A stretch of 64,000 nucleotides of DNA from Brucella sp. BE17 (lineage in GTDB: Bacteria > Pseudomonadota > Alphaproteobacteria > Rhizobiales > Rhizobiaceae), in contig NZ_CP154468.1 of assembly GCF_039545455.1 (NCBI RefSeq), positions 558,001-622,000 of the forward strand. The letters are read 5' to 3'. The notes beneath the pieces are model-generated. The model did no database searches. It had not been told where the DNA came from and saw only the letters and a program-made list of their open reading frames with translations. Below are positions 1 to 64,000 of the stretch, one piece after another (the first letter of the stretch is position 1; every line of letters starts with the position of its first letter). The position numbers and the translations under genes were made by a program.

Positions 1-276
1 GAGAAAACGAACGGCGACCGACTTCGTATTAATGGTGAGTTGTTCAACTTCAATCCGCTGAATGATGGTGATGTCATCCCGGCAGGTTCTGTTCCCTGCG
101 ATTGGATTGTCGGCCCTGTCGAAAACAAGGCCGGAGTGATCCATCTCACGCTTATCCTCCCCTACAGACGGTCACGAATGGGTGTTGAAACCCCTGAACC
201 GATCACAGCCGAGGATGACGGTGAAGTTAAGTTGCCTTCAATCGATGAGGAGGAAATTGCCAATGTGGACGCCTGA
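1..276 (+). CDS. Phage structural/accessory protein, 5' end outside window
   Basis: The reading frame is open from the first base and ends at a stop at 274-276, so the N-terminus lies outside the window. The visible 91 residues are acidic towards the C-terminus and have no motif I recognise. It overlaps the next ORF by 14 bases and is followed within 400 bases by an endolysin gene, which is the usual place for tail-fibre or tail-associated proteins. Assignment to a phage is from context only; the function is unknown. Confidence 0.55.
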   Translation, partial: EKTNGDRLRINGELFNFNPLNDGDVIPAGSVPCDWIVGPVENKAGVIHLTLILPYRRSRMGVETPEPITAEDDGEVKLPSIDEEEIANVDA

Positions 277-598
277 CGCTTCAATCATAGTGACAGCCGA
301 GCAACGCCAAGCCGACGCCATGGCGTTAGCGGTCGAAACCTACCGCAAAGCTATACAGGCATTGATCGACAGCAAGGCCAGTGAGCGCCAGTATGACAGC
401 GGTGCTACCTTTGCGAGCTATGTCAATTCCACGAAGCCAGAATGGGCAGCCGAGGCAAAAGCCTTCGTCGCTTGGCGAGATCAGGTTTGGTCTTATGCGC
501 TGGCGGAACTCGACAAGGTGCAATCGGGCGAACGCGAGCAACCTTCTGTCGAAGCGTTCCTAAGTGAGTTGCCAGTGTTTGATTGGCCTTCCTCCTGA
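263..598 (+). CDS. Small phage protein, tail-fibre-assembly-like by position
   Basis: This 111-residue soluble protein starts at ATG 263, chosen because GAGGAGG lies just upstream at 247-253; the frame extends further upstream but without a better ribosome site. The start overlaps the end of the preceding gene, suggesting translational coupling. It is rich in Ala, Glu, Trp and Tyr and has no signal peptide or membrane segment. Position between a tail-associated ORF and the lysis genes suggests a tail-fibre chaperone or tail accessory role, but no family motif is recognised. Confidence 0.5.
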   Translation: MWTPDASIIVTAEQRQADAMALAVETYRKAIQALIDSKASERQYDSGATFASYVNSTKPEWAAEAKAFVAWRDQVWSYALAELDKVQSGEREQPSVEAFLSELPVFDWPSS

Positions 599-667
599 CT
601 TCTCCCACAATCTGACCGCCGCGCCGCCCTTGAGGCGGTTTTCTTTTACCTAAAAGGAACTCCCACC

Positions 668-1393
668 ATGAATATGCATCTTGGCGATACCCGCCTCTTG
701 ATTGAGGCGGGTCGAGAGCACGGGCTATTGCGCAATCAAATGGCGTATGTGCTGGCAACGGCCTATCACGAGACGGCGCACACGATGAAGCCGATCATTG
801 AGAAGGGCGGCGATAAATATCTGCGCTCGAAAAAGTATTATCCATTCTTCGGTCGGGGCTATGTGCAGATCACCTGGCGCGAGAACTATGTGAAGGCAGG
901 CAAGGCGCTTGGTGTCGATTTCGTCAAAAAGCCGGAACTGTTGCTTAAAGCCGAATATGCAGCACCCATCCTGATTGTCGGCATGATCGAAGGCTGGTTC
1001 ACCGGCAAGAAGCTTTCCGATTACATCACCTTGCAAAAGTCGGATTTCAAAGGCGCTCGCCGGATCGTCAACGGAACCGACCGTGCGGATCTGATTGCAG
1101 GCTATGCAAAGGATTATGACAAGACATTGCTGGCCGAAGGCTATGGCGTCGAACAGGTTGTGACGGCTCCAGCCGCAGAAGTCATTCCGGCACCGGTCGA
1201 GGAAAAGCCAATCTCGAAATCCTCCCGCTTCTGGACGTGGATGAGCAGTGGTAGTGCAGGGGCTGCAATTCCGTTTGTCGACTGGCGGGTGCAGATGGTG
1301 CTTGTCGTGTTCCTGCTGGCGCTGACCTTCTATGCGATCTTCACCATGCCGCAGGCGAGGGCCAAGCTTGAAAAGCTGGTTGATGCGCTATGA
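668..1393 (+). CDS. GH19-type phage endolysin with C-terminal membrane segment
   Basis: This 241-residue protein is predicted to cut peptidoglycan glycan strands at the end of the lytic cycle. The first 160 residues resemble the glycoside hydrolase 19 (chitinase-like) lysozyme fold: an HETAH segment near residue 36 with the likely catalytic Glu, and a GRGYVQITW segment near 61-69 typical of this family. After a Pro/Ala-rich linker (about 170-180) comes a hydrophobic stretch near residues 213-230 ending in a basic tail. The start is ATG 668 behind AAAGGAA. The stop overlaps the spanin start. A C-terminal membrane segment is unusual for a soluble endolysin. Confidence 0.8.
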   Translation: MNMHLGDTRLLIEAGREHGLLRNQMAYVLATAYHETAHTMKPIIEKGGDKYLRSKKYYPFFGRGYVQITWRENYVKAGKALGVDFVKKPELLLKAEYAAPILIVGMIEGWFTGKKLSDYITLQKSDFKGARRIVNGTDRADLIAGYAKDYDKTLLAEGYGVEQVVTAPAAEVIPAPVEEKPISKSSRFWTWMSSGSAGAAIPFVDWRVQMVLVVFLLALTFYAIFTMPQARAKLEKLVDAL

Positions 1394-1677
1394 TGGGTTT
1401 TCTCGGGCTTATTCCCAACTGGCTGAAACTCTCGCTTGCTGCCGTTCTGGCGGCGGTTCTCATATCTGCCGGGGCTTACCAGCTCGGCAAGCAAAACGGC
1501 TATCAGCGCGCCGCGTCTGAACAACTTCAAGAAGACATCAAGGCAGAACGCGAAAGGGCGAAGGACGATGCGAAACTACGCGGCCTATCGGATTATGATT
1601 TTTGCACTCTTGCCCTTCGCCGTCGCGGCTTGCCAGTCGACAGGTGCGACGAGCTGCGCGGGCTTTCGAGCGAATAG
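1390..1677 (+). CDS. Rz-like inner-membrane spanin
   Basis: The 95-residue product has one N-terminal membrane segment (about residues 13-32), followed by a charged helical stretch (KAERERAKDDAK) and a Cys-containing C-terminus. That is the plan of an i-spanin, which links inner to outer membrane during phage lysis. It begins ATGATG overlapping the endolysin stop. A second gene in another frame begins inside it and encodes a lipoprotein, the classic Rz/Rz1 arrangement. Family assignment rests on size, topology and position, not on sequence similarity. Confidence 0.65.
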   Translation: MMGFLGLIPNWLKLSLAAVLAAVLISAGAYQLGKQNGYQRAASEQLQEDIKAERERAKDDAKLRGLSDYDFCTLALRRRGLPVDRCDELRGLSSE

Positions 1678-1783
1678 CCTGACACCTGACGGTCTTGTTG
1701 TCTTGACCAAAGCGGACAGAGCAGGGGCTGAGCGGGTTGAGGGGAATGACGAGAACGGAAAGAAACGGGGCTGTTGGCATTGA
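1568..1783 (+). CDS. Rz1-like outer-membrane spanin lipoprotein, overlapping Rz
   Basis: This frame, read from ATG 1568, gives a 71-residue protein with a short basic N-terminus, a hydrophobic run and a lipobox (FAVAAC) with Cys22 as the predicted lipidated residue. Only about 50 residues would remain after processing. Its first 110 bases lie inside the Rz-like gene in a different frame and it continues past the Rz stop. This out-of-frame overlap is the signature of phage o-spanin genes. A longer upstream extension of the frame exists but has no signal sequence, so ATG 1568 is preferred. Confidence 0.65.
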   Translation: MRNYAAYRIMIFALLPFAVAACQSTGATSCAGFRANSLTPDGLVVLTKADRAGAERVEGNDENGKKRGCWH

Positions 1784-1797
1784 TGGAGGATAGTACA

Positions 1798-2235
1798 ATG
1801 ACGGGAGAACGCATTCAAAAAATCGCTGATAGTGTCATCCTCCGGGCTGTAGCTCGACTATCGATGGCGCTGGCATTGCCGTTGGCGAGTTTTGTTGTGT
1901 ACTTCGGCCTTAGCTGGCTGGATAGCCGATTTGAAAAACAGGAAATGGCAAGCCAGAATGCCATTGCATTTCAGGTGTCAAGAATAGATCGGATTGAAAA
2001 AACAGCCACCACGGCGATTGATCAGTCTGCCAAGGTCAATGACCGGCTCACTGTTGTCGAGACAAAGCAGGCCACGGCAGATGCCACTGCGGCCAAATTC
2101 CAGAATGACGCTCTGACAAGGCTGGATCGTATGCAGGATAGCATGGTCGGCATATCAAATGCGGTTGCTGCGCTCACCGCCACCATGCAAGCGCGTGAAG
2201 ATTACGAGCGACGAAAGTCGACCGCTCCACCCTGA
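1798..2235 (+). CDS. Membrane-anchored coiled-coil phage protein
   Basis: The 145-residue product has one strongly hydrophobic segment near residues 20-40, followed by a long helical region with heptad-like spacing of hydrophobic residues. ATG 1798 is chosen because GGAGG stands 8 bases upstream; the frame also contains earlier Met codons. Its position after the endolysin and spanins suggests a lysis accessory or holin-like role, but no holin family is recognised. A decayed second copy of its C-terminal part lies at about 5851-5994. Confidence 0.55.
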   Translation: MTGERIQKIADSVILRAVARLSMALALPLASFVVYFGLSWLDSRFEKQEMASQNAIAFQVSRIDRIEKTATTAIDQSAKVNDRLTVVETKQATADATAAKFQNDALTRLDRMQDSMVGISNAVAALTATMQAREDYERRKSTAPP

Positions 2236-2250
2236 TTGATTTTATTCAAG

Positions 2251-2281
2251 CCCGCCCGTCATCAACGTGGCGGGTTTTTTG
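2251..2281 (+). terminator. Rho-independent terminator of the lysis cassette
   Basis: CCCGCC at 2251-2256 pairs with GGCGGG at 2269-2274 and is followed by a run of T. Inner bases CGT/ACG can extend the stem. It closes the phage gene block on the plus strand. Confidence 0.8.
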
Positions 2282-2304
2282 TTTTTTGCAGCTCCGGTTT
2301 GGGC

Positions 2305-2487
2305 CTATGCCAATCCCCCGACAAAGCCGCTGAGTTCTTTTAGGCGCACCATAGCCATGCGCATGTGTCCTTTACAGCCACGCGCGTTGCAGCGGGCCTT
2401 GGCCTCAATCTCATCTAGATACAATTGCGAGCGGCCGACCTTCTCGCAGATGGTTACCTTGTGGATATAGGTCAGGCGTCCGCAACT
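2305..2487 (-). pseudogene. Cys-containing ORF fragment lacking a start codon
   Basis: On the minus strand an open frame of 60 codons runs from 2487 to a TAG at 2305-2307. The translation has Cys, His and basic residues (ICEKVGRSQLYLDEIEAKAR, then CNARGCKGHMRM) and reads like real protein, but no ATG or GTG with a ribosome site precedes it, and a stop lies just upstream at 2488-2490. I read it as a phage or chromosomal gene fragment that lost its 5' end; chance coding is possible. Confidence 0.3.
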
Positions 2488-2749
2488 TTATTGTAAACAA
2501 ACCACGTTATTCCACGATTTAGGCAACAAGATTTTAGCAAGATTTTCATGAATTCGCTTGTAGCCCATTTTTCATGAATTCATGAAACAACGCCATTGTT
2601 AGCATCGTTAACAGGTCAGTTATCAGCGACAATTTCGGAGTTAAAGTCGAATTTGGCAACAAATCAGAATTTAAACTTTGATATTCTCAAATTTATTTAT
2701 AAAAATGGCGTAATTTAAGCCGTTCTAATAAAGTATGGGGGAGTTCGCC
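2488..2749. promoter_or_regulatory. AT-rich region before the autotransporter, with an 18-bp palindrome
   Basis: This non-coding stretch is much richer in A and T than the surroundings. At 2570-2587 it holds a perfect 18-base palindrome centred on GAATTC (TTTCATGAATTCATGAAA), and a partial copy (TTTTCATGAATTCG) lies about 25 bases upstream. Palindrome plus half-site looks like an operator for a dimeric regulator. No clear -35/-10 pair was assigned. Confidence 0.45.
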
Positions 2750-5692
2750 ATGGGGAAGTTCAAAGCCACAATTCCGAGCAATTTAGCTAAGCGTACGATT
2801 TTTTCCGGTGGAGGGGTACTTCTAGTTCCTACTGTTATACTTCTTGGCTCGGCGTCAGCAGTCGCTCAAACGGCGGTATGGAACGGCTTACAGTCTAGTG
2901 ACTGGAACCAGGTGACAAATTGGAACGGTAGTTCTCTGCCGCAAAATGGTGCCAATAGTGTGGTCACGATCAATAGCTTGGAACATAATCCATCTGTTGC
3001 GACGGGCGTTTCTTTTACAGGTCGTACACTGAATATAGCCACCGATGCCGCGACAAGCGGTGCGTTGGAGCTTAAGGGAAACTCGGCTTTCCAATTGCAA
3101 GGCGTTAATGTCGGTAGCCTAGGCTCAGGAAAGCTTACGATTGCCGATTCCACACTAACAAGTGTTGGAAGCGTCACTGTTGGCAGTACTGGATATGGTG
3201 AGATAACTGTCTCAGGGGCAGATGCCAAGTTGTCGATAACGGGTATAAGCTCGCATCTCAATATTGGCAATCGCGCAAATGGTCATGGTCGCGTTGAGAT
3301 CAGGGCAGGGGCGACTTTAGAAACGTCGAACGTTTCACTGGGAAATTTGACGGGCGCGGGTGATCTGATTGTCAACGGCTCAGGCTCTAAGCTGGTCATT
3401 AACAGCCGTGATTTATCTGCAGTGGGCCGAACGGGAAATGTTACGATAGAAGTCAGTGATGGCGGATTGATAGATATCAAAGGCGATCCAACAAATCCTG
3501 ATACACGTGGCCTTTTGCAACTGGGCAGCAATGCCGGAACGATGACCGATTTGTTGATTACTGGTGAAAATTCACAAGTGACAACCACAGGGAATGGTTT
3601 GATTGCGGAATTTGGCAGGGTGAATGCCCGTGTGGAAAATAAAGGGCTGCTTGATATTGGAAACCATCTTTTGGTTGGTATCGGTGTCGGCGATTTAAAC
3701 ATAAGCGGCAATAGTATAGTTAAAGCTGCTGGCGATACTGTAATTGGTTATAATCTTGGGCGTGGAGTTGTGACGGTACGTGACAACAGCAGGCTCATCA
3801 GCGGCGGAGAAATATATATAGCTCAAGGAGATAATACCTTAGGCATTCTGAATATCGGTGGTACGGCGGATGCAGCCGCTGCCCAGGCCGGCTTTTTGGA
3901 GGTCGCTGCAATCCATTTTGGTACAGGGGATGGTCGGCTGGTTTTCAATCATACAGCAGATACGCAAAGCGGTGCCTATGAGTTTACGCAACAGCTCGAC
4001 GGGGCTGGAGCTATTGAGCATTATTCTGGCCTGACACGATTTTCCTCACCTGACAATGCTGCGTTTACTGGAACGACGCATGTTTTTGGTGGCACGATGC
4101 GTATAGATGGGGCGCTTGGTGGTGCTATTACGGTCGAGGAAAATGGTCGACTGCAAGGTATTGGAAGTGTTGGTTCGGTGCACAATCATGGCGTTATTGC
4201 CCCCGGCAATTCAATTGGTACGCTGACGATTAATGGCGACTATATAGGGCGGGGTGGTTTTCTAGAAGTCGAAGCTGTGCTTGGTAATGATAACTCCCTC
4301 ACCGACAGACTCGTTGTTACCGGCAATACCTCGGGTGAAACGAATGTCGTTGTCAAAAATGTCGGCGGCACCGGAATGGCTACGACCGAAGGCATCCGGA
4401 TCATTGAGGTCGGCGGCAATTCGGAAGGAAACTTCAGTCTTTTAAGTGATTATATTCATAACGGTGAAAATGCCGTAGTCGCAGGCGCTCACGCTTACAA
4501 GCTGCGTCAGGGCAGCGCGAGTTCATCGGACGACGGCGATTGGTATCTGCGTTCCGAGGTTCAGACGGTCGATCCCATAGACCCAACAGATCCCGTAAAT
4601 CCAACAGATCCGATAGACCCAGCAGAACCGGTCGATCCGGTTTCCCCTCCTTCCAAGCCGCTTTATCAGGCAGGTGTTCCGACGTATGAAAGCTATGCGC
4701 AGTCTTTGCTTGGCCTGAACGGTGTTTCCACGCTGCAACAGCGTGTTGGCAACCGTCTCTGGGCGGGCTATGGCAATCGCGTGGTTGCGCAAGGGTCTGA
4801 CCCGGTCGGCACCCCCTATGCAGCGCCCGAGGAAGCAGGCGTTGCCATTGACGGCAATGGCGTGTGGGGCCGTATTGAAGGCGCACATAATAGTATCAAG
4901 CCGCGCTTCACCACCTCCTCCACCGATTATGACCAGAATATCCTGAAGCTGCAGGCCGGTCTTGATAGCATGCTGGCAGAGACGGAAAGCGGCAAGCTGA
5001 TCGGTGGCGTCACGGTTCATTACGCCCATGGCAAGACCAAGACCAGATCCGTCCATGGCGATGGTGAAATCTCCACCGATGGCTACGGCTTTGGCGGCAC
5101 GCTGACATGGTATGGCGAAAATGGCTTCTATCTCGACGGTCAGGCACAGGCGACATGGTACAGAAGTGATCTGAGTTCGACGCTTGCCAATGCAACACTT
5201 GTCGATGGCAATGACGGCTTTGGCTATGCAATGTCGCTCGAAGGCGGCAAGCGCATTGCGATTGATCCGCTCTGGTCGCTCACACCGCAGGCACAGCTTG
5301 TCTATTCCAGCATCGATTTCGATGCCTTCACAGACACTTTCGGTTCAAGGGTGAGCATCGATCGCGGTGACAGCCTGCAAGGTCGTCTTGGTTTGACGCT
5401 AGATCATGAAAGTTCATGGCAAAATGCCAATGGCCAGCTTGATCGTGCGCATGTCTATGGCATTGCCAATCTCTATTACGAGCTCCTCAAAGGGACGAAG
5501 GTGGATGTTGCGGGCGTAAGCTTTGCCAGTGAGCAGGATCGTCTCTGGGGCGGGCTTGGCATTGGCGGTTCCTATAACTGGAACGACGACAAGTACTCGA
5601 TCTATGGCGAAGGTGTCGTCAATACCAGCCTTAACAACTTTGGCGACAGCTATTCCGTCAAGGGACAGGCAGGTTTCAGGGTGAAGTGGTGA
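2750..5692 (+). CDS. Type V autotransporter adhesin
   Basis: This 980-residue protein is predicted to be exported by Sec, insert its C-terminal barrel in the outer membrane and display an adhesin-like passenger. ATG 2750 is preferred to ATG 2735 because GGGGGAG lies between them at the right spacing. Residues 1-40 form a long signal peptide ending near AVAQ. Residues about 45-600 are Gly/Asn/Thr-rich with repeated short beta-helix turns (pertactin-like). A Pro/Asp repeat linker spans about 605-637. The barrel runs from about residue 700 and ends in a terminal Trp. It resembles Brucella Oma/Bma-type autotransporters, but I cannot name the orthologue. The passenger uses AT-rich codons such as ATA more than nearby genes. 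Confidence 0.85.
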   Translation: MGKFKATIPSNLAKRTIFSGGGVLLVPTVILLGSASAVAQTAVWNGLQSSDWNQVTNWNGSSLPQNGANSVVTINSLEHNPSVATGVSFTGRTLNIATDAATSGALELKGNSAFQLQGVNVGSLGSGKLTIADSTLTSVGSVTVGSTGYGEITVSGADAKLSITGISSHLNIGNRANGHGRVEIRAGATLETSNVSLGNLTGAGDLIVNGSGSKLVINSRDLSAVGRTGNVTIEVSDGGLIDIKGDPTNPDTRGLLQLGSNAGTMTDLLITGENSQVTTTGNGLIAEFGRVNARVENKGLLDIGNHLLVGIGVGDLNISGNSIVKAAGDTVIGYNLGRGVVTVRDNSRLISGGEIYIAQGDNTLGILNIGGTADAAAAQAGFLEVAAIHFGTGDGRLVFNHTADTQSGAYEFTQQLDGAGAIEHYSGLTRFSSPDNAAFTGTTHVFGGTMRIDGALGGAITVEENGRLQGIGSVGSVHNHGVIAPGNSIGTLTINGDYIGRGGFLEVEAVLGNDNSLTDRLVVTGNTSGETNVVVKNVGGTGMATTEGIRIIEVGGNSEGNFSLLSDYIHNGENAVVAGAHAYKLRQGSASSSDDGDWYLRSEVQTVDPIDPTDPVNPTDPIDPAEPVDPVSPPSKPLYQAGVPTYESYAQSLLGLNGVSTLQQRVGNRLWAGYGNRVVAQGSDPVGTPYAAPEEAGVAIDGNGVWGRIEGAHNSIKPRFTTSSTDYDQNILKLQAGLDSMLAETESGKLIGGVTVHYAHGKTKTRSVHGDGEISTDGYGFGGTLTWYGENGFYLDGQAQATWYRSDLSSTLANATLVDGNDGFGYAMSLEGGKRIAIDPLWSLTPQAQLVYSSIDFDAFTDTFGSRVSIDRGDSLQGRLGLTLDHESSWQNANGQLDRAHVYGIANLYYELLKGTKVDVAGVSFASEQDRLWGGLGIGGSYNWNDDKYSIYGEGVVNTSLNNFGDSYSVKGQAGFRVKW

Positions 5693-5753
5693 TTTGACAA
5701 CCGCTTGAAGCAAGCGGGCCATTAACGATTGATCATAATTGGCTCAGGATACT

Positions 5754-5790
5754 GCGTGGGAAGGGGCACGTCCCACGCCCGTTTATTATA
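5754..5790 (+). terminator. Likely terminator after the autotransporter gene
   Basis: GCGTGGGA at 5754-5761 pairs with TCCCACGC at 5771-5778, followed by a T-rich stretch from 5781. A smaller hairpin, CCGCTTG/CAAGCGG, lies at 5701-5717. Confidence 0.5.
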
Positions 5791-5850
5791 ATTAAGTCGT
5801 CGGAGTTTTCGACTAAGCTCACCCGGCTTTCATTCCTCAAATTCTAATAT

Positions 5851-5994
5851 CGTGCACTGACAAGATCGGACCGGATTCAGGACAGCATAGTCGGCATATC
5901 GAATACCGTTGCTGCGCTGACGCACAACACGCTCCAAACTCAGGGCGATGGAACAGCACCAAGAGCATGCGCGCTCAGGAACACATTCCGCTAA
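5851..5994 (+). pseudogene. Decayed partial copy of the coiled-coil phage gene
   Basis: From about 5854 the frame reads ALTRSDRIQDSIVGISNTVA, which closely matches the C-terminal part of the protein encoded at 1798-2235 (ALTRLDRMQDSMVGISNAVA). The match is also clear at DNA level, with about 7 differences in 46 bases around 5877-5922. After AALT the copy diverges and ends in a TAA at 5992-5994. It has no upstream coding part or start. The two copies flank the autotransporter gene, pointing to duplication followed by decay. Confidence 0.7.
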
Positions 5995-6220
5995 ATGGGG
6001 ATATGTTGCTAAAATGTCTCATCATTAAAAAGAGTCAATAGTGATTCTGAATGATGATGAGGCGCGATGATTGGCAACAAAAGGGTGAGGGGCAGAAGTG
6101 GGATTCTACAATAAAATCAATGGGTGTTTTGGGCTGTTAGGTGAGGGGGGCTTCAAAAAGAAAAATTGCCCTAATATATTGATTTTAAGTAGTTAATTTC
6201 AATTTTTAAGGGGGTTCGAA
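5995..6220. other. AT-rich intergenic stretch between phage remnant and tRNA
   Basis: No gene is visible on either strand. The base composition is AT-rich like the region before the autotransporter. This is the probable edge of the accessory block, since tRNA-Val starts at its right border. Confidence 0.4.
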
Positions 6221-6295
6221 TGGTGGGCGTAACAGGGATTGAACCTGTGACCCCTACAATGTCAATGTAGTGCTCTCCCGCTGAGCTATACGCCC
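6221..6295 (-). tRNA. tRNA-Val (anticodon GAC)
   Basis: The minus strand reads GGGCGTATAGCTCAGCGGG..., with a 7-bp acceptor stem, D-arm GCTC/GAGC, an anticodon loop TTGACAT with GAC, a T-arm with GGTTCAATCC, and an encoded CCA end at 6221-6223. It is 75 bases long. Its 3' end faces the phage remnant, a common arrangement for islands inserted into tRNA genes. Confidence 0.95.
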
Positions 6296-6405
6296 ATTCG
6301 ATGGAGCGCGATACACCATATCGTGCCGCGCCCGTCAATGCCTTTCGGCGAGTTTTTCGCTCTTTTTCTCAATCGAGTGAAAAAAGATCGCAAATCATGA
6401 GCGCC

Positions 6406-6768
6406 TTAAGCGGCGATCAGCATTTTTTCGATTTCATTCACCAGATCACGCAGGTGAAATGGCTTGGAAAGCACCTTGGCATCCCGTGGGGCATCCGAAT
6501 CGGGATTGAGTGCCACTGCTGCAAAACCTGTGATGAACATGATCTTCAGGTCGGGATCGATTTCGCTTGCACGGCGCGCAAGTTCTATACCGTCCATTTC
6601 CGGCATCACGATGTCGGTCAACAGCAGCGAAAACGGCTCTTCCTGCAATCGTTCATAGGCGCTGGCGCCATTATCGAAGTTGGTCACATGATAACCAGCT
6701 TTTTCCAACGCCTTGACGAGAAAGCGCCGCATATCATTATCGTCTTCAGCAAGAAGAATTCTTTTCAT
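6406..6768 (-). CDS. cpdR: Single-domain response regulator CpdR
   Basis: The 120-residue product is a bare receiver domain with no output domain. It has the acidic pocket near residues 8-10 (EDD), phosphoacceptor Asp52 in LLLTDIVMPEMDG, Thr80 and Lys102 in LSKPF. In alphaproteobacteria CpdR is phosphorylated through the CckA-ChpT relay and, when unphosphorylated, directs ClpXP to cell-cycle substrates. The start at 6768 gives the usual length; a start 7 codons upstream is possible. It is a single gene beside tRNA-Val. Confidence 0.88.
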   Translation of the reverse strand: MKRILLAEDDNDMRRFLVKALEKAGYHVTNFDNGASAYERLQEEPFSLLLTDIVMPEMDGIELARRASEIDPDLKIMFITGFAAVALNPDSDAPRDAKVLSKPFHLRDLVNEIEKMLIAA

Positions 6769-7155
6769 GGTTCCGTCCGAATTTTTCATTGTTCGTCCCA
6801 GCTTCCACGCCGCTCGAACGATTCAATCTCTCCACTAGAAAACGCTGCTTTGGTAAATATGAAATGAATGTTCATACGAATGTTAATGGTTATGGCGCGT
6901 ATTTGGCAATAAGTTGTCATGTGTGGCTTTTTTCAAAAGCTATGCTGGGTTGTCTTGTGTTCCATCCGCGCGCTTAGCGCGCGCATTACATCCTTTCTAG
7001 CGCTCAAAGGTCACGTCGCAACATATTGCACCTACAGCATCGGGCTAAAAATCGATTCCGATTTTTAGCCCGATGCTGTAGAGAACTAGTTTGATACATC
7101 CGGCGCTGCGTTCTGTCTGCAGTTTCCGGTATTTTGGCAGAAGACGGATCAGGAA
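6769..7155. other. Intergenic region with cpdR promoter side and a repeat element
   Basis: The stretch holds the upstream region of cpdR (minus strand) and of the amidohydrolase gene (plus strand). It includes a GCGCGC-TTA-GCGCGC hairpin near 6970-6984 and the 50-base inverted repeat listed separately. No further gene is seen. Confidence 0.5.
7032..7081. repeat. Perfect 23-bp inverted repeat, dispersed palindromic element
   Basis: Arms at 7032-7054 and 7059-7081 are exact complements around the loop ATTC. The right half (AATCGATTCCGATTTT...CCGATGCTGTA) recurs in altered form at 11524-11556, showing this is a repeated genomic element rather than a local terminator. Confidence 0.75.
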
Positions 7156-8046
7156 ATGAGTTTAGAGCGTGATTTTAGTCTGGTAGCGCCTTTTGCGGTT
7201 AACGCCCCGGCGCAACAGCGTATTCCGTTCGTTTTCAATTCACCCCATAGCGGGCGTAATTATCCAGCCACCTTTCTCGAAGCGTCGCGTCTCGACAGCC
7301 ATGCGATCCGCTATTCGGAAGATTGCTATACCGACGAACTATTCGCATCGGTGGTTCGGCTTGGCGCACCTTTGCTCAAGGCGCATTTTCCCCGCGCGTT
7401 TCTCGATGTGAATCGCGAGCCTTATGAGCTCGATCCACGTATGTTTGACGAAACGTTGCCGCCATTCGTCAATAGTCAGTCGGCGCGCGTTGCGGGCGGG
7501 CTTGGCACGGTGCCACGCCTTGTGGGCGAAGGGCAGATGATCTACCCGGGGCGGATCGCGCTCGAAGAAGCCTTCTATCGCATAGAAGAGCTTTACAAGC
7601 CCTATCACAAGAAGCTGGAAACATTGCTGCAATCGACCCGCCGACAGTTCGGTTATGCGGTTCTGATCGATTGCCATTCGATGCCCGGCGGAATCCGACC
7701 CGGAGAAGTCGGTGCACGGCCGGATTTCATCATCGGGGACCGGTTCGGGCGTTCCTGTAATGAAAGGCTTACGCAGGCGGCCATCGGGCTCTTGCGCGAA
7801 CTCGGCTATTCGGTCGCGCACAACAAGCCCTACGCGGGTGGTTTCATCACCGAGCATTACGGGCGCCCGGCCGCTGCCTGCCACGCCTTGCAGATCGAAA
7901 TAAACCGCAGCCTTTATATTAATGAGCAGAGCCTTGAAAAATTGCCGGGCTTTGCGGCGCTTTGCGCGGACCTTTACCAGTTTCTGGGGGATCTCACCTC
8001 GCTGCCCGACGATCTTTTTATCGTGCCGCCGCTTGCCGCTGAGTAG
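7156..8046 (+). CDS. N-formylglutamate amidohydrolase family protein
   Basis: This 296-residue cytoplasmic hydrolase resembles N-formylglutamate deformylase/amidohydrolase, which releases formate and glutamate in one branch of histidine degradation. Family signs are the N-terminal FNSPHSGRNYP segment, the metal-binding-type DCHSMPGG near residue 172, and TEHYGRPA near the C-terminus. Length fits the family. The ATG at 7156 has GGATCAGGAA just upstream. No hut genes are adjacent, so the substrate could differ. A minus-strand small-RNA locus lies directly downstream. Confidence 0.85.
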   Translation: MSLERDFSLVAPFAVNAPAQQRIPFVFNSPHSGRNYPATFLEASRLDSHAIRYSEDCYTDELFASVVRLGAPLLKAHFPRAFLDVNREPYELDPRMFDETLPPFVNSQSARVAGGLGTVPRLVGEGQMIYPGRIALEEAFYRIEELYKPYHKKLETLLQSTRRQFGYAVLIDCHSMPGGIRPGEVGARPDFIIGDRFGRSCNERLTQAAIGLLRELGYSVAHNKPYAGGFITEHYGRPAAACHALQIEINRSLYINEQSLEKLPGFAALCADLYQFLGDLTSLPDDLFIVPPLAAE

Positions 8047-8085
8047 GGCTTGCTAAAGGCGATCAATCTCACAGCCGCATCGGAT

Positions 8086-8175
8086 AAAAAGAGCCGCGCC
8101 AGAATGATCTGGGCGCGGCCAAAGACTAGGGAGGAAATGCCCCTAAAGGCACTGACAGAACGATCTGTCAGGATT
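8086..8175 (-). ncRNA. Candidate minus-strand small RNA with CCTCCC motif
   Basis: On the minus strand a possible promoter (TTGACC at 8205-8200, TACTTT at 8182-8177, spacing 17) precedes a hairpin (8152-8159 with 8164-8171), then a CCTCCC motif (complement of 8129-8134), then a GC-rich terminator stem (8093-8100 with 8112-8119) followed by T5. The layout parallels two other loci in this window with a full CCTCCTCCC. It could alternatively be only a terminator facing the amidohydrolase gene. Confidence 0.5.
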
Positions 8176-8311
8176 TAAAGTAACCGCAAAAATGTGTGCG
8201 GTCAAGAAAAGGCGCATATTTTTTGGGCGAATTATAATTTGCTCATTATATAGGCTATATTGGCATGTCGTGCATAAAGAAAGGACATGTCATAGAAACA
8301 GGAGAACGGGA

Positions 8312-9085
8312 TTGCTGATCGACAAGGCATTTTTTTCCAAATTGGCGGATGTGGCAGCCGCACAGACATTGCCGCGATTTCGTCAACTGACGGAAATCGA
8401 CAACAAATACAGCGTGGGATTCGATCCGGTAACGGAAGCCGACCGAGCAGCAGAGCGTGCGATTCGTACTTTGATCAATGAAGAATTTCCAGACCATGGC
8501 ATTCTGGGAGAGGAATATGGCGCGGAAAACATTGACCGTAGGAACGTCTGGGTGATCGATCCGATTGATGGCACGCGCGCATTCATTTCTGGCCTGCCGG
8601 TATGGGGCACACTTGTCGGACTGATGGTAGATGGTGATGCCTGTGCCGGAATGATGTCGCAGCCTTTCACCGGCGAGTTGTTCTATAGCGACGGCGAGGC
8701 AAGCTATCTGGTGCGTGGTGATGAGTCCCGACGTCTTTCGGTGCGCAAGGGTGCTAGCCTTTCCGATGCGACGCTTTTCACCACGACACCGGCGATGTTT
8801 CGCGGTGAGGATCGCAGGAATTTTGACCGGCTGGAAAACGCGGTTCGACTGTCGCGATATGGTGTCGACTGCTATGCCTTCTCGATGCTGGCTGGCGGTT
8901 TCGCCGATATTGTCGTGGAGGCGGGATTGCAACCCTACGATATTGTGGCTCTGATCCCGCTAATCGAGCAGGCAGGGGGCGTTATCACACGCCGCGACGG
9001 CGGCCCCGCTGAAGCAGGCGGCGACATCGTTGCAGCAGCCTCGCGGGACCTGCATGCGGCGGCGTTGGATCTGCTCAATAGCTGA
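8312..9085 (+). CDS. hisN: Histidinol-phosphatase, inositol-monophosphatase family
   Basis: This 257-residue enzyme removes phosphate from histidinol phosphate in histidine synthesis. It shows the inositol monophosphatase fold motifs: a metal-binding GEEYG near residue 66, WVIDPIDGT with DPIDGT metal ligands near residue 84, and a late YDIVALIPLIEQAGG segment. The start is TTG 8312, supported by ACAGGAGA a few bases upstream; the frame extends upstream without a good ribosome site and with a non-conserved basic stretch. A more general sugar- or inositol-phosphatase role cannot be ruled out from sequence alone. Confidence 0.82.
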   Translation: MLIDKAFFSKLADVAAAQTLPRFRQLTEIDNKYSVGFDPVTEADRAAERAIRTLINEEFPDHGILGEEYGAENIDRRNVWVIDPIDGTRAFISGLPVWGTLVGLMVDGDACAGMMSQPFTGELFYSDGEASYLVRGDESRRLSVRKGASLSDATLFTTTPAMFRGEDRRNFDRLENAVRLSRYGVDCYAFSMLAGGFADIVVEAGLQPYDIVALIPLIEQAGGVITRRDGGPAEAGGDIVAAASRDLHAAALDLLNS

Positions 9086-9095
9086 GCAGATCCGG

Positions 9096-10109
9096 TCAGC
9101 AGCCGGAGATGGCTGGCTCAAGCATTCCCGGTAGGATTTCGACATCGGACGATCCGGGAATGAAGGCATCGAAAGCTGCCCATAATTGTGCACGGTAGAA
9201 ATCGGCTTCCTGCAACAATTCGTGGCGCGCGCCGTCAATCGTGGTCAGGGACACATTGCGGGTGCGTAAAGCAAACCGCTCAAGTGTTGGCGTTGAAACG
9301 ACGCTATCACCGCCCGCCGCAATGATGAGGGAAGGAACGGCCAGCCCTTGCTCGGTAAATTGCGGCTGGTTGATGCGGTGCGCGGCTTCCAACGCACCCC
9401 AAATCCAGCGCACTGTCGGACCCCCGAGCGCCAGGTCTGGATAGGCTCCGGCTATTTCCATATTCCGTGCAAAACGTAACGGATCGCTGGTAAGGGGATT
9501 TCCCGCAAAAGGACGCGTAAGGAGCTTGCGCCCGCCGGTCGCATATAGCCGGCCAAACCCCATATAGCGCAATGCCGAAGCCGCGCGCCGCAATGTGTCG
9601 TCGCTTAATCGTGGGCTATGTAGTCCCATCAATGGTGCGCACAGAACCATGCGGGTGATGCGTGAGGTGAGTTTGTGCATTGAGGCCAGCGCGACCAGAG
9701 CGCCGGAAGAATGCCCGAGAATGTAATAGGGGGCAGGATAATCGGGCAGCACGATTTCTTTAAGGAAAAGATCGAGATCATCCGTATAATTGTCGAAACG
9801 ACGAATGTAGCCTCGTAGGCGGTCACGCAAAAGGCGATGCGATCCGCCCTGACCCCGCCAATCGAAGGTTGCCACGGCAAAGCCTCTCGCCGCGAGATCC
9901 GACATTGTTTCGAAATATTTTTCGATGAATTCGTTGCGCCCCTGCAGCACGATTACTGTGCCTCGTACTGGCGTGGTCTGTGGACGCAACGCGGCATAAC
10001 GCAGTGTCTTTTGTAAATTCCCCGGCTTTTCCCTGTCATGGGTAAAAAAACCCGACTTTATTCCGGGCGGAATAGGATTTGCAACGGTTTCGAAAAGCAG
10101 TTCCGGCAT
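9096..10109 (-). CDS. Alpha/beta hydrolase, lysophospholipase-like
   Basis: This 337-residue protein has the nucleophile elbow GHSSGA near residue 133, an early GTVIVLQGRNEFIEKYFE oxyanion-type segment, an Asp in the GGDSVV loop and a late His in GARHELLQE, completing a Ser-Asp-His triad. The family (Hydrolase_4, PldB-like) hydrolyses monoacylglycerols or lysophospholipids. No signal peptide is evident. It converges with hisN, the two stops being about 10 bases apart. Confidence 0.82.
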   Translation of the reverse strand: MPELLFETVANPIPPGIKSGFFTHDREKPGNLQKTLRYAALRPQTTPVRGTVIVLQGRNEFIEKYFETMSDLAARGFAVATFDWRGQGGSHRLLRDRLRGYIRRFDNYTDDLDLFLKEIVLPDYPAPYYILGHSSGALVALASMHKLTSRITRMVLCAPLMGLHSPRLSDDTLRRAASALRYMGFGRLYATGGRKLLTRPFAGNPLTSDPLRFARNMEIAGAYPDLALGGPTVRWIWGALEAAHRINQPQFTEQGLAVPSLIIAAGGDSVVSTPTLERFALRTRNVSLTTIDGARHELLQEADFYRAQLWAAFDAFIPGSSDVEILPGMLEPAISGC

Positions 10110-10172
10110 CCGGCTGGGTAGCCCTTTTTGAATCGGTGGACAGGTGCTCCTTATATATGCGCGAAGTTGTAT

Positions 10173-10209
10173 AAAAAAAGTAACCGGAAGTTCGCAAGCG
10201 AACTTCCGG
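10173..10209 (-). terminator. Terminator for the small periplasmic-protein gene
   Basis: An 11-bp perfect stem (10184-10194 with 10199-10209) is followed on the minus strand by TTACTTTTTTT. A second hairpin (GGAACGGCTG/CAGCCGTTCC, 10216-10254) lies just before it. Confidence 0.8.
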
Positions 10210-10273
10210 CCAAAGGAACGGCTGAAGTGAGGGACGTCACCGCCAGCCGTTCCGTCTCTTGAAAGCGCGGTGT

Positions 10274-10660
10274 TTAGCGCCGTGCGACGCGACGTTCATT
10301 GATGATACGCCCTGAATAGGCATCGACGCTTACAATGACGCGGCGTCCGTTGGGCCGCGTTGCGCGTACGGCATAGCTGCCGCGCTGCAGGCGGATGTCG
10401 CCGACCGCATAGCCGCGACGCTCAAGCGTACGTTTAACACCACGCGGGCTGATCACTTGGCGCTTGCCCCAATCGGAGCGACGATCCGGGCGGTCCCAGC
10501 CGGGACGGCGATCGTCAGGACGATAATCACGCGACGGGCGCTGGCGCTCTCCATGATACTGAACTTCCACGAGCGGAGCCGCGCTGGCAGCATAGGAAGG
10601 AATAGAAAAACCGGCGACGGTGGTGGCGAAAACTGCAAAGGCAAGGGCTGCTTTTTTCAT
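10274..10660 (-). CDS. Small exported basic protein, Arg-rich
   Basis: The 128-residue product begins with a clear signal peptide (MKKAALAFAVFATTVAG... ending near SYA). The mature protein has an Arg/Asp/Pro-rich middle and a C-terminal region (VKRTLERRGYAVGDIRLQRG then VRATRPNGRRVIVSVDAYSG) resembling PepSY-like or antioxidant-type small periplasmic proteins. The start at 10660 is set by GAGGA in front of it; a TTG five codons earlier is less likely. Function is unknown. It has its own terminator and is divergent from the Hsp20 gene. Confidence 0.7.
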   Translation of the reverse strand: MKKAALAFAVFATTVAGFSIPSYAASAAPLVEVQYHGERQRPSRDYRPDDRRPGWDRPDRRSDWGKRQVISPRGVKRTLERRGYAVGDIRLQRGSYAVRATRPNGRRVIVSVDAYSGRIINERRVARR

Positions 10661-10850
10661 CAGTATAATCCTCAATGACGCCCGTCCTGCGGACAGGTAT
10701 GGAGGGACGTTAATCCCGCGTCCATGAACGTTCCCCGAAGATGATGTTCATTTTGCGTTCAGGGCTAGTTGCTGCTCCTTGAAAAGTGCGTGATGATGAT
10801 CAGGAGTTGTTACCGGGTGAGTTGCTGCGTGTAGAAGTGCAGCAAAAACT
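10661..10850. other. Divergent intergenic region
   Basis: This stretch separates the small exported protein gene (minus) from the hsp20 promoter (plus). A second CTTGAA occurs at 10778-10783 but has no matching -10 at the right distance. No gene is seen. Confidence 0.5.
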
Positions 10851-10879
10851 CTTGAAAAGCAAAAGCGCCAATACCAAAT
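10851..10879 (+). promoter_or_regulatory. RpoH-type heat-shock promoter of hsp20
   Basis: CTTGAA at 10851-10856 and CCAAAT at 10874-10879 are separated by exactly 17 bases, close to the alphaproteobacterial RpoH pattern CTTGAA-N17-CYATAT. It would give a leader of about 95 bases, the size expected for a ROSE thermometer. Confidence 0.6.
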
Positions 10880-10884
10880 GAATT

Positions 10885-10981
10885 TCGTGGCCGCCAAACG
10901 GGGTCACCGGCATCAAGAAATTCGCCAGAACGGGAATTTTCGCCGCCAATGCATTATGTCGCTCTAAAGGAGGGCTGAAAT
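10885..10981 (+). promoter_or_regulatory. ROSE-like RNA thermometer in the hsp20 leader
   Basis: The 3' part of the leader has a TCGCT segment immediately before the ribosome site AGGAGGG (about 10963-10974), so the two can pair in the short hairpin typical of ROSE elements. Other stems are possible upstream. In rhizobia such elements block translation of small heat-shock genes at low temperature and melt on heating. Identification rests on the anti-Shine-Dalgarno hairpin and the gene it precedes. Confidence 0.6.
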
Positions 10982-11452
10982 ATGCGTCACGTAGATTTTT
11001 CACCACTTTATCGTTCCACGGTCGGTTTTGACCGCCTCTTTACCATGCTTGATACGCTGGCTTCGCCCGAGGGCAGTCAGGCCTATCCGCCTTATAATAT
11101 CGAGCGTACGGCTGAGGATACCTATCGCATCACCATGGCGGTTGCCGGTTTTTCCGAAAGCGAACTCGATATCGAGGCGCATCGCAACCAGCTGACCGTC
11201 AAGGGCCAGAAGGCAGAAGATGATGCCTCGGAGACTGGCGAGGTGCTTTATCGCGGTATTGCGTCGCGCGCTTTCGAGCGTCGTTTCCAGCTCGCCGATT
11301 TCGTCGAGGTCGCAGGCGCAAGCCTGAAGAACGGCCTTCTGCATATCGATCTCAAGCGTGAAATTCCCGAACAGATGAAACCGCGCAAGATTGAAGTCGG
11401 CAAACTCAGAGGCGAGGGTGCACAGCAGATCGAAGCGAAAACTGCACACTAA
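10982..11452 (+). CDS. Small heat-shock protein, Hsp20/IbpA family
   Basis: This 156-residue cytosolic chaperone holds unfolding proteins during heat stress. The alpha-crystallin domain spans about residues 35-135, starting PPYNIERTAEDTYRITMAVA and including GVASR-type sequence (here YRGIASRAFERRFQLADFVE) and LKNGLLHIDLKREIPE. The C-terminal tail is short and lacks an obvious I-X-I motif beyond KPRKIEVG. It has a strong ribosome site (AGGAGGG) that can be masked by the ROSE-like hairpin. It is a single-gene unit with its own terminator. Confidence 0.9.
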   Translation: MRHVDFSPLYRSTVGFDRLFTMLDTLASPEGSQAYPPYNIERTAEDTYRITMAVAGFSESELDIEAHRNQLTVKGQKAEDDASETGEVLYRGIASRAFERRFQLADFVEVAGASLKNGLLHIDLKREIPEQMKPRKIEVGKLRGEGAQQIEAKTAH

Positions 11453-11475
11453 ACCTCCCTCGATATGAATGTTGG

Positions 11476-11511
11476 AACCGGCATTTGCAACGCAGATGCC
11501 GGTTTCTTATT
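11476..11511 (+). terminator. Terminator of hsp20
   Basis: AACCGGCAT (11476-11484) pairs with ATGCCGGTT (11496-11504), followed by a T-rich tail. Confidence 0.75.
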
Positions 11512-11523
11512 ACATGATTTCCA

Positions 11524-11556
11524 GAAATCGATTCCGATTTTCGGGCCGATGCTGTA
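11524..11556. repeat. Partial copy of the dispersed palindromic element
   Basis: The sequence here matches the right half of the inverted repeat at 7032-7081 with a few substitutions (AATCGATTCCGATTTT then CCGATGCTGTA). The left arm is missing. Confidence 0.65.
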
Positions 11557-11625
11557 AGCATGCCGTGAGGGCAAATATGTCCGGCCATGGGTCGGGATGC
11601 CACGCATGCAACATCCGGAGTTTTG

Positions 11626-12858
11626 ATGAACGGCAAATGCGTTATTATCGGTGCGGGCCATGCTGGTTCTCAAGCCGCAATCAGTCTGCGTCAGGAAGGT
11701 TATGCCGGAGAAATCGTCCTCATTAATGACGAACCGGATATTCCCTATCATAAGCCGCCGCTCTCCAAATCCTATCTCAAGGCGCCCCAAAATGGTGGTC
11801 TCGTGCTGCGGCCCGAAAGCACCTATCGCGACAACGCTATCGAAATGTGGTTCGGGCACCGGGTGGATGCTGTATCGCTTGCCGATAGGACGCTCACGCT
11901 GGATGATGGCCGCGTTTTTGACTGGACGCAGCTTGTCTTTGCAACAGGCGCGCACGCGCGTATTCCCGATTTGCCGGGCATCGAGCTTGACGGCGTCGTT
12001 ACCCTGCGGCGCATGGAAGAGGCGCGCCGCATTGCAGCCCTCATGCCGGACGTAAAAGATGTGGTCATCATTGGCGGTGGTTTCATCGGCCTTGAAATGG
12101 CACATAGCGCCATTGCGCTGGGCAAGAATACAACCTTGATAGAGGCAGCGCCGCGTGTTCTGGCTCGCTCTGTGGCGGCTGCCATATCGGCGCATGTCGA
12201 AACCCGCTCAAGGGGGGCTGGCATAAACCTGCTCACCGGCATCGGCGTGGCTTCGGTCGAAGGCCGCAACGGCCATGTGTCAGGTGTGAGGACACTGGAT
12301 GGTGCGCTTTATCCGGCTGATCTGGTCGTGGTCGGAACTGGTGCACTGCCAAATGCCGAACTGGCAGCAAGCGCCGGCCTTAGTGTCGATAATGGTATCG
12401 TTGTCGATGAAAACATGCGCACATCGGCAGAGCATGTTTATGCCATCGGCGATTGCGTCAGCTACGATCATTTTCACGCTGGACGTCGTGTGCGGCTGGA
12501 ATCTGTACAAAATGCCACCGATCAGGCCAAACATGCAGCACGCAGCATCGTCGGGCGTATGGCACCGTATCGAGAAGTGGCGTGGTTCTGGTCCGATCAG
12601 GGCGACATGAAGCTCCAGACTGCGGGACTGTCGTTCGACGCCGACAGGCATATCATGTCCGGCAATCCAGACGAGAATGCCTTCTCGATTTTCCATTTCG
12701 CAGGCGAGAGGCTGGTCGCGGTCGATTCTATCAATCGTCCTGCTGATCACATGATTGCCCGGCGGTTTCTTGGGGCAGGCATTAATCCAAGTGAGGCGGA
12801 TATCGCCGCTGGCGCGCTGCGGCTCAAGGCATTGTTGGCTGTGATACCAAAGCCCTGA
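11626..12858 (+). CDS. FAD-dependent ferredoxin reductase-like oxidoreductase
   Basis: This 410-residue flavoprotein moves electrons between NAD(P)H and a ferredoxin or similar partner. It has the FAD site GAGHAG near residue 8, a second nucleotide site VVIIGGGFIGLEMA near residue 146, the late YAIGDC motif near 275, and a C-terminal reductase domain with WFWSDQ. ATG 11626 is preferred, with GGAG just upstream and the nucleotide-binding strand starting directly after. No ferredoxin or P450 gene is adjacent, so its partner is unknown. Confidence 0.85.
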   Translation: MNGKCVIIGAGHAGSQAAISLRQEGYAGEIVLINDEPDIPYHKPPLSKSYLKAPQNGGLVLRPESTYRDNAIEMWFGHRVDAVSLADRTLTLDDGRVFDWTQLVFATGAHARIPDLPGIELDGVVTLRRMEEARRIAALMPDVKDVVIIGGGFIGLEMAHSAIALGKNTTLIEAAPRVLARSVAAAISAHVETRSRGAGINLLTGIGVASVEGRNGHVSGVRTLDGALYPADLVVVGTGALPNAELAASAGLSVDNGIVVDENMRTSAEHVYAIGDCVSYDHFHAGRRVRLESVQNATDQAKHAARSIVGRMAPYREVAWFWSDQGDMKLQTAGLSFDADRHIMSGNPDENAFSIFHFAGERLVAVDSINRPADHMIARRFLGAGINPSEADIAAGALRLKALLAVIPKP

Positions 12859-12870
12859 ACAGGTCGAACT

Positions 12871-12995
12871 CCAATAAAAACACCCGTTGCGGGAGGAGCA
12901 ACGGGTGTTTGAAAGAAAGACCGGACTTGGGAGGAGGATATCCGATCTTTAATCGTCAGGCGGAATGGGAGGAGGAGAACCGGCCCGACGATAAC
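12871..12995 (-). ncRNA. Array of three CCTCCTCCC hairpins downstream of DUF1127 gene
   Basis: On the minus strand three successive hairpins expose CCTCCTCCC (complements of 12967-12975 and 12929-12937) or CTCCTCCC (12891-12898). The last is a 13-bp perfect stem (12878-12890 with 12898-12910) followed by T5, making it the terminator. The middle stem pairs 12916-12925 with 12941-12950. They lie directly downstream of a DUF1127 gene. This matches the alphaproteobacterial cuckoo/CcsR small RNAs, which are stress induced and co-transcribed with DUF1127 genes in Rhodobacter. Confidence 0.8.
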
Positions 12996-13067
12996 TTTGA
13001 AACTGAAGGAGCGCACATCATGAAAAATGCGATCCTTAAAAGAAGGCTCAAGCCTTTATAGGCTGTC

Positions 13068-13214
13068 TTAACGAACAGCTGCCTTACGAGCGATGGACGG
13101 AATTTCCGCAGGCAGGATGCCGAGGTCATTCAGTTCACGCGAGCTCAAACGGCTCAGTTCGTTGACAGTGTTGCGGTAGCGGCGCCAGTTGTTGTACGAG
13201 CGGAACAGGTTCAT
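13068..13214 (-). CDS. DUF1127 small protein
   Basis: A 48-residue basic protein (MNLFRSYNNWRRYRNTVNEL... LNDLGILPAEI...) with the DUF1127 core LSSRELNDLGI. Proteins of this family are very short, Arg-rich, and in several alphaproteobacteria affect RNA turnover or carbon and phosphate metabolism. The gene is upstream of the three-hairpin small-RNA array on the same strand, with only about 70 bases between, so one transcript probably carries both. The RpoH-type promoter at 13258-13286 fits stress control. Confidence 0.9.
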   Translation of the reverse strand: MNLFRSYNNWRRYRNTVNELSRLSSRELNDLGILPAEIPSIARKAAVR

Positions 13215-13257
13215 TTTTCTCACCTAGCCAAAATCAAATCTCTGTGTTGCAAACGAC

Positions 13258-13286
13258 ATATAGGCCCTGTCGTTGAAAACTTGCAG
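13258..13286 (-). promoter_or_regulatory. RpoH-like promoter for DUF1127 and small RNAs
   Basis: On the minus strand CTGCAA (13286-13281) and CTATAT (13263-13258) are 17 bases apart, a partial match to CTTGAA-N17-CYATAT. The transcript would start about 40 bases before the DUF1127 start codon. Confidence 0.45.
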
Positions 13287-13528
13287 AGCCAGATTTGCAT
13301 AGCTGCCGTGCAATTAAGCTCGGCGATTGCACGTATTTTACGCAGTACGGCCATTTTAAAATCACAATCGTCCTTAAGGTAGACGGATCGCCCAATTTTG
13401 AGCCGAATATTTTGTCGCAAAAACCCGTTAATTTGTCGGTTGAAGGCAATAATTCGGGATGACTCCTTGCCTGCTTTCCGTTAAGTGACGTTATGTCGAT
13501 CGTTAGAGCATCAATGCTTTTACGTTGT
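13287..13528. other. Divergent intergenic region between DUF1127 and gcv
   Basis: No gene is visible. A weak plus-strand promoter candidate for the gcv transcript is TTGCCT at 13467-13472 with TTATGT at 13491-13496 (spacing 18), about 35 bases before the glycine riboswitch. Confidence 0.4.
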
Positions 13529-13706
13529 CTGTCTGCGGGAGAGCGCCAAAAGGCCGCCGAAGGGGAAATCGCCCGAAATCTCTCAGGTACAAGGAACCGC
13601 AGACAGGGAAGGCAACTCTGGAAAGTCGGGGGAAACCCCGCGCCGAAGGTGTAAGTATGGCGTGATCATCGCCATGCGAGTCTCTCAGGCCTGAGACAGA
13701 GGGGCA
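13529..13706 (+). promoter_or_regulatory. Tandem glycine riboswitch
   Basis: Two glycine aptamers lie back to back. The first (about 13529-13605) is closed by GTCTGCGG/CCGCAGAC and contains GGGAGAG...CTCTCAGGTACA. The second (about 13606-13706) contains AACTCTGGAAAG, GCGCCGAAGG and CTCTCAGGC..GACAGAGGGG. Glycine binding normally turns on the downstream cleavage system. The aptamers stand about 50 bases before gcvT. Confidence 0.93.
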
Positions 13707-13755
13707 CGAAGCAGCCGCATTTCGCGGCAGGCATACGTGCGACTCTGGAGTTGTT

Positions 13756-14859
13756 ATGGGCGATAGCACCAATCTTAAAAGCCTGCCTTTGCAGGACCTG
13801 CATCAACTAGCCAAGGCCCGTTTCGGCGGCTTTGCTGGCTGGAACATGCCAATTACCTATCCGTTGGGCGTGATGAAGGAGCATCTTCATACGCGTGAGC
13901 ATGTAGGGTTGTTTGATATTTCCCACATGAAGCTGATCGAGGTTTCGGGCCCCGAAGCAGCCGAGCTTCTGGCGCAGACCTGTCCGTTCGATCCAAGCAT
14001 TTTGAAAATCGGTCATTCCAAATATACGTTTTTTCTCAATGAGAGCGGCGGCGTACTCGACGATCTGATCGTTACACGTCTTGGCGATGAACGTTTTATG
14101 GTCGTTGCCAATGCAGGAAACGCCGATGCCGATATCGAGCATCTTCAGGAAGCGGCGGAAGGAAAAGACGTCAAAATCGATCCGCTCGACCGGGTGTTTC
14201 TGGCAATACAGGGCCCAAAAGCAGAAAGTGTGATTGCGGATGCCGGGCTTGCTGGTGGCGACCTCACCTTCATGACCGGCTTTGAGCCGAAGGCCAACTG
14301 GTTCATGACCCGTTCGGGCTATACAGGCGAAGACGGTTTTGAGATCGGTCTGCCTGTTGATGAAGCGCGTGAATTGGCAACAAAACTTCTTTCCGATGAG
14401 CGTGTCGAATGGATCGGCCTTGCCGCACGCGACAGCCTGCGCCTTGAGGCTGGCCTTTGCCTGCACGGACAGGATATTACACCGGAAACCGATCCTGTTT
14501 CGGCGGGTCTTATGTGGGCGATTGCAAAGCCTGTGCGCGAAAAGGACGCTTTTTCCGGTGCGAAGGCCGTACTCTCGGCGCTTGAAAAAGGCGCAAGCGC
14601 CAAGCGCGTCGGTCTTAAACCTGAAGGTCGCCAGCCGGTGCGCGCAGGTGCTGATCTTTTTGACGAAAATGGCCGTCAGGTCGGTACCGTCACATCGGGC
14701 GGCTTTGGTCCGTCCGCTGGTTTCCCGGTTGCCATGGGCTATGTCGAGGTCGCTCTCGCCACCCCTGGTACACGTGTTTTTGCGGATGTTCGCGGCAACA
14801 AGGTGCCTGTCGACGTCCACACACTTCCATTTACACCGCATCGCTATCGCAAAGGATAA
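13756..14859 (+). CDS. gcvT: Aminomethyltransferase, glycine cleavage T-protein
   Basis: This 367-residue enzyme transfers the methylene group from aminomethyl-lipoyl-H-protein to tetrahydrofolate and releases ammonia. Recognised features are the N-terminal [13 protein letters not shown] segment, [13 protein letters not shown], the folate-binding [14 protein letters not shown] near residue 193, and [18 protein letters not shown] near 225-240. It heads the gcvTHP operon, with gcvH 5 bases downstream. ATG 13756 is preceded by CTGGAG. Length is normal for the family. Confidence 0.95.
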
Positions 14860-14864
14860 TTTTC

Positions 14865-15233
14865 ATGGCCAATACCCTGTTCACCGAAGATCATGAATGG
14901 ATTGCCGTTGAAGGTGGCGTCGCCACTGTCGGCATCACGGTCCACGCACAGGAACAACTCGGCGATCTGGTTTTCGTCGATCTGCCGGACGTGGGTCGCA
15001 AGGTCACAAAAGGCGAAGGCGTTGTGGTGGTGGAATCGGTTAAGGCCGCTTCCGATGTCTATGCGCCGGTCGATGGCGAAGTGGTCGAAGTCAACGACGC
15101 CGTTGCTTCCGATCCCGCTCTCGTCAATCAGGCATCCGAAAGTGACGGCTGGCTGTTCAAGCTTAAGCTTTCTGATGAAGGTCAGCTTTCGGGCCTCATG
15201 GACAAAGCCGGTTACGACGCGCTTGTAGGATAA
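14865..15233 (+). CDS. gcvH: Glycine cleavage H-protein
   Basis: This 122-residue lipoyl carrier shuttles the aminomethyl group between P- and T-proteins. Lys60 in [12 protein letters not shown] is the lipoylation site. The GD(L)VFVDLP and DGWLFKLKL segments are family hallmarks. It lies 5 bases after gcvT and 4 bases before gcvP. Confidence 0.96.
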
Positions 15234-15237
15234 TCAG

Positions 15238-18033
15238 ATGACGCAACTTCCCTTTGTGGCCCGCCATATCGGGCCGAGACTGGAAGACGAGCGCGCAATG
15301 CTTGCAGCCCTCGGCCTTCCGTCCATGGAAACCCTGATCACTCAGGCGGTTCCTGCATCGATACGGCTTGATCGCCCGCTTGATCTTCCACTCGCTGCCA
15401 GCGAGGCCGATGCTCTGGCTGAACTTAACGCGATCATGGGTCGTAATGAGGTCAAAAAGAGTTTTATCGGTGCGGGCTATCATGGTGTGCACACGCCGCC
15501 CGTCATTCAGCGCAATCTGTTTGAAAATCCGGCATGGTATACAGCCTATACGCCTTACCAGTCGGAAATCAGCCAGGGCCGTCTGGAACTGCTGTTTCAT
15601 TTCCAGACACTTGTGGCGGAACTGACCGGCCTGCCGATTGCCTGTGCGTCGTTGCTCGATGAAGCAACGGCCGTTGCCGAAGCCATTGGCGTTGCCTGTC
15701 GTCATCATCGCGACAAGCGTTCGCGCATTCTGCTCGCAGGTGATCTGCATCCGCAGACCGTTGACGTAATCAACACCCGCGCCGAGCCGCTTGGCTGGGT
15801 GATCGAAAGCGGCAGCGCGGTCGATGACAACACGGCGGCCATCGTCGTGCCATGGCCCGATACACGCGGTGTCTATGGCGATTTCGACGCCGTCATCGCT
15901 GAAGCGAAAGCTAAGGGTGCACTGGTTATCGCTGTTGCCGATCCGCTGGCGCTGACTATTTCTGAAGCGCCTGCGACTTGGGGTGCCGACATGGCTGTCG
16001 GTTCCATGCAGCGCTTTGGCGTGCCGATGGGCTTTGGCGGTCCGCATGCGGCCTATCTTGCGGTTTCAGATGCGCTCACCCGCATCATTCCGGGTCGAAT
16101 CGTTGGCCAGTCGGTTGATGCCCATGGCCGTGCCGCCTATCGTCTTGCATTGCAGACGCGCGAGCAGCATATCCGCCGCGACAAGGCGACTTCCAATATC
16201 TGCACCGCACAGGCGTTGCTCGCTAATATGGCCGCAGCCTTTGCCATCTGGCATGGTCCGTCCGGCTTGCAGGCGATTGCAACCCGCGTGGCAACGCTTG
16301 CCGCGCGTTTTGCAGCAAGCCTCAAAGCAGCCGACGTCGAGATTGTGGGCGAAAGCCTTTTCGATACGGTGACGGTCAAGGTTTCGGGCAAGGCGGAAAC
16401 AATTGCGGCTGAAGCTGACAAGGGTGGACGCCTGATCCGTCTTATTGATGCCGATACGGTAAGCATCAGCTTTGACGAAACCTCAACAAAAGAAGATGTT
16501 AAAGCGCTTGCCTCACTTTTTGGTGCAACAGCAGGTGAGGGCAGTGCATCGCTCGTACCGGGCAAGGGACGCGGTGAAGGTTTGCTCACGCAAGACGTGT
16601 TCCATGCACATCGCTCCGAGACCGAGATGATGCGCTTTCTACGCCGTCTGGCCGACCGCGATCTGGCGCTCGACCGTGCGATGATCCCGCTTGGGTCCTG
16701 CACGATGAAGCTCAATGCCGCTGCGGAAATGATGCCGGTGAGCTGGAATACGGTTGCCAATCTGCATCCTTTCGCGCCTGCCGCCCAGGTCGAAGGCTAT
16801 GCCAAGATGACGGCTGATGTAGAAAGCTGGCTATGCGAAGTCACCGGCTTCGCCGGTGTGTCATTGCAACCCAATGCCGGTAGCCAAGGCGAATATGCAG
16901 GCCTTCTGGCCATTCGCCATTATCATCAGGCACGTGGTGAAGGCCATCGCAATATCTGCCTGATCCCGTCCTCGGCGCATGGCACCAATCCGGCTAGCGC
17001 TTCGATGGCTGGCATGAGTGTCGTGGTGGTCAATTGCCGTCCGGATGGCGATATCGATCTCAATGATCTGAAAGCCAAGGCAGAAAAGCATCGCGATAAT
17101 CTTGCCGCCTTCATGATCACCTATCCGTCCACTTATGGCGTGTTCGAGGAAGGCATCAAGGCTTTTTGCGAAATCGTGCATGAGAATGGCGGGCAGGTCT
17201 ATTTCGATGGTGCCAACCTCAATGCGTTGGTCGGTCTTGCGCGGCCCTGCGATATAGGTGCAGATGTCTGCCATATGAACCTGCATAAGACGTTCTGCAT
17301 TCCGCATGGCGGCGGCGGCCCGGGCGTCGGCCCGATCGGTGTTGCCAAGCATCTGGTGCCTTATCTGCCCGGCCACGTGGAAATCGGCTCGTCCCATGCC
17401 GTTTCGGCTGCACCCTTCGGCAGCGCCTCCATTCTGGTCATCACATGGATGTATATCCGCATGATGGGCGGAGCAGGGCTGAAGAAGGCAACCGAGGCGG
17501 CAATCCTCAACGCCAACTATATCGCGCATCGCCTGAAGGACACCTATCCAATCCTTTATACCGGCGGTCATGGCCGTGTGGCGCATGAATGCATCGTCGA
17601 TACGCGCGTGTTGAAGGATAATGCAGGCATCACCGTGGACGATGTGGCCAAGCGGCTGATCGATTACGGTTTCCATGCGCCCACCATGTCATGGCCGGTT
17701 GCGGGAACCTTGATGATCGAACCGACCGAGTCGGAGCCGAAATCGGAGATCGACCGTCTTTGCGATGCGATGATCGCTATTGCGGGTGAAGCGAAGAAGG
17801 TGGCGGACGGCGTCTGGCCTTCGGATGACAATCCGCTTGCCAATGCGCCGCATACGGCAGGCGATACGCTTGCAACCGAATGGACGCATCCTTACACGCG
17901 TGAGGAGGCGGTATTCCCGGGTAAGGATAGCGATCCGACCGCTAAATACTGGCCGCCGGTCAGTCGCGTCGATAATGTGGGTGGCGACAGAAATCTCATC
18001 TGCTCCTGCCCGCCGGTCGCATCCTACGGCTGA
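15238..18033 (+). CDS. gcvP: Glycine dehydrogenase (decarboxylating), P-protein
   Basis: This 931-residue PLP enzyme decarboxylates glycine and loads the aminomethyl group on GcvH. It is the long single-chain form, with the N-terminal half (RHIGPR start, [19 protein letters not shown] near 78) and the C-terminal catalytic half. The PLP lysine is Lys684 in [17 protein letters not shown]. It is the last gene of gcvTHP; a terminator follows about 25 bases downstream. Glycine-responsive expression follows from the riboswitch before gcvT. Confidence 0.96.
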
Positions 18034-18055
18034 TCGCCATATTAATTAAGAATAA

Positions 18056-18084
18056 AGCGTCGCAGACATGCGGCGCTTTTTTAT
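18056..18084 (+). terminator. Terminator of the gcv operon
   Basis: AGCGTCGCA (18056-18064) pairs with TGCGGCGCT (18069-18077) around GACA, followed by T6. Confidence 0.9.
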
Positions 18085-18107
18085 TGAGCGATAAGTCTCA
18101 GAAATTC

Positions 18108-18224
18108 AGGCAAAAAAAGAGCCGGACTAAAAAGTCCGGCCAAGTTATGAAGGTGCCATAAAGGCAAACCTCCAGAGGGGAACACTTGCCGGCGCAATGG
18201 GAGGAGGCGCAACGGCAAGTGACT
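18108..18224 (-). ncRNA. Minus-strand small RNA with CCTCCTCCC loop
   Basis: On the minus strand a 9-bp stem (18213-18221 with 18183-18191) presents CCTCCTCCC (complement of 18199-18207) in its loop. A second short stem region follows, then a terminator hairpin (18133-18140 with 18121-18128, loop of four) ending in TCTTTTTTT. An RpoH-type promoter lies immediately upstream. No coding sequence is associated. It is of the same family type as the array at 12871-12995. Confidence 0.75.
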
Positions 18225-18227
18225 GTC

Positions 18228-18256
18228 ATATGGACCAAATGTCAGGCATCTTCAAG
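18228..18256 (-). promoter_or_regulatory. RpoH-type promoter of the CCTCCTCCC small RNA
   Basis: On the minus strand CTTGAA (18256-18251) and CCATAT (18233-18228) are separated by 17 bases, matching the alphaproteobacterial RpoH pattern at all key positions. Confidence 0.65.
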
Positions 18257-18638
18257 CCCCGTCCTGTGAAAATTTTGACAATTTCAGAAATTTCTGAAAA
18301 TTGTTGAATGAATGGCTTTGTAGTCAAAGAATTGAGATGTCGATTCAATCGAATTGAAATGCGCTTTAAGCTGGCCGGCAAAATGCGGAAGCGCCTCAGG
18401 CCGCATAAGCTAACGCCTTATATTCCAATCATAATCTTTTAAAAGGGCTTGTCACCCTCAACTAATTTATACTGTAAAGGTCTGATATTATTATAATACT
18501 TCTAAAAGAAACCGGGAAATGCCGGTTGATTTGCCTTGCAGAAAATAGAGGTGCCAGCTAAAACATGACTAATTGACGAAGGCTTGCCCGCCGTATTCTC
18601 TCGACTGGTAGCCGCCGCCTTTATCGTGGAATTCGTGA
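18257..18638. other. Intergenic region upstream of efeU with 18-bp palindrome
   Basis: No gene is visible in this AT-rich stretch. It contains a perfect palindrome TTTCAGAAATTTCTGAAA at 18282-18299, extendable by ACAAT/ATTGT with a bulge, and a TTCT-AAA-AGAA inverted repeat near 18503-18513 that could be an iron-responsive operator for the efe operon. Neither could be assigned to a known regulator. Confidence 0.4.
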
Positions 18639-19475
18639 ATGCTCGTGCCGTTTCTCATTATGTTTCGTGAAGGCGTGGAAGCAGCGCTGATCGTCGGAAT
18701 TATCGCAAGCTATCTTCATCAGACTGGACGCAGCGCCTGGATGCCCGTTGTGTGGATTGGCGTTCTTCTGGCGCTCGCCATGTCGCTGGCCGTTGGTGCC
18801 ATTCTCCAGCTTGTCAGCGCTGAATTTCCGCAAAAAGCCCAGGAATTGTTTGAGGCAATTATCGGGTTGATCGCCGTTTGCGTGCTCACCTCCATGGTTT
18901 TCTGGATGCGTAAGGTCGCCCGCTCCATAAAATCGGAGTTGCATCATTCCATCGATGCCGCCTTTGAAACGCCTACCCATAAAGGGTTTGGGCTTATTGT
19001 GATGGTGTTCTTTGCCGTCGCGCGGGAAGGGCTGGAATCGGTATTCTTCCTGCTCGCAGCCTTTCAGCAGAGCGAGGGTGCTGCTGCACCGCTGGGCGCG
19101 CTTTCGGGCGTCATACTGGCTGCATTCGTCGGCTATGGCGTCTATAAGGGTGGGCTTAAACTCAATCTGCGCCGCTTCTTTCGCTGGACAGGTATTTTCA
19201 TCCTGTTCGTCGCGGCCGGCATTCTGGCCAATTCCGTGATGGCGCTGCATGAAGCAGGTGTCTGGAACCACCTTCAGGGCGTGGTTTTTGATGCGAGCGA
19301 CCGGCTTCCGCTTGATAGCCTGCTTGGCTCGGTTCTCTCCGGCATGCTCGGTTATATCGCAACGCCGACATGGAGCGAAGTGATTGCTTATCTCGCTTTC
19401 CTTATTCCTGCACTCGCGTTTTTCCTGATGCCGCAGTCCGCCCAACAAGCGGCACAGACAAAGAGTTCGTCATGA
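18639..19475 (+). CDS. efeU: Ferrous iron permease EfeU (FTR1 family)
   Basis: This 278-residue inner-membrane protein imports iron. It carries the two REGxE iron-binding motifs of the FTR1 family: REGVE at residues 10-14 and REGLE at 129-133, and about seven hydrophobic segments. It is the first gene of a four-gene unit and its stop overlaps the start of efeO (ATGA). The Brucella FtrC permease belongs to the same family, but the partner genes here are of EfeO/EfeB type. The ribosome site is weak (GTGGA). Confidence 0.92.
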   Translation: MLVPFLIMFREGVEAALIVGIIASYLHQTGRSAWMPVVWIGVLLALAMSLAVGAILQLVSAEFPQKAQELFEAIIGLIAVCVLTSMVFWMRKVARSIKSELHHSIDAAFETPTHKGFGLIVMVFFAVAREGLESVFFLLAAFQQSEGAAAPLGALSGVILAAFVGYGVYKGGLKLNLRRFFRWTGIFILFVAAGILANSVMALHEAGVWNHLQGVVFDASDRLPLDSLLGSVLSGMLGYIATPTWSEVIAYLAFLIPALAFFLMPQSAQQAAQTKSSS

Positions 19476-20644
19476 CAAAATCAGCCGCTCCCTTTTCCCG
19501 CAATCTCATCCGCATTGTGCTGGTACTGGCGGTGCTTCTGCTGATATCCGCGGGGGCTGCATTCTATTACGCCTCGCAGCTTTCGGACAAAGCCCGTCAC
19601 ACAGGTGCGCAAGCCAGTATCGAGGTTGTGATTAACGCCAAAAGTTGCGAGCCGAATGAACTGACGGTCCCTGCCGGGCGCACGGTGTTTGAAATCGTCA
19701 ACAAGTCCGACCGCACGGTGGAGTGGGAAATTCTCGACGGCGTGATGGTGCTAGAGGAGCGCGAAAACATCGCGCCCGGTTTCCGCCAGACGCTCGGCGC
19801 GAAGCTTTCCCCCGGTGAATATCAGATTACTTGCGGACTTTTATCCAATCCGCGCGGCAAGCTCATCGTCACGTCGACGGCTGAAAGTGAGGCCGAAAAA
19901 GGCAAGCTACCGCTGACGGCTTTCCTTGGCGCGCTTGCCGAATACCAGATTTATCTTGGTGCAGAGGTGGTTGAATTCCAGAAGGCAACAGCAACGCTTT
20001 CCGATGCAATTGCAAGCGGTGATATCAACGCGGCGCGGTTGGCCTACGCTCCGGCGCGTGCAGCCTATGCGCGCATTGCGCCGGTCACCGAATCCTTCTC
20101 CGATCTCGATACGGCGATCAATGCCCGTGCCGACTATTTTGAAAAGCGCGAGCAGGATGCAGGCTTCGGGGGTCTGCATCGTATCGAATATGCGTTGTTC
20201 GAAACGAGAAGCATGGACGGACTTGAAAAGATTGCTGCAAAACTCGTGGGCGATGCGGGTGCTCTCAAAGATCGCATCCGCAGCCTCCGCATTTCACCCG
20301 ATCGGCTGATCGGCGGCACGGCCTCCGCGCTCAACCGCTTTGCCGCAACAGCGGGCGATAGTGGCGAAGATCGCTATGCCCACACAGATTTGCAGGCCTT
20401 GGTTGGATTGTTGCAGGGATCGATCAAGACGGCTGACGTACTGCGCCCGGTCGTGACCAAAGTTATTCCCGATGCTTTCAAGAACATCGACGACGAAGCT
20501 TCGTCATTGCAGGCGCTCGTAACGCAGTTTGGGTCCAAATCCTATGACAGCCTTTCGGCTGAGGAGAAGACAAAGATCACGGACGGCGTTTCGTCCTTCG
20601 CTGCCCAATTCACAAAACTCCGCGATCAACTGGGAGTGGATTGA
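19472..20644 (+). CDS. efeO: EfeO: cupredoxin-imelysin iron-binding protein
   Basis: This 390-residue periplasmic protein is membrane-anchored at its N-terminus (segment about 10-30). A cupredoxin-like domain (about 40-130, with INAKSCEPNELTVPAGRTVF and ITCGLLSNPRGKL) precedes an M75/imelysin domain (about 150-390) with the HRIEYALF (HxxE) metal motif. It is thought to bind and hand iron to EfeU. ATG 19472 overlaps the efeU stop; the longer upstream frame is unlikely. Its stop overlaps efeB (TGATG). Confidence 0.92.
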   Translation: MTKSAAPFSRNLIRIVLVLAVLLLISAGAAFYYASQLSDKARHTGAQASIEVVINAKSCEPNELTVPAGRTVFEIVNKSDRTVEWEILDGVMVLEERENIAPGFRQTLGAKLSPGEYQITCGLLSNPRGKLIVTSTAESEAEKGKLPLTAFLGALAEYQIYLGAEVVEFQKATATLSDAIASGDINAARLAYAPARAAYARIAPVTESFSDLDTAINARADYFEKREQDAGFGGLHRIEYALFETRSMDGLEKIAAKLVGDAGALKDRIRSLRISPDRLIGGTASALNRFAATAGDSGEDRYAHTDLQALVGLLQGSIKTADVLRPVVTKVIPDAFKNIDDEASSLQALVTQFGSKSYDSLSAEEKTKITDGVSSFAAQFTKLRDQLGVD

Positions 20645-21969
20645 TGCCTCGTAAATTTCTCAAGTCTCGTTTTGACGATCAGCGGCCCGCATCTCCGATG
20701 CGCCGCGCGTTCCTGCTGGGGGCAGGGGCAACAGGACTTGCCGGTGCATTTGCTAGTGCGCAGCACGAAGCCTATGCGCTTTCGCCCGAAAACGTGACTG
20801 ATGCGCCGCAAAGCGATAAACTCCATGAAAGCCAACCCTTTTATGGGCAATATCAGCCCGGCATCGTGACGCCACGACCGGCGGCGGGCCTTGTTGCGTC
20901 CTTTGATGTGCTGGCGCGTGACCGCACAGAGCTTGAACGCATGTTCAGGCTTTTGACAGAACGCACAGCGTTTCTGATGCAGGGCGGCGAGCCGCCGCAG
21001 CTTGATCCCAAATTTCCGCCAGCCGATTCCGGTATTCTGGGCCCTAAGGTGACACCCGACAATCTGACCTTGACGGTGGCGCTCGGCGTTTCGCTGTTTG
21101 ATGATCGTTTTGGATTAAAGGCTTATAAGCCCAAGCAGCTTCAGCGCATGGTGCGGTTTCCCAATGATGCGCTTCAGAAAGAACTCTGCCATGGCGATCT
21201 GGCGATACAGTTCTGTTCCAATACGCCCGACACAAATATTCACGCGCTGCGCGACATCATGAAGAATATGCCCGATTTGCTGATGGTGCGGTGGAAACAG
21301 GAAGGCACCGTACCGGTGCAGCCGCCGCATTCGGAAAAAGCCAAGGAAAGCGCACGCAATTTCCTTGGCTTTCGCGATGGTTCGGCCAATCCTGATTCCA
21401 GCGATGACGCGCTGATGAAGCGCATCTTGTGGGTGCAGCCGCACAATGGTGAACCCGAATGGGCGATCAACGGCAGCTATATGGCTGTGCGCATCATCCG
21501 CAATTTTGTCGAGCGCTGGGATCGCACGCCGTTGCAGGAGCAGGAGACGATTTTCGGACGCCGCAAGGATAGCGGCGCGCCTTTCGACGGCAATACCGAG
21601 ACCGATGTTCCTGATTATACCGAGGATAGCGACGGCAAGGTCACGCGGATGGATTCGCACATCCGTCTGGCCAATCCGCGGGATGCGACGGAGGAGCAGC
21701 ACCTGATCCTGCGCCGCCCGTTCAATTATTCCAACGGCGTCACCAAGTCCGGCCAGCTCGATATGGGGCTATTGTTTATCGCCTGGCAGGCTGATCTCGA
21801 AAATGGGTTCATCACCGTGCAGAAGCGCCTCGATGGCGAACCGCTGGAGGAATATATCAAGCCCATTGGTGGCGGCTATTTCTTCGCTCTGCCGGGAGTT
21901 GCGGACGACAAGGATTATTACGCGCGCGCGCTTCTTGCCGCAAGCAAGCCGCAGGATGCGCGTGGCTAA
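20644..21969 (+). CDS. efeB: EfeB: Tat-exported DyP-type haem peroxidase
   Basis: The 441-residue product carries a twin-arginine signal (Arg20-Arg21 in SPMRRAFLLGAGATGLAGAF) for folded export. The mature part is a dye-decolorising peroxidase, with the GxxDG-type motif in LGFRDGSANP and the likely haem-ligand His in DSHIRLANP. In EfeUOB systems it oxidises ferrous iron or frees iron from haem in the periplasm. It starts at ATG 20644, overlapping the efeO stop; an upstream TTG is unlikely. Confidence 0.92.
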   Translation: MPRKFLKSRFDDQRPASPMRRAFLLGAGATGLAGAFASAQHEAYALSPENVTDAPQSDKLHESQPFYGQYQPGIVTPRPAAGLVASFDVLARDRTELERMFRLLTERTAFLMQGGEPPQLDPKFPPADSGILGPKVTPDNLTLTVALGVSLFDDRFGLKAYKPKQLQRMVRFPNDALQKELCHGDLAIQFCSNTPDTNIHALRDIMKNMPDLLMVRWKQEGTVPVQPPHSEKAKESARNFLGFRDGSANPDSSDDALMKRILWVQPHNGEPEWAINGSYMAVRIIRNFVERWDRTPLQEQETIFGRRKDSGAPFDGNTETDVPDYTEDSDGKVTRMDSHIRLANPRDATEEQHLILRRPFNYSNGVTKSGQLDMGLLFIAWQADLENGFITVQKRLDGEPLEEYIKPIGGGYFFALPGVADDKDYYARALLAASKPQDARG

Positions 21970-21994
21970 AATGTTCACAAAGGAGAGGCTAACC

Positions 21995-22822
21995 ATGAAC
22001 TATCGTCTGCCATTGCTTGCATCGGCCTGTGCCGTTGCACTTTCCCTGAGTTTCGGTACGGCACGTGCCGAGGTTTCGCCGCTGGATCTCGTCCAGCCGA
22101 TCGCCGACTATAAGATCTATGTACAGGAAAATCTTGATATCCTGGTCAAGGATACCAAGGCCTTCACCGATGCCATCAAGGCTGGCGATCTGGAAAAGGC
22201 CAAAGAGCTTTATCCGTCTTCGCGTGTTTCCTATGAAAAGATCGAGCCGCTGGCAGAGCTTTTCGCCGATCTCGATGCGGCTATCGACAGCCGCGCCGAT
22301 GACCATGAAAATGGCGAAGAATCGGATGATTTCACCGGCTTTCACCGTCTTGAATATGGTCTTTTCGCGCAGAACTCGACCGAAGGCCTTGATCAATATG
22401 CCGACAAACTCTATGCGGATGTGGTTGAGCTGCAAAAGCGCATCAAGGATCTGACGGTTCCACCGGAAAAGGTTGTGGGCGGTGCGGCAGCCCTTCTTGA
22501 AGAAGTGGCAGCAACCAAGATTTCCGGTGAGGAAGACCGCTACAGCCACACCGATCTCTGGGATTTCCAGGCCAATGTCGATGGTGCCCAGAAGATCGTC
22601 GAGCTGTTCAAACCGCTGGTCGAAAAAGAAAAGCCGGGCCTGATTGCAAAGGTCGATGAGAATTTCAAGACCGTCAATGATATTCTTGCAAAGTACAAGA
22701 AGGGTGACGGCTATGAATCCTACGACAAGCTGACGGAAGATGACCGTAAGGCGCTGGCAGGGCCGGTGACGACTTTGGCCGAAGACCTTTCGACACTGCG
22801 CGGTGTTCTAGGCCTCAACTGA
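21995..22822 (+). CDS. EfeM-like M75 (imelysin) periplasmic protein
   Basis: This 275-residue protein has a signal peptide ending near ARA and a single M75 domain with HRLEYGLF, paralogous to the C-terminal domain of EfeO but lacking the cupredoxin part. Such EfeM proteins accompany or replace EfeO in iron or copper uptake. AAAGGAGAGG stands directly before ATG 21995. It is 25 bases after efeB and closes the operon; a terminator follows. Having both EfeO and EfeM in one operon is less common than one alone. Confidence 0.88.
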   Translation: MNYRLPLLASACAVALSLSFGTARAEVSPLDLVQPIADYKIYVQENLDILVKDTKAFTDAIKAGDLEKAKELYPSSRVSYEKIEPLAELFADLDAAIDSRADDHENGEESDDFTGFHRLEYGLFAQNSTEGLDQYADKLYADVVELQKRIKDLTVPPEKVVGGAAALLEEVAATKISGEEDRYSHTDLWDFQANVDGAQKIVELFKPLVEKEKPGLIAKVDENFKTVNDILAKYKKGDGYESYDKLTEDDRKALAGPVTTLAEDLSTLRGVLGLN

Positions 22823-22842
22823 TCTTTAAAAAGAACATCGTA

Positions 22843-22868
22843 AATGGCGGGAAAAGCCCGCCATTTTC
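22843..22868. terminator. Bidirectional terminator between efe operon and putR
   Basis: AATGGCGGG (22843-22851) pairs with CCCGCCATT (22857-22865) and is flanked by A-rich and T-rich sides, serving the plus-strand efe operon and possibly minus-strand putR. Confidence 0.75.
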
Positions 22869-23364
22869 ATGTGATGGCACCGGGATACACCCGCACCGGG
22901 CGGTTGTCCTTGACCGATTCCATGACAACAAAAGTCGAAGTGCTGGCTACATTGGGAAGACTTGAAATCTTTTCGCCCAGCACTTCGCGGTAGCGGCGGA
23001 TGTCGTGAGTTCGCACCTTCAAAAGATAGTCGAACGAGCTTGCGATCATGTGGCACTCCTCCACCTCGCGCAGTTTGCGAACCGCGACATTGAAGGCAGT
23101 GAGTGCTGCCTCTCTAGTGTCGGACAGTTTTACGGTCGTAAATGCGATATGATCGAGGCCAAGCTTTTCGGGATCGATTGCCGCGCGAAAGCCCAGAATA
23201 TAGCCTTCATCTACCAGTTTTTTCAGCCGTGACTGACATGGCGTCTTTGAAAGGCCGACCTTTTTCGACAGTTCAGTCACCGCAATACGACCGTCTTCAC
23301 TCAGGACTTCCAGAATGCGACGATCGAATTGATCCAGTTTACCCGTAGGCTCCGGCTTTTTCAT
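22867..23364 (-). CDS. putR: Lrp/AsnC-family regulator PutR
   Basis: This 165-residue regulator has an N-terminal winged helix (about 10-60; FDRRILEVLSEDGRIAVTEL...VGLSKTPCQSRLKKLVDEGY) and a C-terminal RAM ligand domain (about 75-155). In Agrobacterium and Brucella relatives PutR binds proline and activates putA, which is divergently transcribed about 170 bases away, exactly as here. The intervening region is therefore its likely target. An unrelated Lrp paralogue is possible but the neighbourhood argues for PutR. Confidence 0.88.
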   Translation of the reverse strand: MKKPEPTGKLDQFDRRILEVLSEDGRIAVTELSKKVGLSKTPCQSRLKKLVDEGYILGFRAAIDPEKLGLDHIAFTTVKLSDTREAALTAFNVAVRKLREVEECHMIASSFDYLLKVRTHDIRRYREVLGEKISSLPNVASTSTFVVMESVKDNRPVRVYPGAIT

Positions 23365-23535
23365 CCATAATGCCTTTCACTCGGCTTAGAATAAGATCAT
23401 TTTTCCTTTATATGGACCTAATAAAGGCAGAATGCAATTTGGCTCAGTGGTAGTGTACTTGCTACAAAGTGGAGGATCGGGGAGGATGTGCCCGGATCTC
23501 GCTTACCAGACCTCCTTAGTTGTGAGATGTGCACT
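23365..23535. promoter_or_regulatory. putR-putA divergent control region
   Basis: This 171-base region separates divergent putR and putA and must hold both promoters and the PutR sites. It includes GTAGTG-TACTTG-CTAC near 23449-23464, a possible symmetric site. No further assignment was made. Confidence 0.4.
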
Positions 23536-26500
23536 ATGATCGACAAAATTCCCGCGCCGGCCGATACGGTATTCCAGGATTTTGCGCCGCCGATCCGCGC
23601 GCAAAGCCCGCTTCGTAAAGCGATTACCGCCGCGTACCGCAAGCCGGAGAGCGAATGCGTTTCAGCGCTCATCGAACAGGCAACCCTGCCGGAAGCCACA
23701 GCCAAAGACATCCGCGCCACGGCGCGCAAGCTGATAGAGGCATTGCGCGCCAAGCATAAGGGGTCGGGCGTCGAAGGTTTGGTACATGAATATTCCCTGT
23801 CGAGTGAGGAAGGTGTGGCGCTGATGTGTCTCGCCGAAGCACTTCTGCGCATTCCCGACAGGGCGACGCGTGATGCGCTGATCCGCGACAAGATCTCGAA
23901 TGGCAACTGGAAATCGCATATCGGCGGCGGTCGTTCATTGTTTGTCAACGCTGCCACATGGGGGCTGGTTGTCACTGGCAAGCTCACGAACACCGTCAAT
24001 GATAACGGGCTTTCGGCAGCGTTGACGCGACTGATTGCACGTTGCGGCGAGCCGGTCATCCGGCGCGGTGTCGATATGGCCATGCGTATGATGGGCGAAC
24101 AATTCGTCACCGGCGAAACCATCGATGAGGCGCTGAAACGCGCCAAGGCTCTGGAAGAGCGTGGCTTTCGCTATTCCTATGACATGCTGGGCGAGGCGGC
24201 GACCACGGCTGCAGACGCCGAGCGCTATTATCGCGATTACGAAGTGGCCATTCATGCCATCGGACGCGCATCGGCGGGCCGGGGTATTTATGACGGTCCG
24301 GGCATTTCCATCAAGCTTTCAGCCCTGCATCCGCGTTATGTTCGTGCGCAAAGCGAACGCGTTGTGGACGAATTGCTGCCCAAGGTGAAGGCGCTCGCGG
24401 CCCTTGCCAAGAAATATGATATAGGTCTCAATATTGACGCCGAAGAAGCTGACCGGCTTGAACTCTCACTCGATCTGTTGCAGAACCTTTGTGAAGATCC
24501 TGATCTAAGCAATTGGGAAGGCATCGGTTTTGTGGTGCAGGCCTATGGCAAGCGCTGCCCTTTCGTGCTCGATTTCATCATAGATATGGCGCGGCGCACC
24601 AAACGCCGCGTCATGGTACGACTGGTCAAGGGCGCTTACTGGGATGCAGAGATCAAGCGTGCACAGGTGGATGGGCTGGACGATTTTCCGGTCTATACGC
24701 GTAAAGTGCATACCGACATTTCCTATATCGCCTGCGCGCGCAAGCTCTTGGCGGCAACTGATGCCGTCTTTCCGCAATTTGCCACCCACAATGCGCAGAC
24801 ATTGGCGACCATCTATCATCTGGCCGGTCCCGCTTTTAAAACCGGAAAATTCGAGTTCCAGTGCCTGCATGGTATGGGCGAGCCGCTTTATGATGAGGTG
24901 GTGGGGCCGCAAAAGCTTGGCCGTCCGGCGCGTATATATGCACCCGTCGGTACGCATGAAACGCTGCTTGCTTATCTCGTGCGGCGTTTACTTGAAAACG
25001 GTGCCAATTCCTCCTTTGTTCACCGGATTGGCGATGAAGGCGTTTCGGTCGATGAACTGGTGGCCGATCCAGTCGACGTAGTGCGCTCCATGGCCGTGGT
25101 AGGGGCCGTTCACGACCAGATTTCGCTGCCAAAGGACCTTTATGGTGCAAGGCGCAATTCGTCTGGTTTTGATCTTTCCAATGAGGAGACGCTTGCCAGT
25201 TTAAGCGCGGTTTTGAAAGCCAGCGCTGCACGCAAATGGAGTGCAACGCCTGAGGTGGCGGGCGCGAAAGTGAAGGGCGAAAGCCGACCGGTTCTCAACC
25301 CTGGCGACCATTCCGATGTGGTTGGTACAGTAACTGAAATTGCCGAAGGTGATGTGACAAAGGCCATGAGTGCTTCGGCCAAGGCCGTGGCAAGCTGGTC
25401 TGCGACACCGGCTGTTTCCCGCGCTGAATGTCTGGAGCGGGCCGCTGACATCATGCAGCGTGATATGCCGGAGCTGCTTGGTCTCGTGATGCGCGAAGCA
25501 GGAAAATCCATGCCCAACGCCATTGCAGAAGTACGCGAAGCCATCGATTTCCTGCGCTACTATGCGGAGCAGACGCGGCGCACGTTGGGCGTTGGTCACA
25601 AGCCGCTTGGTCCTGTCGTTTGCATCAGCCCGTGGAATTTCCCGCTGGCAATTTTCACCGGCCAGATCGCGGCGGCCCTCGTTGCGGGCAATCCGGTTCT
25701 TGCAAAGCCCGCCGAGGAAACCCCGCTCATTGCAGCACAGGGTGTGCGCATTCTGCACGAGGCGGGCATTCCGCTGGAAGCCTTGCAGCTTCTGCCAGGG
25801 GATGGACGGATCGGTGCGGCCCTTGTCGCAGCGCCTGAAACCTGCGGCGTGATGTTTACAGGCTCGACCGATGTGGCGCGGCTTATTCAGGCACAGCTGG
25901 CCGAACGTCTGCTGCCCAATGGCAAGCCGATCCCGCTGATTGCCGAAACCGGTGGTCAGAACGCGATGATCGTCGATTCATCCGCACTCGCCGAACAGGT
26001 GGTGTTCGATGTGATCGGATCCGCCTTTGACAGTGCCGGACAGCGCTGCTCGGCATTGCGCGTGCTTTGCCTTCAGGAAGAAGTGGCGGACCGGATTCTT
26101 TCGATGCTGAAAGGTGCGTTGCGCGAATTGTCCATTGGCCGCACCGATCAGCTCAAGGTCGATATCGGTCCAGTCATCACGGGCGAAGCAAAAACGATCA
26201 TCGAAAAGCATGTTGCCGCCATGCGTGAACTTGGCCGCAAGGTCGAGCAGTTACCGCTTCCAGATGATTGCAGCACGGGCACCTTCGTTGCTCCGACGAT
26301 CATCGAGATTGAAAAGCTTGCCGATCTCAAGCGCGAAGTGTTCGGCCCGGTCCTGCATGTGGTGCGCTACAAGCGTGACGATATGGAACGGCTGATCGAC
26401 GATATCAATGCCACTGGCTACGGTCTGACCTTTGGGCTGCATACGCGCCTTGATGAAACCATTGCAGCCGTGACAGGACGCATTCGGGTTGGCAATATCT

Positions 26501-27219
26501 ATATCAATCGTAACGTGATTGGTGCGGTCGTCGGCGTACAGCCCTTTGGCGGTCGCGGACTGTCGGGTACGGGTCCGAAGGCGGGTGGGCCGCTTTATCT
26601 TGGACGACTGGTCGAGACCGCACCCATCCCCCCACGCCATGCATCGGTGCATATCGACGGCGGGCTGAAAGATTTCGCAAAATGGCTTGGCAATCGCGGC
26701 ATGAACGCTCTGGCGCAGGCCGCGCGTGAAACCGGAAGCATTTCGGCGCTCGGTCTTGATATCGAGCTTGTCGGTCCTGTTGGTGAGCGCAATCTCTATG
26801 CGCTGCATCCACGCGGACGCGTGCTTCTGGTGCCCGAAAGCGAAACCGGGCTTTACAGACAGTTGATCGCAGCCCTTGCGACCGGCAATGAAGTGGCAAT
26901 CGACGACGCCTGCGGTCTTAAGGACAGTCTCAAGGGGCTTCCGGCGAGCCTTGGCAACCGTATCGTGTGGAGCACGGACTGGGCAGCGGATGCGCCTTTT
27001 GCCGGTGCCTTGATCGAGGGGGAGGCTGACCGTATCAAGGCGATCAATGGCAAGATTGCTGGTCTTCCCGGGCCGCTGGTGCTGGTACAGGCGGCATCGT
27101 CTGAAGAACTGGCAACACGCGATGATGCCTATTGCCTCAACTGGTTGCTGGAGGAGGTCTCAACCTCGATCAACACCACGGCTGCTGGCGGTAATGCCAG
27201 CCTGATGGCAATCGGCTGA
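23536..27219 (+). CDS. putA: Bifunctional proline dehydrogenase / P5C dehydrogenase PutA
   Basis: This 1227-residue enzyme oxidises proline to glutamate. Order: PutA arm and dimerisation region (about 1-130), FAD proline dehydrogenase barrel (about 180-480, with SIKLSALHPRY and LNIDAEEADRLELSLDLL), aldehyde dehydrogenase domain (about 560-1010) with the AETGGQN glutamate and catalytic Cys838 in GQRCSALR, then a C-terminal domain. The ribbon-helix-helix DNA-binding domain of enteric PutA is absent, so control falls to PutR. ATG 23536 is chosen; ATG 23527 is an alternative. Confidence 0.95.
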   Translation: MIDKIPAPADTVFQDFAPPIRAQSPLRKAITAAYRKPESECVSALIEQATLPEATAKDIRATARKLIEALRAKHKGSGVEGLVHEYSLSSEEGVALMCLAEALLRIPDRATRDALIRDKISNGNWKSHIGGGRSLFVNAATWGLVVTGKLTNTVNDNGLSAALTRLIARCGEPVIRRGVDMAMRMMGEQFVTGETIDEALKRAKALEERGFRYSYDMLGEAATTAADAERYYRDYEVAIHAIGRASAGRGIYDGPGISIKLSALHPRYVRAQSERVVDELLPKVKALAALAKKYDIGLNIDAEEADRLELSLDLLQNLCEDPDLSNWEGIGFVVQAYGKRCPFVLDFIIDMARRTKRRVMVRLVKGAYWDAEIKRAQVDGLDDFPVYTRKVHTDISYIACARKLLAATDAVFPQFATHNAQTLATIYHLAGPAFKTGKFEFQCLHGMGEPLYDEVVGPQKLGRPARIYAPVGTHETLLAYLVRRLLENGANSSFVHRIGDEGVSVDELVADPVDVVRSMAVVGAVHDQISLPKDLYGARRNSSGFDLSNEETLASLSAVLKASAARKWSATPEVAGAKVKGESRPVLNPGDHSDVVGTVTEIAEGDVTKAMSASAKAVASWSATPAVSRAECLERAADIMQRDMPELLGLVMREAGKSMPNAIAEVREAIDFLRYYAEQTRRTLGVGHKPLGPVVCISPWNFPLAIFTGQIAAALVAGNPVLAKPAEETPLIAAQGVRILHEAGIPLEALQLLPGDGRIGAALVAAPETCGVMFTGSTDVARLIQAQLAERLLPNGKPIPLIAETGGQNAMIVDSSALAEQVVFDVIGSAFDSAGQRCSALRVLCLQEEVADRILSMLKGALRELSIGRTDQLKVDIGPVITGEAKTIIEKHVAAMRELGRKVEQLPLPDDCSTGTFVAPTIIEIEKLADLKREVFGPVLHVVRYKRDDMERLIDDINATGYGLTFGLHTRLDETIAAVTGRIRVGNIYINRNVIGAVVGVQPFGGRGLSGTGPKAGGPLYLGRLVETAPIPPRHASVHIDGGLKDFAKWLGNRGMNALAQAARETGSISALGLDIELVGPVGERNLYALHPRGRVLLVPESETGLYRQLIAALATGNEVAIDDACGLKDSLKGLPASLGNRIVWSTDWAADAPFAGALIEGEADRIKAINGKIAGLPGPLVLVQAASSEELATRDDAYCLNWLLEEVSTSINTTAAGGNASLMAIG

Positions 27220-27260
27220 TTTCGGTTTGCCTTTTCCGCAATCGACTGCGATATCGGGAC

Positions 27261-28346
27261 ATGGCTTACGAAATCGACAACCTGCCGCTCCAAGACCTAA
27301 TGCTGCCGATAAGTAGGGCGACGGCAGCACTCACCCGGCTCGACGAGCGACTTGGTCGCTCGCCGGTGGGCGTTGGCATGGTACAACGTCTACACATGCA
27401 GGATGCAATTGCATCCATGTGGCTTGACGGTGAGTTGGTGCATCTGGAGGATCTGGTTCTCCATGACGCTCTGATGGATAGTCGGACGCCGAGCCATGCC
27501 CTGACGCTCGCGCATGCGGTTCTGCGGATGCGTCGACAGATTGCCGGACGCCGCGCGAACTGGGCAATGAGTGATACAGGTCTAAGCCAGTTATTGGGCA
27601 TAGACCCAACCACGCCTGTTGCGCCGGAGCCGGAGCCATACATAGCAAGCAGTGAGGAAGGAGATCCACTCGCAGTGGGGGACCCGCTGCTTGACGATAT
27701 AGATGCGCTGCTGGCGCGCACCGACGCGCTTTTGACGGGCAAGGTTGCGGCTAGAAAGCAGGAACCCGCACGCGCGTCCCTGATTTACGAGGATGGCTGG
27801 GAGGAAGATGAGCGCTTGAAAGAATGGCGCGCCTGTTTTGACGCAACCGACCGTCTGCCATCTCTTCTGCGTGCAGCAATCATGCATGACGCGTGGTTTT
27901 CAATGGAGGTTGTCCAGCGTTCACCGTGGATCGGCAGGCTTCTGACCGCCGCATTCCTGCGCGAAGCGGGCGTAGGCCTCAACCATTTGCCGACGATAAG
28001 TCTGGGGCTTCGTAACAAAAGGCCGGACGAACGCCGCTCGCCCAACCGGCTTATCCGTTTGAGGACGTTTTTTGCATCAATTGAAGAAGCAGCCGAAGCC
28101 GGTATGAAAGAACACGACCGGCTGATGCTGGCGCGCGAACAGATGCAGCGCAAGCTGAAAGGCCGCAGGTCAAATTCGCGCCTGCCGCAACTGATGGAAA
28201 TGGTGTTGGCGAACCCACTGGTCTCAAGCCAGATGGTGGAGAAGCAATTGCAGGTCACTGGCCCCGGCGCATTGAAGCTTATCGGCGACCTTAATTTGCG
28301 CGAGATTACCGGGCGCGGGCGTTTTCGCGCCTGGGGTATTTTATAG
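27261..28346 (+). CDS. RHE_PE00001-family protein (DUF1612 + helix-turn-helix)
   Basis: The 361-residue protein resembles the rhizobial RHE_PE00001 group: an N-terminal Fic-N-like region (about 10-70, with LHMQDAIASMWLDGELVHLE), an acidic variable middle (about 115-185), a DUF1612 region, and a C-terminal segment (about 300-361; LPQLMEMVLANPLVSSQMVE...GALKLIGDLNLREITGRG) that looks like a winged helix. I see no Fic active-site HPFxxGNGR motif. Function is unknown; DNA binding is plausible. Its stop overlaps the convergent oxyR-like stop by six bases. Confidence 0.75.
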   Translation: MAYEIDNLPLQDLMLPISRATAALTRLDERLGRSPVGVGMVQRLHMQDAIASMWLDGELVHLEDLVLHDALMDSRTPSHALTLAHAVLRMRRQIAGRRANWAMSDTGLSQLLGIDPTTPVAPEPEPYIASSEEGDPLAVGDPLLDDIDALLARTDALLTGKVAARKQEPARASLIYEDGWEEDERLKEWRACFDATDRLPSLLRAAIMHDAWFSMEVVQRSPWIGRLLTAAFLREAGVGLNHLPTISLGLRNKRPDERRSPNRLIRLRTFFASIEEAAEAGMKEHDRLMLAREQMQRKLKGRRSNSRLPQLMEMVLANPLVSSQMVEKQLQVTGPGALKLIGDLNLREITGRGRFRAWGIL

Positions 28347-29249
28347 AGTATTGTCCATGCAATGATCGCGAAGGTGTTCAGCAAAAAGCTGGAATTCCTT
28401 GCGCCGTGCTGCATTGCTGCGCCATGCGAGAACCAGTGAACGTGAATTATTATTGCCCTCATAGGGAATGAGGCTCAAATCGGTGCCGCGCGTGACGCCA
28501 GCCTTGATGGCAAGGTTCGGCAGCAGGGTGACGCCCATTCCGAACTGTACCAGTTGCACCAGTGTTGTGATGCTGGTGGCATGTACGTCGCTACCCGATT
28601 GTGTCGGTTGTGATCCAATGGCCGCCATGACGTGCTCGCGCAGACAGTGGCCGGATTCGAGAAGAAGGACAGGCTGATCTGCGAGGTCGCTTGCATCTAT
28701 ATGGGCGCGGTTGGCCAGCGCGTGATCACGGCGCACGGCAAGGAAGAACGGGTCCTCGCCGATCTCTGCTATTTCAAAATCATGAAGATCATAAGGATGG
28801 GCGACGAGCGCAACATCGAGTGACCCTGAACGCAGGTTGTCGAGCAGCATTCGCGTCAATCCCTCGCGGACGCTCAATTGCAGTTCGGGAAAAAGCTGTG
28901 CGGTCTCCGGCAGGACTTTCGGCAGCAGAAAGGGTGCTATGGAGGGAATGACACCAAGGCGCAGCCGGGTGGTCAATGGTCGTTGCGCCTGTTGCGCCTG
29001 TTCCGGTAGTTCTTCGATCAGGGCCACGATATTACGCGCGCGCGCCAAAAAATCCTCGCCCGCCGGCAATAATTGCATGCGCCTGCCGGTTCGGTCGATG
29101 AGCGTTACGCCCAGTTCCGCTTCCAACGCCTGGATGGCGGCACTGAGCGTCGATTGCGTGACACCGACCGCTTCTGCGGCTCTCGAAAAAGAACCCGCTT
29201 GTACCAGTGAGAGAAAATAATGGAGTTGACGCACGCTGATATTAAGCAT
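28341..29249 (-). CDS. oxyR: OxyR-like LysR regulator lacking the second redox cysteine
   Basis: This 302-residue LysR-type protein has an N-terminal helix-turn-helix (about 3-62) and an OxyR-like sensing domain. The peroxidatic Cys202 lies in LLLESGHCLREH, matching E. coli Cys199. The partner position nine residues on (E. coli Cys208) is Ile211, and the only other cysteine is Cys297 near the C-terminus. It is divergent from ahpC with about 155 bases between, the standard OxyR arrangement. Start 29249 is set by the HTH; a longer upstream frame overlaps ahpC and is rejected. Confidence 0.85.
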   Translation of the reverse strand: MLNISVRQLHYFLSLVQAGSFSRAAEAVGVTQSTLSAAIQALEAELGVTLIDRTGRRMQLLPAGEDFLARARNIVALIEELPEQAQQAQRPLTTRLRLGVIPSIAPFLLPKVLPETAQLFPELQLSVREGLTRMLLDNLRSGSLDVALVAHPYDLHDFEIAEIGEDPFFLAVRRDHALANRAHIDASDLADQPVLLLESGHCLREHVMAAIGSQPTQSGSDVHATSITTLVQLVQFGMGVTLLPNLAIKAGVTRGTDLSLIPYEGNNNSRSLVLAWRSNAARRKEFQLFAEHLRDHCMDNTL

Positions 29250-29405
29250 GGAATTATACAGGCCTCTTATCGTTAAAAACGATACCAATGATCGTAATAA
29301 TCGCTTTGACCGATGAGTACAACAGGAGTATACAGGACTCGCAAGCAGAAATTTCTGAAAGTTTTGAATTTTCTGCATAAAACGAGATTTACAGGCAGGT
29401 ACAAG

Positions 29406-29960
29406 ATGCTCGGTATTGGCGACAAGCTCCCCTCTTTCACGGTTACAGGTGTGAAGCCTGGTTTTAATCACCATGAAGAAAACGGCGTTTCTGCCTTCGA
29501 GGAACTGACAGAACGAAGCTTCGACGGCAAGTGGAAGATCATCTTCTTCTACCCGAAGGATTTCACTTTTGTGTGCCCGACGGAAATCGCTGAATTCGCG
29601 CGCCTGGCTTCGGATTTCGAAGACCGTGATGCCGTCGTTCTTGGCGGTTCCACCGATAATGAATTCGTCAAGCTTGCATGGCGCCGTGATCACAAGGACC
29701 TCGACAAGCTGCCGATCTGGTCGTTCGCCGACACCAACGGTTCGCTGGTCGACGGCCTGGGCGTGCGTTCGCCGGATGGCGTCGCTTACCGCTACACTTT
29801 CGTGGTCGATCCCGACAACACGATCCAGCACGTTTATGCGACCAACCTCAATGTCGGTCGCGCACCGAAGGATACGCTGCGCGTTCTTGATGCGCTTCAG
29901 ACCGACGAGCTTTGCCCTTGCAACCGCGAAGTCGGTGGCGAGACACTCAAGGCCGCTTGA
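29406..29960 (+). CDS. ahpC: Alkyl hydroperoxide reductase AhpC (peroxiredoxin)
   Basis: This 184-residue peroxiredoxin reduces peroxides. The peroxidatic Cys57 is in FTFVCPTEI, and resolving cysteines Cys170 and Cys172 are in LCPCN near the C-terminus, the pattern of AhpC proteins reduced by AhpD rather than AhpF. ATG 29406 is preferred; the upstream frame extension is basic and non-conserved. It is divergent from the OxyR-like gene and followed by ahpD. Confidence 0.95.
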   Translation: MLGIGDKLPSFTVTGVKPGFNHHEENGVSAFEELTERSFDGKWKIIFFYPKDFTFVCPTEIAEFARLASDFEDRDAVVLGGSTDNEFVKLAWRRDHKDLDKLPIWSFADTNGSLVDGLGVRSPDGVAYRYTFVVDPDNTIQHVYATNLNVGRAPKDTLRVLDALQTDELCPCNREVGGETLKAA

Positions 29961-29980
29961 TCGCTTTTACGGTTTGACAC

Positions 29981-30010
29981 AAAGGCGGGTTTGATCCCGC
30001 CTTTCTTTTA
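29981..30010 (+). terminator. Hairpin with T-tail between ahpC and ahpD
   Basis: AAAGGCGGG (29981-29989) pairs with CCCGCCTTT (29996-30004), followed by CTTTT. It lies inside the ahpC-ahpD interval and would lower ahpD relative to ahpC. Confidence 0.75.
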
Positions 30011-30035
30011 TCTACAATTCATACAAGAGGGTTCC

Positions 30036-30563
30036 ATGTCGATCGATGATCTGAAGTCAAAAATCCCGGATTTCGCCAAGGATGTCCGTCTCAACCTGTC
30101 GTCAATGGCCAGCGATGAAACGCTGACCCCGCAGCAGAAATATGGCTTGTTCGTGGCCTGTGCCATTGCCGCGCGCAATGATGATCTGCGCAAGGCGCTT
30201 GTTGCCGAAGCCGCTTCCAAGGTTGATGTCTCGGTCATTCAGGCCGCAAAGGCTGCAGCCTCCATCATGGGCATGAACAATATTTATTATCGCTTCGTGC
30301 ATCTTGCCTCCAACAAAGAATACCGCACCATGCCGGCCAAGCTGCGCATGAACGTGATCGGCAATCCGGGCGTGGACAAGATCGATTTCGAACTCTGGTC
30401 GCTGGCGGTTTCCGCCATCAACGGCTGTGGGATGTGCATCGATGCGCATGAAGACGTGCTGCGCAAGGCCAATGTGACGAGCGAAGTCATTCAGACGGCG
30501 GTGCGCTTCGCCTCGATAATACAGTCGGTGGCGATTGCGCTGGAAGCTGCTGACACGGAATGA
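30036..30563 (+). CDS. ahpD: Alkylhydroperoxidase AhpD
   Basis: This 175-residue protein recycles oxidised AhpC, taking electrons through a CxxC centre. Cys131, Cys134 and His138 in [11 protein letters not shown] and Glu119 in [10 protein letters not shown] match the mycobacterial AhpD active site. It lies 75 bases after ahpC behind a hairpin terminator. ATG 30036 has AGAGGG in front of it. Confidence 0.95.
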
Positions 30564-30584
30564 CATTCCCATGAACTGAACAAG

Positions 30585-30623
30585 AAAAGCCCGCGGGAAT
30601 TGCTTCCCGCGGGCTTTTTCTTT
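30585..30623. terminator. Bidirectional terminator of ahpD and the MHS transporter gene
   Basis: A 15-bp stem, GAAAAGCCCGCGGGAA with TTCCCGCGGGCTTTTTC, lies between the converging genes, with A-rich and T-rich flanks for both strands. Confidence 0.9.
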
Positions 30624-30640
30624 TGCGAACCGAGTTGCGT

Positions 30641-31933
30641 CTATCGTTCGCGCTGGAACGATAGGAACGCAAAGCCGACAAGCGAAACGGCTGCGGCGGT
30701 CATCATGTAGTAACCGACATAGTCGAAGCTATAATGGGTTGCGAGCCATGTCGCGATATAGGGCGCGACAGAAGCGCCGAGAATTCCAGCCAGATTGAAG
30801 GTCAGCGATGCGCCGGTATAGCGAACCGATGTCGGGAACGGACTGGCGAGTGCTGCGCCGATCGGACCATAGGTCATGCCCATCAGGCCAAAGCCAATGA
30901 TAAGGAAAGCCAGGACACCAGCGGTGCCACCGGCAAAAAGCGGAGCCATGATCAGGCCATAGAGACCGATCGCAAGCGTGACCACAATCATCACTGGGCG
31001 CATGCCGTAACGGTCGGAAAGCAAGGCTGACACCGGAATGGTGAGGCCGAAGAAGATTACACCGATCATCTGAAGGATCAGGAATTCCTCGCGGCTATAG
31101 CCAAGCGCCCGCGTACCCCAGCCGAGCGAAAATACCGTCATGAGATAAAACAGCACGAAGGTCGCGACGGCGGCAATGGTGCCGAGAAAGAGATTGCGCT
31201 TGTGATCTTTGAAAAGTGTTGCGACGGGTACTTCGACGCGTTCAGCCTTGTCGATAGCCTTCTGGAATTCCGGTGTCTCGGCGATCTTCAGGCGGATAAA
31301 CAGGCCGACAGCGACGAGTATCGCGCTGGCGACGAAAGGAATACGCCATCCAAAGAGGAAGAACTGATCTTCCGTGAGCGTTTCAGCCAGCACAAGAAAG
31401 ATGCCGGTTGCCAGGATGAAGCCGACTGGCGCGCCGAGCTGCGGGAACATGCCGTACCAGGTACGCTTGCCTTTTGGCGCATTTTCAGTTGCAAGCAACA
31501 CCGCGCCACCCCACTCTCCACCAAGGCCAAGCCCCTGTCCGAGACGGCAAAGCGCCAACAGCAGCGGCGCCCAGACACCGATGGACGCGTATGTCGGCAG
31601 GAAGCCGATGGCGACCGTCGAAATACCCATGGTCATGAGTGCAGCAACCAGCGTTGCCTTGCGGCCGATTTTGTCACCGAAATGGCCGAACAATGCACCA
31701 CCAATAGGACGGGCAAAAAACGCAATCGCGAATGTGGCCAGCGACTGGAGCAATGCTGAGTTGCCATCGCTTGCCGGGAAGAAAAGATGCGGGAATACAA
31801 TCACCGCAGCGGTGGCGTAAATATAAAAATCAAAGAATTCGATCGTGGTGCCGATCATGCTTGCGGCCAGAACGCGGCGCGCGGAATTTTTCTGCGGGAT
31901 TACCGCTTGAGCGACAGTCATCTTTATATCCAT
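30641..31933 (-). CDS. MFS transporter, metabolite:H+ symporter (MHS) family
   Basis: This 430-residue inner-membrane protein has 12 predicted membrane segments and the MHS hallmarks: an early FFDFYIYATAAVIVFPHLFFP, the loop motif FGHFGDKIGRKATL between segments 2 and 3, and RLGQGLGLGGEWGGAVLL. The family moves proline/betaine, alpha-ketoglutarate, shikimate or similar acids with protons. The substrate cannot be told from sequence. Two starts 12 bases apart are possible. It converges with ahpD at a shared terminator. Confidence 0.88.
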   Translation of the reverse strand: MDIKMTVAQAVIPQKNSARRVLAASMIGTTIEFFDFYIYATAAVIVFPHLFFPASDGNSALLQSLATFAIAFFARPIGGALFGHFGDKIGRKATLVAALMTMGISTVAIGFLPTYASIGVWAPLLLALCRLGQGLGLGGEWGGAVLLATENAPKGKRTWYGMFPQLGAPVGFILATGIFLVLAETLTEDQFFLFGWRIPFVASAILVAVGLFIRLKIAETPEFQKAIDKAERVEVPVATLFKDHKRNLFLGTIAAVATFVLFYLMTVFSLGWGTRALGYSREEFLILQMIGVIFFGLTIPVSALLSDRYGMRPVMIVVTLAIGLYGLIMAPLFAGGTAGVLAFLIIGFGLMGMTYGPIGAALASPFPTSVRYTGASLTFNLAGILGASVAPYIATWLATHYSFDYVGYYMMTAAAVSLVGFAFLSFQRER

Positions 31934-32142
31934 TTTTTAAAGAGCTGCCTCAGTATGTCAGCCCAAACTGAGGGCTTCTTTAAAGCGTCACAATACGGAA
32001 TCGCAAGCGGAAAAGGATTTTTACGTAATTTTATGAATGGGAAATTTTATCTTTCTAAAGAAAAGTAAAAAGGAATCTTATTCAGTCTCAGAAATGCCCG
32101 GCAACAGTGAACCTTTTGCTTTTCCCAGCGTTATGCTTCTTT

Positions 32143-32186
32143 AATAAATATTGGAGTTTAAAATAATAAATATTGGAGTTTAAAAT
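32143..32186 (+). repeat. 22-bp tandem duplication carrying the sodC ribosome site
   Basis: Two identical 22-base units (32143-32164, 32165-32186) each contain TTGGAG, so the Shine-Dalgarno region is duplicated. The second unit ends in the sodC start codon; at the matching place the first has ATA, not ATG. Confidence 0.85.
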
Positions 32187-32706
32187 GCGCAGACTGATTT
32201 TGAATGCAACAATCGTGTTTATTGCTACTGCGGCTCAGGCGCAGGGACTGACTGTCAAAATGTTTGAAGCGCTGCCGACGGGGCAGGGCAAGGTGCTCGG
32301 CACGATAGCGATCTCGCAGACACCAGACGGATTGAAATTTACGCCCGCACTTACGGGCATAAAGGTCGGCGAACATGGCTTCCATGTTCATCAGAACGGC
32401 AGCTGTGCACCGGGCGAAGAAGATGGGAAGACCGTTCCCGCCCATGCGGCAGGCGGGCATTATGACCCCGCAGAGACCAAAAGCCACCATGGCCCGGAAG
32501 GCGATGGCCATCTTGGCGACCTTCCATTGCTGAGGGCAGACGCTGACGGCAAGATTGAAACTTCGGTTGTCGCTCCGCATCTTAAATCGCTGGACGAGAT
32601 TAAAGGACGTTCACTGATGATTCACGTTGGTGGCGACAATTATTCCGATGAACCTAAGCCGCTGGGCGGCGGCGGAGCGCGTCTTGCCTGCGGCGTGATT
32701 GAATAA
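32185..32706 (+). CDS. sodC: Periplasmic Cu/Zn superoxide dismutase
   Basis: The 173-residue product has a signal peptide ending near AQA, then the SodC fold. The copper ligands are in GEHGFHVHQNGSC, zinc ligands in the following His/Asp-rich loop (AGGHYDP, HHGPEGDGHLGDLP), and the terminal GGGGARLACGVIE holds the disulfide Cys and conserved Arg. It dismutates superoxide in the periplasm and in Brucella helps survive the macrophage burst. ATG 32185 follows a duplicated ribosome site. It converges with the oxidoreductase gene; the stops are 3 bases apart. Confidence 0.96.
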   Translation: MRRLILNATIVFIATAAQAQGLTVKMFEALPTGQGKVLGTIAISQTPDGLKFTPALTGIKVGEHGFHVHQNGSCAPGEEDGKTVPAHAAGGHYDPAETKSHHGPEGDGHLGDLPLLRADADGKIETSVVAPHLKSLDEIKGRSLMIHVGGDNYSDEPKPLGGGGARLACGVIE

Positions 32707-32709
32707 CGA

Positions 32710-34038
32710 TCAGCCCCAGTTTTCAATACGAAGCTTGGAGCCGTCTGAAAACCGTGAAATGTGGAAAGGTGTCGGATCGACAATGGGCGTTTCACCACTC
32801 GCCATATCGGCGACAAGACGTCCTGCGCCCGGTCCGATGCCAAATCCATGACCGGAAAAACCGGTGGCGACAATCAGTCCTTCCGTGCCTGGCACCGGTG
32901 AGATGACCGGAATAATGTCGGGCATTGTGTCGATATAGCCTGCCCATTGCTGTGCGATGGTGGCGGATGCGAAAGCGGGAAACGCTTCTTTCAGTTTTGT
33001 GAGGATCGCCGCATTGGTGGGGCGATGCGGTTTTGGATCGAGTACGCGGATTTTTTCGAAAATCGAGATCTGATCAGCGGGGCGCAATTTCCATTGTAGC
33101 GCTTCCTCGAAGAATTGTTTTCCGAAGCGAAAGCGTAAAGAACGCCATTCCGATGAAAGCGAAGGAATGAAGTCGCGAAAAAACCGGAAATTGTCGGGTG
33201 CAATATCGGCGATGGAGCCGGTCAGGCTTGCAACCGTGTAACCGCCATCAAGCCTCTTGCGTAGAGCAAAGTCGGAAAAAGCGATTGCTGGTTCAACGCC
33301 GCCGTCAATGGGCGCTGTACGAAAGACCGAGGAGCGGACTTTGAGTTGCGGTAGCCGGGTTTCGAAGGCTGAGAGGATCAGCCTTGACCAAGCACCGCCT
33401 GCAACCACCACAGTATCGCATTTAACCGAACCCTTTTCGGTCAGGACTGCCGCAATCCGGCCATTGGTGGTTTCTATGTCGCGCACCGCACAGTTTTGTA
33501 CGATGACGGCACCGTCTTGCTGAGCCTTGGCGGCAAAGGCCGGAACGGCTTTCTGCGGTTCGGCGCGACCGTCGAGCGGTGTCAGCATGCCGCCCACGAG
33601 ACGGCGGGTGAGGCCGGGGGCGAGCTCTTGAATGTCATTTCCATTCAAAAGCCTCGTTTCAATACCATGGGCACGCGCAATTGCGATCCACTCCTCAAAG
33701 CGCGCCAGCTGTTCGGGCTTATCGGCAGCATAGGCGATGCCGGTTATGCGAAAGCCGGTTTCCCGGCCAGTCCGCTGGTTCATGCCTTCCCAGAGCCGCA
33801 TGCTCTCATTGATCAGCGGCATTTCGCGACTGTCGCGTCCGGTGCGTCGGCACCAGCCCCAGTTGCGGCTCGACTGCTCACCTGCAATTTCGCCTTTTTC
33901 GAACAGCGCGACCGGAATGCCGCGTTCGGCCAGAAACAGCGCGGTGGAAACCCCAATGATGCCGCCGCCGATAATCGCGACCCGGGTTTCACGCGGCAGA
34001 ACGTTCACTGTGGTGAGCTTGTCGGTGACCGGGCCCAT
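32710..34038 (-). CDS. FAD-dependent amino-acid oxidase/dehydrogenase (DadA-like)
   Basis: This 442-residue DAO-fold flavoenzyme has the FAD site VAIIGGGIIGVSTALFLAERG near residue 22, the SSRNWGWCRRTGRD segment typical of DadA-type dehydrogenases, and a late ATGFSGHGFGIGPGAGRLVA. It likely oxidises a D-amino acid or an N-methylated amine; the substrate is not evident. Start 34038 is set by AGGAGAG; the frame extends 26 codons upstream without a site. It stands alone between sodC and the iron transporter. Confidence 0.82.
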   Translation of the reverse strand: MGPVTDKLTTVNVLPRETRVAIIGGGIIGVSTALFLAERGIPVALFEKGEIAGEQSSRNWGWCRRTGRDSREMPLINESMRLWEGMNQRTGRETGFRITGIAYAADKPEQLARFEEWIAIARAHGIETRLLNGNDIQELAPGLTRRLVGGMLTPLDGRAEPQKAVPAFAAKAQQDGAVIVQNCAVRDIETTNGRIAAVLTEKGSVKCDTVVVAGGAWSRLILSAFETRLPQLKVRSSVFRTAPIDGGVEPAIAFSDFALRKRLDGGYTVASLTGSIADIAPDNFRFFRDFIPSLSSEWRSLRFRFGKQFFEEALQWKLRPADQISIFEKIRVLDPKPHRPTNAAILTKLKEAFPAFASATIAQQWAGYIDTMPDIIPVISPVPGTEGLIVATGFSGHGFGIGPGAGRLVADMASGETPIVDPTPFHISRFSDGSKLRIENWG

Positions 34039-34223
34039 ATTGCTCTCCTGAAAGGTGGCTATGCTAAACGTAGTGACCATGCTCCGATTTCTTTTGCCAT
34101 TCAACAACTCCTCCATCCCAAACCCAGCGTTTAAACGTTGTTGAGCATTTCAGTCCGGTTTTTATGGCGCTCGGTGTAAACCGCCGTTATAAGGAACCGG
34201 AAGAAATGGAAACCTGATCTGAC

Positions 34224-35321
34224 ATGAATGCACATGACCGATATGAGGAGCCGCGACTGCGGATAGCGAACAGCACAACCGCGCTGGCCCTTTCGGGCGT
34301 CTCACGCTGTTTCGGCGATGTGGTTGCCCTCAATGATGTATCGCTTGAAGTGCAGAGCGGTGAGATTATCTGCCTCGTTGGGCATTCGGGCTGCGGCAAA
34401 ACCTCGATGCTGCGAATCATTGCCGGTATCGATGTGCCGGACCACGGCACCTTGACCATGAACGGACGCGATCTGGTCTCACATTCGCAGTTCATCGAGC
34501 CGGAAAAGCGCAATATCGGCGTTGTGTTTCAGGATTATGCGCTGTTTCCGCATCTCACCGTCAGTGAGAATGTCCGCTTTGGCCTGCGCCGGCTTGGCCG
34601 GGATGCGGCGGGGGAAAGGGTGCGTGAACTTCTCGATCTGGTTGGCTTGGCATCGATGGCGGATCGCTATCCGCACATGCTTTCGGGTGGCGAGCAGCAG
34701 CGCGTGGCGCTCATCCGCGCGCTCGCGCCCAAACCCGATCTTTTGTTGATGGATGAACCTTTTTCCAATCTTGATCGCGGCCTGCGTGCCAAAATCCGCC
34801 GCGAGACCGTCGCATTGCTGCGTTCTCTCAATACGACAGCGATCATCGTCACGCATGAAGCCGAAGAAGCTCTTTCGACGGGCGATCGCGTTGTGTTGAT
34901 GCGCGGTGGAGAAATTGTGCAGAGCGGAACCGCGCGTGATTTGCATGATCGGCCGCAAAGTCGTTATGCAGCAGATTTTTTCTGTGACTTCAATGTCATT
35001 CAAGGAGAGTTGCACGGCCGGACGATAAAGACGCCTATCGGTTTATTTCCCGCGCCTGAAACATTGCAGCCTGATGCAAGTATGAGCCTTTATCTGCGCC
35101 CGGGCGACTTGAAGATCGTATCGCAAGACGAGGTGGTTGAGGATGATCTCCATTGCTTCATCGAGGCGCGGACATTTCTCGGCGAAACGGAAGAGTTGCT
35201 TGTGCGCAACGAGGATGGGGCAACGAGCCTTCGGCTGCGCACCGCTGCACATATACCTGCGACAGCCAGTCATGTCTTTGTGCGCCCAGATCATGAGAAG
35301 GTCTTGATTTTCCAGAGTTGA
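34224..35321 (+). CDS. Fe(III) ABC transporter ATP-binding protein (FbpC-like)
   Basis: This 365-residue ATPase has Walker A GHSGCGKTS near residue 52, signature LSGGEQQR, Walker B LLLMDEPFSNLD, a switch His in VTHEAEEA, and a C-terminal TOBE-like domain. The family powers import of free Fe(III) (FbpABC/AfuABC) and the next genes encode the matching binding protein and permease. The order ATPase - binding protein - permease is less common than the reverse. A gap of 92 bases with an ICE-like box follows, so the binding-protein gene may also have its own promoter. Confidence 0.88.
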   Translation: MNAHDRYEEPRLRIANSTTALALSGVSRCFGDVVALNDVSLEVQSGEIICLVGHSGCGKTSMLRIIAGIDVPDHGTLTMNGRDLVSHSQFIEPEKRNIGVVFQDYALFPHLTVSENVRFGLRRLGRDAAGERVRELLDLVGLASMADRYPHMLSGGEQQRVALIRALAPKPDLLLMDEPFSNLDRGLRAKIRRETVALLRSLNTTAIIVTHEAEEALSTGDRVVLMRGGEIVQSGTARDLHDRPQSRYAADFFCDFNVIQGELHGRTIKTPIGLFPAPETLQPDASMSLYLRPGDLKIVSQDEVVEDDLHCFIEARTFLGETEELLVRNEDGATSLRLRTAAHIPATASHVFVRPDHEKVLIFQS

Positions 35322-35386
35322 GCCTGCGACCCGTTGACCAGTCAGAGACAGGGCGATATAAGCTGATTGTCTTACTCATCATTTAA

Positions 35387-35403
35387 TTTGGAACTATTCC
35401 AAA
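35387..35403. promoter_or_regulatory. ICE-like (Irr) box before the Fe(III)-binding protein gene
   Basis: The perfect 17-base palindrome TTTGGAACTATTCCAAA resembles the iron-control element TTTAGAA-N3-TTCTAAA with one symmetric change. It lies about 10 bases before the start codon of the binding-protein gene, overlapping the ribosome-site region. Confidence 0.5.
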
Positions 35404-35413
35404 CGGAGGCAAT

Positions 35414-36430
35414 ATGTCGATTTTCGCGCGTACGGGTCTTGCTCTTGTAGCAGCCACTTTTCTCACAGGTGCGGCTTCTGCAAATGAAGTTAATATTTAC
35501 ACGACGCGTGAGCCGGGCCTCATTCAGCCACTGTTGGATGCCTTTAAGGCTTCGACCGGTATCACTGTCAACACGGTTTTCTTGAAAGATGGACTGGCTG
35601 AGCGTGTGGCTTCGGAAGGTGCAAGTTCACCTGCCGATATTCTGATGACGGTTGACGCGGGCAATCTTGTTGATCTGGCGGAAAAGGGTCTGACCCAGCC
35701 GATCGAATCCAAGGTATTGAGCGAGGCCGTGCCGGAACAGCTTCGCGACGCCAAGGGTAACTGGTATGCCTTGTCCATGCGTGCGCGTGTCGTTTATGCC
35801 GCCAAGGATCTGGAACTGGATGCCATCAATTACGAAGACTTGTCCGATCCGAAGTGGAAGGGCAAGCTCTGCATTCGCAGCGGACAGCATCCATACAACA
35901 CGGCGCTGTTTGCCGATTACATTGCTCACCACGGCGCTGAAAAGACCGAGGAGTGGCTGTCGGGCGTTAAGGCCAATCTGGCGCGCAAGGCAGCCGGCGG
36001 CGACCGTGACGGCGCCAAGGATATCGTAGGTGGTATTTGCGATATCGCCGTTGCCAATTCCTATTATGTCGGCCTGATGCGCTCGGGCAAAAGCGGCGAT
36101 GAGCAGAAGACATGGGGCGAGGGTATCAAAGTCCTTCTTCCGACCTTCAAGGATGGCGGCACGCAGGTTAATATCAGCGGTGCTGCCGTTGCAAAGAACG
36201 CCCCGCACAAGGAAGAGGCGGTCAAGCTCCTCGAATATCTGGTTTCTGACGAGGCCCAGAAAATCTATGCTGAAGCCAATTTCGAATATCCGGTCAAGCC
36301 GGGTGCTCCGGTTGATCCGATCGTCGAGTCCTTTGGTGAGCTGAATATCGACAAGGTTCCGCTGACTGAGATCGTCAGCCATCGCAAGCAGGCGAGCGAA
36401 CTAGTCGACAAAGTCGGCTTCGATAACTAA
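35414..36430 (+). CDS. Fe(III) ABC transporter periplasmic binding protein (FbpA-like)
   Basis: The 338-residue product has a signal peptide ending near ASA, then a transferrin-type bacterial iron-binding fold. It shows NEVNIYTTREPGLIQPLLDAF at the mature start, an ADILMTVDAGNLVDLAEKG region, and the iron-ligand-type tyrosines in IAVANSYYVGLM. It captures ferric iron in the periplasm for the permease encoded next. GGAGGC stands before ATG 35414. Expression is about 10 bases from an ICE-like box. Confidence 0.9.
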   Translation: MSIFARTGLALVAATFLTGAASANEVNIYTTREPGLIQPLLDAFKASTGITVNTVFLKDGLAERVASEGASSPADILMTVDAGNLVDLAEKGLTQPIESKVLSEAVPEQLRDAKGNWYALSMRARVVYAAKDLELDAINYEDLSDPKWKGKLCIRSGQHPYNTALFADYIAHHGAEKTEEWLSGVKANLARKAAGGDRDGAKDIVGGICDIAVANSYYVGLMRSGKSGDEQKTWGEGIKVLLPTFKDGGTQVNISGAAVAKNAPHKEEAVKLLEYLVSDEAQKIYAEANFEYPVKPGAPVDPIVESFGELNIDKVPLTEIVSHRKQASELVDKVGFDN

Positions 36431-36454
36431 AAAACGGACGAGCCGTATAAACTG

Positions 36455-36477
36455 ACGCCGGTGCCATGCACCGGCGT
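36455..36477 (+). terminator. Hairpin between binding-protein and permease genes
   Basis: ACGCCGGTGC (36455-36464) and GCACCGGCGT (36468-36477) form a perfect 10-bp stem with a 3-base loop, followed only by TTTCC. It may act as an attenuator or mRNA stabiliser that raises binding-protein levels. Confidence 0.6.
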
Positions 36478-36497
36478 TTCCATATGCAGAGACCACC

Positions 36498-38174
36498 ATG
36501 ACCGATGCAGCAACACAAAGGCCTTATTTTCGCGCAGCAAGGGCGGGGCGGGCATGGCTTTGGGCATCTGCTCTGATCACTCTTCTGGTGCTGGCTCCGG
36601 TTTTGGCGCTCTTGCTGGAAGCCGTGCGGGGCTCGTCTGGCCTGTGGCAGCATCTGCTTTCAACCTTGCTGGCAACAGCTTTCACAGACACGGTGATTCT
36701 GCTTACGGGCGTCGGTGTGATCACGGCGCTTTTAGGCACCACAGCGGCGTGGCTCGTCACGGCCTATGATTTTCGCGGGCGCGCTGTTCTGGAATGGGCG
36801 CTGCTTTTGCCGCTCGCCGTGCCGACCTATATCGTAGCCTATGCCTATCTCGATATCCTGCACCCCATTGGCCCGGTACAGAGCGCTATTCGGTTCGTGC
36901 TTGGCTATGACACGCCGCGCCAGTTTCGCCTGCCCGATATTCGTTCGATGACCGGCTGCATCCTGCTTCTGGGCTTTGTGCTTTATCCTTACGTTTATAT
37001 CCCGACGCGTGCCATGTTCCTCACGCAATCTGCAAGCCTCATCGATGCGGCGCGCACCCTTGGCGTTACACGGCGCGGCATTTTCTGGCGCGTGGCGTTG
37101 CCGCTGGCGCGTCCTGCGGTGGCTGTCGGCGTCAGTCTGGCCCTGATGGAAACCCTCAACGATGTGGGGGCTGCGGAATTTCTTGGCGTGCGCACGCTGA
37201 CGGTGTCGATCTATACGACGTGGGTCACGCGCTCGGATCTGCCCGGTGCGGCACAATTGGCGCTCGCTCTGTTGCTCATCGTGGTTGCGCTGATCTCTCT
37301 TGAACGATGGGCGCGGCGCAAGCAGCGCTTTTCCTCGAACATCCGCCATTCGCGTGGTTTCGAACCGATGAAGGTGTCCACGCTTAAGGGATTTTGGCTC
37401 TTTGGTCTCGGAACGCTGCCGATCATCGCCGGGTTCGTCATGCCTGCCACTTATCTCGTCGTGGAGGCGGTCAAACGTGCGCGTTTCGCCGGGATTTCGC
37501 CGCGTCTGGCGGGCGAGGCGTTCAATACGATCATTCTGGCCTCAATTGCCACGGCCATCGTTTTGATATGCGGTATGGTCGTCGCCTATGCACTGCGCCT
37601 TTTTCCGGGCTCTGTCGCCCGCTGGTTCTACCGGCTTTCGACGATGGGTTATGCTGCCCCGGGCACGGTGATTGCCATCGGAATCCTTGTAGTTTCAGGA
37701 GGTTTCGACCAGATGATCAACCTGTTTGCGATGCAGGTTTTTGGTGTTTCGGCGGGACTGGTACTGATTGGGACGGGGGCAGCCGTAATCTATGCCTATT
37801 GTGCCCGGTTTCTCGCAATTGCGGCAGGTGGCATCGATTCCGGCCTTGAGCGCATTCCCTTGTCGCTTGATCACGCGTCGCGCACGCTTGGGCAAAGTGT
37901 TGCGGGCACGTTGCACGCTGTGCATCTGCCGCTTTCAAAGACGGCGATCATTGCGGCCGGACTGCTCGTCTTCGTCGATTGTGTCAAGGAATTACCAGCC
38001 ACGCTGTTGTTGCGTCCGCTCAACATGGAAACCTTTGCCACACATCTTTACGGCGAGGCGGCACGCGGCACCTACGAGGAAGCCTCGATGGCCGCACTTG
38101 CCATTGTCGTGGTCGGAATATTGCCGGTAATTTTTTTGGCGCGCGTCGGACGTCGGCTAAGTTCTAAAGTTTGA
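36498..38174 (+). CDS. Fe(III) ABC transporter permease, fused two-domain (FbpB-like)
   Basis: This 558-residue membrane protein contains two BPD_transp_1 domains in tandem, each about six segments. EAA loops occur near residues 180-200 (SLIDAARTLGVTRRGIFWRV) and 455-475 (IPLSLDHASRTLGQSVAGTL). The fused form is standard for FbpB/AfuB. It imports Fe(III) with the binding protein and ATPase encoded upstream. Confidence 0.9.
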   Translation: MTDAATQRPYFRAARAGRAWLWASALITLLVLAPVLALLLEAVRGSSGLWQHLLSTLLATAFTDTVILLTGVGVITALLGTTAAWLVTAYDFRGRAVLEWALLLPLAVPTYIVAYAYLDILHPIGPVQSAIRFVLGYDTPRQFRLPDIRSMTGCILLLGFVLYPYVYIPTRAMFLTQSASLIDAARTLGVTRRGIFWRVALPLARPAVAVGVSLALMETLNDVGAAEFLGVRTLTVSIYTTWVTRSDLPGAAQLALALLLIVVALISLERWARRKQRFSSNIRHSRGFEPMKVSTLKGFWLFGLGTLPIIAGFVMPATYLVVEAVKRARFAGISPRLAGEAFNTIILASIATAIVLICGMVVAYALRLFPGSVARWFYRLSTMGYAAPGTVIAIGILVVSGGFDQMINLFAMQVFGVSAGLVLIGTGAAVIYAYCARFLAIAAGGIDSGLERIPLSLDHASRTLGQSVAGTLHAVHLPLSKTAIIAAGLLVFVDCVKELPATLLLRPLNMETFATHLYGEAARGTYEEASMAALAIVVVGILPVIFLARVGRRLSSKV

Positions 38175-38314
38175 GGCGGTTGTTACCGAAAATAGTTCAA
38201 TTGCTCCCCTGTTTCCTTGTGGATATCCAAGGGCTTGCGGGGATTATGTAATAATTTCAACACGATATTTAGCGTGATCGCAATAATATTTGAGTTCCTT
38301 ACCAGGAGCTTTTC

Positions 38315-38356
38315 ATGCTTCTAACACGTTCAAGCCACAAATCGACGGCTCAATAG
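38315..38356 (+). CDS. Possible 13-residue leader peptide (uORF)
   Basis: ATG 38315 has an excellent ribosome site (AGGAG at 38304-38308, 6-base spacing) and encodes MLLTRSSHKSTAQ before a TAG at 38354-38356. It stands 78 bases before the orphan membrane-protein gene, and two alternative hairpins follow its stop. There is no run of one amino acid as in classical attenuators. Whether it is translated is untested. Confidence 0.4.
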   Translation: MLLTRSSHKSTAQ

Positions 38357-38434
38357 GGCTCGAGACAGTGACTTCTCTCCGGTTAGGGAGCGCGCTTCGG
38401 CGCTTCTCCACGAGTGCCGGTACAAGGTTGGATG
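38357..38434 (+). promoter_or_regulatory. Leader with two mutually exclusive hairpins
   Basis: GGGAG at 38386-38390 can pair upstream with CTCTC (38375-38379) or, extended as GGAGCGC, downstream with GCGCTTCTCC (38400-38409). The two pairings share bases and cannot coexist. Together with the upstream uORF this looks like a translation-coupled or ligand-responsive leader. I did not match it to a named riboswitch class. Confidence 0.4.
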
Positions 38435-38788
38435 ATGGATATTATGTTTAATACACAAGAATGGTTGCCTGTCGAATTGCTCAATATTGGTATGGCTGCG
38501 GCGCTTTTCTTTGCCTGCCTCGTCCATTCCCTGTGGAAAGCGGTTTTCGATGAACTCAATCCGGTCTTCTGGCGCCGCACGGCTGCCGTTCTCTGGGGCG
38601 GCGTTCTGGTAGTGGCTGTTGGCGGAGGTGTTGAAACCTTCTCATGGCTGCAGCTCGTAGGCTGGGCGCTTGTTGTCATGGGCATTATGTCAACCGTTAT
38701 CCGCACCGGTTTTTCCTATTATCGCCAGTATCAGGCGCATAATCCGCAAGCGCTCGCCAATCGCAGCACGCGCTTTTCGGGACGGTAA
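38435..38788 (+). CDS. Small membrane protein of unknown function
   Basis: The 117-residue protein has three hydrophobic segments (about 12-30, 45-63 and 68-88), with conserved-looking Trp residues and a basic C-terminal tail (STVIRTGFSYYRQYQAHNPQ...). I do not recognise its family. Start codons at 38432, 38435 and 38444 are all possible; 38435 has AAGG at 7 bases. It is preceded by a 260-base structured leader with a uORF, suggesting fine control, and is not part of the iron transporter operon. Confidence 0.65.
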   Translation: MDIMFNTQEWLPVELLNIGMAAALFFACLVHSLWKAVFDELNPVFWRRTAAVLWGGVLVVAVGGGVETFSWLQLVGWALVVMGIMSTVIRTGFSYYRQYQAHNPQALANRSTRFSGR

Positions 38789-38793
38789 TCACT

Positions 38794-38901
38794 ATGTTTG
38801 CAAAGACAATTGAAATGCCTTTGCGCATTCACCGCCCCGGTAGCCTGCGTTCGTTCTTTATCCGTGCTTTTGGCTCTGTACGATCCCGTAAATATTCGTA
38901 G
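38794..38901 (+). CDS. Possible 35-residue basic peptide
   Basis: Five bases after the membrane-protein stop an ATG opens a 35-codon frame rich in Arg, Lys, Phe and Ser (MFAKTIEMPLRIHRPGSLRS...). The ribosome site (GGGACGG) is weak. Its 3' part overlaps the convergent sulfurtransferase-like gene by 44 bases. It could be a chance frame. Confidence 0.25.
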   Translation: MFAKTIEMPLRIHRPGSLRSFFIRAFGSVRSRKYS

Positions 38902-39202
38902 AGCGCGTGCCTGATCGGCAATAGGCAAGAACTGGGCCTTCCGCCTTTTCCAATGCTTCTGCCAGAGCATCAACATTTTCCTGCGTGAGCTGACCGCCGG
39001 TGACTGGGATATAATAAGTGGCAATACCGGCCTTCTCCGCCACGCGGGCAACTTCAGCAAAATCGGGCTGATCGGGGCCGCCTTCGCCATCGGGGCGGTT
39101 GCAGATGATGGTCTGAAAGCCTTCGGCTGCGATATCACGCACATCATCGGGTGAAATCTGAGCCGAAACGGCGTACTTGTTGTCTATATGGCGAATATCC
39201 AT
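38858..39202 (-). CDS. TIGR01244/DUF442 family phosphatase-like sulfurtransferase domain protein
   Basis: This 114-residue protein has the DUF442 (beta-lactamase-hydrolase-like, dual-specificity-phosphatase-related) fold. It opens with DIRHIDNKYAVSAQISPDDV, contains TIICNRPDGEGGPDQP, and ends with the Cx5R active-site loop YCRSGTRS near residue 101. In Xylella and Agrobacterium the same domain occurs in Blh, linked to sulfide and persulfide handling. Here it stands alone. Start 39202 is set by conservation of the MDIR opening. Confidence 0.82.
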   Translation of the reverse strand: MDIRHIDNKYAVSAQISPDDVRDIAAEGFQTIICNRPDGEGGPDQPDFAEVARVAEKAGIATYYIPVTGGQLTQENVDALAEALEKAEGPVLAYCRSGTRSTNIYGIVQSQKHG

Positions 39203-39285
39203 TTTGTCCTCGTGACTTGTTTGCTGGCACCATACAGAAAACCGGATATGATGCCACTTCAAATTGCTGGAGAGGATGGACCGGT

Positions 39286-40134
39286 TTGCAGGCGGGAAAC
39301 GTGACGACACCAAAAACCAGTCAGAATGTGGTCAACCTCACCTATCGTGCTTCAGGCTTGGGGGAGGGGTACCGGATCGTAGCGGAAGAGGCTCCTGTTG
39401 CGCTCAGCTACAATGGCTCAACGCAGGCCGTGCTGATGGCAACCCCATCTGATCTTCACGATCTTGCCGTGGGCTTTAGTCTGACAGAAGGCATTATTCG
39501 TGACATCAGTGAAATCGAAAGATTGGAAGTCGTATCACTTTCCGAGGGCATTGATGTCCAGATGTGGCTAGATGATGTGCCGCAACAGCGGCTTGCCGAG
39601 CGTCGCCGCTTCATGGCCGGGCCGGTTGGATGCGGTCTTTGCGGTATTGATTCAATCGATCAGGCGATGCGCCCTCTTCCTGCCTTGCCGAAGGAGGTGA
39701 GGCGTTTTCATGCCGAGGATATCGGCGCGGCAATGCTGGCACTCACACAGGTCCAGAGCCTCAATTCCAAAACCCGTGCGGTTCATGGTGCGGGCTTTTA
39801 TGTGCCTGACCAGGGTCTTGTTGCCGCCCGCGAGGATGTCGGGCGTCACAATGCGCTGGATAAGCTTGTAGGGGGGGTGATGCTTCAGAAGCCTGCGAAC
39901 GTTTCCGATCGAGGGTGGACACTTGATCAGAGCATCACCGTGATCACCAGCCGTGTATCAGTCGAGATGGTCCAAAAGGCGGTCATACTGGGAACACCTG
40001 TGCTGGCAGCGATTTCCGCACCGACAGCTCTGGCTATTCGTACCGCCGAACAGGCCAATCTGACGCTCGTGGCGGTGGTGCGTGGAGATGAGTTCGACAT
40101 CTACACGCATGGCGATCGCATCATCGCAGATTGA
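39286..40134 (+). CDS. fdhD: Formate dehydrogenase accessory sulfurtransferase FdhD
   Basis: This 282-residue protein delivers sulfur from IscS to the molybdenum cofactor of formate dehydrogenase. The hallmark CGLCG (GPVGCGLCGIDS, about residue 114) holds the CxxC. Other family segments are FSLTEGII, HGAGFY and AREDVGRHNALDKLVG. The start is uncertain: TTG 39286 has GGAGAGGA about 9 bases upstream, GTG 39301 is five codons later and has a poorer site. No formate dehydrogenase gene is in the window. Confidence 0.9.
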   Translation: MQAGNVTTPKTSQNVVNLTYRASGLGEGYRIVAEEAPVALSYNGSTQAVLMATPSDLHDLAVGFSLTEGIIRDISEIERLEVVSLSEGIDVQMWLDDVPQQRLAERRRFMAGPVGCGLCGIDSIDQAMRPLPALPKEVRRFHAEDIGAAMLALTQVQSLNSKTRAVHGAGFYVPDQGLVAAREDVGRHNALDKLVGGVMLQKPANVSDRGWTLDQSITVITSRVSVEMVQKAVILGTPVLAAISAPTALAIRTAEQANLTLVAVVRGDEFDIYTHGDRIIAD

Positions 40135-40180
40135 TGAACCGACCCCGCTTGAACGGGGCCAGAATTTTTCAGACAATTTT

Positions 40181-40657
40181 TTAAACCAAAGCCGTGAGGC
40201 GGCTGCGCTCACTGGTTATCTGCAAGGCAGCGTTGGCCGCTTCGATACCCTTGATCTTGAAATGATTAAAGAAAAATTCGTGATGATCTGTGCCTGCGTG
40301 GAAATGGTGCGGGGTCAGAACGACGCTCAACACCGGCACTTCCGTTTCAAGCTGGACCTGCATCATGCCGTTGAGAACGGCGGTCGCGACAAAATCATGA
40401 CGATAGATGCCGCCATCGACCACGAAAGCCGAAGCGACGATGGCCGAATATTGTCCGCTTTTCGCAAGTGTCTTGGCATGGAGCGGAATCTCGTAAGCAC
40501 CAGGAACGTCAAAGACGTCCACGTCGACGGAACTGCCCGCCTTGGCGGCGATTTCCGCGATGAAACTCTTGCGCGATTCATCGACGATATCGGCGTGCCA
40601 GCGCGCCTGAATAAAGGCGATTTTGAAGGAAGATTTGTTCGGATAGCTCTGGTTCAT
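40181..40657 (-). CDS. ribH: 6,7-dimethyl-8-ribityllumazine synthase, RibH2 type
   Basis: This 158-residue enzyme makes lumazine, the direct precursor of riboflavin. It closely matches the Brucella lumazine synthase (opening MNQSYPNKSSFKIAFIQARW, then VFDVPGAYEIPLHAKTLA and IYRHDFVATAVLNGMMQVQL), a highly immunogenic decameric protein and the second of two RibH copies in Brucella. Its gene is alone and follows an FMN riboswitch with a terminator, so flavin levels control it. Differences from the Brucella protein at scattered positions suggest a related but distinct species. Confidence 0.95.
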   Translation of the reverse strand: MNQSYPNKSSFKIAFIQARWHADIVDESRKSFIAEIAAKAGSSVDVDVFDVPGAYEIPLHAKTLAKSGQYSAIVASAFVVDGGIYRHDFVATAVLNGMMQVQLETEVPVLSVVLTPHHFHAGTDHHEFFFNHFKIKGIEAANAALQITSERSRLTALV

Positions 40658-40699
40658 AGGTTCCTCAAGAAACTAGAATCAGGGCGTAAAAAGAAACGA

Positions 40700-40722
40700 A
40701 AGAATCACGCCGAAAGCGTGAA
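40700..40722 (-). terminator. Terminator of the FMN riboswitch expression platform
   Basis: On the minus strand TCACGC pairs with GCGTGA (40721-40716 with 40710-40705) and is followed by a T-rich run (TTTCGTTTCTTTTT). It lies between the riboswitch and ribH. Confidence 0.6.
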
Positions 40723-40737
40723 ACAACCGCTCATTTA

Positions 40738-40872
40738 CTCTCTTTCATCCGGACTATACCGTCGGCTCCGGCATCGCACCGGATCTGCTGACCCTGAAAG
40801 ATTTCAGGCGCTCGCGGGCTCAGAGAAGGTTCTCCATACCGCCGGTGGGGAATTGCACCCCGCCCCGAGAAC
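40738..40872 (-). promoter_or_regulatory. FMN riboswitch (RFN element)
   Basis: The minus strand shows the conserved RFN order: GGGGCGGGGTG..AATTCCCCACCGG, CGGTATGGAGAACCTTCTCTGAGCC, GCGAGCGCC, GGTCAGCAGATCCGGTG, and CCGACGGTATAGTCCGGATGAAAGAG (written in pieces). It stands about 80 bases before ribH and would repress it when FMN is high. Confidence 0.95.
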
Positions 40873-41425
40873 AAGCCTGTGCAGGATTGCACGGGCAGAT
40901 CGGAAAATACGCGTTCGCATTCATTCTGTCTATATATTGACGAAAATTTTTCTGCTCGCAAACGGTACGTTTACTGAGTTTTCATGCTTTCAGTCACAAG
41001 CTTTTGAGAACATTTTTACATAAGAGATATTTTTCTAATCCATTATGAAAAAAGCATAATTTCCACTTTAATTTATCTCGCAGGTTTTTCCGAATTAAAT
41101 TTCCCGCTGTTTATTGTGGAAGGCGTATTGACACTCATCTGGAATTTTTGCCTATCTAAGGGCAGGCACTGTGTCTGGCGCGTAATGCACTTTCAAAAGA
41201 CAACGTTGTCAATTATGGGTTGGATGACGTAAAGGCTGGTGGAGGACAGCGCGGAGATTGCTCTAGCAGGCGGGATTATATGGCAGAAATGGCTACTCCG
41301 GTCTGGTTACAGTAGCTGAGACGGGCATGAGCCGGAGGCGCGTAGCAGCCGGTGCCGGTTGGGGGCCACGGGGCGCCGAACGAAAACGGCAGAACAGAGT
41401 TCATTTGTTTCTACGGGAGGTAGAT
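40873..41425. promoter_or_regulatory. Divergent control region before the sugar ABC operon
   Basis: No gene is visible. The left part carries the ribH promoter (minus) and is AT-rich. For the plus strand, TTGACA (41129-41134) and TATCTA (41153-41158) are a good promoter with 18-base spacing. A perfect 12-base palindrome GACAACGTTGTC at 41199-41210 resembles a LacI-family operator downstream of that promoter. A leader of about 200 bases follows before the binding-protein gene. Confidence 0.55.
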
Positions 41426-42691
41426 ATGCATAAGATTTTGAAACGCGTCGCTATGAGTGCAGCATCTTGCGCCATGCTTGCCGCGATGGCGCCTTTAGCC
41501 GGTGCGCAGGAAAAGCAGAATGTTGAGGTTCTGCACTGGTGGACAGCCGGAGGTGAAGCTGCTGCACTCGACGTGCTCAAGAAAGACCTTGAAACAAAGG
41601 GCATAGGCTGGACGGATATGCCAGTAGCTGGCGGTTCTGGCGTTGAGGCGATGACGGTTCTGCGCGCGCGCGTGACGGCCGGCAATGCGCCAACCGCCGT
41701 ACAGATGCTGGGCTTTGACGTTCGCGACTGGGCCGAGCAGGATGCGCTCGGCAATCTCGATGAAGTGGCAGCCAAGGAAGGCTGGGACAAGGTCATCCCT
41801 TCGGCATTGCAGGATTTTGCCAAATATGATGGCCACTGGATCGGCGCACCCGTCAACATCCATTCCACCAATTGGGTGTGGATCAACAAGGCAGCGCTCG
41901 ATAAGGCTGGCGGCAAGGAACCGGCCAACTGGGATGAGTTGATTGCGCTTCTGGACAAGTTCAAGGAGCAGGGTATTACGCCCATAGCTCACGGTGGCCA
42001 GCCATGGCAGGATGCAACCCTGTTTGAAGCCGTGGTGCTTTCCTTCGGTCTCGATTTCTACAAGAAGGTCTTCATCGAAAACGATCCGGAAGCGCTTGGC
42101 GGCGACCAGATGAAAGAAGCCTTCGATCGCATGACCAAGCTGCGGACTTATGTCGACGACAATTTCTCTGGTCGTGACTGGAACCTCGCCTCGGCCATGG
42201 TTATCGAAAACAAGGCCGGGTTGCAGTTCATGGGTGACTGGGCCAAGGGTGAATTCATCAAGGCCGACAAGAAGCCGGGCGAGGATTTCGTCTGCATGCG
42301 CTTCCCCGGCACGCAGGGCAATGTGACCTTCAATTCCGACGTGTTCGCAATGTTCAAGGTCGCTGAGGACAAGGTGCCTGCGCAGCTGGAAATGGCCTCC
42401 GCTATTGAAAGCCCGACCTTCCAGGCAGCTTTCAACGTGGTCAAGGGTTCAGCACCGGCGCGCACCGATGTGCCGGACACTGATTTCGACGACTGCGGTA
42501 AGAAGGCCATTGCTGACGTGAAGGAAGCCAACGAGAAGAACACCATGGCCGGTTCTCTCGCGCATGGCTATGCCGCACCAACGGCTGTGAAAAATGCTTT
42601 CTTTGACGTCATCACGCGCCAGTTCAACGGTGAACTGTCTTCGGAAGATGCCGTGAAGGAACTGGCTCCCGCAGTGGATGCCGCGAAGTAA
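41426..42691 (+). CDS. Sugar ABC transporter periplasmic binding protein
   Basis: The 421-residue product has a signal peptide ending near AGA and a family-1 solute-binding fold, with [20 protein letters not shown] at the start of the mature part. It most resembles glucose/mannose-type binding proteins of rhizobia and Pseudomonas GtsA ([28 protein letters not shown]). ATG 41426 follows GGGAGG; the upstream extension is rejected. It heads a four-gene import operon. A hairpin after it probably lowers downstream expression. The exact sugar is unknown. Confidence 0.87.
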
Positions 42692-42704
42692 GGATTGGCT
42701 GAAA

Positions 42705-42737
42705 GGCGCCCGTTCGTTCACATGAGCGGGCGTCTTT
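42705..42737 (+). terminator. Attenuating hairpin after the sugar-binding protein gene
   Basis: GCGCCCG (42706-42712) pairs with CGGGCGT (42727-42733), followed by CTTTT. Partial termination here would give more binding protein than permease. Confidence 0.65.
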
Positions 42738-42825
42738 TCCATACCTGTGATTCACATATCGAGAAATTGAATCGTCCGGTGCGAATGATCATTCGTAGTC
42801 TGGCGATAGTACAGGGTGGCGCATT

Positions 42826-43707
42826 ATGAAGCGTAACAGCCGATTACAAGAATTCATTCCAAAGCTTGTCATGGCGCCAAGTTTCCTGATCGTTCTCGTC
42901 TTCGTCTACGGGTTCATTCTTTACACCGGTGTGCTGTCGCTCTCAAACAGCCGCATGCTGCCATCCTATGGCTTTGTAGGCCTCACGAATTACCAAAAAC
43001 TTTGGGCATTGCCACATTGGTGGCGGGCGGTGAGCAATCTTGCGATCTTCGCCTCGCTCTATATCGTCATCTGCTCAGTGATAGGGCTGTTTCTGGCGAT
43101 TCTGCTCGACCAGAAGATTCGCGGTGAAGGCTTTTTGCGCCCGATCTATCTCTATCCGATGGCGCTGTCCTTTATCGTGACGGGAACCGCATGGAAATGG
43201 TTTCTTGATCCGGGTATAGGGCTTCAAAACACCATGCATCTGTGGGGATGGGAAAGCTTTTCATTTACATGGATCAAGAGCAACACCATGGCGATTTATT
43301 GTCTGGTGATTGCCGCAGTCTGGCAGTCGTCGGGTTTTGTCATGGCTATGTTTCTCGCCGGTCTTCGCGGCGTCGATAACGAGATCATAAAGGCGGCACA
43401 GATTGACGGAGCTTCGACCGGAACCATCTATCGCCGTATCATCATTCCGCTGATGCGGCCCGTGTTTCTCTCGGCTTTCGTGGTGCTGGCACATCTTGCC
43501 ATCAAGGCCTATGATCTTGTGGTGGCCTTGACCGGTGGCGGGCCGGGGCAGGCAACAGAACTGCCTGCAACCTTCATGTATTCCTATACGTTTGCCCGCA
43601 ATCAGATGGGTATCGGTGCATCGTCTGCCATCATCATGCTGGTCATGATTTTTTCGATCATCATCCCTTATCTCTATTCAGAACTTCGCGGAGGATCGCG
43701 GTCATGA
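42826..43707 (+). CDS. Sugar ABC transporter permease (first)
   Basis: This 293-residue inner-membrane protein has six predicted segments and the EAA loop (EIIKAAQIDGASTGTIYRRI, near residue 187) of MalF-type permeases. It pairs with the permease encoded next, whose start overlaps its stop by four bases. It is the GtsB-like partner in glucose/mannose-type systems. Confidence 0.9.
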   Translation: MKRNSRLQEFIPKLVMAPSFLIVLVFVYGFILYTGVLSLSNSRMLPSYGFVGLTNYQKLWALPHWWRAVSNLAIFASLYIVICSVIGLFLAILLDQKIRGEGFLRPIYLYPMALSFIVTGTAWKWFLDPGIGLQNTMHLWGWESFSFTWIKSNTMAIYCLVIAAVWQSSGFVMAMFLAGLRGVDNEIIKAAQIDGASTGTIYRRIIIPLMRPVFLSAFVVLAHLAIKAYDLVVALTGGGPGQATELPATFMYSYTFARNQMGIGASSAIIMLVMIFSIIIPYLYSELRGGSRS

Positions 43708-44585
43708 GCGTCCACACGCAGGAAAATGCCGTCAGCAGCGGCAAGCTCACACGCGCGCTCATTTATACAGCGCTGTTGTTCTTCGCCTTTTATTATTTGT
43801 TGCCGCTCTATGTGATGCTGGTCAATTCCTTCAAACCGCTCGAAGAAATCCGGCAGGGCGGGATGCTCAACCTGCCGCAGCAATGGACTATTGCACCATG
43901 GCTTTCAGCATGGTCAACCGCGCAGATCGGCGTACAGCCGACGGGGCTAAAACCCTTCTTCATCAATTCGATCATGATGGTCGTTCCAGCGGTCGCAATC
44001 TCAACCATTGTTGGCGCATTGAATGGCTATGTGCTGACCAAATGGAAGTTTCGCGGCTCCAACGTTTTTTTCGGTCTGCTGCTGCTTTCATGCTTCATTC
44101 CGTTCCAAATCGTGCTGATCCCGATGGCGCGTGTTTTGGGTTTTTTGGGCATTGCAGGCACGGTGTGGGGCCTTGTTCTGGTGCATGTAATTTATGGTCT
44201 GGGCTTCACCACGCTTTATTTCCGCAATTATTATGAGGCCTTCCCGACAGAGCTGGTGCGTGCCGCACAGATCGACGGAGCCGGTTTCTTTCAGATTTTC
44301 CGGCGCATTCTGCTGCCATCTTCAGGGCCGATCATCGTTGTGTCGGTGATCTGGCAGTTCACCAATATCTGGAACGATTTTCTGTTTGGCGCATCGTTTT
44401 CCGGGGCGAACTCCATGCCGATGACGGTGGCGCTCAATAATCTCGTTTCGTCGTCCACCGGCGTCAAGGAATATAACGTGCATTTTGCGGCTGCCATTCT
44501 GGCTGCCCTGCCGACGCTGATCGTCTATATCGTTTCCGGCCGTTATTTCGTGCGCGGTCTTATGTCCGGCGCCGTCAAAGGCTAG
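43704..44585 (+). CDS. Sugar ABC transporter permease (second)
   Basis: This 293-residue MalG-type permease has six predicted segments and the EAA loop ELVRAAQIDGAGFFQIFRRI near residue 183. ATG 43704 overlaps the preceding stop (ATGA). It completes the membrane channel of the sugar importer, with the ATPase gene 15 bases downstream. Confidence 0.9.
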   Translation: MSVHTQENAVSSGKLTRALIYTALLFFAFYYLLPLYVMLVNSFKPLEEIRQGGMLNLPQQWTIAPWLSAWSTAQIGVQPTGLKPFFINSIMMVVPAVAISTIVGALNGYVLTKWKFRGSNVFFGLLLLSCFIPFQIVLIPMARVLGFLGIAGTVWGLVLVHVIYGLGFTTLYFRNYYEAFPTELVRAAQIDGAGFFQIFRRILLPSSGPIIVVSVIWQFTNIWNDFLFGASFSGANSMPMTVALNNLVSSSTGVKEYNVHFAAAILAALPTLIVYIVSGRYFVRGLMSGAVKG

Positions 44586-44599
44586 AGTAGGATCAATTC

Positions 44600-45715
44600 A
44601 TGTCATTTCTGAAAATCACCGATCTCTATAAATCCTACGGCAACGTAGAGATATTGAAGAATATCAATCTCGAAATCGACGAGGGCGGTTTTCTGGTGCT
44701 GGTTGGGCCATCTGGCTGTGGCAAGTCCACGCTGTTGAACACCATTGCCGGACTGGAGCCGATCACCTCCGGCGACATTTCCATCAACGGAAAGTCGATT
44801 GCCGGTCTGCACCCCTCGCAGCGCGACATCGCCATGGTGTTCCAGTCTTACGCGCTTTATCCGAACATGACGGTGGCCGGAAACATCGCCTTCGGCATGG
44901 AAATCCGAAAAGTCCCCAAAGCCGAGCGCGAAAAGGCTATTCAGGAAGTGGCGGAAATCCTTCAGATCGGTCATCTCCTCGACCGCAAACCGAGTCAGCT
45001 TTCCGGTGGTCAGCGTCAGCGTGTTGCCATGGGACGTGCACTGGTGCGCAACCCGCAGGTGTTTCTGTTCGATGAGCCGCTCTCGAACCTCGACGCCAAA
45101 CTGCGTGTGGATATGCGAACCGAGATCAAGCGCCTGCATAGCCGTATGAAGACGACCATCGTCTATGTGACGCACGACCAGATCGAGGCAATGACGCTGG
45201 CAACCAAGATTGCCGTTCTGAAAGACGGTGTGCTGCAACAGTTCGGCACACCAGCGGAAATCTACAACAACCCCGCCAACATGTTTGTTGCCGATTTCAT
45301 GGGTTCTCCTGCGATGAACCTTTTGACGGCGACGGTCGAAAAAAATGGCACCGATCAAGCGATATCTCTGGAGCGCGGTGAGGAAGATCCTTTGAAAATT
45401 GTGATCAAGAATGCCCCGCAAGACCTTGGCAAATATACAGGAAAGCAGATCGTGTTCGGTATCCGTCCTGAAGCGTTAACCGATCCGGACGGAGCGGATC
45501 GTAACGCGAGCGCCATTGTCGAGGGGGATTGCCTGATCGACGTTGTGGAACCGGCCGGTTCAGACACCTTTGCCGTGACACGTGTTGGTGGAAAACATGC
45601 GGTCGCCCGCCTGCGCGCCGATGCGCGGATCGTCGCGGGACAATCATCACGTCTTGCCTTCAACCTCGACAAGGCCGTTTTCTTTGACCCGTCCACACAG
45701 GCCCGGATCGTCTGA
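44600..45715 (+). CDS. Sugar ABC transporter ATP-binding protein (MalK/UgpC type)
   Basis: This 371-residue ATPase drives the sugar importer. Walker A GPSGCGKST is near residue 37, the signature LSGGQRQRVAMGRAL near 134, Walker B VFLFDEPLSNLDAKLR, the switch His in VTHDQIEAM, and a C-terminal TOBE/MalK regulatory domain (about 240-371). It is the last gene of the operon. Confidence 0.93.
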   Translation: MSFLKITDLYKSYGNVEILKNINLEIDEGGFLVLVGPSGCGKSTLLNTIAGLEPITSGDISINGKSIAGLHPSQRDIAMVFQSYALYPNMTVAGNIAFGMEIRKVPKAEREKAIQEVAEILQIGHLLDRKPSQLSGGQRQRVAMGRALVRNPQVFLFDEPLSNLDAKLRVDMRTEIKRLHSRMKTTIVYVTHDQIEAMTLATKIAVLKDGVLQQFGTPAEIYNNPANMFVADFMGSPAMNLLTATVEKNGTDQAISLERGEEDPLKIVIKNAPQDLGKYTGKQIVFGIRPEALTDPDGADRNASAIVEGDCLIDVVEPAGSDTFAVTRVGGKHAVARLRADARIVAGQSSRLAFNLDKAVFFDPSTQARIV

Positions 45716-45831
45716 AAATTCTGAGTTGACCCCTATTCACAAAGGGAAACCAGAGCTTTCTGCAGACAGTTTCGGTGTAGGATTACGAATTTTTACGCTT
45801 GGTGGTGGCCTGAAAGTTGCGCTCTAACTTA

Positions 45832-46170
45832 TCAATTAGCGTGCTGTGATTTCACGCGGTAACCGCCGTTGTCCAGGCGTTCGAATATCTCATCGATCTG
45901 CGAGTGGCGCAGCGGTTCACCGCTGGAATCGGGTACAAGGTTTTGTTCGGAAACATAAGCCACATATTCTGAATCCGTATTCTCGGCCAGGAGATGATAA
46001 AAAGGCTGGTCGCGATGCGGACGCGCTTCTTCGGGAATAGATTGATACCATTCCTCGGTATTGGCAAATTCCGGATCAACGTCAAAAATGACGCCACGGA
46101 AAGGAAAGAGACGGTGTTTCACCACCTGCCCGATCTGGAATTTTGCGTGTTTTATCTGTGTCATGCCCAT
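45832..46170 (-). CDS. hspQ: Heat-shock protein HspQ (YccV-like domain)
   Basis: This 112-residue protein has the hemimethylated-DNA-binding/YccV domain over almost its whole length (KFQIGQVVKHRLFPFRGVIF, then YHLLAENTDSEYVAYVSEQN). In E. coli HspQ is a heat-induced Lon specificity enhancer. An ATG two codons downstream is an alternative start. It is downstream of the UbiH-like gene in sense but opposed to the sugar operon. Confidence 0.9.
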   Translation of the reverse strand: MGMTQIKHAKFQIGQVVKHRLFPFRGVIFDVDPEFANTEEWYQSIPEEARPHRDQPFYHLLAENTDSEYVAYVSEQNLVPDSSGEPLRHSQIDEIFERLDNGGYRVKSQHAN

Positions 46171-46200
46171 GGGAGAATATGTAGGTCGCCGCGCGGTAAA

Positions 46201-47460
46201 TTAAAGCGGCCGTCCTCTCTCCCGTGTTTCTCTATGCCGGTCGTTGTTGCGTTCGGGCAGTTTTGGCAGAAAATGCGAAAAGCCGCTGCCGGGCCGAAGT
46301 CCTTCGCGCATGAAAAATGCGCGCAACGGTGCGAAGGAACGCAGCATTTCCAACCCGACTCCGCGCGCAATCTGTGCCGGAAGAAGCGACGATAGCAGCG
46401 AGCGGTTGAGCGCATCGACCGAACCGGTGCGCGCCAGAATATCCGGCCTGCGTCCGCGATCATAAGCGTGGATGACACGGTCCGAACCCGGATCGATAGG
46501 GTCTTTCTCGATCGCCTTGACGAGTGTTTCCACATCGCGTGTGCCAAGGTTCAAACCTTGCGCGCCGATGGGTGGAAAAACATGCGCAGCTTCACCAATA
46601 AGAATAGTGCGCTTGGCGGCGAAGGCGCTCGGCACAAGGCCGGAAAGTGGCCACGCCTGCGGTCGCACCTCAATGCTGATCTCACCCAGCATGGATTGCA
46701 TCATCTCCTCGATGCGTGCGGCCAGTGCCGTATCGTCGAGTGCAAGCAAGCTTTCGGCGCGTTCAGGATTGACCACCCATACAAGACTGGAGCGCTTGCC
46801 TTTCAGCGGTACCTGCGTGAAGGGACCTTCCTCTGTGTGGAACTCGGTCGAGACGTTGTCGTGGCTGACCGTATGGGCAAAGGAGAGAACGACGGCAGTT
46901 TGCGGATATTTCCAGCGCCGCACGCGGATTCCCGCAGCCTCCCGCGCGCTCGAATTGCGCCCGTCGGCAGCGATCAGCAGGCGCGCATGCAGCGTTTCTC
47001 CTCCGGCAATCGTAACAGTTGCATGATCGCCGTTGGGACGATATTCGATGGCCGAAGCGGTAATCCGCCTGATATTGGGGTCGCGGGCCACGGCATCTGC
47101 AAGGTTTTCATTGAGAATGGCGTTTGGAATGTTATAGCCAAAGGCCTGTTCATCGATTTCGCCGGCGCGAAATGTTACCGTTGGACTGCGTACCAGACGG
47201 CTGGTTGCGTCGATGATGCGCATGGATGCGAGGGCTGTGGCTTCCGGCTCAATCACATGCCAGACGCCGAGCCCATCCAGAAAGCGGATAGCCGGCATCA
47301 TCAAGGCGGTGGTGCGACGGTCACCCTTGTCGGTTTCAGGGCCAAGCAGGACAGTGCGGAAACCCTTAGCACCAAGCGCCAGCGCCGCCATCATGCCTGC
47401 CGGACCGCCGCCGCTGATCAGAATGTCGGTCATGGGCTTGGTGGCAACCAGATCATTCAT
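46201..47460 (-). CDS. UbiH/UbiF-family FAD-dependent monooxygenase
   Basis: This 419-residue flavoprotein hydroxylates an aromatic ring, most likely in ubiquinone synthesis. It has the N-terminal FAD site ILISGGGPAGMMAALALGAKG, the mid DG motif in LLIAADGRNSSARE, and the late GEAAHVFPPIGAQGLNLGTRD. Start 47460 has AAGGA at 7 bases; ATG 47469 is possible. It is divergent from pcs. Which ring position it acts on (UbiH, UbiF or UbiL role) is not decidable here. Confidence 0.87.
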   Translation of the reverse strand: MNDLVATKPMTDILISGGGPAGMMAALALGAKGFRTVLLGPETDKGDRRTTALMMPAIRFLDGLGVWHVIEPEATALASMRIIDATSRLVRSPTVTFRAGEIDEQAFGYNIPNAILNENLADAVARDPNIRRITASAIEYRPNGDHATVTIAGGETLHARLLIAADGRNSSAREAAGIRVRRWKYPQTAVVLSFAHTVSHDNVSTEFHTEEGPFTQVPLKGKRSSLVWVVNPERAESLLALDDTALAARIEEMMQSMLGEISIEVRPQAWPLSGLVPSAFAAKRTILIGEAAHVFPPIGAQGLNLGTRDVETLVKAIEKDPIDPGSDRVIHAYDRGRRPDILARTGSVDALNRSLLSSLLPAQIARGVGLEMLRSFAPLRAFFMREGLRPGSGFSHFLPKLPERNNDRHRETRERGRPL

Positions 47461-47678
47461 TTGCTTCATCCTTGCCGGTTGGAGCCGGTTATTACGCTTT
47501 GAAAGGCTCAAATCATCACCATTATCTAGACCGAATTGCCAGCAAAGGCCATTCTTCCGTGGAATTAAGGGCGATTTGTCCGTCACGTCTTGCGCTTTTG
47601 CACTTATTCGGGGAAAGCTTTCTACAAGATTACGGCTATTGCGAGATAGGTCCGTGGGCGATCAGCGAGAAGAATGAA

Positions 47679-48488
47679 ATGGCGGATGGCGTGAAAACCA
47701 AACTGACCCAGAGAATTAAAGCCAGGAAAGTCACCGCGCCGCAGGCCAGGGCCTTCTCTGTGCATCTCTTAACGGCGTCCGGTTCTTTTCTGGCGTTCCT
47801 GTCTATCGTTGCTGCAAGCGATGGCCGCTACACGGCCATGTGGTGGTGGCTGGGGCTGGCGCTGTTCGTTGACGGAATCGACGGGCCGATTGCCCGCAAG
47901 CTCGAGGTGAAATACGTCCTGCCCAACTGGTCGGGCGAGATGCTCGATAACATCATCGATTATGTCACCTATGTTTTGATCCCGGCCTTTGCGCTTTATC
48001 AAAGCGGGTTTATGGGGACTTATCTTTCCTTCATATCCGGCGCAATCATCGTGGTATCGAGTGCGATCTATTATGCCGACACCGGCATTAAAACGAAGGA
48101 AAACTTCTTCAAGGGCTTTCCCGTCGTCTGGAACATGGTGGTCTTCACTCTGTTCATCGTGAAGCCGGGCGAGTGGGTGGCCTTTGCGACCGTGGTCATA
48201 TCGGCCATCCTTTCTTTCCTTCCGATCAATTTTTTGCATCCGGTGCGCGTGGTACGGCTTCGTCCGCTCAATCTGACGGTGTTTCTGCTCTGGTGCGCTT
48301 GTGGCGCGATAGCACTCTATTATACGCTGGATGCGCCACTGTGGGTGCGTGTCTGCATTTCTGTAACAGGGATCTATATTTATTTCATTGGTGCCATCAT
48401 GCAGTTGTTCCCAGGGCTTGGTCGCACGGCTGCGGTCGTTGCGAGTGAACAGGCTGCAACTGCAAAGAAAAACGGAGTTACGTCATGA
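47679..48488 (+). CDS. pcs: Phosphatidylcholine synthase
   Basis: This 269-residue membrane enzyme condenses CDP-diacylglycerol with choline. It has the CDP-alcohol phosphotransferase signature (DGIDGPIARKLEV...GEMLDNIID, near residue 65-95) with its Asp residues, and about eight hydrophobic segments. Phosphatidylcholine made by this one-step route is typical of Rhizobiales and needed for Brucella virulence. ATG 47679 is chosen; the longer frame overlaps the divergent gene's promoter. Its stop overlaps the quinone reductase start. Confidence 0.92.
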   Translation: MADGVKTKLTQRIKARKVTAPQARAFSVHLLTASGSFLAFLSIVAASDGRYTAMWWWLGLALFVDGIDGPIARKLEVKYVLPNWSGEMLDNIIDYVTYVLIPAFALYQSGFMGTYLSFISGAIIVVSSAIYYADTGIKTKENFFKGFPVVWNMVVFTLFIVKPGEWVAFATVVISAILSFLPINFLHPVRVVRLRPLNLTVFLLWCACGAIALYYTLDAPLWVRVCISVTGIYIYFIGAIMQLFPGLGRTAAVVASEQAATAKKNGVTS

Positions 48489-49459
48489 TCAACGCCATTC
48501 GTGTCCATCAGACCGGCGGTCCGGAAGTTCTAAGCTATGAGCAGGTGGAAATCGGAGAACCGGGGCCGGGACAAGCGAAGGTGCGCCACGAAGCTATTGG
48601 CCTCAATTTCATTGATGTCTATTTCCGCACCGGTCTTTACAAGGCCGAGCAGTTGCCCTTCACCCCCGGGAATGAGGGCGCTGGAACGGTCATTGCCGTA
48701 GGCTCCGGCGTGGAAAATGTCAGCGTTGGCGACCGGGTCGCCTATGTCGTAACGCCCGGCTCCTATGCTGATGAGCGCATTGTACCGGCTGAGCGTCTGG
48801 TCAAGGTGCCGGACGCTATCGATCTCAAAACCGCTGCGGGAATGATGCTGAAGGGCATGACGGCGCAGTATCTTTTGCGCAGCACTTTTGACGTCAAGCC
48901 AGGGCAGACCATTCTGTTTCATGCCGCAGCCGGTGGTGTCGGACTCATTGCCGGGCAGTGGGCCAGACATCTTGGCGCCACCGTGATCGGTACTGCCGGG
49001 TCGCCCGAAAAAATCGCCTTGGCAAAACAGCATGGCTACGACCACGTCATCAATTATCGCAGCGAAAATTTTGTCGATAAGGTCAGGGAACTGACAGACG
49101 GCAAAGGCGTCGATGTCGTCTATGACTCGGTTGGCCGCGACACCTATATGGGGTCGCTTGATGTCTTGAAGCCGCGCGGGCTTCTCGCCTGTTTCGGGCA
49201 GTCTTCCGGGCTTATCCCGCCATTCGATCTGGGTACGCTGTCGCAGAAGGGCTCTCTGTTCGTAACCCGCCCGACATTGTTTCATTACATCGCCACGCGC
49301 CCCGAGCTTGAAGCGGCGGCAAACGGGCTTTTCGACGTGGTGAGCAGCGGCGCTGTGAAGATCGAGGTGAATCAGAGCTATGCGCTGAAAGATGTGCGCA
49401 CGGCACATGAAGATCTTGAGGCTCGTAAGACGACGGGCACGACCATTTTACTTCCGTAA
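48485..49459 (+). CDS. NADPH:quinone oxidoreductase, zeta-crystallin type
   Basis: This 324-residue medium-chain reductase lacks the zinc cysteines. It has GLNFIDVYFRTGLY near residue 38, the NADPH-binding AAAGGVGLIAGQWARHLGATVIGT near 145-168, and DVVYDSVG. It reduces quinones by single electrons. ATG 48485 overlaps the pcs stop (ATGA), so the two are probably co-translated. Confidence 0.92.
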   Translation: MINAIRVHQTGGPEVLSYEQVEIGEPGPGQAKVRHEAIGLNFIDVYFRTGLYKAEQLPFTPGNEGAGTVIAVGSGVENVSVGDRVAYVVTPGSYADERIVPAERLVKVPDAIDLKTAAGMMLKGMTAQYLLRSTFDVKPGQTILFHAAAGGVGLIAGQWARHLGATVIGTAGSPEKIALAKQHGYDHVINYRSENFVDKVRELTDGKGVDVVYDSVGRDTYMGSLDVLKPRGLLACFGQSSGLIPPFDLGTLSQKGSLFVTRPTLFHYIATRPELEAAANGLFDVVSSGAVKIEVNQSYALKDVRTAHEDLEARKTTGTTILLP

Positions 49460-49481
49460 CGCACGTAAATATAAAATAAAA

Positions 49482-49507
49482 ACCGGAGCTTGCGCCCCGG
49501 TCTTTAC
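49482..49507 (+). terminator. Terminator of the pcs-quinone reductase unit
   Basis: ACCGG (49482-49486) and CCGGT (49497-49501), extended by AGC/GC inside, form a stem followed by CTTTAC. The T-run is short. Confidence 0.5.
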
Positions 49508-49579
49508 AATTCACATCATTCAAGCGCATCCCGAACGGTTTGTAACAGTTTTTGGGTAAGACGCGCGTCAAATCAAAGA

Positions 49580-49620
49580 CTTAGAGCGCCGATCTGATAA
49601 AATCAGATCGGCGCTCTAAG
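49580..49620. repeat. Perfect 19-bp inverted repeat next to bfr
   Basis: CTTAGAGCGCCGATCTGAT (49580-49598) and its exact complement (49602-49620) are separated by AAA. It ends two bases from the bfr stop, so it may act as the bfr terminator, or be another dispersed palindrome like that at 7032. Confidence 0.7.
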
Positions 49621-49621
49621 C

Positions 49622-50107
49622 TTATTCAGCGGCGTCGGCAGGTGCTGCGTTGAGCTGGCCGTAGCGTTCTTCACCGATCTTGCCAAGCAGGTCGAGCTGG
49701 GTTTCCAGAAAATCGATATGACCTTCTTCGTCGGCCAGAAGCTCATCAAAAAGCTGTTTGGTGACGTAATCGCCCAGTTCGTCGCAAATTTCGCGCGACT
49801 TCTTGTAAGAGGTACGGGCGTCATATTCGCCTGCGAGATCGGCTTCCAGAACTTCCTTGACGTTCTGACCAATGCGCAAAGGCGCAACTGTCTGCAGGTT
49901 CGGATGACCTTCAAGGAAGATGATACGGTCGATCAGCTTATCGGCGTGCTGCATTTCTTCAATGGATTCTTCACGCTCTTTTTTCGCAAGACGCGTGAAA
50001 CCCCAGTCGTTGAGCAGACGGTAGTGCAGCCAGTATTGATTGACAGCACCAAGCTCCAGAAACAGAGCCTCGTTAAGCCGCTCGATGACTTTTGGTTCGC
50101 CTTTCAT
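49622..50107 (-). CDS. bfr: Bacterioferritin
   Basis: This 161-residue iron-storage subunit forms 24-mers. All ferroxidase ligands are present at the usual numbers: Glu18, Glu51, His54, Glu94, Glu127 and His130, and Met52 is there for haem binding between subunits. The C-terminal tail is Ala-rich. Its start lies inside the end of bfd, overlapping by 35 bases, suggesting translational coupling. Confidence 0.95.
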
Positions 50108-50384
50108 TCCAAGAACTCCCGAATTTATCGCGTAGAGAACGGACACGATCAATAAACTGAACGACGTTTTCGTCCGTCTGGTCGTGCCGAAGATGGTATT
50201 CTTCGGTCACCCTTATGATCGTTTCTACGACGTTTGGGAAGCAGCCGCAGCAGCGACCGCGCTTAGACATGGCGTTGAACACGGTGCCAGGCACAATTAG
50301 CTGCCAGCAATCCTGATCGAGGATTTCAATAATGACGGCTTCGATATCCTTGTCGGTGATAACATTGCAGCTGCAAACTAACAT
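50073..50384 (-). CDS. bfd: Bacterioferritin-associated ferredoxin (Bfd), long form
   Basis: The [2Fe-2S] ligands are Cys4 and Cys6 in [10 protein letters not shown] and Cys45 and Cys48 in RGRCCGCFP, the Bfd pattern. Bfd reduces the iron core of bacterioferritin so that iron can leave. At 103 residues it is longer than typical Bfd (about 65), because the C-terminal part continues into the bfr start region. Two ICE-like boxes lie upstream, implying Irr control. Confidence 0.9.
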
Positions 50385-50840
50385 GAAAGACCGTCTCCCA
50401 AGCTATTGTTGCAGTAAAAAACAGATGCACTATCGACCGAAAGAGAAGGGTTTACCTGTCCATTTCTGCGCATTGCTTCAAATGCGGCACCAATGTGCGG
50501 CATTTTTATTCTGAGTGCGGCACATGGCCAAGTAGAACCGGACAAGGGTTCCTCCAATTGCAAGGGTTAAAGGCCCGAACATTAAAGGTTTATTTCGACG
50601 AACTTTAAAACTCGTCGAATTCAGTCAGGTTATGACGGGAGAGCGGGCCGCCGTCAAATTTTATGTTTTTGAAATGTTCTAAAAAACAACAACTTAGAAT
50701 TATTCTAAATATGAGTTAACTCGCCATGTTTAAACGTTAATTAGCGTTTCAAACCCATATCGGCGACCGTTATTTTGGATCGCCGGGCTGTTCTGTGCCA
50801 TTTCGCCGCATGGTGCGGAAAATCGTGTATTTCACGCTTC
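50385..50840. promoter_or_regulatory. bfd upstream region with two ICE-like boxes
   Basis: No gene is visible. TTAGAATTATTCTAA at 50694-50708 is a perfect iron-control element, and TTTGAAATGTTCTAA at 50668-50682 is a near match 11 bases away. A TTCGACGA/TCGTCGAA inverted repeat lies at 50594-50619. The right part also holds the 3' flank of the haem oxygenase gene, with a weak CGGCGA/TCGCCG hairpin at 50761-50785. Confidence 0.65.
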
Positions 50841-51155
50841 TCAAGCACCTTTTATGGCTGTGAAGCCTTCGAATCGCGGCGATCCGAGATAGAGAGACTT
50901 GTTGTTTCCAGCGTTGCGATGCGCATCGCGGAACTGTTCCGACTTTGTCCAGAAAGTAAAATCCTCCTGACTGCGCCAAACTGTGTGCGAGGAATAAAGC
51001 GTAAAGCCTTCTTCCTCATTGGTCGCGCCGCGAAGGAGGTGAAAGCTTTCAAAGCCCGGGAGTTCAGAAAGCGTGGAATCGCGGTTTTTCCATACGGCCT
51101 CAAAATCGGCCTCAGACCCGATGCGAACCTTGAAGCGGTTCATTGCAATAAACAT
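50841..51155 (-). CDS. bhuQ: IsdG/HmuQ-type haem-degrading monooxygenase
   Basis: This 104-residue ABM-domain protein opens haem to release iron. Asn6, Trp69 and His79 correspond in spacing to the catalytic Asn7, Trp67 and His77 of IsdG. Brucella BhuQ and Bradyrhizobium HmuQ are of this type, and the gene follows the haem receptor gene on the same strand by about 190 bases. Use of the symbol rests on this context. Confidence 0.85.
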   Translation of the reverse strand: MFIAMNRFKVRIGSEADFEAVWKNRDSTLSELPGFESFHLLRGATNEEEGFTLYSSHTVWRSQEDFTFWTKSEQFRDAHRNAGNNKSLYLGSPRFEGFTAIKGA

Positions 51156-51213
51156 GGCTTATCCTTTCGGTTGGATTGGCTAATTTATATAGCGCGTTTT
51201 TCAATTTAATTCC

Positions 51214-51308
51214 GGCGCGTGCGGTGGTAGGCCCGCACGCGCCGCATCGCATCTTGGGATCGAAGACCACTGCCGCGGTCAGGATGGCCGGTCTTCACGG
51301 ATGCGATG
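51214..51308. other. Multi-stem inverted repeats between bhuA and bhuQ
   Basis: An 11-bp perfect stem (51214-51224 with 51233-51243) stands next to a nested structure: CATCGCAT/ATGCGATG (51245-51252 with 51301-51308) enclosing GAAGACC/GGTCTTC (51262-51268 with 51290-51296). There is no clean T-run. It may terminate bhuA or regulate bhuQ. Confidence 0.5.
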
Positions 51309-51342
51309 ATTTCCGGATGGAGCGATGACGCTTGCACAGACC

Positions 51343-53538
51343 CTAGAATTTTTGCGTCAGCGATATTTTAAAGTTACGTCCCGCTTCGGAATAGAACTCG
51401 GTCACATTGCTCACACTGTTGACCTCCATCGCGTTGTAATATTGCTTGTCGAAGAGATTATAGACACCGGCCTGCAAGCGCATGCCCTTGATCTGTTCGG
51501 GTTCCCACCATCCGGTCAGATTGACAATGCCATAGCCCGGCAAACGGCGCGACGACATGCCCGACCGTGTCGATATGGTCTGGTTGAGATAACCAGCCAT
51601 GACCACGCTGGCGTCAGCACCCCAGTTCTCAGTGTCATAACCGACGCCTACCACACCCTTGAGCGGCTGAGAGGAGGAGAGGGGTATATTGTCGTCAAGG
51701 TTCATGGCTTTGGCATAGCTGACCGCGCCATGAATATTGATGCCGTTGTTGAAGTAGTGATGGGCTTTCAGTTCGATACCGGCAATGCGGGCCTTGTTGA
51801 GGTTGCGGAAGGTCGTCAGGCCATCCGGATAGTCATCAGTGCGCGTGGTGATGGTATCGATGAAGCTGCTGTAGCGGTTGACGAAGGCAGTGATGCGTCC
51901 GCCGGTGTTCTGATTGCCGAAATTGGCACCGATGTCGAAGCCATAGCCGGTTTCCGGGTCGAGATCAGGATTGCCGATCGTGCCATAAGTCGCCGAGAGA
52001 TATGTGACGTATAGCTGATCGATTTCAGGTGATTTATAGGTTGTGGAGAACTGCGCGAATAATTCCAGTTCAGGCATTGCCTGCCAGGAAGCGCGGATCT
52101 TCGGCGAGAAGCGATTGCCCGTGCTGTCGGCATAACCGCTTTCGGAATCCGGTTTGAACTTGTACCAGTCATAGCGGATACCGGGTGTGATCGCGAAAGG
52201 CGTATCACCAATCTCGATCCGATCTTCTACGAACATGCCGAAGCGCGTCGCATCCACGTCAGGCGTATCCTTCTGGTTGATATGTAGGTATGGGCACACG
52301 AACATCTGTTCCATCGGCGTCGCAGTGCCGCGCGTACAATTATCGGCCCCGGTCAGTTGTTGTTTGTATTTCGAAAAGCTGACATCGCCGCCAATTGTCA
52401 AGGAGTGCGAGAGCGTACCCGTATCAAAGTCGAGATTGGTATAACCGGTCGCGCCGTAGCGTTCTTCTTCAAGATTGTACTTGCGGGAATAGGGGCCGCG
52501 CAGGCTGCTGATACGCGTTCCGTTGGTTTCATAGGACCGTTCGATACGCTGCCAGTACAAGGTCGCAAATGCATTGTTGACGAGGGCATCTTCGCTTTGT
52601 GCTTCATAACGGTAGTCCAGCGAGATCCGGTCGCGCTTGTTTTGCTGGTTATCGCGCAGCGTCTTGTTGTCATAGGTGGTGCCGGCGTCCGAATATTTGT
52701 CGGTATCCGCGTCGAGCCGGTTGCGTTCCGCAGTCAGGCCGACCGTATGTCCGCCTTCCAGTTCCTGGCGCAGCTTGAACATGAGATTGCTGCGATCATA
52801 ATCGCGTGGATTGGCTTCGGTTCGCGCGCTGCCGTAACCACCGACATCACCGGTATTCTGAACTTCATGACCGCGCTTGTAGGAGCCCTGAAACAGCACA
52901 GACGTATTCTGGATTTTCTGGGCAACAGCGGCGGAGCCGATAAACGATTTGTCAGACCCGTCATAGGTGAGCTTTGCAATGCCGCCAAAGGCTTTGCCGG
53001 GAGCAAGCAGATCTGCCGGTTCGAGCGTCTTGAGTGCGAGTGCGCCACCCATTGCGCCACCACCAACCCGGCTGGCGTCTGCTCCATAAAGAACATCAAA
53101 GGTCGAAAGCGACGACAGATCATAGGCGTCGGAGCCGCCTGACACGGCTGAGCGCACATAGGCTTCGAGATAAGGAATGGCGATACCATCGATTGTTGTC
53201 AGCACGCGATTGCCTTCAAGGCCGCGAATGTTGACGCTGCCGGTGGTGGAGTTAACGGCTACACCCGGTTCCGTCGTGTTGCCGATATCTTTAAGTGTAT
53301 TGATATCCTGCTTGCTGATTTGATCGGCAGTGGTGGTGCTGGCAAGCGGCGTGTCGGTGACCGAGCCCTTGCTCGTGCGAACCCCTTTGATGACAACTGT
53401 CTTGAGATTGACGCCATCTTCCGATTCGGAAGCCTTCTGTTCCTGTGCGAATGACTGTGATGTCATTGCCACGAGGATGATCGCAAGGCCGCTGCTTGCC
53501 AGAAATGACCGTTTGTATTGCCCACCAGTCGCCCGCAT
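51343..53538 (-). CDS. bhuA: TonB-dependent haem receptor BhuA
   Basis: The 731-residue product has a signal peptide ending near SFA, a plug domain (about 45-165, with GSVNIRGLEGNRVLTTIDG), and a beta-barrel to the C-terminal Phe. The haem-receptor NPxL-type box (IGNPDLDPETGYGFDIG) is near residue 525. It imports haem across the outer membrane using TonB. It is divergent from hmuP about 315 bases away, the usual arrangement in rhizobia and Brucella, where HmuP, RirA and Irr influence the receptor. Confidence 0.92.
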   Translation of the reverse strand: MRATGGQYKRSFLASSGLAIILVAMTSQSFAQEQKASESEDGVNLKTVVIKGVRTSKGSVTDTPLASTTTADQISKQDINTLKDIGNTTEPGVAVNSTTGSVNIRGLEGNRVLTTIDGIAIPYLEAYVRSAVSGGSDAYDLSSLSTFDVLYGADASRVGGGAMGGALALKTLEPADLLAPGKAFGGIAKLTYDGSDKSFIGSAAVAQKIQNTSVLFQGSYKRGHEVQNTGDVGGYGSARTEANPRDYDRSNLMFKLRQELEGGHTVGLTAERNRLDADTDKYSDAGTTYDNKTLRDNQQNKRDRISLDYRYEAQSEDALVNNAFATLYWQRIERSYETNGTRISSLRGPYSRKYNLEEERYGATGYTNLDFDTGTLSHSLTIGGDVSFSKYKQQLTGADNCTRGTATPMEQMFVCPYLHINQKDTPDVDATRFGMFVEDRIEIGDTPFAITPGIRYDWYKFKPDSESGYADSTGNRFSPKIRASWQAMPELELFAQFSTTYKSPEIDQLYVTYLSATYGTIGNPDLDPETGYGFDIGANFGNQNTGGRITAFVNRYSSFIDTITTRTDDYPDGLTTFRNLNKARIAGIELKAHHYFNNGINIHGAVSYAKAMNLDDNIPLSSSQPLKGVVGVGYDTENWGADASVVMAGYLNQTISTRSGMSSRRLPGYGIVNLTGWWEPEQIKGMRLQAGVYNLFDKQYYNAMEVNSVSNVTEFYSEAGRNFKISLTQKF

Positions 53539-53854
53539 TCCAATTTCCTTTACACCTCAGCTTTTCCGCGGCGCTGACAGCCGGGAAGCTCGATAAAATC
53601 CAGATAGTTAGGATGCTTCCCTATGAAAGCGTCGGCGCTGGCTGGCGAAGAGGAAAATCTTCGTGGCTTGCACTGGAAAAGCAAGATTTAAACTTGACTC
53701 GATTAATCCAGTAATGCAGTGATTATTAAACATGACTGGCGATGTCAATAAATCAATTCAGGTGCGGCAGTCTGTTTTTGATTTGTGAAAACACCGCTCA
53801 GCCCGGACAATTAACAGCCGATCAACACAGGGCCGATCAAAACAGGGCAGGACA
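53539..53854. promoter_or_regulatory. bhuA-hmuP divergent control region
   Basis: No gene is visible. It must hold both promoters and the binding sites of iron regulators. I found no perfect ICE box. AT-rich tracts around 53685-53750 are the likely promoter core. Confidence 0.5.
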
Positions 53855-54145
53855 ATGAACAGGCGTATAGATATCGACATGCAGGTACGTTTGCCCCGCG
53901 GCCACACCGCTGACCGCTCTCCACATCGCTTGCATGACAATCAAGGCAGGATTGGCGGCGCTGAAAAAGCAGATGCGCGCACTGGCGAAACACAGCGTCT
54001 CTGCGCGACCTTGAAGGAATCGCATCTCAAGACTTATGGCAGCCGCGAGCTTTTCGACGGTTCGCGTGAAGTGGGCATAGAGCATGGCGGATCGCTCTAT
54101 CGCTTGAAAATTACCCGCCAAGGCAAGCTCATTCTGAACAAATAG
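53855..54145 (+). CDS. hmuP: HemP/HmuP haem-uptake regulator
   Basis: The C-terminal 36 residues ([20 protein letters not shown] then [14 protein letters not shown]) are a HemP domain, which in rhizobia co-activates the haem receptor gene with Irr. The 60-residue N-terminal part is not conserved in known HemP proteins, so the true start may lie downstream, for example near TTG 54013, although no ribosome site is seen there. AGGA precedes ATG 53855. It is followed by hmuS after 12 bases. Confidence 0.8.
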
Positions 54146-54157
54146 GCAATCATATCC

Positions 54158-55231
54158 ATGACGATCCAATCTAAGCCCTCCCCAGAACAGATTCTCCAGG
54201 CACGGGCGGATAATCCCAAAACGCGAGAGCGCGAATTTGCACAGAGCCTCAATATTTCCGAGGCCGATTTCATCGCTGCTCATTGCGGACTGGGTGAAGA
54301 CGCCGCTATTTCTGCCCGCCACATAGACGCCAATGTGGAAAAGCTTCTTCAGCGCGTATCCTCGCTGGGGGAAGTGATGGCGCTGACGCGCAACGAGAGC
54401 GTGGTTCACGAGAAGATTGGTCCGTTCGAAAAGGCGATATGGGGCCCGCATGCGTCGCTGGTTCTCGGTCAGCAGATCGATCTGCGTATTTTCCCCAAGC
54501 ATTGGGTGCATGGATTTGCCGTGCGCAAGAATGAAGGTGGCGATGTGCGCCGCAGCCTGCAATTCTTTGATGCGGCCGGCGAGGCCGTACACAAGATTCA
54601 CCTGCGACCGGCTTCCAATGTTGATGCCTATGAAGCACTCGTCGCCGAGTTGCTGCTGGATGACCAATCCGCCTCGATTGAAACCAAACTTCCCGTAAAG
54701 GGCGAGAAGTCCGATGCGACGAAGGTCGATATCGTTGCGTTCCGCGAGCGGTGGGGTTCTTTGACCGATGTGCACCAGTTTGTCGGGCTTCTGAAAGATT
54801 TCGGCGTCGACCGGCATCAGGCAGTGCATCTGGCTGGACAGGATTTTGCCTGGCGCGTCGATCTCTCCGCCGTCGAGGCAATGATGAACCATGCTGTGCA
54901 GCAGCAATTGCCGATCATGTGCTTTGTGGGCAGTCGCGGCTGCATCCAGATCCACACTGGCCCCATCCATGAGATCAAGATGCTGGGACCGTGGCTCAAC
55001 GTCCTGGATCCGACGTTCCACATGCATCTGCGCGTTGATCATATTGCCGACGCATGGGTTGTGCGCAAGCCGACCAAGGATGGCCATGTCACCTCGCTCG
55101 AGGCCTATGACACGAAGGGCGAACTGATCGTGCAGTTCTTTGGCGAACGCCATGAAGGCGAAGCGGAACTCGCGGACTGGCGCATGATCGCTGAAAACCT
55201 GCCGCGCCTGCCGCAGTCGTCGGCCGCATAG
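54158..55231 (+). CDS. hmuS: HmuS haem-trafficking/degrading protein
   Basis: This 357-residue cytoplasmic protein has two ChuX/HmuS-like halves. Family segments include MALTRNESVVHEKIGPFEK near 73 and FVGSRGCIQIHTGPI near 256. The likely haem-ligand His lies in the C-terminal half. It receives haem from HmuTUV. It lies 12 bases after hmuP and 10 before hmuT. Confidence 0.92.
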   Translation: MTIQSKPSPEQILQARADNPKTREREFAQSLNISEADFIAAHCGLGEDAAISARHIDANVEKLLQRVSSLGEVMALTRNESVVHEKIGPFEKAIWGPHASLVLGQQIDLRIFPKHWVHGFAVRKNEGGDVRRSLQFFDAAGEAVHKIHLRPASNVDAYEALVAELLLDDQSASIETKLPVKGEKSDATKVDIVAFRERWGSLTDVHQFVGLLKDFGVDRHQAVHLAGQDFAWRVDLSAVEAMMNHAVQQQLPIMCFVGSRGCIQIHTGPIHEIKMLGPWLNVLDPTFHMHLRVDHIADAWVVRKPTKDGHVTSLEAYDTKGELIVQFFGERHEGEAELADWRMIAENLPRLPQSSAA

Positions 55232-55241
55232 GATCATTACC

Positions 55242-56144
55242 ATGTCGGTCATTTCGAACGGTTTTATGCGCTTTGCCGCACTCACCGCTGTTGCCCTATC
55301 TTTCGGGATAGGGGTTGCGTGGGCTGAGACGGTGGAAAAATTACCGGATACATCGCGCGTCGTTTCGGTTGGCGGTGCTGTGACGGAGATTGTCTACGCG
55401 CTGGGTGCAGAAAAAATGCTGGTCGCACGCGACCAGACCAGCCTTTATCCGAAAGAAGTCCAGGCATTGCCGGACGTCGGTTACATGCGTCGGCTTGCGC
55501 CGGAAGGGGTTCTTTCGGTCAATCCTAGCGGCATTCTGCTGGTTGAGGGTAGCGGTCCTCCCGACACGCTGGAGGTTCTTAAGAAAGCCACCGTTCCGAT
55601 GGTTATCATTCCGGAAAAGTTTGACCGCAACGGCGTGATTGCGAAGATCGATGCAGTGGGTAAGGCGCTCGGCCTTGAAGACAGGGCTAAGGCGCTTGCC
55701 TCTGATGTTGCGCGCGATCTCGATGAAGCTGAAAAGCTTGCCGCGGGCAGAAAGCATCGCAAGCGCGTTTTGTTCGTATTATCCGTGACCGGCGGCCGTC
55801 TTACGGCTTCTGGCACCGGTACGGCGGCTGACGGCGCAATCAGGCTTGCGGGCGCTGAAAACGTCATCACCGAATATGCAGGCTACAAGCAACTGACCGA
55901 CGAAGCGATCGAGAAAGCGGCACCCGATGTTATCCTGATGATGCAGGGCGGCGGCGATCATTCTGCAAATGATGACATTCTCAACAATCCGATGATCGCT
56001 GCGACGCCTGCGGGACGTGAGCGAAACCTCGTCAGGATGGATGCGCTTTATCTGCTCGGTTTTGGTCCGCGCACCGGTGCTGCCGTTCGTGAACTGGCGG
56101 AAAAAATCTATGATACAGCACCCGATAAACAGGGTGGGCAATAA
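55242..56144 (+). CDS. hmuT: Haem ABC transporter periplasmic binding protein HmuT
   Basis: The 300-residue product has a signal peptide ending near AWA and the class III binding fold, with RVVSVGGAVTEIVYALGAE and a conserved haem-ligand-type Tyr in ARDQTSLYPKE. It carries haem from BhuA to HmuU. It starts at ATG 55242 with a modest ribosome site (GGATCATTACC) and is in a tight operon. Confidence 0.92.
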   Translation: MSVISNGFMRFAALTAVALSFGIGVAWAETVEKLPDTSRVVSVGGAVTEIVYALGAEKMLVARDQTSLYPKEVQALPDVGYMRRLAPEGVLSVNPSGILLVEGSGPPDTLEVLKKATVPMVIIPEKFDRNGVIAKIDAVGKALGLEDRAKALASDVARDLDEAEKLAAGRKHRKRVLFVLSVTGGRLTASGTGTAADGAIRLAGAENVITEYAGYKQLTDEAIEKAAPDVILMMQGGGDHSANDDILNNPMIAATPAGRERNLVRMDALYLLGFGPRTGAAVRELAEKIYDTAPDKQGGQ

Positions 56145-56155
56145 GGAAACCCCGA

Positions 56156-57280
56156 ATGTCCATTGAGTTGGGGGCCGCAGGCCGGCAGCGGTTTGCTGCA
56201 TATTATGGAATGACGAAGCCCGATAAAGAGGTTCAAGCCGGCGATCGCGCGCCCCGCGCGCGACTTGCCATTGCTCTTCTGGCACTGGCGCTTTGCATTA
56301 CGGCAATGTTCAGCCTGACGGCGGGTGCATCGGACGCGTCTGTTATGACGCTGCTCAACGGCCTGATGTTCGGCGAGGGGCTTGAAGCCGTGCGACGCGA
56401 TCATCTCATCATAATGGAAATCCGCCTACCGCGCATCGCTCTTGGGATATTGATTGGGGCAGGGCTTGCGGTTTCAGGCGCAGTCATGCAAGGGCTGTTT
56501 CGCAATCCGCTGGCCGATCCAGGATTGGTCGGCGTTTCAGCCGGTGCCGGTCTGGGGGCCGTCTCGATCATTGTTCTTGGAACGGGTGTGCTTGCTCCTC
56601 TCGTCGCTGCACTGGGTATGTATGCTCTGCCGCTCGCTGCTTTTCTGGGCGGTCTTGCGACCACGCTTTTGCTTTACCGTGTCGCAACAAGGAGAGGGCG
56701 CACCTCAGTCGCAACCATGCTTCTGGCAGGTATTGCGCTTGGTGCACTGGCCGGGGCCGCCACCGGTGCATTGATCTATATAGCCGACGACAGGCAATTG
56801 CGTGACCTGACATTCTGGAGCATGGGATCGCTTGCCGGGGCAACCTGGAGCAAGATCGGTGCCGCCGGGCCGGTTATCGCCGTCGTTCTTATCGTCTCGC
56901 CGGTTCTCGCGCGCGGACTTAACGCTCTGGCGCTTGGAGAAGCGGCTGCTGGCCATCTCGGCATTCAGGTGCAGCGCATCAAGAACGTTGCGATCGTCAC
57001 GGTTGCGGCGGCAACGGGCGCTACCGTTGCGGTGTCCGGCGGCATCGGCTTCATCGGTATTGTCGTGCCGCATATGCTGCGCCTCGCCATCGGGCCGGAT
57101 CATCGTTATCTTCTGCCCGCATCCGCACTTCTGGGGGCAATCCTGCTCTTGCTCGCCGATGCCGTAAGCCGTACCATTGTTGCACCTGCGGAATTGCCCA
57201 TCGGTATCATCACCGCCATTTGCGGCGCGCCGTTCTTCCTGTGGATATTGCTGCGCCAGCGCGGCCTGATCGACCTGTGA
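56156..57280 (+). CDS. hmuU: Haem ABC transporter permease HmuU
   Basis: This 374-residue FecCD-type permease has about ten membrane segments. Hallmarks are GAGLAVSGAVMQGLFRNPLADPGLVGVSAGAGLG, written in part, near residue 100-130, and GGIGFIGIVVPHMLR near 300. It moves haem through the inner membrane and pairs with HmuV, encoded 7 bases downstream. The first 40 residues are hydrophilic and longer than usual, so a later start is possible. Confidence 0.92.
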   Translation: MSIELGAAGRQRFAAYYGMTKPDKEVQAGDRAPRARLAIALLALALCITAMFSLTAGASDASVMTLLNGLMFGEGLEAVRRDHLIIMEIRLPRIALGILIGAGLAVSGAVMQGLFRNPLADPGLVGVSAGAGLGAVSIIVLGTGVLAPLVAALGMYALPLAAFLGGLATTLLLYRVATRRGRTSVATMLLAGIALGALAGAATGALIYIADDRQLRDLTFWSMGSLAGATWSKIGAAGPVIAVVLIVSPVLARGLNALALGEAAAGHLGIQVQRIKNVAIVTVAAATGATVAVSGGIGFIGIVVPHMLRLAIGPDHRYLLPASALLGAILLLLADAVSRTIVAPAELPIGIITAICGAPFFLWILLRQRGLIDL

Positions 57281-57287
57281 GGCTGCA

Positions 57288-58091
57288 ATGATTGAAACAA
57301 GAGCCTTGAGTGTCGAACTTTCCGGCAAGACAATTGTCGAGAATATTGATTTTGCCGCACGCGCAGGCGAGGTGACGGCGATCGTTGGTCCCAATGGCTC
57401 GGGTAAGACCACACTTTTGCGCGCGCTTTCCGGCGATATTCCCTTTTCCGGCGAAGCTCTTCTGGAAGAGCGTCCTTTTAGCGCGATAAAGCCATGGGAA
57501 ATGGCTGCGCGCCGTGCGGTGCTACCGCAGGCAAGTGCGCTGTCCTTTCCTTTCACCGTGCGCGAGATTGTCGGCCTTGGCCTCACCGGTGGCTATAGCG
57601 GTGTTTCACGGGAGCAAGAACAGGCGTTGCCGGATCTCGCTTTGCAGAAAGTCGATCTTGGTGGTTTTGGCGGCAGGCTCTATCAGGAACTGTCGGGGGG
57701 CGAACAACAGCGTGTGCAACTTGCCCGCGTGCTGTGTCAGGTCTGGAAACCGGTTGTCGATGGTGTGCCGCGCTATCTGTTTCTGGATGAGCCGGTTTCG
57801 AGCCTCGATATCCGCCATCAGATCGTGGTGATGGAAATCGCCCGCGATTTTGCGACCGCAGGCGGCGGGGTGATTGCCATCCTGCATGATCTCAATCTGA
57901 CGGCGATGTTTGCTGATCGTATTGCAGTGATGCATCGCGGCCGTCTTGATGTGATTGCGACGCCGCAGGAAGCACTCACCGACGAGCGTCTGGAGCGCGT
58001 CTATGAATGCAGTTTGCGGGTCGGCGTTCCGCCGCATCAAGGCGTTCCGTTCGTTCTACCGCAATCAGCCTATCGTGCAGCGGCCGAATAA
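57288..58091 (+). CDS. hmuV: Haem ABC transporter ATP-binding protein HmuV
   Basis: This 267-residue ATPase has Walker A GPNGSGKTT near residue 37, signature ELSGGEQQRVQLARVL, Walker B YLFLDEPVSSLD, and a switch His in ILHDLNLT. It powers HmuU and is the last gene of hmuPSTUV. A bidirectional hairpin follows. Confidence 0.94.
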   Translation: MIETRALSVELSGKTIVENIDFAARAGEVTAIVGPNGSGKTTLLRALSGDIPFSGEALLEERPFSAIKPWEMAARRAVLPQASALSFPFTVREIVGLGLTGGYSGVSREQEQALPDLALQKVDLGGFGGRLYQELSGGEQQRVQLARVLCQVWKPVVDGVPRYLFLDEPVSSLDIRHQIVVMEIARDFATAGGGVIAILHDLNLTAMFADRIAVMHRGRLDVIATPQEALTDERLERVYECSLRVGVPPHQGVPFVLPQSAYRAAAE

Positions 58092-58096
58092 TAAAA

Positions 58097-58118
58097 TAGC
58101 CCGGTCAAGGCCGGGCTA
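58097..58118. terminator. Bidirectional terminator between hmuV and rirA
   Basis: TAGCCCGG (58097-58104) pairs with CCGGGCTA (58111-58118). On the minus strand it is followed by TATTTTATTATT, fitting rirA termination. Confidence 0.75.
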
Positions 58119-58140
58119 CAAAGTTGTCATCGCAGATTTG

Positions 58141-58602
58141 TCAGCTTGCGACGCGCTGCTCTTCCATTTCGTCAAGGCCAAGCAGGGATCGCACATGTGG
58201 GCGCGCCTTGACCAGATCCGAAATATGATACTTCATCAGCACGCCGAAGAAGGCGTTGAGCGCTTCACGTAGCGCCGAATTCAGCGCACAGCTATCGACG
58301 AGCGGACATTCGGTTGCGTCATTGTCAAAGCATTCGGCCATGGAGAAGCTTTCTTCCGTAACGCGTACCACGTCGAAGAGCGTAATCTCGTCGGCTGGAC
58401 GACCAAGGCGAACGCCGCCATTGCGACCGCGCACCGTTTCAACCAACCCGTGTTCCACAAGCGGCTGCAAAATCTTGAACAGAAAAAGCTCCGAAACGCT
58501 GTAAGCGCGGGCAATCTCGGGGATGCGGCTCAACTTGCCGTCATTGGCGGCACAATACATGAGCATGCGAACGGCATAATTCGTCTGACGGGTAAGACGC
58601 AT
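58141..58602 (-). CDS. rirA: Rrf2-family iron regulator RirA
   Basis: This 153-residue regulator senses iron through an Fe-S cluster and represses iron-uptake genes when iron is sufficient. Cys91, Cys99 and Cys105 (AECFDNDATECPLVDSC) match the three cluster ligands of rhizobial RirA by position. The winged helix is at about 1-60 with VETVRGRNGGVRL. Start 58602 is set by AAGGAA; an upstream frame is rejected. It lies among its likely targets and has an ICE-like box upstream. Confidence 0.93.
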   Translation of the reverse strand: MRLTRQTNYAVRMLMYCAANDGKLSRIPEIARAYSVSELFLFKILQPLVEHGLVETVRGRNGGVRLGRPADEITLFDVVRVTEESFSMAECFDNDATECPLVDSCALNSALREALNAFFGVLMKYHISDLVKARPHVRSLLGLDEMEEQRVAS

Positions 58603-58750
58603 GGCTATTCCTTTCAGCACGACCCTGACCATTTCCACATCGGCTGTCAGGACGGAAAAACTTTCGATCTCTATTTACACATGATTGTATCGCGGCGATT
58701 TCGCGCCAGATAGAATCAAGGTTGCGGCAAGCGCTTCTTCTGCATGCCAG

Positions 58751-58767
58751 TTTAGAATCATTCTTAA
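58751..58767. promoter_or_regulatory. ICE-like (Irr) box upstream of rirA
   Basis: TTTAGAATCATTCTTAA matches the iron-control element TTTAGAA-N3-TTCTAAA except near its last bases. It lies about 150 bases before rirA and about 90 bases from the divergent side. Confidence 0.55.
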
Positions 58768-58862
58768 TATATATGAAGTCTTTTCTCAGCTTTAAAGTGA
58801 CAAACCGGTAGTTTTTTCGTTATCTTGGTTTCCATGAGAAGGGCCCTCCCGTGCCCCAGCCT

Positions 58863-59321
58863 TTATTGACAGACATCGATCCATTGCGCGTCAACCAGTG
58901 TCGCCATCCTGTCGGGCGCGATGCGCACAGCGCTGTTGATGGCGCCTGCTGCCGGAACCACTTCGGCAAAGTGTTTTAGCGATATGTCGCAATAGACCGG
59001 CAGCGCTTCCGGCAATCCGAAGGGGCAGACGCCGCCTACCGGGTGACTGGTCTTTGCGAGGACCGCTTCTGCATCGAGCATACGCGGCTTGGTTCCGAAA
59101 AGGTCCTTGAACTTGCGGTTGTCGATGCGCGCATCTCCGCGCGTAACGACAAGGATGGTTTGTTCTTTTGCAGCAAGCGAGAGCGTCTTTGCGATCTGTC
59201 CCGGCGCAACGCCGTGTGCCTCAGCAGCCAACGCGACGGTAGCGGTGCTCGTCGGCAGCTCGATGACCTCGATCTCTGGTGCCTTGTCGGCGAAAAATGC
59301 CCTTACGGATTCCAAGCTCAT
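58863..59321 (-). CDS. YbaK/EbsC family Cys-tRNA(Pro) deacylase-like protein
   Basis: This 152-residue protein has the YbaK/ProX editing fold: AKTLSLAAKEQTILVVTRGDARID near residue 44, the conserved Lys in that segment, and HPVGGVCPFGLP near 92-103. Family members hydrolyse mischarged tRNAs. It lies between rirA and the siderophore transporter without an obvious link to iron. Confidence 0.87.
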   Translation of the reverse strand: MSLESVRAFFADKAPEIEVIELPTSTATVALAAEAHGVAPGQIAKTLSLAAKEQTILVVTRGDARIDNRKFKDLFGTKPRMLDAEAVLAKTSHPVGGVCPFGLPEALPVYCDISLKHFAEVVPAAGAINSAVRIAPDRMATLVDAQWIDVCQ

Positions 59322-59396
59322 CGTTCTCGACAGTTATTTTGAATACTTAACTCAAGTTTAAGCCGTCTTGACGCTCCCGGCAAGTCTGGAATCATT

Positions 59397-60209
59397 TTAA
59401 TTGTCAAAACTCTCTTTCATCCGGTGGCGGCCAATTGGAAGCATGATCGGTCGGCCGGAGGTGGGATCAATGATAACCCTGCTTTTAAGGCCGAACACTT
59501 TTGCCACATTGTGTTCGGTCAAAACCTCATCCGGTGCGCCGGATATTTGCAGCTTGCCGTCGGACATGGCGACCAGAAAATCCGCATAACGCGCAGCGAG
59601 ATTAAGATCGTGAAGCACCACGACGATGGTGGTTCCGCGTGACCGGTTGAGATCGGTCAGAAGGTCGAGGATTTCCACCTGATGGCTGATGTCGAGAAAT
59701 GTGGTGGGCTCATCAAGCAGCAATATATCGGTCTGCTGGGCGAGTGCCATGGCGATCCACACGCGCTGGCGCTGCCCGCCTGAAAGCTCATCCATCGGCC
59801 GCTCGGCGAGTTCCGCAGTCTGCGTGACGGTCAGGGCAGCTGCGACTGCCTCATCGTCCTCGCGCGTCCAGCGCGCAAAGATTTTCTGGTGCGGGTTGCG
59901 CCCCCGGCTCACAAGATCGGCAACGGCTATGCCTTCGGGTGCCACGGGCGATTGCGGCAGCAGTCCCAATGTCTGGGCGAGTTTGCGCGATGGCATCTTA
60001 TGGATCGATTTTCCGTCGAGCAGCACATGACCTTGGCGTGGCGTCAAAAGCCGAGACATGGTGCGCAAAAGCGTGGATTTTCCGCAGGCATTGGCACCGA
60101 CGATGACCGTGATTTTCCCGGTCGGCACGTTAAGGTCGAGGCCGTCGAGGATCAACGTATCATCATAGCCCGACGAAAGCGCTTTTACGGTTAGGGAATG
60201 CGTGGTCAT
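59397..60209 (-). CDS. Siderophore ABC transporter ATP-binding protein (FepC-like)
   Basis: This 270-residue ATPase has Walker A GANACGKST near residue 38, signature ELSGGQRQRVWIAMAL, Walker B ILLLDEPTTFLD and switch His in VLHDLNLA. It drives import of a ferric siderophore with the two permeases and binding protein encoded upstream. Its start overlaps the preceding permease stop by four bases; it is the last gene of the unit. Confidence 0.92.
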   Translation of the reverse strand: MTTHSLTVKALSSGYDDTLILDGLDLNVPTGKITVIVGANACGKSTLLRTMSRLLTPRQGHVLLDGKSIHKMPSRKLAQTLGLLPQSPVAPEGIAVADLVSRGRNPHQKIFARWTREDDEAVAAALTVTQTAELAERPMDELSGGQRQRVWIAMALAQQTDILLLDEPTTFLDISHQVEILDLLTDLNRSRGTTIVVVLHDLNLAARYADFLVAMSDGKLQISGAPDEVLTEHNVAKVFGLKSRVIIDPTSGRPIMLPIGRHRMKESFDN

Positions 60210-61258
60210 AGGGAGCCTCCGCTGCGGTTAACCCGCACGATGAGGAAAATCAGATAGGGAGCGCCAAGCGCACCGGTAACGACACCGACCGGATAGCGGC
60301 TGGGAAGCAGGAACTGGCCGCAATAGTCGCCGACAAGTACCAGCGCCGCACCTATAAGTGCCGAGGGGATCAGCAATGATCCATTGTTGCGGACAACCCG
60401 TGCCGCGATCGGCCCCGAAAGAAAGGCCACGAAGGCAATGGGGCCGGAAACGGCGGTGGCAAAGGCGATCATGCCGACGGCGGCAATGATCACCAGGATA
60501 CGCGTGCGCGCAACATCCGTGCCAAGCGCTGCCGCCGTATCGTCGCCAAGCCGCAGCGCCTCCAGATCGCGTGTGCGGCTCAAAAGCAATCCGCCGAAGA
60601 CGACAAGTGCCAAAAGCAACGGCCATGCCTGATCAAGCCGCGCGCCGTTGACGCTGCCGGTGAGCCAACGCATGGCTTCCTGCAGGTTCCATGCCGGTGC
60701 GTTGGAAAGAATATACGCGATGAAGCTTTCGAGCATTGCTGAAACGCCAATGCCGACAAGGATCAGTCGCGTGCCTGCGACGCCATTGCGAAACGAAAGT
60801 CCGTAAACCACAAGGGCCACGCCAAGACCGGCAATGACCGCCACGATGGAAACCATCGGGCCACTCATCGATAAGACGACGATGGCAAACACTGCGGCGG
60901 CACTGGCACCCGAACTGATGCCGATAATGTCGGGGCTGGCCAGCGGATTGCGCAACATGGTCTGAAAGGCGACGCCGCCAAGCCCGAAGCATAGTCCGGC
61001 GAGAACCGAGAGGAGGGCGCGCGGCAGTCGCAATTGCCCGACGGTGAAGCTTGCGCCCGGCACCGCTTCGCCTAAGAGCACGCGCAGCACATCGTGCGCT
61101 GGCGTGAAGGATTGGCCGAGCATCAACGTCAGCGCAAAGAACAGCACAAGGAGAATTACAAGAAACGCGATCACCAGAAAGCGCTTGCGGGCGCGAAGCT
61201 TTCTTGTCTGCGTAATGGTCTCAGCGGTGATCACTATCGGGGATGAAGCGACGGTCAT
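60206..61258 (-). CDS. Siderophore ABC transporter permease (FepG-like)
   Basis: This 350-residue FecCD-family permease has about nine membrane segments. FepG-type signs are RAGxCFGLGGVAFQTMLRNPLASPDIIGISSGASAA, seen in part near residue 90-120, and SGPIAFVAFLSGPIAARVV near 275. It overlaps both neighbours by four bases, so the operon is translated as a coupled unit. Confidence 0.92.
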   Translation of the reverse strand: MTVASSPIVITAETITQTRKLRARKRFLVIAFLVILLVLFFALTLMLGQSFTPAHDVLRVLLGEAVPGASFTVGQLRLPRALLSVLAGLCFGLGGVAFQTMLRNPLASPDIIGISSGASAAAVFAIVVLSMSGPMVSIVAVIAGLGVALVVYGLSFRNGVAGTRLILVGIGVSAMLESFIAYILSNAPAWNLQEAMRWLTGSVNGARLDQAWPLLLALVVFGGLLLSRTRDLEALRLGDDTAAALGTDVARTRILVIIAAVGMIAFATAVSGPIAFVAFLSGPIAARVVRNNGSLLIPSALIGAALVLVGDYCGQFLLPSRYPVGVVTGALGAPYLIFLIVRVNRSGGSL

Positions 61259-62289
61259 AGGTCGCGCACCCTTTGGCGCCGGACGATCCAGATGAAGAAC
61301 GGTGCGCCGACAAAGGCGGTGACGATACCGACATCGAGTTCGGCGGGCCGCGCGATGATGCGCCCGACAATATCAGCACTGACCAGCAGGCAGGCGCCCG
61401 TCAGCGCCGAGAAGGGCAGAAGCCAGCGATGGTCGACGCCAATGAGCAGGCGGCAGAGATGCGGAACAATCAACCCCACAAAGCCGATTGGACCGCAAAT
61501 GGCGGTGGTTGCACCGCAAAGCAGGATTGCGCCGAAAGAGGCGATAGCGCGCGCCGTCGCCACATGCTCGCCAAGACCTGCAGCCAGTTCGTCGCCGAGT
61601 GCGAGAGAATTGAGTTTTCGTGCTGAAAACAGGCTGATGAGAAAACCTGCGGCAAGGAATGGCATCACATAATGGATGCGCTCGAAAGTGGCCCCGCCGA
61701 CGCCGCCGATCTGCCACGAGCGAATGCCGCCGGCAATGTCGTTGCGCGGCAGAACCACAGCAATGACCATGGAAGAGAAGGCGACGGAGGTGGCGGCACC
61801 GGCAAGCGCCAGCTTGAGCGGCGTCGCGCCACCACGGCCAAGCGAACCGATGGTGTAGACGAAGACGGCTGCCAGACCCGCGCCGAGGATCGCCGTCCAG
61901 ATATAGGCCTGAGAGGAGGCTATGCCAAACCATGCGACACCAAGTACCACCGCCAGCGAAGCACCCATATTAACGCCGAGAATGCCAGGGTCGGCAAGTG
62001 GATTGCGTGTGACGCCCTGCATGACGGCACCCGCAAGCCCAAGTGCGCTACCAGCAACGACTGCAAGGAGCGTGCGCGGGATACGCATTGCGACTGCCGC
62101 CTGACCGATGGAATCGACGTAGCCGTCAAGGGCCGCGAGAATATCCGTCCAGCTTACATTGCGCGTGCCCAGTGAAACCGAAAGGAAGCATAAAAGGAGA
62201 AGGCAGCACACCACTACGGCCAACCATATAGTCTGCGAACGGCGACCGATACGCTGTATGGGCTTGGCGGAACGGGTGGAAACGGTCAT
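61255..62289 (-). CDS. Siderophore ABC transporter permease (FepD-like)
   Basis: This 344-residue FecCD-family permease has about nine membrane segments, with GSALGLAGAVMQGVTRNPLADPGILGVNMGASL seen in part near 75-107 and CGPIGFVGLIVPHLCRLL near 275. It pairs with the second permease. It overlaps the binding-protein gene by four bases. Confidence 0.92.
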   Translation of the reverse strand: MTVSTRSAKPIQRIGRRSQTIWLAVVVCCLLLLCFLSVSLGTRNVSWTDILAALDGYVDSIGQAAVAMRIPRTLLAVVAGSALGLAGAVMQGVTRNPLADPGILGVNMGASLAVVLGVAWFGIASSQAYIWTAILGAGLAAVFVYTIGSLGRGGATPLKLALAGAATSVAFSSMVIAVVLPRNDIAGGIRSWQIGGVGGATFERIHYVMPFLAAGFLISLFSARKLNSLALGDELAAGLGEHVATARAIASFGAILLCGATTAICGPIGFVGLIVPHLCRLLIGVDHRWLLPFSALTGACLLVSADIVGRIIARPAELDVGIVTAFVGAPFFIWIVRRQRVRDL

Positions 62290-63329
62290 TTTGAATGATC
62301 GGCAGCGCCGTCGGAAGGTTTTGCCGATTTTTCAGCTGCATCGGCAAGAAGCGCTACGTAGTCTTTCAATACCCATGAGATTGAAAGTGGGGTCGGGTTC
62401 GATGCCGTGCCAAGAGGATTGCGGCCAAGCATGACAATGGCGTTATTGGCAACAACCGGCATTTTGGTAAGCAACGGGTTGGCTTTAAGGGCCGCAAGCA
62501 ATTCCGGCCCGCCATAGGTTACAACAATATCCACATCGTCAAAGGCATCGACATATTCAGCGCTGATCGAACCGGAAAACTGGCCGGGTTTCGACGCTTC
62601 GACAACGCTTTTTGGCGATTCCAGACCAAGATCATTGAAGAATTTCACCCGCGTATCGTTGGTGGTGTAAAAATTGACCATGCTGAGGTTGGTCGGATCG
62701 AGATGGGTTACGAACATTGCCGACTTGCCCTTGAGATGAGGGTAACCGGCAATAGTGGCGGCGATTTCCGCCTCGATTTTCTGGATGAGCGCGTCACCTT
62801 CAGCGGCCATTCCCATACCAGCGCTGTTGAGGCGGATCATGTCGCGCCAGTCAGTCGACCATGCCGACTGCGGATAGGCGACCACGGGGGCAATCTGGCT
62901 TAGCGTATCATAGTCTGATTGGCTCAAGCCTGAATAAGAGGCAAGGATCACATCCGGCTTTGTTTCGGCGACAGCTTCAAAATCAATCCCGTCGCCTTCA
63001 TCGAACAGAATCGGCTTTTCCGCGCCCAGCTCTTTCAGCTTTTCGGCAACCCATGGCAACAATCCGTCGCCATCATCATCGCCGAAATTGGCAGCCGCAA
63101 AACCCACCGGAACGATACCGAGGGCCAGGGGCACTTCATGGTTGGCCCAAGCCACCGTAGCGATACGCTTCGGCTTTTGCTGGATGGTTGTGGTGCCGAA
63201 CGCGTGTTTTATGACAACTGGATAGGATGTTTTTTCGCCCGCCGACGCTTGACCGGCCACGATCATGGAAACGATCACGGCAACGAATAAAAGGGCGGGC
63301 GTTGATAACAAACGCAAGAACCGGAGCAT
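62286..63329 (-). CDS. Siderophore ABC transporter periplasmic binding protein (FepB-like)
   Basis: The 347-residue product has a signal peptide ending near ASA, then a class III fold with RIATVAWANHEVPLALGIVP and KPDVILASYSGLSQSDYDTL. It delivers a ferric siderophore to the permease pair. In Brucella similar genes serve catechol siderophores, but the ligand cannot be read from sequence. It heads the operon and is divergent from the TonB-dependent receptor gene. Confidence 0.9.
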   Translation of the reverse strand: MLRFLRLLSTPALLFVAVIVSMIVAGQASAGEKTSYPVVIKHAFGTTTIQQKPKRIATVAWANHEVPLALGIVPVGFAAANFGDDDGDGLLPWVAEKLKELGAEKPILFDEGDGIDFEAVAETKPDVILASYSGLSQSDYDTLSQIAPVVAYPQSAWSTDWRDMIRLNSAGMGMAAEGDALIQKIEAEIAATIAGYPHLKGKSAMFVTHLDPTNLSMVNFYTTNDTRVKFFNDLGLESPKSVVEASKPGQFSGSISAEYVDAFDDVDIVVTYGGPELLAALKANPLLTKMPVVANNAIVMLGRNPLGTASNPTPLSISWVLKDYVALLADAAEKSAKPSDGAADHSK

Positions 63330-63567
63330 GGGGTAACTCTCCCTGCTGATAAAAGTTGGCTCTCAGTCTCAGGTTAAAGAAACGCCGTCAAGTGCGATGC
63401 GAGAACCTTGATGGGCACCGAACGAAATATCCGTGACTTTTTACAAAAAAGCAGATTCTTACAATACTGGATAACTGCTATCAAGTTAAAGCGATCATGG
63501 CTATTTCGAGGCAGGCTCTGTCGCGAAATTTGGGCAATCGCATTTATTCAGCTTCCGGAACATCACC
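63330..63567. promoter_or_regulatory. Divergent control region of siderophore operon and receptor
   Basis: This 238-base region must hold both promoters. No perfect ICE box was seen, and no RirA site could be assigned. Confidence 0.45.
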
Positions 63568-64000
63568 ATGCATATTGAAAACACCTTTGATCAAACGAGA
63601 GCGACGCGCCTACGTTATCGCCATGCGATGCTTCTGGGATGTACGGCGCTGGCGCTGCTTCCGGGGATCGCCTTGGCACAAGAAACGGGTACTGGTGCCG
63701 AAACCGTGCTTCAAACCATTACGGTGGACGGAAATGGAGGTGACGATGATTCCCGGTCGATCGTTGCGACGAAGACGACGGTTGCTGGTAAAATGCCTGC
63801 GGAAATTATCGACACCCCCGCTTCTGTTTCAGTGATCACTGCCAAGGAAATTAAGGAGCGCAACGCCCAGACCGTGGAGCAGGTGCTTCAATATACGGCT
63901 GGCATCAATACGGATTACTACGGTTCCGACGATCGTTACGACTATTTCAAGATCCGCGGCTTCGATGCATTTACCTATCGCGACGGACTGGTGATCGGTC
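63568..64000 (+). CDS. TonB-dependent siderophore receptor, 3' end outside window
   Basis: The frame opens at ATG 63568 and runs to the window end without a stop, giving 144 residues. It shows a signal peptide (hydrophobic LLGCTALALLPGIALA), a TonB-box-like LQTITVDG, and the plug domain with KMPAEIIDTPASVSVITAKE, EQVLQYTAGI and FKIRGFDAFTYRDGL, the pattern of TonB-dependent siderophore receptors (FhuA/FoxA/FepA class). It is divergent from the FepB-like operon and probably shares its ligand. Confidence 0.9.
   Translation, partial: MHIENTFDQTRATRLRYRHAMLLGCTALALLPGIALAQETGTGAETVLQTITVDGNGGDDDSRSIVATKTTVAGKMPAEIIDTPASVSVITAKEIKERNAQTVEQVLQYTAGINTDYYGSDDRYDYFKIRGFDAFTYRDGLVIG

What the first reader, a model, noticed from the sequence alone, without database searches (positions are those of the whole stretch)
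12871..13214. DUF1127 gene followed by three CCUCCUCCC hairpins in one transcript
The minus strand carries a 48-residue DUF1127 gene, then three hairpins each showing CCTCCTCCC or CTCCTCCC in its loop, the last being a 13-bp terminator stem. Known cuckoo/CcsR small RNAs of alphaproteobacteria have this loop motif and are co-transcribed with DUF1127 genes. The motif is complementary to a ribosome-binding site, so the RNAs could block translation or anti-SD sites. A three-in-one array here appears undescribed for this genus as far as I know.
Basis: partly seen in the sequence, partly recalled or inferred. Interest (0 to 1): 0.75.

Follow-up and report, generated by a model that had tools for sequence, protein, structure and literature searches.

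The report
Regulatory RNA inside small-protein messenger
A short gene for a small arginine-rich protein is followed, probably in the same transcript, by an already known three-hairpin regulatory RNA that can cover ribosome-binding sites of other messages; the probable on-switch of both lies in front of the protein gene.

Summary
In detail: a 48-aa DUF1127 gene (13068-13214, minus strand) is followed by three hairpins with CCTCCTCCC, CCTCCTCCC and CTCCTCCC in their loops, the last a 13-bp terminator stem. It is not undescribed: 12875-12996 matches Rfam RF02344 (ar14, the NfeR1 family; 83.9 bits, cut-off 58.8), defined in print by three anti-Shine-Dalgarno hairpins and stated to occur in Brucellaceae. 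DUF1127 next to such RNAs (CcaF1-CcsR, 'CIN1', cuckoo) is also known. What the tools add is the promoter's place: a VtlR/LsrB-type box with a -10 at fixed spacing lies upstream of DUF1127, not between it and the RNA. Among 65 ar14 hits in 22 family genomes, 24 of 26 DUF1127-linked ones have this signature, 23 of them upstream of DUF1127. So the ar14 RNA is most likely the 3' part of a VtlR-activated DUF1127 mRNA. Published VtlR targets of this kind are treated as small proteins in Brucella; the passages I could read do not mention ar14 there, though key papers were not readable. Protein and RNA roles could be confounded. No expression data were available; processing, targets and DUF1127-RNA contact are inferred.

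The parts
13296..13311 (-). VtlR/LsrB-type box GCACGGCAGCTATGCA
   Evidence: Fits the published consensus GCAT-N3-TG-N3-T read on the other strand (PMC7486931, passages). Only match of GCANNNCWGCYATGCA in the window (0.01 expected); GCANNNCAGCYATGCA occurs 4 times in the 3.9-Mb genome, 0 in the backward control.
13258..13263 (-). -10 element CTATAT, 46 nt from the core of the box; transcription start inferred near 13251
   Evidence: In 54 of the 59 boxed loci among 80 DUF1127 relatives a TATAT-type -10 lies at offset 46. The simple sigma-70 scan does not report it (0 promoter-like sites in 12300-13800).
13068..13214 (-). 48-aa arginine-rich DUF1127 protein gene (stop codon included)
   Evidence: Pfam PF06568 55.2 bits; 80 relatives kept of 147 found, the closest at 85-88% identity.
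12997..13067 (-). spacer with two further hairpins lacking the loop motif and a CAGTTTC linker just before ar14 (candidate processing site)
   Evidence: MFE fold of the inferred transcript; a [CA]AGTT linker lies wholly within the 40 nt upstream of the first ar14 hairpin region in 19 of 28 syntenic relatives (24 of 28 if it may run 4 nt into that region). Pattern chosen after seeing the sequences, no control.
12875..12996 (-). ar14 (NfeR1-family) small RNA
   Evidence: Rfam RF02344, 83.9 bits, gathering 58.8, E 1.2e-13.
12952..12992 (-). hairpin 1, CCTCCTCCC at 12967-12975
   Evidence: 5 of its 9 consensus pairs show double-sided changes
12916..12950 (-). hairpin 2, CCTCCTCCC at 12929-12937
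   Evidence: 1 of its 8 consensus pairs shows a double-sided change
12878..12910 (-). hairpin 3, CTCCTCCC at 12891-12898; 13-bp terminator stem followed by T-rich tail
   Evidence: 8 of its 12 consensus pairs show double-sided changes

Best explanation
The locus is one transcription unit of about 380 nt: a VtlR/LsrB-activated promoter, a 48-aa DUF1127 protein, and an ar14 (NfeR1-family) small RNA that forms the 3' part and terminator. The RNA is probably released by ribonuclease cleavage in the spacer (inferred). It then represses several mRNAs by pairing one of its three redundant CCUCCUCCC loops with their Shine-Dalgarno region (shown by others for NfeR1 in Sinorhizobium, inferred here), mainly in nutrient uptake and metabolism. 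VtlR would thus make a small protein and a broad translational repressor from one message. Shown here: gene, hairpins, family membership, conserved gene order, conserved promoter signature and its place. Inferred: one transcript, cleavage, targets, VtlR binding at this very site.
For: Rfam ar14 match; fold and covariation. Gene order: in 22 genomes that I chose out of 61, 27 of 77 ar14 hits have DUF1127 within 300 nt upstream on the same strand; 25 of 46 DUF1127 hits of 50 bits or more have ar14 within 300 nt downstream, against 1 of 39 under 40 bits. In 15 of those 27 the gap from DUF1127 domain end to ar14 is 38 nt or less (counted by hand), leaving little room for a promoter between them. 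Promoter signature over the 99% shuffle threshold in 24 of 26 linked ar14 (23 upstream of DUF1127, 1 between) and 11 of 39 free ones, where it often sits closer to the RNA. In the own genome the exact box occurs 4 times, twice in front of the two DUF1127-ar14 units; the contig-1 AbcR has a consensus box and the contig-2 AbcR has none in 400 nt upstream, as published for VtlR control of AbcR2 (chromosome I) but not AbcR1 (chromosome II) (PMC5461406, passages). VtlR activates three small DUF1127 genes in B. abortus and B. melitensis (PMC12595884, passages) and directly activates atu1667 (PMC7486931, passages); LsrB activates NfeR1 (PMC10746234, passages).
Against: No RNA data. The promoter matrix was trained on 44 distinct Brucella-group sequences, and at least 2 of the 24 linked positives (L142, L151) come from a genome in the training set; tandem copies share promoters, so the 24 are not all independent. 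The one 'between' case (L148, -13.7) is only just over threshold (-14.1). Coupling is not obligatory: three Bartonella MAG loci and one Tokpelaia MAG locus keep boxed DUF1127 with at most one loop motif, two Agrobacterium-type loci (L117, L118) show neither box nor array by these patterns, and L119 has DUF1127 with a terminator-like hairpin and a separate box-bearing promoter right before ar14 (by eye). Of 80 DUF1127 relatives 40 lack at least one of the two: 21 have no box in the orientation used, 26 have fewer than three loop motifs by the strict pattern. That this gene is the BAB2_0512 orthologue is my inference from context, not a direct comparison.
Confidence: 0.78

Rival explanations
1. 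The ar14 RNA here is transcribed on its own from a promoter in the spacer or inside DUF1127, as NfeR1 is in Sinorhizobium, and merely neighbours DUF1127.
For: 11 of 39 free ar14 copies have the promoter signature upstream; L119 shows such a promoter between DUF1127 and ar14; the window spacer is 71 nt long.
Against: The best signature for this copy lies upstream of DUF1127 (L162, 67.9, at -319 from ar14), and so it does in 23 of the 24 signature-bearing linked copies. The simple sigma-70 scan finds no site in the spacer, but it also misses the proposed promoter, so it decides nothing.
Confidence: 0.13
2. The hairpins are only a 3'-protecting and terminator structure of the DUF1127 mRNA, with no trans activity.
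For: Third hairpin looks like a good intrinsic terminator; two further hairpins precede the array.
Against: The motif in loops 1 and 2 is nearly invariant (the third looser) while stems change with compensation; trans silencing through these loops was shown for NfeR1 by others (PMC10746234, passages).
Confidence: 0.05
3. The RNA acts as a general mimic of the 16S anti-SD that sequesters many Shine-Dalgarno sequences, not a selective repressor.
For: The loop sequence contains the anti-SD core; three copies per molecule.
Against: Only 10 places with GGGAGGAG at SD distance from an ATG in the genome, against 3 in the backward control, so long complementarity is rare; published NfeR1 work reports specific targets.
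Confidence: 0.04

Closest known systems
ar14 / NfeR1 small RNAs (Rfam RF02344)
   Same: Covariance-model match, three hairpins, loop motif CCUCCUCCC, terminator as third hairpin, LsrB/VtlR-type box with a -10 at fixed spacing in the unit.
   Different: NfeR1 has its own promoter and start site (PMC10746234, passages); here the promoter lies upstream of an intervening DUF1127 gene, so the RNA would come from an mRNA 3' end.
CcaF1-CcsR1-4 operon of Rhodobacter sphaeroides (cuckoo RNAs, 'CIN1 locus')
   Same: DUF1127 gene followed by RNAs in one unit ending in a terminator; in Rhodobacter RNase E and CcaF1 act in maturation (PMC10253847, passages).
   Different: CcsR is a set of four RNAs under an RpoHI/RpoHII promoter; here one three-hairpin RNA under a VtlR/LsrB-type box.
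VtlR-activated small proteins BAB1_0914, BAB2_0512, BAB2_0574 of Brucella and Atu1667 of Agrobacterium
   Same: Short DUF1127 genes under VtlR; two DUF1127-ar14 units with the box exist in this genome.
   Different: Published in Brucella as small proteins; the authors on Atu1667 leave open whether it works as protein or RNA (PMC7486931, passages). ar14 is not mentioned in the passages seen.
AbcR1/AbcR2 (ar15, Rfam RF02345)
   Same: Alphaproteobacterial RNAs with anti-SD motifs; one copy lies in this window at 18114-18220.
   Different: A separate Rfam family with two different aSD motifs, Hfq-bound in S. meliloti (PMC8844928, passages).

Membership tests
ar14 / NfeR1 (RF02344) | Covariance-model score above the curated gathering cut-off | tested here: met
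   83.9 bits against 58.8, full model 1-123
ar14 / NfeR1 (RF02344) | Three hairpins with the anti-SD motif unpaired in each loop, variable stems | tested here: met
   third loop has CTCCTCCC, one base shorter, of which the first C closes the stem in the MFE fold
ar14 / NfeR1 (RF02344) | LsrB-type promoter directly upstream of the RNA (feature of NfeR1, not of the whole family) | tested here: not met
   signature present, but upstream of DUF1127, 319 nt from the RNA (L162)
ar14 / NfeR1 (RF02344) | Hfq-independent trans-silencing of mRNAs by the loops | not testable with these tools
   published for S. meliloti NfeR1
cuckoo / CcsR with CcaF1 (CIN1) | Short DUF1127 gene directly upstream on the same strand | tested here: met
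cuckoo / CcsR with CcaF1 (CIN1) | Co-transcription and RNase E maturation helped by the DUF1127 protein | not testable with these tools
   only an AGTT-type linker before ar14, wholly upstream in 19 of 28 syntenic loci
cuckoo / CcsR with CcaF1 (CIN1) | RpoHI/RpoHII promoter | tested here: inconclusive
   -10 is CCTATAT as in the RpoH1 consensus quoted in PMC8844928, -35 matches 4 of 6; in 60 sequences mean 3.4 of 6 against 1.5 at random places, register chosen after the fact
VtlR/LsrB regulon | VtlR/LsrB binding box in the promoter | tested here: met
   sequence match only
VtlR/LsrB regulon | VtlR-dependent expression of this gene | not testable with these tools
   published for small DUF1127 genes of B. 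abortus and B. melitensis

The most novel reading that the evidence does not exclude
The VtlR/LsrB-driven DUF1127-ar14 unit is a dual-function gene in which the arginine-rich DUF1127 protein is the cognate RNA-binding partner (maturation factor or chaperone) of the Hfq-independent ar14 RNA made from the same message, so that phenotypes ascribed to small DUF1127 proteins of VtlR regulons are partly those of the embedded RNA. This would also name a candidate for the missing NfeR1 chaperone.
Probability: 0.25. Interest if true: 0.7.

Novelty: new member of a known kind. Interest (0 to 1): 0.42.

Why it matters
VtlR/LsrB is an important regulator of host interaction in Rhizobiales, and its strongest published targets in Brucella are short DUF1127 genes of unclear function. 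If the mRNAs of two of them end in an ar14 RNA, then deletion or plasmid-borne versions of the gene may remove, add or omit an RNA regulator, and the VtlR circuit in this group gains a second class of riboregulators beside AbcR. It also makes an open question testable: which protein, if any, assists the Hfq-independent NfeR1-type RNAs (stated as open in PMC10746234, passages).

Tried and rejected
Self-immunity: none of the 80 DUF1127 ribosome-binding sites has GGAGG (3 of 34 background genes do), so I asked whether they avoid their own RNA. Duplex energies do not differ from 34 annotated genes of one Pseudochrobactrum plasmid stretch (median -7.1 against -6.1, p = 0.45): rejected.

A fifth ar14 hit in the own genome (23.4 bits) coincides with the contig-1 AbcR RNA: dropped, four copies remain, two with DUF1127. 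Of the two free copies neither has the promoter signature (L154 -26.0, L159 -42.5), though L159 has a bare GCAT-N3-TG-N3-T match 53 nt before the RNA.

Target list: 10 places with GGGAGGAG-N5-10-ATG (two are one site; backward control 3). Of the 9 sites translated, 6 open frames of 294 to 501 aa: TrbI-like, cupin, tannase, periplasmic binding protein, ABC permease, FGGY kinase. Three are transport or sugar-kinase genes, which fits NfeR1 targets, but the excess over control is small and I do not lean on it.

RpoH core promoter: suggestive, register chosen afterwards, left open. Class-wide look at 40 DUF1127 loci outside the family, of 51 such hits listed: by the pattern, L206 and L204 have four or more loop motifs in 300 nt, L225 and L242 two, the rest one or none. 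A loose box pattern matched 2 of the 40 (L227, L230), neither with an array.

The 51-aa ORF behind the third intergenic box (C2:216426) has no Pfam match, so I do not call it DUF1127. The fourth box (C2:1384587) lies inside a 715-aa frame and is taken as chance.

Literature absence: nothing linking VtlR-activated DUF1127 mRNAs to ar14 was found in the listings or in the passages opened. The papers most likely to mention it could not be read: Reinkensmeier and Giegerich 2015, Budnick 2018, del Val 2012 and Grutzner 2021 were not held; Robledo 2017 and Sheehan 2015 were not tried. Of the 15 papers opened I saw an outline plus passages (PMC3927594) or passages only; two (PMC9751625, PMC12772402) returned no passage for my terms.

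Full report
What is there. On the minus strand, 13214 to 12868, lie in this order a 48-aa DUF1127 gene, a 71-nt spacer and three stem-loops. The loops carry CCTCCTCCC, CCTCCTCCC and CTCCTCCC at 38-nt spacing; the last stem has 13 pairs and a T-rich tail. The fold is far below shuffles (-51.0 against -28.2 kcal/mol, 0 of 200). In the 64-kb window CTCCTCCC occurs four times, three of them here; the bare count is not rare (6 of 100 shuffles reach four), the regular spacing in three loops is.

What it is. cmscan of the window gives Rfam RF02344, ar14, at 12875-12996(-), 83.9 bits against a gathering score of 58.8. The review PMC7143759 (passages) defines ar14 RNAs by three hairpins with the anti-SD motif unpaired in all loops and variable stems, with members in Rhizobiaceae, Brucellaceae and Phyllobacteriaceae; PMC3927594 (passages) described a three-hairpin CCUCCUCCC RNA (SmelA075) in 2011. 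So the array as such is known. In 29 Brucella-group sequences the stems covary (99.2% of 869 cells paired; 14 of 30 pairs with double-sided changes, shuffle mean 4.6; slid controls 39-52% paired), while the motif in loops 1 and 2 is nearly invariant and that in loop 3 looser.

Which organism. The window is C2:558001-622000 of a 3.89-Mb two-contig genome. Its genus mate G016 has contigs of 324305 and 369619 bases, the lengths of two Brucella daejeonensis contigs, so the genus in the GTDB sense is Brucella, which includes former Ochrobactrum (recalled). The species is not established.

Gene order in relatives. A scan for relatives of the DUF1127 protein found 147, of which the best 80 were kept. 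By a strict pattern 54 of 80 have three or more loop motifs within 330 nt downstream and 68 of 80 two or more. Independently, in 22 genomes of the family (chosen by me from the 61, where 60 of 61 have an ar14 match), 27 of 77 ar14 hits have a DUF1127 domain within 300 nt upstream on the same strand; 25 of 46 DUF1127 hits of at least 50 bits have ar14 within 300 nt downstream, against 1 of 39 hits under 40 bits. In the window's genome there are four ar14 copies, two of them behind DUF1127.

Where the promoter is. Upstream of DUF1127 lies GCACGGCAGCTATGCA (13296-13311) and a CTATAT at 13258-13263. The box fits the VtlR consensus GCAT-N3-TG-N3-T (read on the other strand) given in PMC7486931 (passages). 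Of the 80 DUF1127 relatives 59 have such a box within 200 nt upstream (64 if the other orientation counts too), and in 54 of these 59 the -10 lies at one fixed offset. A matrix built on 44 distinct sequences was then run on 900 nt upstream of each of the 65 ar14 hits over the gathering score. The threshold was the 99% quantile of 1300 shuffles. It was reached in 24 of 26 DUF1127-linked and 11 of 39 free copies; among the 24 it lay upstream of DUF1127 in 23. In free copies it often sits close to the RNA (for example L130 at -119, L124 at -117), as published for NfeR1, whose LsrB site lies at -72 to -57 (PMC10746234, passages). At least two of the 24 come from a genome in the training set and tandem copies share promoters, so the number of independent cases is smaller. 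The generic sigma-70 scan reports no site anywhere in 12300-13800, including the proposed promoter.

Genome-wide specificity. GCANNNCAGCYATGCA occurs four times in 3.9 Mb (backward control 0): before both DUF1127-ar14 units, before a 51-aa ORF without Pfam match, and inside a 715-aa frame. The AbcR RNA on contig 1 has a box in the other orientation (GCATAGCTGCATT, 62 nt upstream), the AbcR RNA on contig 2, which lies in this window, has none in 400 nt. This mirrors B. abortus, where VtlR controls abcR2 on chromosome I and not abcR1 on chromosome II (PMC5461406, passages). In B. melitensis three small DUF1127 genes fall about 50-, 100- and 17-fold without VtlR (PMC12595884, passages). The gene here is probably one of these (BAB2_0512-like, beside gcvT); that assignment is mine, from context, and was not tested.

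How it most likely works. VtlR binds the box and activates one message of about 380 nt. The message is translated into DUF1127 and its 3' part is the ar14 RNA. A single-stranded AGTT-type linker in front of ar14 (wholly upstream in 19 of 28 syntenic loci) is a candidate cut site. The freed RNA pairs its loops with ribosome-binding sites; for NfeR1 such silencing was shown for two transporter mRNAs and ntrB (PMC10746234, passages). Every step after the promoter is inferred for this genus.

Against the reading. No transcript data exist here. L119 has DUF1127, then a terminator-like hairpin, then a separate box-bearing promoter right before ar14 (read by eye), so coupling is one arrangement among others. 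Bartonella and Tokpelaia MAG loci keep the box and DUF1127 but have at most one loop motif, and two Agrobacterium-type loci (L117, L118) show neither by these patterns. Of 80 DUF1127 relatives 40 have both box and three strict motifs, 40 lack at least one. The -35/-10 core resembles the RpoH1 consensus quoted in PMC8844928 (passages) more than the NfeR1 sigma-70 consensus, so sigma-H input is not excluded.

Comparison with known systems. It works like, and by score is a member of, ar14. In gene order it is like the CcaF1-CcsR operon of Rhodobacter, in which a DUF1127 protein binds RNA and helps mature the downstream RNAs (PMC10253847, passages); [quoted passage not shown] DUF1127 function is disputed: RNA binding in Rhodobacter, protein contact with PhoR in Agrobacterium (PMC12501420, passages).

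Verdict. The hairpin array and its link with DUF1127 are a new member of a known kind. The useful addition is that the promoter signature of VtlR/LsrB sits upstream of the protein gene, which makes the RNA a probable and, in what I could read, unremarked product of VtlR-activated small-protein genes. Moderate interest.

Noticed in passing
18114-18220 (-): ar15/AbcR-type RNA (RF02345, 60.5 bits) behind the gcvTHP region; it holds the fourth CTCCTCCC of the window and has no VtlR-type box in 400 nt upstream, unlike the copy on contig 1.
   Followed up: partly
13526-13609 (+): Glycine riboswitch (RF00504, 58.6 bits) before gcvT, divergent from the DUF1127 promoter.
   Followed up: no
8079-8157 (-): suhB/mmgR RNA (RF00519, 46.7 bits), so three trans-RNA families lie within about 10 kb.
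   Followed up: no
40733-40876 (-): FMN riboswitch (RF00050, 120.8 bits).
   Followed up: no
L206 (class-level relative): A DUF1127 gene of about 63 codons followed by eight CTCCTCCC motifs within 392 nt, like a CcsR array; by eye, upstream a GCAT-like box one base off the VtlR consensus with a CCTATAT about 46 nt on.
   Followed up: partly
L119 and L120: DUF1127 followed at a distance by a four-motif array; in L119 (the one read) a terminator-like hairpin and a separate box-bearing promoter lie between: an uncoupled arrangement.
   Followed up: partly
L086, L100, L101, L103: Host-associated lineages (Tokpelaia, Bartonella MAGs) keep boxed DUF1127 but show none or one loop motif downstream, as if the RNA array had eroded.
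   Followed up: no
L187 (G000:C2:216426): Perfect VtlR-type box before a 51-aa ORF with no Pfam match; possibly a further VtlR small-protein gene.
   Followed up: partly
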